From positions 1-40,213 of the forward strand of contig JAOAGP010000027.1 of NCBI GenBank assembly GCA_026415695.1: a stretch of 40,213 bases of DNA, written 5' to 3'. Position 1 is the first letter of the stretch. The number at the start of each line of letters is the position of its first letter. The translations under genes were made by a program, and so were the position numbers. Source of the DNA: Thermodesulfovibrionales bacterium. GTDB lineage: Bacteria > Nitrospirota > Thermodesulfovibrionia > Thermodesulfovibrionales > Dissulfurispiraceae. Positions 1 to 40,213 of this stretch are shown in pieces. The notes below the pieces were generated by a model. It was not told the origin of the DNA. It saw nothing but the letters and a program-made list of their open reading frames with translations, and ran no database searches.

Positions 1-106
1 CTATTAAATATCATCTTAAATAATCATTATAAAATTAAATTTTCATAGTTTGCATCTTTTAATATTTTATCGTTAAAACAGTCTAAGTATTGAAAAACAC
101 AAACAC

Positions 107-114
107 TATAAAAT
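107..114 (+). promoter_or_regulatory. Possible -10 element for rpsO-pnp
   Basis: TATAAAAT lies about 180 bases before the rpsO start and just before a nested inverted repeat. A TTGAAA at 90-95 is too close (11-base spacer) to be its -35, so the promoter is only tentative. If used, the transcript would begin near 121 and carry the whole hairpin region in its leader. Confidence 0.3.
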
Positions 115-127
115 CATTTTTTGAGTA

Positions 128-187
128 ATTAGATAGATTTCCTTCAATCAAACTTACTGTAAGTGCAAGTTTGATTTAGCATCTAAT
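128..187 (+). promoter_or_regulatory. Nested inverted repeats in the rpsO leader
   Basis: An outer pair ATTAGAT (128-134) / ATCTAAT (181-187) encloses an inner perfect 10-base pair AATCAAACTT (146-155) / AAGTTTGATT (167-176) with an 11-base loop. A competing dyad ACTTAC-T-GTAAGT (152-164) overlaps the inner left arm, so two structures could alternate. There is no T-run after it on either strand, so it is not a simple terminator. S15 is known to bind its own mRNA leader in several bacteria; this could be such a site, but a DNA-binding site is equally possible. Confidence 0.45.
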
Positions 188-296
188 ATTTCCCAGACAT
201 TGTATAACCTCAAACCTCCTTCTTTACTATGTCTTTATATTTGTGTTATTCTAACAACCTATCATTTATATTTTGAAAGGTGGTGAAGACAAAACA

Positions 297-566
297 ATGC
301 CTATTAATAGGGAAAAGAAGAAAGAATTGATTGAGACTTACAGGGTTCATGAGAAGGATTCCGGCTCTCCAGAGGTTCAAATAGCATTGCTTACTGAGAG
401 GATAACATCACTTACTGAGCACTTTAAGGTTCATAAAAAAGACCATCACTCAAGAAGGGGGCTATTAAAGCTCGTTGCTCAAAGAAAGAAGTTGATAAGT
501 TATCTTAAGGCAACTGATAAAAACAGATACGAAGCACTGCTTGGTCGCCTCGGTTTAAGAAAATAA
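297..566 (+). CDS. rpsO: Small ribosomal subunit protein uS15
   Basis: Ribosomal protein S15, a primary binder of the 16S rRNA central domain and part of an intersubunit bridge. The product begins [13 protein letters not shown] and is 89 residues, exactly the usual family length; it contains the conserved [15 protein letters not shown] stretch and the helix [12 protein letters not shown]. An in-frame TTG eight codons upstream (273) would extend it, but the ATG at 297 matches the family N-terminus. It follows AAGGTGGTGA (277-286), one mismatch from the ideal Shine-Dalgarno, at a rather long spacing of about 10. It is followed after 73 bases by pnp, the classical rpsO-pnp order, so the two probably share a transcript. 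Confidence 0.97.
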
Positions 567-639
567 AATCATTGTTTTAACAGAAAAAGTTTTTTCTCTC
601 AAACATTAAAATCAAATTAAGGAGTTCATACCAATCAAT

Positions 640-2766
640 ATGACCAAAGTAGAATTAACACTCAAAGGGCAACCATTAATCATTGAAACAGGTCAGATTG
701 CAAGGCAATCTGACGGCGCTGTATTAGTCAAATATGGAGATACTTATGTCCTTGCAACAGTAGTATCGGATAAGAAAAAAGGGGATGGACTTGATTTCTT
801 CCCCTTGACTATTGACTATCAGGAAAAAACATATGCTGCTGGTAAGATACCGGGAGGTTTCTTCAAAAGAGAAGGTAAGGCAACAGAAAGGGAGATTCTC
901 ATCTCAAGGCTCATTGACAGACCAATAAGACCACTTTTCCCAAAAGACTTTTATGAGGAGACACAAGGTATAGTATCTGTGCTTTCGTTTGGGGATGAGA
1001 ATGTAGCCGATATATTGGGTATTATAGGGATGTCAGCAGCAACACACATTTCAGATATTCCATTTAATGGTCCTGTTGCAGGTATTAGAATAGGGCTAAA
1101 AGATGGTCAATATATTATAAATCCAAGTCTTTCAGAGGCTGAAGATCTGGAGTTAAATCTGGTAGTTGCAGGCAGTAATGATGCTGTAATAATGGTAGAA
1201 GGTGGTGGACAAGAGGTATCAGAAGAAATCTTGTTAAAGGCAATTGATATAGCCCACATTGAGATCAAAAAGATCGTCCAACTCCAAAATGAGTTGAGAG
1301 AAAAGGTAGGCAAACCCAAAAAAATCGTCTCACCTCAACCTGAATACCATGAATTAAAAAATGCTATAAGGGATTTTTCAAATCAATTAATACAAAATGC
1401 TATAAGGATACCCGGCAAACAAAGAAGACAAGAGGCTCTAAATACAATACTTGATGAGATTATTAAGACCTTCAATACTGAAGAAAACGCCCTTAAATTT
1501 ACAGGAGACGGCAAAACAGATCTAAAAAGATATATCTCAAATATATTTGACGAGTATGAAAAAGAGATAGTTAGAAACATGATTGTAAACGAAGGCATAA
1601 GGGTTGACGGCAGAAAGCCAGATGAGATTAGAAATATAACCTGTATGACAAGTATATTACCAAGAGCACATGGCTCAGCCCTTTTTATTAGGGGTGAAAC
1701 TCAGGCACTTGCAGTTACTACTCTTGGCACTCACGAGGATGAACAAAGGGTTGAATCCCTTGAAGGTGATACATTCAAATCCTTCATGCTTCACTACAAC
1801 TTCCCCCCGTTTAGTGTAGGGGAGGTGAAACCTCTCAGATCGCCGGGCAGAAGGGAAATAGGACATGGTGCTTTGGCAGAAAGGGCTTTAAAGGTTGTAA
1901 TACCCCAAAAAGACAAATTTCCTTACACTATTAGGGTGGTGTCAGACATCCTTGAGTCAAATGGTTCATCATCTATGGCAACAGTATGTGGTGCTACCTT
2001 ATCATTAATGGATGCTGGGGTGCCAATAAAAAATCCTGTTGCAGGGATAGCAATGGGATTGATCAAAGAAGGTGATAAAACGATTGTCCTAACCGACATA
2101 TTAGGGTTAGAAGACCATTTAGGGGATATGGACTTTAAGGTTGCAGGCACAGAAAATGGCATTACTGCCTTTCAGATGGATGTAAAGATTAGTGGTGTGA
2201 GTATGGACATACTTTCAAATGCACTGCAACAGGCAAGACAAGGTAGGCTTTTTATACTAAACAAGATTAAAGAGGCTTTGCCAGAACCAAGACCTCAATT
2301 ATCCCCCTATGCCCCTCGCATTTACAAGATGAAGATAAAACAAGACAAGATAAAAGATGTCATTGGCTCAGGTGGTAAGGTGATAAGAGGGATTATAGAG
2401 CAGACAGGGGTAAAGATAGATATTGATGATAGCGGTGTTGTAAACATAGCATCGTCAGACCAAGAATCCGCACAAAAGGCAATTGATATCATCAAAGGGA
2501 TAGTTGAGGAGGCTGAAATAGGAAAGATATATCTTGGCAAGGTTAAAAGAATTGCTGATTTTGGAGCCTTTGTAGAGATTATCCCCGGCACTGAAGGACT
2601 ACTGCACATATCTCAGATTGCTGAAAGACGCATTGCAAAGGTTACTGACGAGATAAAGGTAGGTGACGATGTGCTTGTTAAGGTGATAGATATTGATAGT
2701 CAGGGCAAGATAAAGCTAAGCAGGAAGGAGGCAATCCGAGCCCAAACTAATAAAAACGACGATTAG
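640..2766 (+). CDS. pnp: Polyribonucleotide nucleotidyltransferase (PNPase)
   Basis: Phosphorolytic 3'-to-5' exoribonuclease that turns RNA ends into nucleoside diphosphates, acting in cytoplasmic RNA decay. The 708-residue product has the full family layout: first RNase PH domain (GDTYVLATVV early), alpha-helical linker, second RNase PH domain (RVDGRKPDEIRNI, then RSPGRREIGHGALAERAL with the phosphate-binding region, and GDMDFKVAGT with catalytic acidic residues), a KH domain (IKDVIGSGGKVIRGI) and a C-terminal S1 domain (GKVKRIADFGAFVEI, GLLHISQI). The ATG gives the usual N-terminus MTKVELTLKGQ. The nearest Shine-Dalgarno, AAGGAG at 619-624, is 15 bases away, which is long; an in-frame ATC at 634 has a 9-base spacing, so the exact start is slightly uncertain. 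Confidence 0.97.
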   Translation: MTKVELTLKGQPLIIETGQIARQSDGAVLVKYGDTYVLATVVSDKKKGDGLDFFPLTIDYQEKTYAAGKIPGGFFKREGKATEREILISRLIDRPIRPLFPKDFYEETQGIVSVLSFGDENVADILGIIGMSAATHISDIPFNGPVAGIRIGLKDGQYIINPSLSEAEDLELNLVVAGSNDAVIMVEGGGQEVSEEILLKAIDIAHIEIKKIVQLQNELREKVGKPKKIVSPQPEYHELKNAIRDFSNQLIQNAIRIPGKQRRQEALNTILDEIIKTFNTEENALKFTGDGKTDLKRYISNIFDEYEKEIVRNMIVNEGIRVDGRKPDEIRNITCMTSILPRAHGSALFIRGETQALAVTTLGTHEDEQRVESLEGDTFKSFMLHYNFPPFSVGEVKPLRSPGRREIGHGALAERALKVVIPQKDKFPYTIRVVSDILESNGSSSMATVCGATLSLMDAGVPIKNPVAGIAMGLIKEGDKTIVLTDILGLEDHLGDMDFKVAGTENGITAFQMDVKISGVSMDILSNALQQARQGRLFILNKIKEALPEPRPQLSPYAPRIYKMKIKQDKIKDVIGSGGKVIRGIIEQTGVKIDIDDSGVVNIASSDQESAQKAIDIIKGIVEEAEIGKIYLGKVKRIADFGAFVEIIPGTEGLLHISQIAERRIAKVTDEIKVGDDVLVKVIDIDSQGKIKLSRKEAIRAQTNKNDD

Positions 2767-2768
2767 AG

Positions 2769-4013
2769 ATGTTTAGAAAGGCAAGACTTGACAATGGCAT
2801 ACCAGTTGTAATGGAACAACTGGTTAATTTTCGCTCTTTCATTGTTGGTGTATGGGTAAAGGTTGGTTCAAGAAATGAGATACCGTCAAAAAATGGTATT
2901 TCACACTTTCTTGAGCATATGTTTTTTAAGGGCACTGAAAAGAGAAGTCCTTCTGACATAGCCTTTCACATAGACTCTTTAGGTGGGGATTTAAACGCAT
3001 TTACAAGTAGAGAAAACACCGCTTTTTATGTAAAGGTTTTAGACGAATACAAAGACTCCGCCATAGAACTCCTTGCTGATATATTCCTAAACTCTCGGTT
3101 TCCAGAAGATGAGATAGAAAAGGAAAAGGGTGTAATCAAAGAAGAGATAAAACTTGTTGAAGATACACCTGATGACCACATTCACGATTTATTCATACAA
3201 TCCATTTGGGGTGATGAGGGATTAGGTCAGCCTGTTTTAGGGAAAAGGGAGACCGTAAAAAAATTCACAAGACAAGACCTCATCAATCATGTAATGGATT
3301 ATTATGGCACTGAAGACATAGTTATCTCATGTGCTGGAAGGTTTGACCATCAGGATGTCCTCACAAAACTCAACCAATATTTTGGTTCAATGAGAAGGGG
3401 GTCAACCCCTACTCTCAATACACCAAATGAATTTAGGTCTGGCACCGTAGTCTTTCCAAAGGATCTATCAGAAACTCATATTTGTTTCGGTGTAGAGGCA
3501 ATTCCATTTGCAAGCGAAGACAGATACACACTTGCAATACTAAACTCTATCCTTGGAGCGAGTGTTAGTTCAAGGCTATTTCAGGAGATTAGGGAAAAAA
3601 AAGGCTATGCCTATGCAATCTTTTCATTTACATCATCATATGTAGATACCGGTTTTTGGGCTGTATATGCAGGGGTTGGCAAAAAAAAGGCAGCATTAGT
3701 CTCACAGATGATAATTAAAGAGATGAGGAGTCTTTATGAGACACTTACACCAGAAGAACTCAAAAGGGCAAAGGATCAAATCAAGGGCAACATCATTTTA
3801 GGGCTTGAATCAACAAGTAGTAGGATGCAAAGCATTGCAAGACAAGAGATATATTTTGGCAGATATTTTACACATCAAGAAATAATAAAGGCTGTAGAGT
3901 CTGTAACACTGAAACAGGCAAGGGATTTAGCTAATAAACTGATCAACAACAGCAGAGGTTGTCTTGTTGCTTTAGGTCCTGTTTCAAAAGATGACTTCAG
4001 CGGTTTGGTGTAA
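2769..4013 (+). CDS. M16 family zinc peptidase (processing-peptidase type)
   Basis: Single-domain-pair member of the pitrilysin (M16B) family, related to mitochondrial processing peptidase beta and Bacillus YmxG/MlpA. The inverted zinc motif HFLEH is at residues 46-50, with the third zinc ligand in the GVIKEEIKLVEDTP helix (Glu126). The C-terminal half keeps the family signature RLFQEIREKKGYAYAI. The length, 414 residues, is typical. It starts 2 bases after the pnp stop, so rpsO-pnp-M16 is probably one operon; this order is common and suggests a housekeeping role, though the physiological substrate in bacteria is not settled. No signal peptide, so cytoplasmic. Its TAA stop abuts the stop of the convergent NYN gene with no gap. 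Confidence 0.92.
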   Translation: MFRKARLDNGIPVVMEQLVNFRSFIVGVWVKVGSRNEIPSKNGISHFLEHMFFKGTEKRSPSDIAFHIDSLGGDLNAFTSRENTAFYVKVLDEYKDSAIELLADIFLNSRFPEDEIEKEKGVIKEEIKLVEDTPDDHIHDLFIQSIWGDEGLGQPVLGKRETVKKFTRQDLINHVMDYYGTEDIVISCAGRFDHQDVLTKLNQYFGSMRRGSTPTLNTPNEFRSGTVVFPKDLSETHICFGVEAIPFASEDRYTLAILNSILGASVSSRLFQEIREKKGYAYAIFSFTSSYVDTGFWAVYAGVGKKKAALVSQMIIKEMRSLYETLTPEELKRAKDQIKGNIILGLESTSSRMQSIARQEIYFGRYFTHQEIIKAVESVTLKQARDLANKLINNSRGCLVALGPVSKDDFSGLV

Positions 4014-4475
4014 TTAGAGGTGAGACAACGCCCTTTTTATTGCCTTTTGTCTTTTTGATAGTTTTTGTTCTGTATCCATGTAAAAATCGTTTCTATCCTC
4101 ATTGCAAAGGCTTCTGTTTAACCTATCTAAAAAAAGCCCGCAAGAGATTGCAACGCTACCTATAGCCCAAACACCCTTTGAAACCATCCTATCATCAGAG
4201 ATAACAATCCAGTGGCGTCTTTCTTCAGAAACAATCCTTAAGATAGTGTCATCAGCAGAAATCCCTATCGGAGTGTAAATAATCCTTATACCACCTTGCA
4301 CCACATTTGTCTCTTGAAATCCCCCATCTTTATGTCCATCAAAGACAACTGTTATATTGTGTCCTTTTACTTTACGGTATTCAATGAGTAAGTTGATAAA
4401 GTTATTCCTTGCCTTTTGAAGGTCTTTATGCATAACACCGATGCAGTTATACCCATCAATTATGATATGAGACAT
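4014..4475 (-). CDS. YacP-like NYN domain protein (putative RNase)
   Basis: The 153-residue protein begins MSHIIIDGYNCIG, the NYN/PIN-like fold signature with the first metal-binding aspartate at residue 7, followed by VVFDGHKDGG and SADDTILRIV carrying further acidic residues, then WIVISDDRMV. This matches the YacP/Rae1 NYN family; the Bacillus member Rae1 is a ribosome-associated endoribonuclease, so an RNA-cleaving role is a reasonable inference. It is slightly shorter than Bacillus YacP and ends in a basic tail (KRQKAIKRAL). It is the last gene of the tig-clpP-clpX run, 20 bases after clpX, with no clear Shine-Dalgarno, suggesting translation by coupling or at a low level. Confidence 0.82.
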   Translation of the reverse strand: MSHIIIDGYNCIGVMHKDLQKARNNFINLLIEYRKVKGHNITVVFDGHKDGGFQETNVVQGGIRIIYTPIGISADDTILRIVSEERRHWIVISDDRMVSKGVWAIGSVAISCGLFLDRLNRSLCNEDRNDFYMDTEQKLSKRQKAIKRALSHL

Positions 4476-4495
4476 GAAGCCAAGGGGGAGTCTTT

Positions 4496-5737
4496 TTAGG
4501 CAGATACCGCTTTTTGTTCATAGATAAGCAATGGCTTGTCGTTGCCATTTACAACCTCTTCATTTATGATACATTCAATTATGCCTTTCCTTGATGGCAC
4601 CTCATACATCACATCAAGCATAATCTCTTCAAGCACTGCCCTTAATCCCCTCGCACCAGACTTTCGCTGTAAAGCCTTTCTGGCTATAGCGTTTATTGCT
4701 GGGTCAGTAAACTTGAGATTTACATTGTCAAATGAAAGAAGCTTCTGATATTGCTTGATCAAAGAGTTCTTTGGCTCTGTCAAAATCCTCACCAAATCAG
4801 CCTCTGTAAGTTCTTCAAGGACTGCAACTACTGGGAGTCTGCCCACAAACTCTGGAATAAGCCCAAATTTTATGAGGTCTTCGGGTTCAACCTGTTTGAG
4901 CAATTCATCCCTTCTTTTTTGTGCAGATTGTTTTATATTATGACCAAATCCTATCATTGATTTACCAATCCTCTTGGCTACTATCTTTTCAAGTCCATGA
5001 AATGCCCCACCACATATAAAAAGTATATTTTTTGTATCAAGTTGGATGTATTCTTGTTGAGGATGTTTCCTACCACCTTGAGGGGGTATGTTTGCAACGG
5101 TGCCTTCTATAATCTTTAGCAATGCCTGTTGAACGCCTTCTCCAGAGACATCCCTTGTGATTGATGGGCTATCATCTTTTCTACTGATCTTGTCCACCTC
5201 GTCAATATAGATAATACCTCTTTGAGTCCTTTCAATATCGTAATCTGCTGCCTGAAGGAGTTTTACAAGCACATTCTCAACATCTTCACCTACATAGCCT
5301 GCCTCTGTAAGTGTTGTGGCATCGGCAATCGTAAAGGGGACATCCAAAAATTTTGCGAGGGTTTGGGCTAAAAGGGTTTTACCCGTGCCTGTAGGACCTA
5401 TAAGTAGGATGTTGCTTTTTTGCAGTTCTACATCAGAATTGTCCTCACATTTTATTCTCTTATAATGATTATGAACAGCAACAGATAAGACCTTCTTTGC
5501 CAATTCTTGCCCAATAACATAGTCATTAAGAAAAGAGTTTATTTCGGCAGGTGATGGGATGTTTTGAAGAGATTTTCTGTCACTTATACCTAAATCCTCC
5601 TGAATTATATTATTACACAGGTTAACGCACTCATCACATATAAAAACATCTGGTCCTGCGATGAGTTTCCTGACATCATCCTGTTCCTTCCCGCAGAATG
5701 AACAACTCAATTTTGTATCCTTAGCCTTTTTTGCCAT
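4496..5737 (-). CDS. clpX: ATP-dependent Clp protease ATP-binding subunit ClpX
   Basis: AAA+ unfoldase that recognises substrates and threads them into ClpP. From the chosen ATG the protein is 413 residues: N-terminal zinc-binding domain (CSFCG ... CDECVNLC), Walker A GPTGTGKT, the pore-loop region [11 protein letters not shown], Walker [11 protein letters not shown], the [21 protein letters not shown] segment, and sensor 2 in the [13 protein letters not shown] helix. A TTG start eight codons upstream is open, but the ATG at 5737 has GAGGGAG five bases before it and gives the normal [16 protein letters not shown] start. It lies 20 bases downstream of clpP in the same operon. Confidence 0.97.
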
Positions 5738-5757
5738 AGTGTCTCCCTCTTGAAATA

Positions 5758-6360
5758 TCAATTAGCAGGTCTTTCTTCCTTAATGGTTGTAATCACCTCA
5801 TCAATTATCCCATACTGTTTTGCCTCTTGACTTGACATAAAAAAGTCTCTTTCAGAGTCAGCAGATATCCTCTCAACAGGCTGACCTGTGTGTTTAGCAA
5901 GTATGTTATTTAGGGTCTCCTTAATCTTTAGTATCTCCCTTGCATGGATTTCAATATCAGTGGCTTGTCCATAAAAACCACCGATAGGTTGGTGTATCAT
6001 TATCCTTGCATGTGGAAGACCAAATCTCTTGCCTTTAGTCCCTGCTGCAAGAAGAAGGGCTCCAAAACTTGCTGCCTGTCCAATACAGTATGTCGCTATA
6101 GATGGTTTCAGATATTGCATCGTGTCATAGATTGCAAGCCCAGCAGTTACAGACCCTCCCGGAGAGTTTATATACATGTGTATATCCTTTTCAGGGTCTT
6201 CTGTTTGTAAAAACAACAACTGTGCAATCACAACATTTGCAACATTATCATCTATGGGTGTGCCTATGAAGATTATCCTATCCTTTAATAGTCTTGAATA
6301 AATATCATACGCTCGCTCTGTTCTACCAGTCTGTTCTATCACTATTGGAATAATGCTCAT
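5758..6360 (-). CDS. clpP: ATP-dependent Clp protease proteolytic subunit ClpP
   Basis: Serine peptidase that forms the double heptamer degrading substrates fed by ClpX. With the ATG at 6360 the product is 200 residues and the triad falls at Ser98 ([10 protein letters not shown]), His123 (RIMIHQP) and Asp172 (DSERDFFM), the usual places. The start is fixed by AGGAGG seven bases upstream; an upstream in-frame start nine codons earlier would swallow that site. Residues 1-7 (MSIIPIV) form the short propeptide/axial loop region. Order tig-clpP-clpX is the standard arrangement. Confidence 0.97.
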
Positions 6361-6421
6361 CTTTATACCTCCTCTTTTTTGTGCCAATAATTTGGTTTAA
6401 TAACTTTGCTAATGCTCAAGG

Positions 6422-6479
6422 GTTACCAAACTCCTAATCCCCGTTTCAATGTTTGATGTCTTATAGATAGTTTGGTTAC
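6422..6479. repeat. Imperfect inverted repeat between tig and clpP
   Basis: GTTACCAAACT (6422-6432) and AGTTTGGTTAC (6469-6479) pair at 10 of 11 positions around a 36-base loop. There is no T-run, so it is not a classical terminator; it might be a processing or regulatory structure separating tig from clpPX. Confidence 0.35.
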
Positions 6480-6499
6480 AGCAATATTCACATCAATGC

Positions 6500-7774
6500 T
6501 TAAGTTGATGATTTCTGCTCTTCATCAGAAGATGCTTCTGGGGTAATAACCTCCTTCTGTGCCTTGTCAATTAGTATCCTAAACACCTTGTCTCTAAATG
6601 CATCGTAATGTATCTTTGACAGGTTGCCGTCCTTTTCCATGATGTATTTTAGTAACTCCTCTGGCTCAATATTAAACCTCCGAGACATCTTCATTAGGCT
6701 CTGTTCCATTTCCTCTTTAGATACCTCTACTTTCTCTTTTTTACCAATCAGCTCAATCAACACAAAGAGTTTTACATTCTCCACTGCACGATTGTAAAGT
6801 TCCTTCCTCAATTCCTCCTCTGATTTTTCTTTATTTCTTGACTTCTCCATCTCTACTAACATATCTAACTCATGCTCTACTAATGTCTCAGGTAACTCAA
6901 AATCATGATTTTTTAAGAGACTATCAGCAATCTGGTTTATCTTTATAGCCTCTGAACTTTCAGTCCTTGACTGTATTAGGCTTTTTTGAACCCTATCCTT
7001 TAGGTTTGCAAGGTCATCAAATCCAAGGTCTTTAGCCAACTCATCATCTATAACAGGTATCTTCCTCTTCTTTACTGAGTTAACCTTGATTGATGCCATA
7101 CCTTTAATGCCATGAAGTGGCGTGCCTTTAGCCTCTGAAAAATCAACCTCCACCTCAAAGACATCGTCAACCTTCTTGCCGATAAAATGGCTCATGAAAT
7201 CTGCAGGATATCCCCAAGATTTGCCCACCATTAAAGATACATCCTTTATCTCCTTATCATCAACAATACAGTCAAAGGTTACAAGGTCATCAGGATCAAT
7301 GGGCTCTTGGCTAACCACAAACTCAGCCATCCTTTCAGCATAGGCGTTTAACACCCTATCAATGTCCTCATCCTTTACTTCAACAGGTATATCTTGCACC
7401 TTAATCCCTTCATATTTTAGTTCATCAACCTCTGGCAATACATCTACATCTATCTTTAAAACAAGAGGCTCATTCCTACGAAAATCAAATCTTTCTGCAA
7501 GACTTGGTGGTGAAACAGGTGAAATATTAGCCTCCTTTATGCTTGTTTCAAAGTATTCAGGTATTATCTTCTCTAATACATCAGCCTCTATTGCCTTACC
7601 AAATTTCCTCTCAATAATGTTTATTGGGGTTTTACCGGGTCTAAAACCGGGCAGATGTGCCTCTTTCTGAGCCTTTTTCAACTCTGTTTGTATCCTCTTT
7701 TCCAATACATCAGACGGTATCTCAATGGTTAATCTTTTTTTGGTTTTAGAAATATCCTCTACTTGTTTTAACAA
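6500..7774 (-). CDS. tig: Trigger factor (ribosome-associated chaperone)
   Basis: Chaperone that docks at the ribosome exit tunnel and shields nascent chains. The 424-residue product has the N-terminal ribosome-binding domain with the signature GFRPGKTPINIIERKFG, a degenerate FKBP-type domain in the middle (DLVTFDCIVDDKEI ... GIKGMASIKVNSVKKRKIP), and the long alpha-helical C-terminal arms. The FKBP segment is less conserved than in Escherichia coli, so prolyl isomerase activity is uncertain. The start is a TTG, five bases after AAGGAGG. First gene of the tig-clpP-clpX-NYN run, coupling nascent-chain folding with degradation. Confidence 0.95.
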   Translation of the reverse strand: MLKQVEDISKTKKRLTIEIPSDVLEKRIQTELKKAQKEAHLPGFRPGKTPINIIERKFGKAIEADVLEKIIPEYFETSIKEANISPVSPPSLAERFDFRRNEPLVLKIDVDVLPEVDELKYEGIKVQDIPVEVKDEDIDRVLNAYAERMAEFVVSQEPIDPDDLVTFDCIVDDKEIKDVSLMVGKSWGYPADFMSHFIGKKVDDVFEVEVDFSEAKGTPLHGIKGMASIKVNSVKKRKIPVIDDELAKDLGFDDLANLKDRVQKSLIQSRTESSEAIKINQIADSLLKNHDFELPETLVEHELDMLVEMEKSRNKEKSEEELRKELYNRAVENVKLFVLIELIGKKEKVEVSKEEMEQSLMKMSRRFNIEPEELLKYIMEKDGNLSKIHYDAFRDKVFRILIDKAQKEVITPEASSDEEQKSST

Positions 7775-7828
7775 ATCACCCTCCTTGAAGTTATTTAAAC
7801 TATAAGTCTATCTTTTAAAAGCAATTTT

Positions 7829-7834
7829 TGTCAA
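7829..7834 (-). promoter_or_regulatory. Candidate -35 box for tig
   Basis: A consensus TTGACA on the minus strand lies about 55 bases before the tig TTG. The best -10 at a usual distance is GATAGA (7807-7812), only a half match, so the call is tentative. It lies back to back with the htpG promoter region. Confidence 0.35.
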
Positions 7835-7893
7835 ATCCTTTACAGGATTTTACAGTCATATCAATCACTGGTTTATTTTTTTGCCTAAAACCG

Positions 7894-7901
7894 TATAAAA
7901 T
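7894..7901 (+). promoter_or_regulatory. Candidate -10 region for htpG
   Basis: TATAAAAT immediately precedes the CIRCE element, placing the likely transcription start inside or at the edge of CIRCE, the normal geometry for HrcA repression. No good -35 is visible 16-18 bases upstream (GTTTAT/TTATTT). Confidence 0.5.
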
Positions 7902-7904
7902 AGA

Positions 7905-7931
7905 TTAGCACTCTATGTATTAGAGTGCTAA
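7905..7931 (+). promoter_or_regulatory. CIRCE element (HrcA operator) upstream of htpG
   Basis: Perfect match to the consensus: TTAGCACTC, nine bases, GAGTGCTAA. It lies 22 bases before the htpG ATG and just after a TATAAAAT box. CIRCE is the binding site of the heat-shock repressor HrcA, normally found on groESL and hrcA-grpE-dnaK operons. Confidence 0.95.
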
Positions 7932-7953
7932 TTTCAAAAAAGGAGGTACTTTG

Positions 7954-9852
7954 ATGTCAATTCAGTCACACGAATTTAAAACCGAGGTAAAACAACTTCT
8001 TGACCTCATGATTCACTCACTTTACTCACACAAAGAGGTGTTTTTAAGGGAATTAATATCAAATGCCTCTGATGCCATTGACAAGGTAAGGTTTTTAGGA
8101 CTGACAAATCAGACTCTATACGAGGCAAACACGGACTGGAAGATAAAGATATCTGTTGATGCTGAAAACAGCATATTAACAGTCAGTGATAATGGCATTG
8201 GCATGTCAAAGGATGAGATAGTTGAGGCATTAGGCACCATTGCACATTCTGGAACAAGGGAATTTTTAGAGCAGCTCCAATCAAAAGAGAATCTGCAGAA
8301 GGCTGATCTAATAGGCCAGTTTGGTGTTGGTTTTTACTCATCATTTATGGTTGCCGATAAGATAACAGTTATTTCTCGCAAAGCAGGATTACCTAATGAT
8401 ATGGCAGTCAAGTGGGAATCAACAGGAGATGGAAGATTCACCGTAGAAGATACAAAAAGAGATGGTAGAGGCACTGATGTAATCCTTCACATCAAAGAGG
8501 ATGAAAAAAGATATCTACAAGAGTGGGAGATTAAGGCTATAGTCAAGAAATACTCAGATTTTATTGAACATCCTATTTACCTTGAGGTTGAAAGGGAAAA
8601 ACAAAGTGAGCTGGATAAGACAAAAACAGTAAAGGTTAAGGAAGAGGAAAAGATTAACTCACAAAAGGCATTGTGGTTAAGGGACAAGTCAGAGATAACA
8701 AAGGAAGAATACGATGAGTTTTACAAACACATATCACATGATTTCAACCCTCCACAAAAGGTCATTCACTACAAAGCAGAAGGGACCCAAGAGTTTACTG
8801 TATTACTGTTTATCCCTTCAAAAATGCCATTCAATCTGTACTTCAAAGACTATAAGATTGGTCCGATGCTTTACATCAAAAGGGTTCAGATAATGAAAAA
8901 CTGCGAAGACCTGCTTCCTGAATACCTTCGGTTTGTCAAAGGGGTAGTTGATGCAGATGACTTACCGCTTAATGTATCAAGAGAGATGCTCCAAAACAAT
9001 CGTCAGGTCGAGATTATCAGAAAGAACATCACAAAAAAGGTATTAGATACACTTTCTGAAATGATGCAAAATGAATACGATGAGTATGTCAAATTTTACA
9101 GGGAATTTGGAAAGATACTAAAAGAGGCAATTCACTTTGATTTTTCAAAAAGGGATACAGTTGGGGATCTGCTGCTATTTGAGTCAATAAATTCTGCAGA
9201 AGGAAATCTCATAAGGTTAAAGGACTATGTGGATAACATGCAAGAAGGGCAGGATGCTATTTACTACATAACCGCACAAAATTACAAAGATGCTGTTAAT
9301 TCTCCATACATAGAGATATTCAAGAAAAAGGGCATAGATGTTCTTGTGCTCACAGACCCAATTGATGACATCATCTTTACTGACTACGAGTATAATGGCA
9401 AGAGATTTAAGGCGGTGATGAAGGGGGAATTGGATATTACAAGATCAGATGATAAGACTGATAGCAAAAAGGACTTTGAGCCTCTTTTAAAGTTCATAAA
9501 AGATGTTCTTGACAACAAGGTAAAGGATGTCAGACTATCTGGAAGACTCACTGACTCACCATGCTGTCTTGTCTATGATGAAGGGGCTGTGGATCAAAGG
9601 ATTGAGATGATTATGAAGGCAATGGGACAAACCGTCCAAGAGCAAAAAAAGATATTAGAGATAAATCCATCACATCCACTGTTTATGACAATGAATGAAA
9701 GATTTGAAAAGGGTATCAACAGGGATGAACTAACTAAATTCGTTAAACTACTATATGATCATGCCTTAATACTTGATGGCTCAAGACCAGAAAACCCATC
9801 TGATACTATAAAAACACTTTCTGAAATCCTGATACAAAGTCTTAAAACATAG
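7954..9852 (+). CDS. htpG: Molecular chaperone HtpG (bacterial Hsp90)
   Basis: ATP-dependent Hsp90 chaperone. The 632-residue product has the GHKL ATP-binding domain (LISNASDAIDK, DNGIGMSKDE, IGQFGVGFYSSFMVA), the middle domain with the conserved DADDLPLNVSREMLQ segment (catalytic arginine), and a C-terminal dimerisation domain (LEINPSHPL). It is the usual length for bacterial HtpG. The ATG at 7954 follows AGGAGG by seven bases; a TTG directly upstream would reduce the spacing to four. The CIRCE operator in its leader indicates heat-shock control by HrcA. Two permease genes follow 8 bases downstream. Confidence 0.97.
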   Translation: MSIQSHEFKTEVKQLLDLMIHSLYSHKEVFLRELISNASDAIDKVRFLGLTNQTLYEANTDWKIKISVDAENSILTVSDNGIGMSKDEIVEALGTIAHSGTREFLEQLQSKENLQKADLIGQFGVGFYSSFMVADKITVISRKAGLPNDMAVKWESTGDGRFTVEDTKRDGRGTDVILHIKEDEKRYLQEWEIKAIVKKYSDFIEHPIYLEVEREKQSELDKTKTVKVKEEEKINSQKALWLRDKSEITKEEYDEFYKHISHDFNPPQKVIHYKAEGTQEFTVLLFIPSKMPFNLYFKDYKIGPMLYIKRVQIMKNCEDLLPEYLRFVKGVVDADDLPLNVSREMLQNNRQVEIIRKNITKKVLDTLSEMMQNEYDEYVKFYREFGKILKEAIHFDFSKRDTVGDLLLFESINSAEGNLIRLKDYVDNMQEGQDAIYYITAQNYKDAVNSPYIEIFKKKGIDVLVLTDPIDDIIFTDYEYNGKRFKAVMKGELDITRSDDKTDSKKDFEPLLKFIKDVLDNKVKDVRLSGRLTDSPCCLVYDEGAVDQRIEMIMKAMGQTVQEQKKILEINPSHPLFMTMNERFEKGINRDELTKFVKLLYDHALILDGSRPENPSDTIKTLSEILIQSLKT

Positions 9853-9860
9853 GCATTCAT

Positions 9861-10793
9861 GTGTTTTCATACCTAATCAAGAGATTATCTATGGTTATCC
9901 CTTTGTTATTAGGGATAACCTTTTTTACCTTTCTCATCCTTAAAAACCTCCCTGGTGATGCCGTCACAAATCTTATTGCAGAGAGAAGCTCACCAGAGAT
10001 TATAGAGGAATTAAGGCAAAAATTAGGCACAGATAAACCTTTTTTAATGCAGTATCTTGGTTATCTAAATCTACTTTTAAGCGGAAACATGGGCAAGTCT
10101 TTAATAAACCAACGGGATGTTGCAGAGGAGATAAAGAAAAAATTGCCAAATACGATTAAACTTACCTTTTTAGCAATGGCTTTTGCCATACCATTAGGTA
10201 TAACTATTGGTTTTATAAGTGGTTACTCAAAAGATCCCACGATTACAAAGATACTTGATAGCCTAACCATTTGTGCCCTTAGTTTTCCTGTATTCTGGAT
10301 TGGTTTGATACTGATAATCATCTTTAGCCTGACATTAAAGGTATTACCACCTTCAGGAACAGGTGCATTACAGTATCTGATACTACCAGCCGTTACACTC
10401 TCTATACCTGCTATAGGCAACATTGCAAGGATTACAAAGATATCTATTAGTGAGGTATTGCATATGCCATACATCCTAACTGCACATGCAAAAGGGCTAC
10501 CACCTTTAAGGTTAAAGATTTTACACATACTCAAAAACGCTATTATCCCTATCGTCACCATCATTGGGCTTGATATTGGAAGTTACTTAAATGGGGCAGT
10601 AGTAACGGAAACCATATTTGGCTGGGACGGTATCGGTAAATACACAATGGAGGGCATAATTAGGAGGGATTATCCGGTCATATTAGGTTGTGTGTTGGTA
10701 GGGACTACAATCTTTGTAATCATCAATACTCTAACAGATATCTGTTATCACATCCTTGACCCAAGGATTAGGCATGAAATCAAAAGAGGGTAA
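9861..10793 (+). CDS. ABC transporter permease, DppB/OppB type
   Basis: Inner-membrane permease of the peptide/nickel (DppB/OppB/NikB) family, 310 residues with about six membrane segments. The N-terminus MFSYLIKRLSMVIPLLLGITF and the GDAVTNLIAERSSPEIIEELRQKLGTDKPF periplasmic part are characteristic, as is the EAA loop LTAHAKGLPPLRLKILHILKNA that contacts the ATPase. It starts with GTG and has no obvious Shine-Dalgarno; 8 bases after htpG, so it may be co-transcribed with it. The next gene is the second permease, overlapping by 20 bases. No ATPase or binding-protein gene is nearby, so the substrate (dipeptide, oligopeptide or metal) cannot be told. Confidence 0.9.
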   Translation: MFSYLIKRLSMVIPLLLGITFFTFLILKNLPGDAVTNLIAERSSPEIIEELRQKLGTDKPFLMQYLGYLNLLLSGNMGKSLINQRDVAEEIKKKLPNTIKLTFLAMAFAIPLGITIGFISGYSKDPTITKILDSLTICALSFPVFWIGLILIIIFSLTLKVLPPSGTGALQYLILPAVTLSIPAIGNIARITKISISEVLHMPYILTAHAKGLPPLRLKILHILKNAIIPIVTIIGLDIGSYLNGAVVTETIFGWDGIGKYTMEGIIRRDYPVILGCVLVGTTIFVIINTLTDICYHILDPRIRHEIKRG

Positions 10794-11574
10794 GATATCC
10801 ATTTTTATCTTACTACTTGTCGTGTCTGTATCTTTTTCTTCATCTTTGATTGGATTTGACAATTACAACGAGATAGACCTTGATATTATTACAACTCCTC
10901 CATCTCTACAACACCCCTTTGGCACTGACATGAAAGGAAGGGATGTCTTTTTAAGGGTGCTTCACGGGATAAGGATTTCAATCGTGATATCAATACTATC
11001 AGTAATCATTTCCTCATTAATCGGTTTTATTATTGGAATCATCTCTGGATATATTGGTGGTAAGGTTGATCTATTCTTGATGACAATCGTAGATTTTATA
11101 TTATCTTTTCCAACACTCCTGTTTGTCATTGCAATATCAATACTATTTCCACCGGGAATGTTGTCAGTAATAATCGCATTAAGTGCTATCGGATGGTCGT
11201 CATTTGCACGGATAACAAGGGGTATCACCCTTTCAGTCAAACAGATGCCCTTTGTAGAGGCATCCGTATGCACAGGTTGCAGTCATACAAGGATCTTATT
11301 AAGACACATCGCCCCTCAATGCCTGTCTACAATCTTTATTTTAATGGGCATAAAGTTAGGCGGCTTTGTCCTTGCAGAGGCAACGCTGGGATTCTTGGGT
11401 TTGGGCATTCAACCACCAGAACCATCATTAGGTGCTATGGTGAGCAGCGGAAGGCACTACCTCCTTACTGCACCGTGGATCTCCGTGTTTCCCGGATTGG
11501 TTATATTTGTGATTGTATTTTGTTTTAATACAATTGGTGAGTCTCTAAGAAAGGTTTATGATATAAGGGATTGA
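10774..11574 (+). CDS. ABC transporter permease, DppC/OppC type
   Basis: Partner permease of the DppC/OppC family. From the ATG at 10774 it has 266 residues: one N-terminal membrane helix, the PFGTDMKGRDVFLRVLHGIR signature of the family, then the permease core with the EAA loop VEASVCTGCSHTRILLRHI. AAGGATTAGGC precedes the ATG within the end of the first permease gene, so the pair is translationally coupled. A GTG/ATG-type start 6 codons earlier is open but less likely. A complete importer would also need DppD/DppF ATPases and a binding protein, which must be encoded elsewhere. Its TGA stop abuts the stop of the convergent DksA-like gene. Confidence 0.9.
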   Translation: MKSKEGKISIFILLLVVSVSFSSSLIGFDNYNEIDLDIITTPPSLQHPFGTDMKGRDVFLRVLHGIRISIVISILSVIISSLIGFIIGIISGYIGGKVDLFLMTIVDFILSFPTLLFVIAISILFPPGMLSVIIALSAIGWSSFARITRGITLSVKQMPFVEASVCTGCSHTRILLRHIAPQCLSTIFILMGIKLGGFVLAEATLGFLGLGIQPPEPSLGAMVSSGRHYLLTAPWISVFPGLVIFVIVFCFNTIGESLRKVYDIRD

Positions 11575-11964
11575 TTACCTCTCCCGAAGTTTTTCTTCCT
11601 CTTCTTGCTCTGTTTTACACTCTATACACATCGTAGTCACAGGTCTTGCCTGTAACCTCTTAATATCTATCTCCTTGCCACATGCCTCACATATGCCATA
11701 AGTCCCATTTTCAATCTTTTCAAGGGCAGTATCTATCTTTTTTAACAACTGCCTTTCTCTACCCTTAAGCCTAAGGGAGAAGTTTAAGTCTATCTCTGCG
11801 GATGCCTGATCACCCAATTCCGTTAGATTATTATTTTCAGGTATCTTTGCCTTACTAACATCAGCATCTGTTAAAAGGGCTGACCTTTGTTGTAGAAGCG
11901 TTTTTTTGATCTGCTGTATCTCTGTTTGTCTTTCTGTTGTGTTTTTTCCCTTTTTGTTCTTCAT
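11575..11964 (-). CDS. DksA/TraR family zinc-finger protein
   Basis: The 129-residue protein has a helical hairpin region followed by a four-cysteine zinc finger, C-x2-C-x17-C-x2-C (CEACG ... CIEC), preceded by GTYGICEAC and followed by a charged helix. The conserved ELGDQASAEID block corresponds to the coiled-coil part of the family. DksA proteins bind the secondary channel of RNA polymerase and act with ppGpp; the classical DxxDxA tip motif is not obvious here, so it may be a YteA/DksA-like variant rather than DksA itself. It is monocistronic or the end of the isoprenoid operon: dxs lies 116 bases upstream on the same strand. Confidence 0.88.
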   Translation of the reverse strand: MKNKKGKNTTERQTEIQQIKKTLLQQRSALLTDADVSKAKIPENNNLTELGDQASAEIDLNFSLRLKGRERQLLKKIDTALEKIENGTYGICEACGKEIDIKRLQARPVTTMCIECKTEQEEEEKLRER

Positions 11965-12080
11965 AACTTACTCCAAATTCATGGTCATTAACGATAACAA
12001 AACCACAAAAAATGTGTCAAACCTGTTAATGTCAAAAATAAAAGGAACTTCCAAAGTATGTATGAAAACATGTTTAAATG

Positions 12081-13991
12081 TTAACTCTTGCAAAAGTCTG
12101 CTATTGACCTAAAGATTGACTCCTCGTCTAATCCGTAAATCTCTCTTAGCCTTTTTTGGGAACCATGCTCAATAAAGACATCTGGTAGCCCTATTCTTAA
12201 GACCTTTACATCAAAGACAGCATTATCACAGAGGCACTCCAATACAGCACTACCAAAACCACCTGCTAAAACATTCTCCTCAATAGTAACCACCCTTTTT
12301 ATCTTCTTCACCTTATCAATAATCAATTCCTTGTCTAAAGGCTTTATAAACCTCATGTTGACAAGTGTCGGGTTTATACCTGATTGCATTAATCTGCCTA
12401 TGATTCTTTTAACTCTCAATACTGTATTGCCTACTGCCAATATCAATATGTCATCCCCATCACTCAATACCTCTGCCTTACCAAGAGTAATCTGGGATGA
12501 GATATAGCCATCATCAAGTATTGTAGGAGCCTTACCCCTTGGAAACCTTATTGCACAAGGCACATTGAGGCTACAACCAAAGGCAAGCATATCTTTCATT
12601 TCATCAGCATCTTTAGGTGACATGATGACAATATTTGGGATATGTCTTAAATATGAGATGTCAAACACCCCTTGATGAGTGGCTCCATCTTCACCAACTA
12701 TTCCGCATCTATCAATTACGAACAAGACTGGCAGGTTTTGAAGACAGACATCGTGGATAATCTCATCGTATCCCCTTTGTAAAAATGTAGAATATATCGC
12801 CACAACTGGCTTCTTGCCTTGTGTTGAAAGTCCTGCTGCAAAAGTAACGGCATGGGGTTCGGCAATCCCAACATCAAAAAACCTGTCTGGAAACCTTTCT
12901 GCAAATGCTGAAAGCCCGGTTCCCTCCTTCATAGCAGCGGTAATTGCAACAATCTTTTCATCCTTTTCAGCTAACTCAACTATTGTTTTACCAAATACTT
13001 CACTATAGGTAAGGTTTGTTGCCTCATAGTATTGAGCATTGCCATTTTTTAGCCCCTCACAACTGTCAAATGGGCCTGTGCCATGATAAATACAAGGGTC
13101 TTCTTCTGCAAATTTATATCCCTTACCTTTTGCAGTAACTATATGTAATAGGATTGGACCGTGTAATTCCCTTACTCCTATGAGTGTATTTATGAGCATC
13201 TCAATGTCATGTCCGTCAATGGGGCCTATATACTCAAAACCCAAATCAATAAACAATCCACCGGGAAGAAAGAACCCCTTCAAACTCCCTTCAGCCTTTT
13301 CAGCCAATCTCGTGAAAGTGGAACCAATCTTTGGAATCCCTTCAATTAGTGCCTTTGTTTCTTTCTTAAACTTCCTAAAAAAAGTTGTGGTTTGAATCTT
13401 GATAAGATAGTTTGAAAGGGCACCGACATTAGGGGATATAGACATCTCGTTGTCATTTAGGATAACGATGATATCCTTCTTGAGATGACCAGCATGATTT
13501 AGTCCCTCAAAGGCAAGCCCTGAGGTCATAGCTCCATCACCAATAACTGCAATCACCCTTTCCTTTTGCCTTTCTATTTGCCCTTTTTGTATGTCTAAAT
13601 CCCTTGCCACAACCATACCTAATCCTGCAGAAATGGATGTGGAACTATGTCCTGTTCCAAAGATATCGTGTGGACTCTCTGACCTCTTCGGAAAGCCTGA
13701 GATACCTCCGTGTTTTCTTAAACTGTGAAATTCATTGTATCTGCCAGTGATTATCTTATGTGCATAACACTGATGCCCTACATCCCAGATTATCTTATCA
13801 GTTGGGGAATCAAATACATAATGAAGAGCAATGGTCAACTCAACTACACCCAAGTTTGATGACAAATGCCCACCATTAAGTGATACCCTCTCAACTATTG
13901 TAGAGCGAATGTCTTCTGCAAGTTTTTTTAGTGAATCTAAACTTAACGATTTAATATCTTGAGGAGATGTTATCCCCTGTATCATTGACAT
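12081..13991 (-). CDS. dxs: 1-deoxy-D-xylulose-5-phosphate synthase
   Basis: Thiamine-diphosphate enzyme joining pyruvate and glyceraldehyde 3-phosphate, the first step of the MEP isoprenoid pathway. The 636-residue protein has the DXS start (VSLNGGHLSSNLGVVELTIALHYVF), the ThDP motif VIGDGAMTSGLAFEGLNHAG with LNDNEMSISPNVG, the transketolase pyrimidine-binding domain (GIAEPHAVTFAAGL, STFLQRGYDEIIHDV, DRCGIVGEDGATHQGVFDI) and the C-terminal transketolase domain. Its ATG directly follows the ispA stop (TAGATG), with GAGGAAGG upstream, so the two are tightly coupled. Confidence 0.97.
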   Translation of the reverse strand: MSMIQGITSPQDIKSLSLDSLKKLAEDIRSTIVERVSLNGGHLSSNLGVVELTIALHYVFDSPTDKIIWDVGHQCYAHKIITGRYNEFHSLRKHGGISGFPKRSESPHDIFGTGHSSTSISAGLGMVVARDLDIQKGQIERQKERVIAVIGDGAMTSGLAFEGLNHAGHLKKDIIVILNDNEMSISPNVGALSNYLIKIQTTTFFRKFKKETKALIEGIPKIGSTFTRLAEKAEGSLKGFFLPGGLFIDLGFEYIGPIDGHDIEMLINTLIGVRELHGPILLHIVTAKGKGYKFAEEDPCIYHGTGPFDSCEGLKNGNAQYYEATNLTYSEVFGKTIVELAEKDEKIVAITAAMKEGTGLSAFAERFPDRFFDVGIAEPHAVTFAAGLSTQGKKPVVAIYSTFLQRGYDEIIHDVCLQNLPVLFVIDRCGIVGEDGATHQGVFDISYLRHIPNIVIMSPKDADEMKDMLAFGCSLNVPCAIRFPRGKAPTILDDGYISSQITLGKAEVLSDGDDILILAVGNTVLRVKRIIGRLMQSGINPTLVNMRFIKPLDKELIIDKVKKIKRVVTIEENVLAGGFGSAVLECLCDNAVFDVKVLRIGLPDVFIEHGSQKRLREIYGLDEESIFRSIADFCKS

Positions 13992-14891
13992 CTAAGCCTT
14001 CCTCTCTAATAGATATCTCGCTATCAATCGTAAAGGTTCTGCCTTTTCACCAAAGTGGGCGAGACATTGTATTGCCTCGTCAATTAAATACTTCACCTTC
14101 TCTTTAGACAAATCAATCCCATAAAGAGACGGATATGTCATCTTTTTTCTTCTCTCATCAGAGCCTTTGGTCTTGCCAAGTGTCTCGGTAGATTCAGTAA
14201 TATCTATAATATCATCAACTATCTGAAATGCTAACCCTATGTTTGAGCCATAGCGTGATAGCAATCTAACATCCACTTCAGGTGCATTTGCTAACATTGC
14301 ACCAATGCTTACAGACACCTTTATCATCTCAGCAGTCTTATTTGTATGTATGAAATGTAATGTAGGCTCGTCAGGTTGTTTATTCTCTGACAGTATATCC
14401 ATCGCCTGACCAATTACCATGCCATTAAGACCTGCAGAACTTGCAACCTCATTTATTACTGACAGTATCACTTCTGCAGATACACCTTTTGACAAGTTTG
14501 CCCTATACACCTTTGATGAAAATATCCTGAAAGCCTCAGTCAATAGACCATCTCCTGCAAGTATTGCAATTGCCTCACCGAATACTTTATGATTTGTTGG
14601 TTTACCCCTTCTTAGATCATCATCATCCATGGCAGGTAGGTCATCATGGATAAGTGAGTAGGTATGTATAAACTCAAGTGCAGAGGCATAGGGAACGATC
14701 TCTTCGCCTTTTGCTCCAAACACCTCGTAAGATGCGATACAAAGCACAGGTCTCAGCCTTTTACCGCCTGCTGTTAAGGAATAACGCATAGAATCAAAGA
14801 GCACAGCAGGTTTTTGAGAGCCTTGAAAATAACTCTCTATAAATGAATTGACAAGACCTGCCCTATCTTTGATGTATTTTTTTATATCCAT
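13992..14891 (-). CDS. ispA: Polyprenyl synthetase (farnesyl/geranylgeranyl diphosphate synthase)
   Basis: Trans-prenyltransferase that extends DMAPP with IPP. The 299-residue product has AGGKRLRPVL (IPP binding), a first aspartate-rich motif DDLPAMD (83-89) with the two-residue insert typical of bacterial type II FPP synthases, and a second motif DDIID (226-230). Chain length (C15 or C20) cannot be fixed from this reading, although the insert favours FPP. It precedes dxs with no gap. xseB, often found just upstream, is absent. Only a weak TAAGG precedes the ATG. Confidence 0.93.
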   Translation of the reverse strand: MDIKKYIKDRAGLVNSFIESYFQGSQKPAVLFDSMRYSLTAGGKRLRPVLCIASYEVFGAKGEEIVPYASALEFIHTYSLIHDDLPAMDDDDLRRGKPTNHKVFGEAIAILAGDGLLTEAFRIFSSKVYRANLSKGVSAEVILSVINEVASSAGLNGMVIGQAMDILSENKQPDEPTLHFIHTNKTAEMIKVSVSIGAMLANAPEVDVRLLSRYGSNIGLAFQIVDDIIDITESTETLGKTKGSDERRKKMTYPSLYGIDLSKEKVKYLIDEAIQCLAHFGEKAEPLRLIARYLLERKA

Positions 14892-15013
14892 GCCTTACAT
14901 TATCGTTTAAAGGATAGCCATTTTGCAATCAAGATCACACCTTGAAAAATCCTTACAGTTTAAAAAACTTCCATATAAAGTGCCTTTTAAGAATAAGAAG
15001 ATTATGGTTAGTC

Positions 15014-16027
15014 TTACTTCATAAGTTGCTTAAAGGCATCTAAAACCATGTCAGGTTTAATCTCTTTCATACAAGTTAGTCTTTCACATTTCTTTTTGTA
15101 ACAAGGCACACAAGATATATTTGTCTGCACAACCCTGCAACCTTCACTAAAAGGACCTGTCCTCAATGGGTTTGTAGGACCAAATATAGCCACAAGAGGC
15201 TTTTTCAGTGCTGCTGCGATGTGCATAGGACCTGTGTCATTTGATATAACACCTTTTGCATGCCTAATAAGACAGATCAATGACTGAATCGTTGTCTCTC
15301 CAGCAAGATTCACAGCCTTACCTTGTGAAAGGCTACAAATAGTATCTCCAATTTGTCTATCAGCACCACTACCGACTATTAGACAGATATCATCAAGCCT
15401 TGAGATAACCTCTGCAAATCTTTCAGGCATCCACTGTTTTGTCTTCCAGCGTGCACCCGGAATCACAACATAATACGGCGTGTATCTCTTTATTATATCC
15501 TCAACCATCCTTGATGGTTTTATAAGAGGCATTGGGAACTCAATCTTATCATAAAGACAACCTAAAGCCTGTAATGTTTTCATGTATCGTGTTACTGCGT
15601 GGGTATCTTTATCAACTTTTACCCGTATGTTATAAAAAATAGGGCTAAACTCCCTGCCCTTGCTAAATCCTATCCTAACTGGTGCTTTACTTAATCCTGT
15701 TATTAGACCACTCCTTAAAAGTCCTTGCAAGTCAATAACAACATCATAATGCTCGTTTTGTAATTGCCTTGACAAAGATACAATATCATGTATGGTGTGT
15801 TTAAAGGCAGACACTTTTTTCCATTTATCCTTGTCAATTACCCATAGTTTTTTGACCATAGGATGAGTTTGTAGCAGGTCTTCTAATCCCTTTGCGATAA
15901 CCCAATGTATCTCAGCATCTGGATAGTTAGCATTTATAGCGTTTAAAACAGGGAGACTATGTATCACATCCCCCATAGAACTCGGCTTTACAATTAATAT
16001 CTTATTGTATTTGCATGCTTTTAGCAT
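15014..16027 (-). CDS. Heptosyltransferase (GT9), LPS inner-core type
   Basis: Glycosyltransferase family 9 protein of 337 residues. The N-terminus KILIVKPSSMGDVIHSLPVL is diagnostic of ADP-heptose:LPS heptosyltransferases and resembles heptosyltransferase I (WaaC) most; the C-terminal donor-binding half has VVIPGARWKTKQWMPERFAEV and GVISNDTGPMHIAAALKKPLVAIFGPT. It transfers heptose to the lipid A-Kdo core at the cytoplasmic face. A TTG six codons upstream is open; ATG at 16027 is preferred because a GAGG lies upstream of it. The cysteine-rich tail CVPCYKKKCERLTCMKEI is common in this family. It implies an outer membrane with LPS. Confidence 0.88.
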   Translation of the reverse strand: MLKACKYNKILIVKPSSMGDVIHSLPVLNAINANYPDAEIHWVIAKGLEDLLQTHPMVKKLWVIDKDKWKKVSAFKHTIHDIVSLSRQLQNEHYDVVIDLQGLLRSGLITGLSKAPVRIGFSKGREFSPIFYNIRVKVDKDTHAVTRYMKTLQALGCLYDKIEFPMPLIKPSRMVEDIIKRYTPYYVVIPGARWKTKQWMPERFAEVISRLDDICLIVGSGADRQIGDTICSLSQGKAVNLAGETTIQSLICLIRHAKGVISNDTGPMHIAAALKKPLVAIFGPTNPLRTGPFSEGCRVVQTNISCVPCYKKKCERLTCMKEIKPDMVLDAFKQLMK

Positions 16028-16209
16028 TTTTATATCATACCTCAAAAATCGTCTTTTTTTAAAGAAGATTGTCCTGTATAAAACCTACGATACATCTACA
16101 CTCATAGATTACTTTGACATGGAACTCTAAAGGATAGACTATGCTTATTCAATAAATTTGTAATACGATTAGTCCTTCTTTCTTACTTTGTGGATTAGAA
16201 ATGACATAA

Positions 16210-16245
16210 AAAAAGGGACAGTTCATACATAAACTGTCCCTTTTT
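16210..16245. terminator. Bidirectional rho-independent terminator after dsrP
   Basis: GGGACAGTT (16215-16223) and AACTGTCCC (16232-16240) form a 9-bp stem with an 8-base loop, flanked by A-run and T-run on both sides, so it can end transcription in either direction. It sits 12 bases after the dsrP stop and closes the dsr operon. Confidence 0.9.
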
Positions 16246-16256
16246 GCTGATGAATA

Positions 16257-17426
16257 TTAGTGTGCTGCGTCCCCGCCAGATGCCTCTTTTATAGAAACGG
16301 CAATCTTGTAAAGTATGGTTAAAACAAGTGCTCCTACAGCCCATACTGCAAGTGAAATAGTAGCCTCTGGAACCGTTGGCCAGTATTCTGTTATCTTCTC
16401 AAACGGATTAGGCACAAAGCCTCCTACGATAAGACCAAATCCTTTATCAATCCACAATGAGAAGAACACGCATATTGAGGCAATTGCAAGGATTGTTTCA
16501 TTTCTACGGAGTTGAGGGAAAAGTAGTAACACAAGTGAAACTACAGCTAGAATTGAACTAATCCACATTAGCGGCACAAGCTTGCTATATCCTTCTAAAC
16601 CAACATACAGATAAACAAAAGGATGTGTATGACCCGGTATTGCACTATAAAATGCTGTGAAAAACTCTAACCCTAAGAAGAAGACATTGGTTATCATAAA
16701 GTAGGTGACAATCTTGCCCAATGCCTGAATTGCCTCTTTACCGGGATCAAATTTTGTAAACTTCCTGACAATCATACACAGGATTATTAGCAGAGCAGGA
16801 CCACTTGCAAATGCTGATGCCAAGAATCTTGCAGCCATGATAGCTGTGAGCCAGAAGTGCCTTCCAGGCAAGCCTGCGTATAAAAATGCTGTTACTGTGT
16901 GGATTGAAGGTGCCCATGCAATTGAGATGTAGATAAAGGGTTTAATCCATTTTGGAGGAGCAATACCTTTCTTTTCTGCATGCAATACCGTCCATCCAAC
17001 TAATAGATTGAGAAACAGATAGCCACTTAAAACTACCATGTCATAAAACATCACCGAGTTTGGTGTTGGGTGCAGGATGACATTTAAAACCCTCAATGGT
17101 TGGCCCATATCTACAAAGATAAAGAGCATACACATTATAACTGCAGGGATTGCAAGGAATTCACCAAGGATGGTTATCTTACCAAATGCCTTGTAGTCGT
17201 GCAGATAATAAGGTAAGACCACCATCACTCCTGATGCTGCAACTCCAACCAAAAAGGTAAACTGTGAGATATAAAAACCCCACGAAACATCCCTACTCAT
17301 ACCAGTAATGCCTAATCCTTGAGCGAATTGTTGGAGGTAGAACAAAAAGCCCGCCCCGATTATCGCAAGTAGGAATACTATCCACCCCCAGTATGTTTTG
17401 CTGCCAGAAAGGGCTTTATCCAACAT
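16257..17426 (-). CDS. dsrP: Sulfite reduction-associated complex membrane protein DsrP
   Basis: NrfD/PsrC-family integral membrane protein, about ten helices, 389 residues; it exchanges electrons between the quinone pool and the periplasmic iron-sulfur protein DsrO. The start MLDKALSGSKTYWGWIV and loops such as LNVILHPTPNSVMFYDM and FYSAIPGHTHPFVYLYVGLEGYSK fit DsrP. The ATG at 17426 has GGAGG eight bases upstream, inside the end of dsrO (11-base overlap), so an upstream in-frame start is rejected. Last gene of the dsrCMKJOP unit. Confidence 0.95.
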   Translation of the reverse strand: MLDKALSGSKTYWGWIVFLLAIIGAGFLFYLQQFAQGLGITGMSRDVSWGFYISQFTFLVGVAASGVMVVLPYYLHDYKAFGKITILGEFLAIPAVIMCMLFIFVDMGQPLRVLNVILHPTPNSVMFYDMVVLSGYLFLNLLVGWTVLHAEKKGIAPPKWIKPFIYISIAWAPSIHTVTAFLYAGLPGRHFWLTAIMAARFLASAFASGPALLIILCMIVRKFTKFDPGKEAIQALGKIVTYFMITNVFFLGLEFFTAFYSAIPGHTHPFVYLYVGLEGYSKLVPLMWISSILAVVSLVLLLFPQLRRNETILAIASICVFFSLWIDKGFGLIVGGFVPNPFEKITEYWPTVPEATISLAVWAVGALVLTILYKIAVSIKEASGGDAAH

Positions 17427-18231
17427 GTTCGTGTCCTCCTTTGTTTTCTTTGTCAGACACCACATAAAATACGCTTGGTAAGGTGCCTAAATCGGGTTTT
17501 CTTCTAATCGTAAATTTGGTTGCTATTATCTTTCTAATCTCAGAATTTGGATCCTTTAGGTCTCCAAACACTATCCCACCATTTGAGTGTTCTACGCAAG
17601 CAGGAGGTTTACCAACAGCAAGCAATTCATAGCAGAAGGTGCATTTTTCAACCACACCCTTCATCCTTGTTGGAAACTCTGGATTCATCTCCTTTATAAA
17701 AGGTCTTGGATCCCTCCAGTTAAAACTCCTTGCACCATAGGGGCATGCAGCCATGCAAAATCTACAACCGATACAACGGTGCATGTCCATCATCACAATA
17801 CCATCAGCACGCTTAAATGTCGCTTTCGTAGGACAAACCCTTACACATGGGGGATTGTCGCAATGGTTACAAAGGACTAAGTAGGGTTGATGTTTGATTG
17901 CATCACCCATGTAAGGGCTTTCTTGACCAGGGAATGAATGCTCAAACGACTCTGGCCATATCCATTTTATCTCGTCCTTTGGATTTGGTATAGCTGGCAC
18001 ATTGTGCTTTTTATGACAAACATCCATTATCCTTCTTATGTCTTCTTGATTTAACTTGCTCATATCAATCACAAGTCCCCAGCGCGATGCCTTTAGCTCT
18101 TTAGGGTCTCTCACATATTGGGATGCCTCTAAAATACCAGACCTCAATCCAGTAAAGGCTGAAAAGCCACCCAATCCTGCGGCAACCGAGAGACCAGCAA
18201 TCTTTAGAAACTCTCTTCTCTTAATTGCCAT
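17416..18231 (-). CDS. dsrO: Periplasmic ferredoxin-type iron-sulfur protein DsrO
   Basis: Tat-exported iron-sulfur subunit, 271 residues. The N-terminus carries KRREFLKIAGLSVAAGLGG, a twin-arginine signal. Cluster-binding cysteines are seen in CNHCDNPPCVRVCPTKAT, CIGCRFCMAACPYGA and CTFCYELL followed by CVEHSNGGIVFGDL. It would pass electrons between DsrP and the cytochrome DsrJ. ATG at 18231 is preceded by AAGGAG; the upstream extension would remove the signal peptide from the N-terminus. Three bases follow the dsrJ stop. Confidence 0.95.
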   Translation of the reverse strand: MAIKRREFLKIAGLSVAAGLGGFSAFTGLRSGILEASQYVRDPKELKASRWGLVIDMSKLNQEDIRRIMDVCHKKHNVPAIPNPKDEIKWIWPESFEHSFPGQESPYMGDAIKHQPYLVLCNHCDNPPCVRVCPTKATFKRADGIVMMDMHRCIGCRFCMAACPYGARSFNWRDPRPFIKEMNPEFPTRMKGVVEKCTFCYELLAVGKPPACVEHSNGGIVFGDLKDPNSEIRKIIATKFTIRRKPDLGTLPSVFYVVSDKENKGGHEHVG

Positions 18232-18233
18232 CT

Positions 18234-18632
18234 TTACGCTCCTTCCTTGGGTTCTATGTGGCAGTCCCAACAATAAGGTTTGACAGCCATATAATTATGA
18301 CACTCATCGCAAAACTTCTTTTTATTTGAGTGGCAATGCATACAAGTATTCTGCAAACTCATGTTGTATGTTTTGCCATCCGTTGCAACATAAAACCTCT
18401 GTCCATCTCTTACAACCGCATCCCTCCAGTCATTTAACATCTGCATATGTAGGGTCTTCATAGCATTTTTAGACTCTACGCACTGTTTCTTCTCCATCGC
18501 TTGTATTGCTGGTGTGTCTATCCTTGGATCTGGTTTTACCACTGGCTTTCCTATTGCAGTGTAGTAAAATGGGAATGCGACAAAAAGTAAGAATATACCG
18601 ATACCAATTATTATCTTACCTGAATCATACAT
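18234..18632 (-). CDS. dsrJ: Triheme cytochrome c DsrJ
   Basis: Membrane-anchored periplasmic cytochrome of 132 residues with an uncleaved N-terminal helix (residues 7-25) and three heme-binding CxxCH motifs: CMHCH (97-101), CDECH (108-112), CWDCH (121-125). Cys51 in KKQCVESKNAM sits where DsrJ proteins carry the cysteine reported to ligate one heme (His/Cys coordination), so the unusual heme is probably kept. Its ATG overlaps the GC-rich end of dsrK, separated by one base from the dsrK stop. Confidence 0.95.
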   Translation of the reverse strand: MYDSGKIIIGIGIFLLFVAFPFYYTAIGKPVVKPDPRIDTPAIQAMEKKQCVESKNAMKTLHMQMLNDWRDAVVRDGQRFYVATDGKTYNMSLQNTCMHCHSNKKKFCDECHNYMAVKPYCWDCHIEPKEGA

Positions 18633-18633
18633 G

Positions 18634-20250
18634 CTATGCTCCCTCCTTTCCTGGCAGAGGCTCCTGACGGAGATTTGTTTCTCTTGGTTTCTCTCCCTTC
18701 ATAACAAGGGCATTTGCTACTAACTCATGCACACCAGTTACCCTTACACCCGGATTGTAGTAGTCCATCAAGGTAGAAAGGGTTGCCCTGTCAATAGCAC
18801 ACACATTTGCAAGCATGTTTACCCCATACTTCTCTTTCACATACTTAACCGCCATAGCCCTCGGTAATCCACCACGCATCCTCAATTCCATATTCTCACC
18901 AGCATTTAGTCCAGTGCCACTACCACAACAGAATGTCTTTTCTCTGATAGTATCTTCAGGCATCTCGTAGAAATGGTTACAAACATTTTTAATAATGTAT
19001 CTTGGTTCTTCAAGTAATCCCATGCCTCTTGAGGTGTTGCATGAGTCATGGTAAGTTACTATCAGGTTGTCATTCCTTGATGGGTCTAATTTGAGTTTGT
19101 TGTTTCTGATTAAATCTGCGGTAAATTCAGTTATATGTATCATCTTTGTGGTCTTTGCATTTTCAAAAACAGTGCCTGTAATAGGTGATTTTGGCACCTC
19201 AAGGAAGTCAGCAGGACCATTCCATGTGTCCATATACTGGTGTATTACCCTCCACATGTGTCCGCATTCACCACCGATGATGAATTTAACACCGAGTCTC
19301 TTCGCTTCTGCGTATATCTTGTAATTGAGCCTCTTTGCCATCTCGTTTGATGTAAAGAAACCAAAGTTTCCACCCTCTGATGCGTAGGTGCTCCAAGTAT
19401 AATCTAAACCAAGTTCATGGAACAGCATCAGATACCCCATACATGTGTATGTGCCGGGATCTGCAAAGAGGTCACCTGACGGCGTTACAAATAGGATCTC
19501 AGCCCCTTTTCTATTAAACGAAGGCTCAATCCTTATCCCTGTAATCGTCTCTATGTCATCTAAGAAAAACTCAATACTTGATTTGATGGTATGTGGCTCT
19601 AATCCTAAATGGTTTCCTTTAATATAACAGTTTGCAACAGGTCCAGAGATCCAGTCGGTGTTTAGACCTAACAAGTTAGTAAATTCACGCACCATCATGG
19701 TTATCTCTGCAGTATCAATACCATATGGACAGAAGACAGAGCATCTTCTACACTCTGTGCATTGGTAGAAGTAATACCACCATTCCTTCAAGACCTGAAG
19801 GGTAAGTTCTCTTGCACCTGCAAGCCTACCAAATATCCTTCCCGGAGCGGTAAAGTATCTTCTGTATATAGACCTAAAGAGCTCTGCCCTTAAAACAGGC
19901 ATATTTTTGGGGTCCCCTGAACCAATGTAGAAATGGCACTTATCAGCACAGGCTCCACATCTTACACATATATCCATGAACAATTTAAATGAACGATACT
20001 TGCTGAGCCTGTCTTTGATTGCATCCATGACGGTATTTTCCCAGTCATGTGGCAATTTCCAGTCCTCCTCTGCAGGAGACCAGTCCCTTGCATTTGGGAA
20101 ACCAACTATTTCTAAGTTTTTACCCTTTGCACCCCAACAGAATGTGTGCTCCTTAAACTCAACAGGAGTATCCATCCAATCGGTAGAAGGGGTTTTGCTG
20201 TAATCAATATCTGCTATAAGATCTTTTGGTTTTTTAGTGAATTTTGCCAT
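18634..20250 (-). CDS. dsrK: Heterodisulfide reductase-like iron-sulfur protein DsrK
   Basis: Cytoplasmic catalytic subunit related to HdrD; thought to reduce the DsrC trisulfide. 538 residues. It has two [4Fe-4S] motifs, CVRCGACADKC (from residue 95) and CTECRRCSVFCP, and two CCG-type regions in the C-terminal half (GGECGHMWR, YHDSCNTSRGMG, FCCGSGTGLNAG) that build the special active-site cluster. Length and order match DsrK. It is 3 bases after dsrM and contacts that membrane cytochrome b. Confidence 0.96.
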   Translation of the reverse strand: MAKFTKKPKDLIADIDYSKTPSTDWMDTPVEFKEHTFCWGAKGKNLEIVGFPNARDWSPAEEDWKLPHDWENTVMDAIKDRLSKYRSFKLFMDICVRCGACADKCHFYIGSGDPKNMPVLRAELFRSIYRRYFTAPGRIFGRLAGARELTLQVLKEWWYYFYQCTECRRCSVFCPYGIDTAEITMMVREFTNLLGLNTDWISGPVANCYIKGNHLGLEPHTIKSSIEFFLDDIETITGIRIEPSFNRKGAEILFVTPSGDLFADPGTYTCMGYLMLFHELGLDYTWSTYASEGGNFGFFTSNEMAKRLNYKIYAEAKRLGVKFIIGGECGHMWRVIHQYMDTWNGPADFLEVPKSPITGTVFENAKTTKMIHITEFTADLIRNNKLKLDPSRNDNLIVTYHDSCNTSRGMGLLEEPRYIIKNVCNHFYEMPEDTIREKTFCCGSGTGLNAGENMELRMRGGLPRAMAVKYVKEKYGVNMLANVCAIDRATLSTLMDYYNPGVRVTGVHELVANALVMKGEKPRETNLRQEPLPGKEGA

Positions 20251-20252
20251 GG

Positions 20253-21248
20253 TTACTCCTTCTCTACTGGTATACCAGCTTTTTTCATTTTATCCTTGAA
20301 TTCATGTTCATATTCCTCATAAGAATGAACCTTAACAGGATAGTTCCACGGGTTGACATGTCTTTCCATGCGACTATTATTTGCAAGGTTACGAGTTGGG
20401 CTTAAGAATACACCACCCATATGCACAAGTTTACTAAAAGGGAAGTAGATAAAGAGTGTGCACACTAAGAATAAGTGGACATAAAAGATGGATCCTATAC
20501 CTTGTGGTATTTGAGGGTTAAGTGTGACTAATCCCATCGTAAGGTTTTTGACCGCAACCACATCAACCTTTGTGAAATACCTCATCAAAATACCCGTTAT
20601 CGCTATTGCAAATATCAAGAAAAGAGGGAAATAATCAGCGGGTAATGAGATATACCTAACCTGTGGAATAACTATCCTTCTTAGGAAAAGGAATAAAACC
20701 CCTGCTGTTAAGGTTAACCCCGTGATATAGACTAATGGCACTCCTACCTGGAAAAATGAGTCCAAAGCCTCCAGTATGTGTATCACATCAGGGACATCCC
20801 CAACAAAGAATCTTATGTGTCTAATAAAGACAACCAAGAAGGAGTAGTGGAAAACAATAGCAAAGAGCCATAACCACTTATCCGAACCATACACCACCTT
20901 ACCATCATGCAACTCCGTTTTGAGATTCCTAAACAATGAGCGAAAGAAAAAGACCTCAAGTATCATCCTTGCAAAGGTCTGTGTGCATGTTGAAGGATTC
21001 TCTAATTTGTCTTGTTTGATCCACGGTAATGACTGTTGTTGCCCACAAGTAGTTGGGATCCTAAAAGGCACAGGGCTTTTACCCCAATCAATTACCCTCC
21101 AAATCATCCCTGCTACAAAGATGATAAAGGCAAGATATGGAATAACTATGCCAAATACCGCTTCCAAACCTGCCGCCTCAACTCCAGCAAGGGAGACAAT
21201 AATAAGAACAATTACAGCTGCTAAAGGAACTAACATCTTCATCATCAT
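20253..21248 (-). CDS. dsrM: Membrane cytochrome b subunit DsrM
   Basis: NarI-like cytochrome b of 331 residues with about six membrane helices; it would transfer electrons between quinone and DsrK. Histidines likely to bind heme b lie in FAIVFHYSFLVVFIRHIRFF and FYVHLFLVCTLFIYFPFSKLVHMGG. The tail ERHVNPWNYPVKVHSYEEYEHEF is shared by DsrM proteins. Three consecutive ATG codons open the gene; the first follows AAAGGAAAGGGG. It begins 2 bases past the stop of the RsbRD-N gene. Confidence 0.95.
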   Translation of the reverse strand: MMMKMLVPLAAVIVLIIVSLAGVEAAGLEAVFGIVIPYLAFIIFVAGMIWRVIDWGKSPVPFRIPTTCGQQQSLPWIKQDKLENPSTCTQTFARMILEVFFFRSLFRNLKTELHDGKVVYGSDKWLWLFAIVFHYSFLVVFIRHIRFFVGDVPDVIHILEALDSFFQVGVPLVYITGLTLTAGVLFLFLRRIVIPQVRYISLPADYFPLFLIFAIAITGILMRYFTKVDVVAVKNLTMGLVTLNPQIPQGIGSIFYVHLFLVCTLFIYFPFSKLVHMGGVFLSPTRNLANNSRMERHVNPWNYPVKVHSYEEYEHEFKDKMKKAGIPVEKE

Positions 21249-21250
21249 GT

Positions 21251-21802
21251 CTACCCCTTTCCTTTTTCATTATCAATTACCCCAGTAACAAGGTCATTGA
21301 CCCTTTCATCCTTTAATTCCATAAGTTGATTTGCTACTTGGAGTAATCTAAAATTTCTCTTTTCGGCTTCTCTTACTCTGATCTCAAATAAGTCCTCTCT
21401 ACATTGCATATAGATGTCAAATGACATCAATGCAATCTTTTCAACCATTACGCTTACATATTCTTTAGCATCCTCAGACAACTCAGGCAAAACCTCTTGG
21501 ATGACCTTCTTTAATAGGAAAACAAAAGATATTGCCTCTGATGGGGAGAAGTCCTGAATTGCCCTAATCCTTATGATGTCATCAAGGCACTTCTTCAAGA
21601 TGCTCTCATCCATTCCTAAAGACAACTCATTGCAAATGCCTGATAACCCTTCTTTTAAGGTGAAGCCTACTGGATTTAAGAATTGATTTTTTTTTGACTT
21701 GAGAAAATCTGATGTTTGTGAGGGATATGAATCTGCTACTAATTCAAACCACTTCTTAGCAATTTGTTCTTTTTTTTCACTGAGAAGTGATTGCACAGTC
21801 AT
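21251..21802 (-). CDS. RsbRD N-terminal domain protein of the dsr operon
   Basis: A 183-residue soluble, helical protein. The start LLSEKKEQIAKKWFELVADSYPSQTSDFLKSKKNQFLNPVG and the later GLSGICNELSLG resemble the non-heme globin-like RsbRD N-terminal domain, known from stressosome co-antagonists and from genes directly upstream of dsrM in sulfate reducers. Residues 140-175 form a charged helix that could be a coiled coil. There is no STAS domain, so it is not itself a stressosome core protein. Spacing of 2 bases to dsrM implies a role with DsrMKJOP, perhaps sensing or assembly; the function is unknown. Confidence 0.8.
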   Translation of the reverse strand: MTVQSLLSEKKEQIAKKWFELVADSYPSQTSDFLKSKKNQFLNPVGFTLKEGLSGICNELSLGMDESILKKCLDDIIRIRAIQDFSPSEAISFVFLLKKVIQEVLPELSEDAKEYVSVMVEKIALMSFDIYMQCREDLFEIRVREAEKRNFRLLQVANQLMELKDERVNDLVTGVIDNEKGKG

Positions 21803-21871
21803 CTGCAGATATTTCTCACCCCCTTTTTAATTTTTTTCTAATGATTGAAAGAACAACCAAATAAAACTGAA

Positions 21872-21904
21872 AAGGGCGTCTCCCTCATTGGAAAAGACGC
21901 CCTT
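21872..21904 (-). terminator. Terminator or attenuator between dsrC and dsrM block
   Basis: AAGGGCGTCT and AGACGCCCTT arms form a 10-bp stem with a 13-base loop, 9 bases after the dsrC stop, followed on the minus strand by TTTTCAGTTTT. The T-run is broken, so read-through into the downstream genes is likely. Confidence 0.85.
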
Positions 21905-21912
21905 CTTTTCTG

Positions 21913-22248
21913 TTATACGCAGCCTGTCGGTTTAGGTAACCCTGCGTACCTACAAGCCTGTTTTGCAGGGCCATCAGGGAACAACTCGTAGAGATATTTG
22001 GTATTTCCTTTTTCAGGACCCATTACCTTGCCAATCTCTTTTACAAGGATCTTAATCATCGGTGCAATCTGATACTTTTGATAGTAATCCCTCAAAAAGT
22101 TGATGACCTCCCAATGGGCATCCGTCAAAGTAAGCCCATCATTTGATGCTAACTGGGTTGCAAGCTCTGGTGCCCAGTCATCAAGATTGACTAAATAACC
22201 GTCCTCATCCACCTCAAGTTGTTTGCCTTGAAATTCAATTGTTGGCAT
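21913..22248 (-). CDS. dsrC: Sulfur carrier protein DsrC
   Basis: Small sulfur-relay protein that takes sulfur from DsrAB as a trisulfide between two C-terminal cysteines and delivers it to DsrK. The product is 111 residues and ends QACRYAGLPKPTGCV: Cys99 and the penultimate Cys110, ten residues apart, both present, which marks a true DsrC rather than TusE (one cysteine). The ATG is preceded by AAAGGAGG. It has its own strong terminator and a promoter region with an inverted repeat, in line with the high expression known for dsrC. Confidence 0.97.
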   Translation of the reverse strand: MPTIEFQGKQLEVDEDGYLVNLDDWAPELATQLASNDGLTLTDAHWEVINFLRDYYQKYQIAPMIKILVKEIGKVMGPEKGNTKYLYELFPDGPAKQACRYAGLPKPTGCV

Positions 22249-22310
22249 TTACGACCTCCTTTATTGTTTTTTTGAGATTTAAGACAGGATTTAAATTAAA
22301 GTGTCATAAA

Positions 22311-22331
22311 CAATAATATAGGGTATTATTG
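22311..22331. promoter_or_regulatory. Perfect inverted repeat at the dsrC promoter
   Basis: CAATAATA, five bases, TATTATTG: a perfect 8-base dyad 63 bases before the dsrC ATG. On the minus strand it begins two bases after TTGACC (rc of 22334-22339), and TATTAT within its right arm could serve as the -10 (spacer 15). This geometry suits a repressor operator. It does not match FNR, CRP or Rex consensus sites. Confidence 0.5.
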
Positions 22332-22417
22332 CAGGTCAAATAAAAATAAATTATTAGTTTATTTAAATCATTAATTCACCCAGTAAATAAACCTTTTTAT
22401 TATCTCAATGACATATT

Positions 22418-23800
22418 TTAAAGTCCATGCCTATATTCTTTTGCCTTGTTTATCAACCCTTCAGCCCAATATTTGCAACCATAAGCATGAATATGTGTGT
22501 AGGTTGCAAGACAATTTTTAAAGAAAATTCCATCCTTGCCATTAATTATCCCTTTTCCTCTTTTAACAATAAAGGCAAAATCACTCCATTTATCAGTAAA
22601 ATGAGCAGATGAGTAATGAAACTCATGTCCCCTGATAATTGTATTCACAGGATAGAATGGGTTCTGGTTATAGACCTCAACTTCTGTGTAGCCATGACCT
22701 TGGGGTTTTTTATTCATCCTAAAATTGATTGGAAACACTCCGACCATCTCATAACTTTTTTCATCAATGAAAATAGTCTGCCCTAAATACATCAAACCTC
22801 CACATTCTGCATATACTGGTATCCCTTTAAAAATAGCAGACCTAATTGATGTTCTAAGTAAGTGGTTCTTTTCAAGTCTTTCTACATTTGTTTCTGGGAA
22901 ACCCCCTCCGATGTAAAGTGCATCAACATCCTTAATAGTGTTATCTGTCATTGAATTTATAGTTAAAACATCTGCCCCCATCATTGAGAGTGCATCAATG
23001 TTTTCTTGATAGTAAAACTGAAAGGCTTCATCTCTTATGACCCCAATTCTAACATCAGGTTTGGCTTTATTTTGGTATTTTAATGTTGATATCTGTTTGC
23101 TAAAAGGTTGGGATGAGTTAGCAATCCTTAAAATAGCATCTAAATCAAGATGCTTGTTAGCCATATCAGTTAAGGAATCTATAACCACTTTTGATTGACT
23201 GTGTTCAAATGTAGGGACAAGTCCTAAATGTCTTTCAGGAAGTTCAATGCTACTTAAACGAGGAATAACGCCTACAACAGGTATTCCACAGTATTTCTCT
23301 ATTGATTGTCTAATGACAGACTCGTGCCTTTTGTTTGCAATCTGGTTTAGAATCACACCCCTTATAAGCACATCATCGTCCATCTTCATACAACCTAAAA
23401 CGATTGCAGCCACCGTTCTTGTAGTCTTTGTGCAATCAACAACAAGTATTACAGGTGATGATATTATCTTGGATACTTCAGCGGTGCTAAATGATCCTTC
23501 TGCATCTACACCATCATACAACCCCCTGTTTCCTTCAATGATTGCTATATCTCCATCAAAATATCTAACAAACAAATCTAATACATTATCCCTTCCAATT
23601 AAGTAAGGGTCAAGATTATAGCATGGGGATTTGCTTGCAAAAGACATCCACCCTGCATCTATATAGTCAGGACCTTTTTTATACGGTATTACTTTCATCT
23701 TCTGTGACAAGGCACCTATCAATCCTAATGTGACTGTTGTCTTGCCACACCCTCCTTTTATGCCTGCTATCACAACCCTTGGATATGTTTTATGATTCAT
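22418..23800 (-). CDS. dsrN: CbiA/CobB-type a,c-diamide synthase, probable DsrN
   Basis: ATP- and glutamine-dependent amidotransferase of 460 residues. N-terminal dethiobiotin-synthetase-like domain with Walker A GIKGGCGKTT (13-22) and KKGPDYIDAGW; C-terminal class I GATase domain with GGGFPETN and the nucleophile cysteine in YAECGGLMYLG. Cobyrinate a,c-diamide synthases and DsrN are in the same family. Placement between a YkgJ-like gene and dsrC favours DsrN, proposed to amidate siroheme to siroamide for DsrAB; a cobalamin role is the alternative and no other cobalamin genes are here. It begins 11 bases inside the preceding gene. Confidence 0.85.
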   Translation of the reverse strand: MNHKTYPRVVIAGIKGGCGKTTVTLGLIGALSQKMKVIPYKKGPDYIDAGWMSFASKSPCYNLDPYLIGRDNVLDLFVRYFDGDIAIIEGNRGLYDGVDAEGSFSTAEVSKIISSPVILVVDCTKTTRTVAAIVLGCMKMDDDVLIRGVILNQIANKRHESVIRQSIEKYCGIPVVGVIPRLSSIELPERHLGLVPTFEHSQSKVVIDSLTDMANKHLDLDAILRIANSSQPFSKQISTLKYQNKAKPDVRIGVIRDEAFQFYYQENIDALSMMGADVLTINSMTDNTIKDVDALYIGGGFPETNVERLEKNHLLRTSIRSAIFKGIPVYAECGGLMYLGQTIFIDEKSYEMVGVFPINFRMNKKPQGHGYTEVEVYNQNPFYPVNTIIRGHEFHYSSAHFTDKWSDFAFIVKRGKGIINGKDGIFFKNCLATYTHIHAYGCKYWAEGLINKAKEYRHGL

Positions 23801-24557
23801 ATGTCTCGTATATCTTCAAAGAATCTGAAAAAACATCCTCTTTATTTGTTGTATTTTTAAGCAATCTCTTTTGATGATTTATGAAATCACCTTTATTTTC
23901 CATTCCGATACCTGTCAATATCAAAAATTCTTCAAACACCTCATGAAATATCGGCACCTCAAATATACCATGTTTACCATACAAAAAGTCCCTATATGAA
24001 CTTGATCTTCTTACATCTTTAATGACAGACATCATAAAGGGTCTTTGTGCCCTTATCAGATTACGATATTGATAAAAATTATCCCTTACTATTTTGTCAA
24101 CAAAAACACCATCTTGCCAGATCAAACTGGTGTTATCCAGAAATCCACCACATTTCTTGAAAACATTTGCCCTTTGATATTGAATTATCCTGTCTTGAAC
24201 AGACTCATCAAAGATAGCACTAAAGGGGATTAAACTACATTGTAAGGGCTTTATCCCTTCAAGTTGTAACATACACCTTTTATCTTTACCCAAAGCATTA
24301 CACCTTTTCTGACGCCAATTCCCTCCAATAAACTCCCCTATTACAAAAAAATCGTTTACAGCAAGACCAACCTCCCCAAAAAAATCATTATCTGCTCTTG
24401 CCAGAGGGATGTATTTCCAAAATCCAATCGTGATTGGAAATACTTTGTAAACATGCATAATATCTTTATATGTTAAAAGTGTAGCACCTGTGCAGCAAAC
24501 CTCAGCGCAAGAGATTGAACACCTAAAAAAGATTTTTTTATTCATACTATTGTCCAT
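23790..24557 (-). CDS. YkgJ-like cysteine-cluster protein
   Basis: A 255-residue protein with an N-terminal cysteine cluster FFRCSISCAEVCCTGATLLT followed by TYKDIMHV, like the zinc/iron-chelating UPF0153 (YkgJ) family motif FxCxxCxxCC...LTxxD, but with wider spacing between the first cysteines. More cysteines follow in RCNALGKDKRCMLQLEGIKPLQCSLIP, completing the family's pattern of a metal site. An internal ATG at codon 5 (24545) is an equally likely start; neither has a clear Shine-Dalgarno. Its stop lies inside dsrN (11-base overlap), so the two are translationally coupled, which hints at a metal- or cluster-related role in siroheme/DsrAB maturation. The function is not known. Confidence 0.75.
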   Translation of the reverse strand: MDNSMNKKIFFRCSISCAEVCCTGATLLTYKDIMHVYKVFPITIGFWKYIPLARADNDFFGEVGLAVNDFFVIGEFIGGNWRQKRCNALGKDKRCMLQLEGIKPLQCSLIPFSAIFDESVQDRIIQYQRANVFKKCGGFLDNTSLIWQDGVFVDKIVRDNFYQYRNLIRAQRPFMMSVIKDVRRSSSYRDFLYGKHGIFEVPIFHEVFEEFLILTGIGMENKGDFINHQKRLLKNTTNKEDVFSDSLKIYETYES

Positions 24558-24642
24558 CTTAAAAACTTAAGGTTAACACAAAATCAATCTATAAGTGTAA
24601 AGACCTATACAAAAACTAAGTTATCATTTATGCCTAATGTCT

Positions 24643-25449
24643 TCACTTTGTTGCCTCTATTACTAAAGACCTACTTAACAAAACAGGAATAGAATTGAGG
24701 ATCTTTAAGATATCAGCATTTTCTACAAATATTGATGTGTTTGCAGATTTGAAACTTTTTAAGACAATGGCATTGGAAATCTTTATCGGTAAATAAAAAA
24801 ACGGTAGCAAATATTTGCAAACATTTTTATATCTATCAGGGTGTATCTTGATATCCCTAAAACCAGCCTTTGTTAACGCATAGTAAATATAATACGGATG
24901 CACAGGATTGATATGTCCTCCAAGCCCTTGAAAGTCATTTTTTTGGATAGGCAAGGGATTAAATAAAACTGGAAAGGTGCTAAAAAATACCCTTAACCTA
25001 CTCGTTAAATTCATAATGTTGGGGGTAGTTATCAAGACAACACCATTGTGCCTTAAGATACGGTAAATCTCTCTGATGAAGTGAAAGATGTTTTCAAGAT
25101 GCTCTATCACCTCAATACTACATACTGCATCAAAAAAATTATCCTCATATGGTAATGGTTTATTGAAATCACAAGAATTACATTGAATCTTGCTAATCTT
25201 GAAACTATCGGTATTATAATCACATGCATAAATGTGATTAGTGTAGTCTGTAAAGCCTAAATCTTTAAGTCTATCAATCAAAAGGGATGTGAAATAACCG
25301 CTACCACAACCAAGGTCTAAAATCTTACCATTTAGTAGATGTCTGCTATGGAGAACCTCTAACACCTTTTGATTTGTTATAGGTAATGAACGAGGTGTGA
25401 TATTCATTTGTGCTATTTGGTATTTTGAAAGGATTTCAACATGAGGCAT
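24643..25449 (-). CDS. Class I SAM-dependent methyltransferase
   Basis: 268-residue protein with the SAM-binding motif GKILDLGCGSGYF, the acidic CSIEVIEHLENIFHFIREIYRILRHNG block (motifs post-II to III) and VVLITTPNIMNL, typical of Methyltransf_11/23 enzymes acting on small molecules, lipids or glycans. The C-terminal part contains a hydrophobic stretch (YLLPFFYLPIKI) suggesting membrane association. Substrate unknown. It lies after the rpmI terminator without a good Shine-Dalgarno, so it may be weakly expressed, and is 85 bases upstream of the YkgJ-like gene. Confidence 0.8.
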   Translation of the reverse strand: MPHVEILSKYQIAQMNITPRSLPITNQKVLEVLHSRHLLNGKILDLGCGSGYFTSLLIDRLKDLGFTDYTNHIYACDYNTDSFKISKIQCNSCDFNKPLPYEDNFFDAVCSIEVIEHLENIFHFIREIYRILRHNGVVLITTPNIMNLTSRLRVFFSTFPVLFNPLPIQKNDFQGLGGHINPVHPYYIYYALTKAGFRDIKIHPDRYKNVCKYLLPFFYLPIKISNAIVLKSFKSANTSIFVENADILKILNSIPVLLSRSLVIEATK

Positions 25450-25470
25450 CCATGTGTAATAAAAAATATA

Positions 25471-25494
25471 AACCCTGCTTTTTATGGCAGGGTT
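25471..25494 (-). terminator. Rho-independent terminator after rpmI
   Basis: AACCCTGC and GCAGGGTT make an 8-bp stem with an 8-base loop; on the minus strand it is followed by TATATTTTTTAT. It lies 22 bases past the rpmI stop and ends the thrS-infC-rpmI operon. Confidence 0.85.
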
Positions 25495-25515
25495 TTATGA
25501 GATTTCTTTTAGAGA

Positions 25516-25716
25516 TTAATTGAGATACGGAAGCAGTCGCTTTAGATTCTTCATATGTGTTTCATCAACAAAGGCTGGAGCCTTTAAGCCTCTTTTTCTT
25601 TTCCTGTTTTTGGAGGTCAGGATGTGTCTTCTGTAAGCCTTGTTTCTACTAATCTTTCCGCTTCCTGTAACCTTGAATCTCTTTGCAGCCCCTCTATGGG
25701 TTTTTAATTTTGGCAT
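25516..25716 (-). CDS. rpmI: Large ribosomal subunit protein bL35
   Basis: Highly basic 66-residue protein beginning [21 protein letters not shown] and continuing [14 protein letters not shown], the L35 signature; normal length. AGGAGG precedes the ATG, 13 bases after infC. rplT, which nearly always follows rpmI, is missing: a terminator and then a methyltransferase follow instead. Confidence 0.96.
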
Positions 25717-25729
25717 ACTCTATCCTCCT

Positions 25730-26230
25730 CTATTTGTTACTTGGTGCTATGACCATTGTTATGTGATTGCCTTCAAACTTTGGTTGTTGTTCTATAGTAA
25801 ACTTACCTTCAAGCATTTCGGTCAATTTTTGAAAAACCCTCATTCCTATTTCAGGTCTAACAACCTCCCTGCCTCTAAACATCATTGTAACCTTTGCCTT
25901 ATCCCCTTCGTCTAAAAACCTTCTTATACTCTTTACCTTCAACTGCAAATCGTGATCGTTTATCTGTGGCCTAATCTTTATCTCCTTGACATCAACCGTC
26001 TTCCTTGAAGAGTGTTTCTTGCTTAACTGATACTTATATTTTCCAAAATCCATTATTTTACAAACTGGAGGCGCAATATTTCCAGCCACCTCCACGAGGT
26101 CATACCCCTTATCCTTAGCCATAATGATTGCTTCCCTTGTAGGCACTACCCCTATTTGTTTGCCTGTCTCATCAATGAGCCTGACCTCTTTTGCCTTAAT
26201 ACCTTCATTGAATCTAATCTCTTTGTTTAT
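25730..26230 (-). CDS. infC: Translation initiation factor IF-3 with AUA start
   Basis: IF-3 binds the 30S subunit, prevents premature joining and rejects non-canonical start codons. Only a GTG at 26146 inside the N-terminal domain is a standard start, but the frame is open upstream and encodes INKEIRFNEGIKAKEV then VRLIDETGKQIGVVP, the conserved IF-3 N-terminus. The codon in initiator position is ATA at 26228-26230, seven bases after AGGAGG (26238-26243). Full length 167 codons fits the family. C-terminal domain: DVKEIKIRPQINDHDL and KVTMMFRGREV. Rare starts (AUU, AUC, AUA) in infC are known to support autoregulation. 23 bases follow the thrS stop. Confidence 0.93.
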   Translation of the reverse strand: MNKEIRFNEGIKAKEVRLIDETGKQIGVVPTREAIIMAKDKGYDLVEVAGNIAPPVCKIMDFGKYKYQLSKKHSSRKTVDVKEIKIRPQINDHDLQLKVKSIRRFLDEGDKAKVTMMFRGREVVRPEIGMRVFQKLTEMLEGKFTIEQQPKFEGNHITMVIAPSNK

Positions 26231-26253
26231 ACTATCACCTCCTAAGTGTGTTG

Positions 26254-28143
26254 TTACTTTTTTGAATCTATCTCTTTCTTTAACATCTCAATCACTTCAT
26301 CTTGCTGCATGGTTGGAAGATTTTCCCCAGACCTTTTCCTGACAGTTATGGTTTCATTGGCTGCCTCTTTTTCACCAATTATAAGTAGATAGGGTATCTT
26401 TCTTATTGTTGCCTCTCTTATCTTAAAACCAATCTTTTCATTTTCTGTGTTTAACTCAATCCTAATACCATGAGCTTTTAAATTCTCATATACCTTCCTT
26501 GCAAAGGGTTCAGATTTCTCTGATATGCTTAAGACAATAGCCTGCACAGGTGACAACCACAATGGAAATGCCCCAGCATAATGTTCTATGAGAACCCCAA
26601 AAAACCTTTCAAGAGACCCCATCAATGCCCTGTGTATCATAATTGGTCTATGTTCTTTACCATCAGCCCCTCTGTATGTAACATCAAACCTTTCAGGCAG
26701 ATTAAAGTCAACTTGTATTGTGCTACACTGCCATGACCTACCTAAAGAATCCTTAATCTTTATGTCTATTTTAGGGCCATAAAACACCCCTTCACCTTCA
26801 TCAATCTGGTACTTTAGCCCTTTTGACAAGAGTGCTTTTTTGAGGGCATCTGTTGCAATCTCCCAGTTCTCAAGCGTTCCAACATACTTCTCTGGTCTTG
26901 TTGACAAATATACATCATACTTATCAAATCCGAAAGTCTTAAGGATGTAGAGCGTAAAATCCAATATTCTTAGTATCTCTTCCTCAACCTGCTCATGCGT
27001 GCAGAAGATGTGTGCATCGTCCTGAGTAAATCCCCTGACCCTCATTAAACCGTGTAAGACCCCTGACCTTTCGTAGCGATATACTGTGCCTAATTCAGCG
27101 TATCTGATAGGTAGTTGACGATAACTTTTTAAAGAGGATTTATATATTGAAATGTGGAATGGACAATTCATAGGCTTGATTTCATAGGATATTTCATCAA
27201 TCTCCATTGGTGAATACATGTTGTCTTTATAAAAATCAAGATGCCCGCTTGTCTTCCATAGATCAAGTCTTGCCATGTGAGGAGTAAACAGTATCTTGTA
27301 GTCTGCCTTTAAGTGTTCGTTGCGCCAGAAGTCCTCAATCGTTTTTCTTATGATAGCACCATTGGGATGCCAAAGAACTAATCCTGATCCAACATCTTCA
27401 TTTATGCTGTAAAGGTCAAGGTCTTTTGCAATCTTTCTATGGTCTCGCTTTTTTACCTCTTCAAGAAAAACAAGATAATCCCTTAATTCTTCTTTTGTTG
27501 CAAAGGCTGTTCCGTAAATCCTTTGTAGCATCTTGTTTTTCTCATCCCCACGCCAGTATGCCCCTGCTATGCTCAAGAGTTTAAATGCCTTTATCATCCT
27601 TACACGAGGGATATGGGGACCTGTGCAAAGGTCAACAAAACCACCCTCTTCATAAACAGTGACGGTTTCATCTTTTATCTCTTTTAGTATCTCGACCTTG
27701 TAAATCTCCCCCTTTTCAGTAAAATACTCAATAGCCTCCTGACGAGACATCACATTTTTTATAAAAGGGGCATCAGCATTGATGATTTCCTTCATCTTGT
27801 CTTCAATATTTTTAAGGTCTTCTGGGGTAAGCGAATGCGACATATCAATATCGTAATAAAAACCATCTTCCGTTGATGGACCAATTGCAAACTTCGCATC
27901 AGGATAAATCTCCTTTACTGCATGTGCAAGCACATGTGAAGTGCTATGACGAAAGATGTCAAGACCCTGTTTATCTGAAAGGGTTATAGCATCAACAGTT
28001 ACAGAAGATGGAAGTTCTTTATAATCCCTCACATCTATTAACTTTTCATCAACCTTAAATGCAACAATGTTAGACTTGATGACCTCGTCTTGAAGTGAAT
28101 CTATTGGTACATTGCGGACAATACCATTGATTGATAACTGTAT
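26254..28143 (-). CDS. thrS: Threonine-tRNA ligase, probable AUA start
   Basis: Class II synthetase charging tRNA-Thr. The first standard in-frame start (GTG at 28032) would cut the N-terminal TGS domain; the frame stays open for 37 more codons encoding QLSINGIVRNVPIDSL and FKVDEKLIDVRDYKELP, a normal TGS domain. No ATG, GTG or TTG occurs in that part; two ATA codons at 28141-28146 follow AGGAGG (28152-28157) by 5 and 8 bases. Length from 28143 is 629 residues. Other domains: editing domain (RHSTSHVLAHAV with HxxxH, later CTGPHIP), class II core (PMNCPFHISIYKS, GFTQDDAHIFCTHEQ), and C-terminal anticodon-binding domain (IGEKEAANETITVR). Confidence 0.93.
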   Translation of the reverse strand: MQLSINGIVRNVPIDSLQDEVIKSNIVAFKVDEKLIDVRDYKELPSSVTVDAITLSDKQGLDIFRHSTSHVLAHAVKEIYPDAKFAIGPSTEDGFYYDIDMSHSLTPEDLKNIEDKMKEIINADAPFIKNVMSRQEAIEYFTEKGEIYKVEILKEIKDETVTVYEEGGFVDLCTGPHIPRVRMIKAFKLLSIAGAYWRGDEKNKMLQRIYGTAFATKEELRDYLVFLEEVKKRDHRKIAKDLDLYSINEDVGSGLVLWHPNGAIIRKTIEDFWRNEHLKADYKILFTPHMARLDLWKTSGHLDFYKDNMYSPMEIDEISYEIKPMNCPFHISIYKSSLKSYRQLPIRYAELGTVYRYERSGVLHGLMRVRGFTQDDAHIFCTHEQVEEEILRILDFTLYILKTFGFDKYDVYLSTRPEKYVGTLENWEIATDALKKALLSKGLKYQIDEGEGVFYGPKIDIKIKDSLGRSWQCSTIQVDFNLPERFDVTYRGADGKEHRPIMIHRALMGSLERFFGVLIEHYAGAFPLWLSPVQAIVLSISEKSEPFARKVYENLKAHGIRIELNTENEKIGFKIREATIRKIPYLLIIGEKEAANETITVRKRSGENLPTMQQDEVIEMLKKEIDSKK

Positions 28144-28191
28144 TATAACTGCCTCCTGATATCAAGATTGATTTTGCTGATAAAGGCATCA

Positions 28192-28206
28192 CCAACTATC
28201 AGTTGG
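28192..28206 (-). promoter_or_regulatory. Short hairpin in the thrS leader
   Basis: CCAACT and AGTTGG pair around a 3-base loop, with flanking ATCA/TGAT that could extend the stem, about 35 bases before the thrS Shine-Dalgarno. It may be a leader control element; the loop does not look like a threonine anticodon arm and no T-box consensus is visible. Confidence 0.35.
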
Positions 28207-28318
28207 GTTGATAAATTGTGATTATGCGTTATTTTTTGCACCTTGGTGTTGAGGAGTTGTGTTAAGCATGTTGAAATCTTAAAAAAGGTTACACCTCTTT
28301 AGTTAATTACTTTCAGGT

Positions 28319-28347
28319 ATTTTACACATTAAGTGTTTTTTTTTCAA
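28319..28347 (-). promoter_or_regulatory. Promoter of the thrS-infC-rpmI operon
   Basis: Minus-strand TTGAAA (28342-28347), 17-base spacer, TAAAAT (28319-28324): a near-consensus sigma-70 promoter. Transcription would start near 28312, giving a leader of about 165 bases before the thrS start, long enough for regulation. Confidence 0.65.
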
Positions 28348-28436
28348 TGCAGTTAAAATGCTATCGTATACTGGTTGTTTTCCAATCCTTGTATTACAAT
28401 AAACCAAAAACAATCCGTTACATAAGAATTTTTCTA

Positions 28437-28465
28437 TTGACAAAGATATCAAAGTATTGTAAGAA
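28437..28465 (+). promoter_or_regulatory. Promoter upstream of gcvH
   Basis: Consensus TTGACA (28437-28442), 17-base spacer, weak -10 TAAGAA (28460-28465), about 30 bases before the gcvH start. It is divergent from the thrS promoter; the 350-base intergenic region between thrS and gcvH holds only these promoters and the thrS leader. Confidence 0.5.
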
Positions 28466-28498
28466 TTTTAAAACAAAAAATTTAAGGAGGCACAACTT

Positions 28499-28885
28499 AT
28501 GAATCCTGAAGATATCAAATACCACAAGGAACACACATGGGTGAGGATATCAGGGAAAAAGGCTGTTGTTGGTATTACTGACTATGCACAAGAGTCGTTA
28601 GGCGATATTGTTTACATTGACTTGCCGGAGATTGATTCAACTGTAGAGGCAAACACAGAAATGGCAGAGATTGAATCCACAAAATCCACATCATCAGTGA
28701 TTGCACCAGTAAGTGGAACAATAGTTGAGGTAAATGAAAAGTTGATTGATGCCCCAGAGATCATCAATGAAGAACCATATACAAAAGGTTGGATTGCAGT
28801 TATAGAAATGGATAATCCCTCAGAGGTTTCTGAACTCATGGATGTTGATGATTATGAAGCGTATATAAGTGAAGAGTCAAAATGA
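28499..28885 (+). CDS. gcvH: Glycine cleavage system H protein
   Basis: Lipoyl carrier protein of 128 residues. The start KYHKEHTWVRISGKKAVVGITDYAQ and LGDIVYIDLPEI are the GcvH signature; Lys62 in ESTKSTSS is the lipoylation site. Full family length. AAGGAGG lies before the ATG. It overlaps lpdA by 4 bases (ATGA), tying the lipoyl carrier to its oxidoreductase; gcvT and gcvP are not nearby. GcvH-like proteins also serve as lipoate-binding carriers in sulfur-oxidising Hdr systems, but the sequence reads as ordinary GcvH. Confidence 0.93.
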   Translation: MNPEDIKYHKEHTWVRISGKKAVVGITDYAQESLGDIVYIDLPEIDSTVEANTEMAEIESTKSTSSVIAPVSGTIVEVNEKLIDAPEIINEEPYTKGWIAVIEMDNPSEVSELMDVDDYEAYISEESK

Positions 28886-30267
28886 ATGTAACCATTTTAG
28901 GAGCTGGTCCTGGTGGTTATGTATGTGCCATAAAATGTGCTCAATTAGGTGCACAGGTAACCCTAATTGACTCACATGAGGTTGGTGGCACTTGTTTGCA
29001 TTGGGGTTGCATTCCAACAAAGTCCATTAATGCCTCAATAGAGGTCTTAAGTAAAATACGGCACAGCGAGGATTTTGGTATTGAACTAAAGGGAGATGCC
29101 ATCCCTAACCTATCAAGGATAATAGATAGAAAAGACAAGATTGTGGCGACCCTTGTCAAAGGAATTAGAGGGCTACTAAAATCTCATTCAATAAATGTAG
29201 TGATTGGTCGGGGAAAACTGATTAGTCCCTATGAAATTGAAGTTGTAAAACCTGATAAAACCACTGAGATTATAAAGTCAGACAAGATTGTAATAGCAAC
29301 TGGTTCATCTCCTGCAGATATCCCATCATTGCCCTTTGATTCTAAACACATACTCTCAAGCACAGATGCTCTGGCTCTGAGACAGATACCGAAGAGTATA
29401 ACAATAATTGGTGCTGGGGTGATCGGTTGTGAATTTGCAACGATATTTAGTGAACTTGGTACAGATGTTACTATCATTGAGATGATGCCAAGATGCCTCA
29501 TCACTGAGGATGAGGAGATAGCAGAAATCCTGACAAGAGAATTTAAAAAGAAAAGGATTAAACTTCTAACAGGGGTGAAGGTTATAAAATCTGAAATAAA
29601 AGAAAATCACACATCTGTAAGTCTTGAAGATGGCAGGGAGATTGTATCTGAAAAGGTCTTGGTATCTGTGGGAAGGAGGATAAACTCTGATGGTATCGGA
29701 CTTGAAGAGGTTGGAATCCAGATAGGCAAAAGGGGTGAGATAATCGTTAACGAGATGATGCAGACAAATATACCAAGTGTTTTTGCAATTGGCGATGTTG
29801 TAGGAGGTATGTTGCTTGCCCATGTTGCATCTACGGAAGGGATTGTCTGTGCTTATAATGTTTGTGGCATAAAAAAGACAATTGATTATTCAGTGGTTCC
29901 AGCAACAATATTTACATCACCTGAAATTGGTTCTGTTGGCTTAAGGGAATTTGAATGTAAACAAAGAGGGATAGACTATAATAAGGGATACTTCCACTTT
30001 AGAGGTCTTGGTAAGGCTCAATGTATGGGAGAGATTGTAGGGATGGTAAAGGTTATTACACAAAAGGATAGTGACAAGATTATTGGTATGCATGTCATAG
30101 GTCCGCATGCCTCTGATCTGATACACGAAGGAGCGATTGCAATAAAACACGGTCTAACCTCTCAGCAAGTTGCTAACACGATACACTCTCATCCAACATT
30201 ATCAGAGGCAATAATGGAGGCTATGGAGGATGTGCATTCAAATGCTATACACATACCTAAAAAATGA
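28882..30267 (+). CDS. lpdA: Dihydrolipoyl dehydrogenase
   Basis: FAD-dependent oxidoreductase of 461 residues that reoxidises dihydrolipoyl groups with NAD+. FAD motif GAGPGGYVCA (7-16), redox disulfide GGTCLHWGCIPTK (Cys38 and Cys43), NAD-binding GAGVIGCEFATIF, FAD-binding second part FAIGDVVGGMLLAHVA, and the catalytic His-Glu pair in HSHPTLSEAIMEA. The HW in the disulfide loop replaces the more common NV/RG. Coupled with gcvH; it may also serve 2-oxoacid dehydrogenases encoded elsewhere. Confidence 0.94.
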   Translation: MNVTILGAGPGGYVCAIKCAQLGAQVTLIDSHEVGGTCLHWGCIPTKSINASIEVLSKIRHSEDFGIELKGDAIPNLSRIIDRKDKIVATLVKGIRGLLKSHSINVVIGRGKLISPYEIEVVKPDKTTEIIKSDKIVIATGSSPADIPSLPFDSKHILSSTDALALRQIPKSITIIGAGVIGCEFATIFSELGTDVTIIEMMPRCLITEDEEIAEILTREFKKKRIKLLTGVKVIKSEIKENHTSVSLEDGREIVSEKVLVSVGRRINSDGIGLEEVGIQIGKRGEIIVNEMMQTNIPSVFAIGDVVGGMLLAHVASTEGIVCAYNVCGIKKTIDYSVVPATIFTSPEIGSVGLREFECKQRGIDYNKGYFHFRGLGKAQCMGEIVGMVKVITQKDSDKIIGMHVIGPHASDLIHEGAIAIKHGLTSQQVANTIHSHPTLSEAIMEAMEDVHSNAIHIPKK

Positions 30268-30276
30268 TTGTGGTAA

Positions 30277-31581
<1,305 letters not shown>

Positions 31582-31583
31582 AC

Positions 31584-31919
31584 ATGAAAAGAAAGCCCCG
31601 TAATCTAAGAGAACAGGTCGCCCTTATAAAAAGACGCAACAACATGATCTTCTACAGTGTTGTCTTTATAGTTATAGCGTATTTAGTAGGAGCCATACTC
31701 TTAGGTGACATGGGGCTTATCAAATACACAAAACTAACAAAAACCTCTCTAAAACTTGAATCAGAGATAAAGACATTGGAGGATGAAAACAGAAGGATTC
31801 GTTCTGAAATAAAGGCGTTAAAAGAAGACCCTTATTTCATAGAAAAACATGCCCGTGAGGAATTTGGATTGGCAAGAAAGGACGAATACATATTCTTATT
31901 CCAGCAATCTAAAGAATAA
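31584..31919 (+). CDS. ftsB: FtsB/DivIC-family septum formation initiator
   Basis: Bitopic membrane protein of 111 residues: basic cytoplasmic N-terminus, one membrane helix (about residues 21-42), then a leucine-containing coiled coil (LESEIKTLEDENRRIRSEIKALK) and the conserved C-terminal YFIEKHAREEFGLARKDEYIF. FtsB works with FtsL and FtsQ to activate septal peptidoglycan synthesis. The eno-ftsB adjacency is the standard arrangement in many Gram-negative bacteria. No Shine-Dalgarno of its own is evident; probably coupled to eno. Confidence 0.88.
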   Translation: MKRKPRNLREQVALIKRRNNMIFYSVVFIVIAYLVGAILLGDMGLIKYTKLTKTSLKLESEIKTLEDENRRIRSEIKALKEDPYFIEKHAREEFGLARKDEYIFLFQQSKE

Positions 31920-31921
31920 AC

Positions 31922-34099
31922 ATGTCTGAACACCCCCTTTACATCGCTTTTTTCTGGCATATGCATCAACCATCTTATCGTGACCCACTGACAGGTGAGT
32001 ATCGTCTTCCGTGGGTAAGACTACATGGCACCAAAGACTATCTTGATATGCTACTGATCCTTGAGGACTTCCCTGAAATACATCAAACTTTTAATATAGT
32101 TCCTTCACTTTTTGACCAATTGATTGACTACATTGAAAGAGGGGCAAAAGATAAACATCTTATCCTAACATTAAAATCCCCATCTGAACTCACCGAAGAC
32201 GAGCGGATGTTTGTTGTGGAAAACTTCTTCTTGGCAAATTGGGATACTATGGTAAAGCCTTATACACGCTATAATGAACTTCTTATCAAAAGAGGTGTGA
32301 GATTTTCAAGGCAGGATATCAAAAGAATACACAAGTATTTCACAGATGATGACATAAGAGACCTTCAGGTCTGGTTTAATCTTGTATGGATAGACCCAAT
32401 GTTTGTCAGAAAAGAACCATTTTTACAAGAGATGTATAAAAAAGGAGCCTACTTCACTGAAGAAGAAAAGGTAGAGGTCATTAATCATCAATACAAGATA
32501 CTCAGAAATATAATCCCTTCATACAGAAATGCCTTCCAAAAAGGCATGGTGGAATTATCTGTAACGCCCTTTTATCATCCAATACTGCCACTATTATGGG
32601 ATACAAACAATGCACGGATTGCTATGCCAAATGTTGTACTTCCAAAGAGAAGGTTTGCATACCCTCAAGATGCTCAAGCACAGATAAAACTCGGCATAGA
32701 ATTCTTTACAAACCTATTTGGTAAAGCACCTAATGGGATGTGGCCATCTGAAGGGTCAGTCTGTGAGGACATCGCAAAAGAGATACATAAACAAGGGATA
32801 AGATGGATTGCAACAGACGAGGATGTGCTATCTGCATCGTTAGGTTATGGCTTAAGAGACAGTAGTGGAGGTGTTACAACACCTGAATCACTTTACAAAC
32901 CTTATGACTATGAGGGCATTAAGATATTCTTTAGAGACCACCGATTATCCGATCAGGTGGGATTTGTATATTCAGGACTTACTGCAGAGGATGCAGTGAA
33001 AGACTTTATTGGAAAGTTACAAACAATAAAAAACTCATTACCAAAAGATAGTGCATTTGTAGTTCCTGTCATACTTGATGGCGAAAACGCTTGGGAATAC
33101 TACAAAAATGACGGACATGATTTTTTGAGTCTTTTATATGAAACAATTTCAAAGGACAAACGATTCAGGGCTATCACAATGTCAGAATATCTTAATATAA
33201 GCGATAACATTGGCAAACTACATAAACTACATGCAGGTTCATGGATAAATGCAAATTTTGGTGTGTGGATTGGACATGAAGAGGATAACATAGCATGGGA
33301 TTATCTCACTCAGGTAAGAGAAGACCTTGAGAGATTTGCATTAGAGAATCCAAATTTTGATATATCTGAAGCATGGCGTTCTATCTATGCTGCAGAAGGA
33401 AGCGACTGGAATTGGTGGTATGGCGATGACCATAGCACCGACACAGCTGAAGAATTTGATGAACTCTTTAGAAGGCATCTGATGAAGGTCTATGAGGTAA
33501 TCGGTAAAGAAATACCATCTTTTCTATATGTTCCTGTGCTAACTGAAGATAGAGAAGTCTTACCGGCAACACAGATAAAAGGATTTATTTACCCAAAGAT
33601 TGATGGCACGATAACGAGCTATTACGAGTGGCTAAACTCTGCATTCATGGAGCACAAACAAACAGGTGGCAGCATGCATAAGATAGAAGGTTTTATCACA
33701 GGGCTTTACTACGGATTTAATGAAAGATCATTCTGCATAAGGCTTGATTCAGTCTATCCATTTAGAGAGATTAAAGACCCTATCATCGTTGAAACAAAGA
33801 TTATAAAACCCATTGAATGCAAGATTAGGATACAGATTCGTGACAATAAGATATCAAGTAGTTTTATGATACTAAAAGATGCCCATTGGAAAGAGATATC
33901 AACCACAATCAATGTAGCAGTTGAAGACATTCTTGAGATGGAAATACCTTTTGACAACATAAAGGCAAAGGTAAATGATGAAATACAATTTTCAGTTCAC
34001 ATCATGAAAAATGGCGATGAGATTGAAAGATGCCCATGGCGTGGTTATATAACCCTAACCTGCCCTTCCCCTGATTACGAAAAGATGATGTGGTATTAA
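31922..34099 (+). CDS. Glycoside hydrolase family 57 protein
   Basis: 725-residue GH57 enzyme without signal peptide, so probably acting on cytoplasmic alpha-glucans. Family motifs in order: HMHQP (13-17), SVTPFYHPILPLL (213-225), GMWPSEGSV with the likely nucleophile Glu277, and VILDGENAWE with the likely acid Asp386; a C-terminal beta-rich domain follows from about residue 550. It resembles the COG1449 alpha-amylase/alpha-mannosidase branch more than branching enzymes or amylopullulanases. Exact activity (glycogen degradation, 4-alpha-glucanotransferase) cannot be told. Two bases separate it from the ftsB-like gene, placing it in the eno operon; glycogen-related carbon flow would fit. Confidence 0.85.
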   Translation: MSEHPLYIAFFWHMHQPSYRDPLTGEYRLPWVRLHGTKDYLDMLLILEDFPEIHQTFNIVPSLFDQLIDYIERGAKDKHLILTLKSPSELTEDERMFVVENFFLANWDTMVKPYTRYNELLIKRGVRFSRQDIKRIHKYFTDDDIRDLQVWFNLVWIDPMFVRKEPFLQEMYKKGAYFTEEEKVEVINHQYKILRNIIPSYRNAFQKGMVELSVTPFYHPILPLLWDTNNARIAMPNVVLPKRRFAYPQDAQAQIKLGIEFFTNLFGKAPNGMWPSEGSVCEDIAKEIHKQGIRWIATDEDVLSASLGYGLRDSSGGVTTPESLYKPYDYEGIKIFFRDHRLSDQVGFVYSGLTAEDAVKDFIGKLQTIKNSLPKDSAFVVPVILDGENAWEYYKNDGHDFLSLLYETISKDKRFRAITMSEYLNISDNIGKLHKLHAGSWINANFGVWIGHEEDNIAWDYLTQVREDLERFALENPNFDISEAWRSIYAAEGSDWNWWYGDDHSTDTAEEFDELFRRHLMKVYEVIGKEIPSFLYVPVLTEDREVLPATQIKGFIYPKIDGTITSYYEWLNSAFMEHKQTGGSMHKIEGFITGLYYGFNERSFCIRLDSVYPFREIKDPIIVETKIIKPIECKIRIQIRDNKISSSFMILKDAHWKEISTTINVAVEDILEMEIPFDNIKAKVNDEIQFSVHIMKNGDEIERCPWRGYITLTCPSPDYEKMMWY

Positions 34100-34136
34100 T
34101 CCCTTATAAGAATTAGTCAATTTTTATCTAAAATCT

Positions 34137-34637
34137 TTAATTTATAACCCTTTCTACCAGATACCTTACAACCTCATCTGTAAACTTGTCTATCGCATCA
34201 TCTGTAGTCCCTGCAAAAACAGTCCCACCAGAAGAAGTGGTTTCAACATCAAAACTGCCTATTGATTTGCCAGAATAATGGTCAATAACTGAAACCTTCC
34301 CCGAAACCTTTGCCCTTCCTGCCATGGCTCCAACCCAGAATCTCTCTGATCTTGAAACCAGAGCCATCTGCTCTATATCCACGCTTATTAACAAATCAGC
34401 CTTTTGCCCTTTTTCAACTAAACTGCTAAAGATGTTGGCTTTCTTCAACTTTTCTAAAAGAGTTGTCTCTATCTGATCTATCTCTTTTTGATTTTGAGGA
34501 ATTACAGTTTTTACTACCACATTAGCAGTGATACCTCCTTTAACCTTAAACTCTGCATCAGGTCTTACAACGCTTTGCCCTGCACATCCTGAAAGTAAGA
34601 CAAAGACCAAAATTATTAGACTAAATCTCCTTTTCAA
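34137..34637 (-). CDS. DUF4410-like lipoprotein
   Basis: Predicted outer-membrane or periplasmic lipoprotein, 166 residues. From a TTG at 34637 the signal is KRRFSLIILVFVLLSGCAG with lipobox LSGC (Cys18); GGAGG is seven bases upstream, so longer in-frame versions are rejected. The mature part (VRPDAEF then ADLLISVDIEQMALVSRSERF, and a final DDAIDKFTDEVVRYL) fits the DUF4410/YajG-like lipoprotein style in which a small alpha/beta domain is followed by a Gly/Ser-rich loop. It overlaps the end of the TPR lipoprotein gene by 17 bases, so the two are coupled. Function unknown. Confidence 0.75.
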   Translation of the reverse strand: MKRRFSLIILVFVLLSGCAGQSVVRPDAEFKVKGGITANVVVKTVIPQNQKEIDQIETTLLEKLKKANIFSSLVEKGQKADLLISVDIEQMALVSRSERFWVGAMAGRAKVSGKVSVIDHYSGKSIGSFDVETTSSGGTVFAGTTDDAIDKFTDEVVRYLVERVIN

Positions 34638-36744
34638 GCATAAACCTCCATTTGTATATCTGATCCCTAATTGTCTGTGCATTTGTAGCATTTGGATTTA
34701 ACTGTAAATAGATCTCCATGTTTTCAATCGCCTTACTATAATCAGATACCTTTTCATAAACTACTGCCTTATTAAAGTAAATCTGCGGATTAAAAGGCTG
34801 TATTTGTGATGCTCTATTAAGCTCCTCTATAGCCTCCTCAAATTTATTGTTTGAAAATAATACCTCTGCATGAAGAAAATGCCTTCTTGCATCATCTTTT
34901 AGTTCTATCAATGAAGGATTTGCAGAGATTATTCTTGCTATCCTGCTTCTAATTCTTTGAGCCTTTTCAGGTGTTGATAGTTGGATTAAACGGGCATACT
35001 CCTTGAGTGCTTGACTGTATTGACCTGCCCTTTCATATTCAATCGCCCTATTTTCAATCCTTTCAAAATAAGGTAATAGAGCCGAATAGAACTCACCTTT
35101 TATCTTATTGGTTATTAAAAGGCTGTCATCTGATTTATTATAGATTTTCAGGGCTTCCTCAAATCTTCCTAATTTAGCATAGGCAATTGCCTTAAGGATG
35201 GTCGCATAACTGTAGTCTTTCAATGAATACAATTCATTTATTGCCCTTTCATATTGACCATCCTTGAGAAAATAAGATGCTTTGGCAATCTTTAGATAAT
35301 CATTTTGGGGTGATATCTTTTCAGCCTCTTCAATATATCTTTTAGCACTACCCTTGTCATTTATCTCAAGATAATTAAGAGCCATAATGCTCATGTATTC
35401 CACTACAAGAGGATTAGAGTAAAATCTTTCCCGTTTGATGTTTTTAGTAAATGTCTCTTCAGTTTCTGGCTTTTTAATCAGAAGTTTTACCTCTTTGCCT
35501 TCCTGTCCTCTTAATCTTTGAACTACCTCATTTATCTTCATATTAAGGGTGGATATCCCTTCAATATCCAAAATCTCGTAATTGGGCTTAAGACCTGCCT
35601 TTTCGGAGGGGCTATTTGGTTCTACGGATCTTATCTTTATGTATTCTCCATCATTTTTTGCAATACTAACACCAATCCCTGAAATTGTAAGATTCTTCAA
35701 TACATTTTCACATGTTTTTATAGATTCATCATACCTTCCGATCTTAAAATAAAGCATGGCAAGATGTAGGGGTGCTTGTTCGTCATCAGGTCTTTGCTCT
35801 ATGTATTTCTTTAAAACCTCTATTGCCTTATCAATCTTTCCTGCTGATGTGTAGAATTCAGAAAGTTTTTTCGTTAGATCAAATCTTTTTGGAGACAGAG
35901 ATATTGCCTTTTCAAGTTGGACAAGTGCATCTTTGTATTTTCTTTGAGATAAATAGGCTTTATACAGCAATAGATAACCATCAGCAGAGTTGGGATGGAG
36001 TTGAATAACCATTTGAGAAGCAGCAAGTGCCTCTGTAATGTCATTATTTTTAAGCGACAAATTTGCCACTACCTTATACGATGTGGCATTTGACGGATCT
36101 TTGTTAATCAGCTGTTTTGCCTCTAAGATTTGAGAATTTTGGTTTGATAATGTCAAATTGATTTTATCAGTAGCATTTTTTAGTGAATTAAATATCGCCC
36201 GATAAGCAGTATTGCCATAATCCTTTTCATCAATGTTTGATACGAAACCAGTTTTTTCCATCCTTGCTGAACCATAACTCATGATGGGTAATGCAACAGG
36301 CAAGATATCGCTATCATATAAATCAAACTTTGTATAAACAACAACCTCCAATGATTCAGGGCAACACTTTCTCACAAAGTTTAATGTATCTACAGTTGAG
36401 TTTATGATAAGCGTGTCTTTAGATACTGCTGGAAGGCTCTTATTGGAGTATTTAGTCTCTCTAAATAGATTGTCAAAAAATACGGGAAGTGCCTGCCTTA
36501 ATAGATTACCAGTAGGGAATTCAACTGTGTATATTACATTGCTGTTGAAGTCAGAATATATAGACTGTTTTGCTTGAGATTCATCTAAAATTATTAGGGC
36601 ATTATAAGGAATCTTTCTTACCGTAGTAGATTCTTTAGGGGGCTCAATCACAAAGGGTTGCACCTTTGTGCTTATTCGCATTGGTTCACAACTAATCAGA
36701 GTAAAAATAAGAGATAATAAAATCAAGACCAATATCCTTTTCAT
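34621..36744 (-). CDS. TPR-PDZ-TPR lipoprotein
   Basis: Large lipoprotein of 707 residues; function not recognised. Signal KRILVLILLSLIFTLISCEP with lipobox cysteine 19. Residues 40-200 form an alpha/beta domain reminiscent of YajG/LptE-like outer-membrane lipoproteins. TPR-type helical repeats run 205-345 (for example YKAYLSQRKYKDALVQLEKA), then a PDZ domain at about 353-435 (SGIGVSIAKNDGEYIKI, SPSEKAGLKPNYEILDIEG), then more TPRs to the end. ATG at 36744 follows AAAGGAG. The layout suggests a periplasmic scaffold binding peptides or partner proteins of the same cluster. Confidence 0.8.
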   Translation of the reverse strand: MKRILVLILLSLIFTLISCEPMRISTKVQPFVIEPPKESTTVRKIPYNALIILDESQAKQSIYSDFNSNVIYTVEFPTGNLLRQALPVFFDNLFRETKYSNKSLPAVSKDTLIINSTVDTLNFVRKCCPESLEVVVYTKFDLYDSDILPVALPIMSYGSARMEKTGFVSNIDEKDYGNTAYRAIFNSLKNATDKINLTLSNQNSQILEAKQLINKDPSNATSYKVVANLSLKNNDITEALAASQMVIQLHPNSADGYLLLYKAYLSQRKYKDALVQLEKAISLSPKRFDLTKKLSEFYTSAGKIDKAIEVLKKYIEQRPDDEQAPLHLAMLYFKIGRYDESIKTCENVLKNLTISGIGVSIAKNDGEYIKIRSVEPNSPSEKAGLKPNYEILDIEGISTLNMKINEVVQRLRGQEGKEVKLLIKKPETEETFTKNIKRERFYSNPLVVEYMSIMALNYLEINDKGSAKRYIEEAEKISPQNDYLKIAKASYFLKDGQYERAINELYSLKDYSYATILKAIAYAKLGRFEEALKIYNKSDDSLLITNKIKGEFYSALLPYFERIENRAIEYERAGQYSQALKEYARLIQLSTPEKAQRIRSRIARIISANPSLIELKDDARRHFLHAEVLFSNNKFEEAIEELNRASQIQPFNPQIYFNKAVVYEKVSDYSKAIENMEIYLQLNPNATNAQTIRDQIYKWRFMLEKEI

Positions 36745-36746
36745 AT

Positions 36747-37844
36747 TTAATCTCCTTTTAGCCATTTATAGATTATCTTTTGCCCAGTAGTCATATCATC
36801 TTCAAATCTTTGCATAAACTCATCCTTATTGAAATCAAAGCCTAAAACATTAGCGGCACTTTCAGTCTGTGAAAGGAATTTATCAATAGAGGTAAAGGCA
36901 ATCTTTGAATAAATCATCCTTCCAATATCCGATACACCTTTTGTAAGATTTGGCATTGGAATAAGAGAGATTCCATAGTCAATAGTTTCAGCCCCTGCTT
37001 GAGCAATCCCTTCCGTTTTTGCTGTAACAGCAATCTTTACGATTGGCAACCCCTTATCATAATACCTTGAGCCCCATTCCTTCCCATATTTTCTATCAAG
37101 CCTTTCAACAATCTTGCCCCCATACTCATCAATCTTTTCTCCAATCCTTTCTGTTATCTTTTCCTGTATAACATTCCCAAAGATACTATTGATATCTGGA
37201 ACTGTAATCAATTTTTCATCATTGATACTTAAAGTGGTATTATCCTTGCTATTGACTGATGGCGATTGCCAACTAAAAGCAGTAAGTTGCCCACCAAGTG
37301 TTTGGAATGTAAAAGGAGAACTACTCTGACTTGTCTTTGGTTGCGTTTGCGTCTTTGCCTGTGCTAATAAAGAATTGTATTGAGAAAGAAGCTGTTTTTT
37401 CCTTTCTTCTTGTTTCCTTTTTTCCTCTTCAAGCCTTCTCTGCTGTTCATACTGTTTTTGCATCTGGGAAACATTGGTAGAATCATCATCAAACATCGCA
37501 CCAGAAAGCCCTCCCAAAAAACCACTCATAAAGGCACCAAATAACCCTACTGCCATCTGCTGAGAATTTGAGAGTTTAGGGTTAGTAAATGGAGTATATA
37601 CTGATGAACCACTCCCTGATGAACCACTTGTTATTGGTGTGCAACCTCCACAACCAACACATCTGTATCTCACGCCACCATAAGACACCTCTCTTACCTG
37701 CCCTTTTGGAATATATGTACCATCAGGCATCTGGCTACCTTCACATGACATCCCTGTTGGCATTGGGACACTACCTGCACATAGAATCACCGGTTGGAAT
37801 ATAAAAATTAAGATTGAAATAAAAACTAAAAACTTCTTTCCCAC
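36747..37844 (-). CDS. Exported protein with glycine-zipper helix and coiled coil
   Basis: 365 residues, family not recognised. Sec signal peptide 1-24 (FLVFISILIFIFQPVILCAG; could also be a lipobox-like VILC). Then a Cys-rich loop (RCVGCGGC, 61-68), a Gly/Ser linker (72-81), a glycine-zipper hydrophobic segment MAVGLFGAFMSGFLGGLSG (97-115), a charged coiled coil rich in Glu/Arg/Lys/Gln (127-165), a Thr/Ser/Gln-rich linker and a helical C-terminal domain. GTG start, with AGGAGGG upstream. It is 2 bases before the TPR-PDZ gene. The zipper suggests membrane insertion or oligomer formation. Confidence 0.7.
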   Translation of the reverse strand: MGKKFLVFISILIFIFQPVILCAGSVPMPTGMSCEGSQMPDGTYIPKGQVREVSYGGVRYRCVGCGGCTPITSGSSGSGSSVYTPFTNPKLSNSQQMAVGLFGAFMSGFLGGLSGAMFDDDSTNVSQMQKQYEQQRRLEEEKRKQEERKKQLLSQYNSLLAQAKTQTQPKTSQSSSPFTFQTLGGQLTAFSWQSPSVNSKDNTTLSINDEKLITVPDINSIFGNVIQEKITERIGEKIDEYGGKIVERLDRKYGKEWGSRYYDKGLPIVKIAVTAKTEGIAQAGAETIDYGISLIPMPNLTKGVSDIGRMIYSKIAFTSIDKFLSQTESAANVLGFDFNKDEFMQRFEDDMTTGQKIIYKWLKGD

Positions 37845-37854
37845 AGAAACCCTC

Positions 37855-38766
37855 CTAAAAGGTTTGTTGAATATCTATAATCTTGTCAACCTTGAAACTA
37901 TAATTTTTAAGGTCATCAATGTTCATAATCTCTAAAACACCTGATAAGGAATTAAAGAAAACATAAAGGCTTGTATCTTTGAGAAATATTATTGGTTTTT
38001 CTGCCTGCAAAAACTCAAGTGCAGAACCGTTTTTTACCATTCCAACACCATTTGAGGTCTTATAAATCAATCCTGCCTTTTCATTGTAAAATATTTCTCT
38101 TATGTCCTGTCTTGGATGCATGTAAGTAATCAATTCTTTTTGTCTTCTAATCTCCTTAATTACTCCACCACTAGCAAGAAAAATATTTTCTCCCTTCCCA
38201 CTTACTGCATTTATTGGCTCATCTGAAAGGTATATCCTCTGAAACTGTTTTTTTGAATTATCAAAGAGATATACCTCATACTTTTTCGTTTTCTTGTTAA
38301 GACCACTTGCATAAATTGTATTGTCCCCTTTAAACAATCTTGCTTCTTGAAATGGTAGAGAAGCAATTGACCTTATTGAAGCTGATGGGATCTTATCATC
38401 ATTTTTAGTAATCTCAATGTAGCCCATACTTTCACCATCATCAAACAGCAAAACACCGTTATCAAGACATAAAACATCCTTCACATCATTTTTAATCTTT
38501 ACCACATACCCTGTTGCAAGATTAATGAGTAGTTTTCCTTCATAAATAACAACGGGTTGGTTTTTAAAATCAATAAAAAATCTTATATTTTCATTAGATA
38601 AACCTTGAGTATTGTTTTTCTTTTCAGGCTGAAGTATCCATCTTGTCTTGACAAGACTGTCCTCTGGCAAGATTAGAAAAGTCTTTGAGAGGAATTTTAA
38701 ATCTTCAGCATAAAGTGTATGAGCATACAAAAAGAAAAGAAAGAACAGCAGAAACTTAATATACAT
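37855..38766 (-). CDS. Exported protein of unknown function, beta-rich
   Basis: 303 residues, not recognised. Signal peptide 1-20 (YIKFLLFFLFFLYAHTLYA, cleavage after YAEDL). The mature part is a series of short beta-type strands with turns (VVIYEGKLLINLATGYVV, VLLFDDGESMGYIEI, YASGLNKKTKKYEVYLFD), which reads like an incomplete beta-propeller. First gene of the four-gene envelope cluster. No Shine-Dalgarno precedes the ATG, and a possible -10 lies only six bases before it, so translation may be leaderless. Confidence 0.65.
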   Translation of the reverse strand: MYIKFLLFFLFFLYAHTLYAEDLKFLSKTFLILPEDSLVKTRWILQPEKKNNTQGLSNENIRFFIDFKNQPVVIYEGKLLINLATGYVVKIKNDVKDVLCLDNGVLLFDDGESMGYIEITKNDDKIPSASIRSIASLPFQEARLFKGDNTIYASGLNKKTKKYEVYLFDNSKKQFQRIYLSDEPINAVSGKGENIFLASGGVIKEIRRQKELITYMHPRQDIREIFYNEKAGLIYKTSNGVGMVKNGSALEFLQAEKPIIFLKDTSLYVFFNSLSGVLEIMNIDDLKNYSFKVDKIIDIQQTF

Positions 38767-38772
38767 ATTGAA

Positions 38773-38802
38773 AATCTATCAAAACAAAAAACTATTAGTC
38801 AA
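38773..38802 (-). promoter_or_regulatory. Promoter of the envelope cluster, possibly leaderless
   Basis: TTGACT (38797-38802), 18-base spacer, TAGATT (38773-38778) on the minus strand. The ATG of the first gene (38766) lies 6 bases after the -10, so transcription would start at or next to the start codon. No ribosome-binding site is visible. Confidence 0.5.
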
Positions 38803-38943
38803 ATCTACTATTTCCTATAAGACCTTTTTTTCTCATCCAAATTCTTGCATATAGACTAAAACCTTCTCTTGTTTAAGAAATATATAGCATATGGTAAGTC
38901 CACTTTAGAAACATGTTTTCTTTTAATGTGTATTTACAAAAAG

Positions 38944-39675
38944 TCATTTTCTTTTCCCCCAGTCAAATCTTATTGCCTTTTCTTTGCACACATCCAAGCA
39001 TGTCCCACATAAGATGCACTCTGCATTTTCCATTTTGTTGTTTTGAACCATCTTTTGCACCTGAAGACTCATTGGACAGTGTTTATCGCATAAATTACAC
39101 AGTTTACACACCTCTGGGGTTACTTTTAATTGTAAAGAAGCCCAGTTGAAGATGTTTCTAATCCTTCTACCAATAATCATAAAAGGTGCCATCCAACATA
39201 GATGATGACAAAATGCCCTCTTGCCAAAGACAAATGCAGGAATGACGATGAGTAAAAATAAGACCATAAAGTAAGTAATAAGTGCCTGAAGGGTAGTAAC
39301 CGAGAGTCCATAGGTAGTAAGATAAAAGAAATCTACTGAATGATACCCTCCAGCCCTTACTGCTAATATGATAATCGCGATAATCCAAGGCACCCAGATA
39401 ATCCATTTGATAGCATCTCCTCTTGTAACCTTTTTATCCCTTGCAATAAAGATTGCCTCCTGACACCCTGCAGCAGGACACAACCAACCGCAAAATCCCC
39501 TGCCAAATAACATGGCTATTAAAAACATTGAGGCAAAGACTATGAAACTGCCGTTGATAATACCCTTTGAACTTGCAACTAAGATGATAACAGGTGAGAA
39601 GTAATAAAAAATCGCAGGGAATAAGAAAAAAGATACTAAAATTAAACCCTTGCGTATTTTTTGCCGTTTAGTCAA
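38944..39675 (-). CDS. NapH/NosR-like membrane iron-sulfur protein
   Basis: Polytopic membrane protein of 243 residues with about five membrane helices. It has the CGWLCPAAGCQEAIF motif of NapH/NosR/RnfA-type electron-transfer proteins, a second cysteine-histidine loop (FCHHLCWMAPFM), and two C-terminal [4Fe-4S] motifs CKLCNLCDKHCP and CILCGTCLDVCK. Such proteins move electrons from the quinone pool to periplasmic or cytoplasmic acceptors. The TTG at 39675 is chosen over one seven codons upstream because AAGAGG lies five bases before it. It stands alone; no terminal reductase gene is adjacent, so its partner is unknown. Confidence 0.82.
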   Translation of the reverse strand: MTKRQKIRKGLILVSFFLFPAIFYYFSPVIILVASSKGIINGSFIVFASMFLIAMLFGRGFCGWLCPAAGCQEAIFIARDKKVTRGDAIKWIIWVPWIIAIIILAVRAGGYHSVDFFYLTTYGLSVTTLQALITYFMVLFLLIVIPAFVFGKRAFCHHLCWMAPFMIIGRRIRNIFNWASLQLKVTPEVCKLCNLCDKHCPMSLQVQKMVQNNKMENAECILCGTCLDVCKEKAIRFDWGKRK

Positions 39676-39696
39676 ATAATACCTCTTTTCTACCAA

Positions 39697-40137
39697 AAAT
39701 GCTGTATGCTTTTTTTGTCTATTTAAGTAATTTTACAATATTCACAGTTCTTGGTGTTTATTTGCTTATACTGTATTTATACAACTTTCTTATAAAATTT
39801 CTGATACCAAGTCTTTTTTTAAAACAGTGAAATTTCTAATTTCTTCAAATCCACAAACTCATACTCTACTTTAGATACACAAAGGTCTATGGTGATTGAT
39901 TTCAGTTTCTCATTTGTTATCTTAATTACATACCTGGTTGGTTAATATAAATTCTCTAAAAGATTTTAATCCCATTAATATTGTAGCTTTTTATGAGTTG
40001 TTTCATGTATGCTTACCTTAAACCATTTGCTCATTTTACATACACACTCATACCACCCAAATGATGCCGTTTATGTCTTTTTTATCATTCTATAAGAACC
40101 CTTTTTAGTGGTTATCCTACCATTCATACTTTATTAA
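39697..40137. other. Intergenic region without a recognised gene
   Basis: 441 AT-rich bases between the histidine kinase stop and the NapH-like gene. Only short frames are open and none has a ribosome-binding site or recognisable product. No tRNA, long repeat or clear terminator was seen; a weak 4-5 bp hairpin lies near 40098-40114. Confidence 0.5.
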
Positions 40138-40194
40138 CTAATGCCTACCATCAAGAGTTTTCGGCAATGTAAATTTAAATGCACTGCCTTTACC
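40138..40194 (-). CDS. Sensor histidine kinase, C-terminal fragment (5' cut)
   Basis: The last 18 codons plus TAG of a minus-strand gene read GKGSAFKFTLPKTLDGRH. GxGSxFxFTLP is the G2-box end of the HATPase_c domain in two-component histidine kinases. The upstream part is missing because the contig changes to adapter at 40195. The regulator it pairs with is not in the window. Confidence 0.75.
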   Translation of the reverse strand, partial: GKGSAFKFTLPKTLDGRH

Positions 40195-40213
40195 CTGTCT
40201 CTTATACACATCT
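40195..40213. other. Nextera transposon mosaic-end adapter at contig end
   Basis: The final 19 bases are CTGTCTCTTATACACATCT, exactly the Tn5 mosaic-end sequence used in Nextera libraries. It interrupts a histidine kinase reading frame right after the G2-box GGT codon. It is a sequencing artefact and not part of the genome. Confidence 0.95.

Follow-up and report, generated by a model that had tools for sequence, protein, structure and literature searches.

A conserved and transferable four-gene envelope operon of Thermodesulfovibrio and a relative, possibly encoding a periplasmic adaptor complex

The window analyzed here is a stretch of 40,213 nucleotides from a Thermodesulfovibrionales bacterium (assembly GCA_026415695.1, contig JAOAGP010000027.1). 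It harbors a conserved, previously unstudied and transferable envelope operon at 34137-38766, where the four tightly packed minus-strand genes of an earlier note were confirmed as four ORFs. The features are the following.

37855..38766, minus strand: P4, exported 303-aa protein, six-bladed-type beta-propeller by prediction (ORF, AlphaFold2, PDB structure matches, 11 cassette members aligned)
36747..37844, minus strand: GZP, exported 365-aa coiled-coil protein, GTG start (ORF, orthologue alignment, motif and hydropathy scan, low-confidence model)
34621..36744, minus strand: TPR-PDZ-TPR lipoprotein, 707 aa (Pfam/NCBIfam, solved-structure search, alignment)
34137..34637, minus strand: DUF4410 lipoprotein, 166 aa, TTG start (Pfam DUF4410, E=1.5e-12; orthologue starts; 17-base overlap)
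34621..34637, minus strand: overlap of the TPR-PDZ and DUF4410 genes, 17 bases, kept in 7 of 7 loci with DUF4410 after TPR-PDZ
28499..34099, plus strand: flanking housekeeping operon gcvH-lpd-enolase-ftsB-like-GH57 (GH57 by Pfam)

Using orthologue-supported starts, i.e. ATG at 36744 for TPR-PDZ and TTG at 34637 for DUF4410, the previously noted spacings of +10, +2 and -17 bases were reproduced exactly. All four genes are under purifying selection relative to the closest relative (dN 0.14-0.25, dS 0.8-1.4; NG86/JC). A promoter and terminator scan detected no excess over shuffled sequences. The four proteins are predicted to be exported, in agreement with the earlier note, as judged from signals and lipoboxes (LISC in TPR-PDZ, LSGC in the DUF4410 protein) read from the sequence. 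In the flanking operon, the names gcvH, lpd and ftsB are presumed from synteny. Upstream of the cassette and on the same strand, positions 38944-39696 encode a NapH/MauN-like ferredoxin-type membrane protein, scoring far under the NapH cut-off.

The third gene product is a TPR-PDZ-TPR lipoprotein, as had been noted, with TPRs detected by Pfam and a PDZ domain above the PDZ_6 cut-off (E=7.6e-10). It is composed of the lipobox LISC, the cysteine of which is invariant among orthologues, an unassigned N-terminal domain (about 190 aa), TPRs, the PDZ domain (about 359-440, numbering of the 714-aa form) and further TPRs. CtpB (chains at E about 2e-15) and carboxyl-terminal proteases provided the closest PDZ chains in the search of solved structures, placing the domain among the CTP-type PDZ domains. 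With the TIGR00225 prc model the protein reaches 67.8 bits over residues 359-461, versus a whole-protein cut-off of 218.6. An S41 peptidase domain was not found in the chain, as the match covers just positions 48-149 of the 335 in the prc model, and the chain outside the matched segment is TPR. Judged from these searches, the nearest counterparts of the PDZ domain are found in C-terminal processing proteases, but its own chain has no protease domain. The sole S41 domain of the window's genome is located on another contig, and each of six genomes checked possesses one ordinary S41 CTP elsewhere. TPR-PDZ shares with CTP adaptors of the NlpI/LbcA type the architecture of a lipoprotein with a TPR array. 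For its N-terminal domain, neither Pfam nor the PDB sequences yielded a match, and common ancestry with DUF4410 found no support from hhalign. In L112 (L-numbers denote individual loci, G-numbers genomes), a DUF4410-like N-terminus of TPR-PDZ that appeared likely by eye is unsupported by Pfam and by hhalign (E 0.016).

For P4, noted before as a beta-rich exported protein, an AlphaFold2 model from three sequences is all-beta (pLDDT 77.3, pTM 0.71) and displays, in the prediction, the radial four-stranded blades of a beta-propeller. When compared with the PDB, the model resembled propellers of the NHL, SMP-30 and designed Pizza6 kinds, with Z 13-14 over about 230 residues at an rmsd of about 4, and P4 is predicted to be a beta-propeller of the six-bladed type. 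The likeness to NHL/SMP-30 six-bladed propellers, in predicted fold and size, is at fold level only, as sequence identity in the structural matches is about 6-14%, and P4 belongs to no accepted Pfam or NCBIfam family. We rejected the hydrophobic C-terminus (-QTF) as a conserved PDZ ligand, as it is extended in three of 11 orthologues. The fourth protein, previously described as a DUF4410-like lipoprotein, is a DUF4410 (PF14366) member with 48 bits at a gathering cut-off of 26, and differs from DUF4410 lipoproteins in being coupled to TPR-PDZ through the conserved gene overlap. Its profile gave no significant match to PDB sequences, and no paper mentioning DUF4410 was found in the literature collection searched.

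GZP consists of an N-terminal module with four cysteines (C34, C62, C65 and C68, from the alignment), a short hydrophobic helix (about 93-114), a charged coiled coil (about 127-166) and a helical C-terminal domain. The AlphaFold2 model from three sequences (mean pLDDT 41) is too poor for fold use and served for secondary structure only. No accepted Pfam or NCBIfam family covers the protein, and its profile has no significant match among PDB sequences. The earlier note considered GZP an exported glycine-zipper/coiled-coil protein and a candidate pore or membrane element; the coiled coil and the predicted export hold, and the glycine zipper does not. The helix in the window has several small-xxx-Gly-xxx-small steps and no strict GxxxGxxxG, making the label a loose reading. 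At the helix, GxxxGxxxG is present in two of 11 cassette orthologues and absent in distant relatives, so the spacing is unconserved. Moreover, the helix is marginal (19-residue Kyte-Doolittle peak 1.44) and missing altogether from the fusion-type relatives L098 and L111. GZP thus lacks the conserved GxxxGxxxG in a transmembrane helix that characterizes glycine-zipper pores, and we reject such a pore on the basis of conservation and hydropathy.

A search for gene order confirmed conservation of the cluster across genomes. The order P4-GZP-TPR-PDZ is intact in ten genomes, namely the window and nine of the Thermodesulfovibrio genus (L039, L040, L086, L087, L088, L089, L090, L091 and L093). This genus, g25 in our grouping, is assigned as Thermodesulfovibrio because the cassette proteins of Thermodesulfovibrio sp. 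N1 (L050) are identical to those of L100. L100 (G121) is an eleventh locus, where the contig ends inside TPR-PDZ and DUF4410 is placed between P4 and GZP. Seven loci have DUF4410 directly after TPR-PDZ, always with the identical 17-base overlap; in L039, L040 and L091 the two genes are not adjacent. Both P4 and GZP are rare: of 176 genomes from the order, 14 contain P4 and 21 contain GZP, and the counts among 395 genomes from the phylum are again 14 and 21, with nearly all full-length P4 matches in g25. In G120 (L092, 5222-5872) the cassette has decayed: TPR-PDZ is gone, the remaining piece of P4 contains a TGA, and the remnant of GZP continues into a prepilin-like gene; hence, the cassette is dispensable there.

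Several lines of comparison concern how the cassette may have reached the window. Its chromosomal neighbors vary among the g25 loci, with a common flank on the side of what is presumably an aspartokinase gene in L088, L089 and L090, and nearby genes in common in L040, L087 and L092. Within its family, this form of the cassette was found only in the window's genome. P4, GZP and TPR-PDZ of the window are 72-75% identical to those of G126, a 66%-complete assembly in which misbinning of the cassette contig is possible, and the G126 cassette is less similar to other g25 cassettes (41-70%) than to the window. Enolase behaves differently, with only 71% identity between window and G126 as compared to 81-90% between G126 and g25. 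Correspondingly, the cassette tree joins window and G126 (support 100), whereas the enolase tree recovers the g25 clade (support 100). Sister genomes retain the gcvH-lpd-enolase-ftsB-GH57 block with other genes after GH57 and without the cassette. Given the conflict between the two trees and the absence of the cassette from sister genomes, it was probably acquired laterally, which is the simplest reading of this distribution. A distant version of the cluster in G005 adjoins the same GH57. In a genus other than that of the window, a FecR-type cluster version (L041:3090-12362) lies beside the same GH57-ftsB-enolase block as in the window, and this flank may represent a recurrent site for envelope clusters.

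Profile searches for distant relatives revealed that GZP and a TPR lipoprotein, usually with a PDZ domain, stay together while the third gene varies, encoding a FecR-domain protein in L041, L044 and L094 and a coiled-coil protein in L042, L043 and L095. A homologue of the FecR type also adjoins the TPR-PDZ end in L045. In L112, from another family, GZP, propeller and TPR-PDZ are adjacent; the propeller is recognized by profile (E 2.3e-4) and by hhalign to the fused propellers (E 4.7e-7), and GZP, without a significant profile match, by position and a common GGQL..FSW motif. In two lineages, each with a GZP relative next to it, the propeller forms part of a longer chain: it is joined to ankyrin repeats and a PDZ domain in L098, and to ankyrin repeats and a C-terminal TPR in L111. 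Profiles match the propeller with E 4.6e-35 and the GZP C-terminus with E 2.6e-11. Of all the evidence, these fusions, which link the parts, argue most strongly for joint action of the propeller and the repeat/PDZ protein. The scaffold role formerly suggested for the TPR-PDZ lipoprotein is plausible, and gene order across genera and propeller-ankyrin(-PDZ) fusions link the parts. Genes connected with proteolysis lie near several variants: an M48 peptidase gene adjoins GZP in L113, serpin genes occur in L095 and L111, a caspase gene in L045 and a CHAT gene in L047. A defense system was rejected, as the PADLOC hits were all generic ones to TPR, ankyrin, caspase and cyclase models.

Profile searches did not place the four proteins in curli, Bam or type IV pilus assembly, consistent with the previous impression that none matches a known pathway. 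CsgG of curli secretion is not among the Pfam/NCBIfam families listed for the four proteins, and the NCBIfam scores are far too low for the Bam complex (BamD/YfiO 28.1 versus 81.4; BepA 38.3 versus 570) and for type IV pili (PilW 42.6 versus 154; Tgl 33.8 versus 225). Neither a secretion component nor an outer-membrane barrel component is present in the cassette. The E. coli NlpI-Prc system (PMC5686067) is similar in that an outer-membrane TPR lipoprotein cradles a client and a CTP-type PDZ domain is employed; however, in the cassette TPR and PDZ belong to a single polypeptide that lacks a protease domain, and its gene is accompanied by those for a propeller, a coiled-coil protein and DUF4410. 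LbcA-CtpA of Pseudomonas aeruginosa likewise pairs a CTP with a large TPR lipoprotein, LbcA, whose 11 TPRs form an open spiral, but the PDZ domain resides in CtpA rather than LbcA, and the portion of the account available to us describes no propeller or GZP partner (PMC8764530).

By analogy to these systems, we tentatively propose that the cassette encodes an outer-membrane-anchored periplasmic adaptor complex, NlpI/LbcA-like and not a pore, at somewhat less than an even chance. The TPR-PDZ and DUF4410 lipoproteins would tether the complex to the outer membrane. Capture of client proteins or of their C-terminal peptides would fall to the TPR solenoids together with the PDZ domain of CTP type. 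GZP would be the constant partner holding the assembly together, with the propeller as an exchangeable recognition subunit that FecR-type or coiled-coil exported proteins replace in relatives. Clients would then be presented to periplasmic proteolysis, or shielded from it, as for NlpI (Prc) and LbcA (CtpA). The co-conserved operon, with genes overlapping or nearly abutting in several settings, argues for an adaptor, as do the propeller fusions of L098 and L111, the adjacent trio of L112, the constant GZP and TPR(-PDZ) pair with its changing third gene, the CTP-like PDZ domain, the protease-type neighbors of the variants and the single ordinary S41 CTP of each of the six genomes. On the other hand, protease-type neighbors occur only in distant variants, not at the window or consistently in Thermodesulfovibrio, and the analogy is partial as NlpI-Prc and LbcA-CtpA carry the PDZ domain in the protease and not in the adaptor. 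What persists of the earlier interpretation is an uncharacterized, conserved envelope cluster with a TPR-PDZ scaffold; GZP as its pore or membrane element does not.

The same components could alternatively form an envelope-assembly or secretion machine that delivers a product to the surface, as suggested in the earlier note, with TPR-PDZ as scaffold and GZP as membrane or pore element. In general, TPR lipoproteins help to assemble pili, polysaccharides and barrels, and this general role, the predicted export of all four proteins and the small-xxx-Gly-xxx-small steps of the window GZP helix are compatible with such a machine. So are an autotransporter-like ORF in L088 (8499-10610), which lies upstream on the cassette's strand and has a repetitive passenger and a barrel-like C-terminus, and a prepilin-like gene downstream in L040, although neither neighbor is common to other intact loci. 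As the cassette contains no barrel, secretin or ATPase, the PilW and BamD models score far under their cut-offs, and the GZP helix is marginal and absent from L098 and L111, we consider this machine quite unlikely. A scaffold for peptidoglycan or outer-membrane maintenance without a proteolytic role fits the TPR lipoprotein architecture and the FecR-domain and coiled-coil exported partners of the variants, and NlpI is a precedent, as it is also reported to scaffold hydrolases (PMC7049810). Nevertheless, profile searches found no peptidoglycan-binding or hydrolase domain in any cassette protein, which renders this scaffold improbable.

Sensing represents another, unlikely, role, in which the propeller or FecR-type subunit would bind an envelope signal and the TPR-PDZ/GZP core would relay it to CHASE2 cyclase, CHAT or caspase regulators. 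In G030 (L047:1747-9148), FecR, DUF4384, CHASE2-guanylate cyclase, TPR-CHAT, GZP and TPR lipoprotein genes are arranged in a row, possibly a complete envelope signaling system, and G037 (L045) carries a TPR-PDZ end, a FecR-type protein, a caspase-domain protein and DUF4384. Yet no regulator adjoins the cassette in the window and none is recurrent in Thermodesulfovibrio. The many propellers matched by the P4 model also include the PknD sensor domain, which says little because propellers are generic binding folds.

The adaptor proposal can be extended to a broader, rather doubtful, one: that Thermodesulfovibrio and relatives possess an undescribed class of periplasmic adaptors controlling envelope proteolysis, built from a TPR lipoprotein with a protease-less CTP-type PDZ domain, a constant coiled-coil partner rich in cysteines and a recognition subunit that can be exchanged (propeller, FecR or coiled coil), on a cassette moved between families. 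If true, envelope proteolysis or scaffolding through adaptors, described chiefly in E. coli and Pseudomonas, would extend to a deep lineage, and the substrate-binding PDZ domain would be located in the adaptor instead of the protease, along with swappable recognition subunits. The cassette also provides context for DUF4410 and for two protein families that no accepted Pfam model covers.

Among the distant variants, bacterial serpins are encoded beside cassette relatives in two different families; in L111 (6520-10226) there is a 4-base overlap between the serpin gene and that of the fused propeller, and in L095 (577-1896) the serpin gene is near the cluster. In the latter cluster (G072), a second GZP-like protein is encoded at L095:4272-5201, which suggests duplication of the constant subunit.
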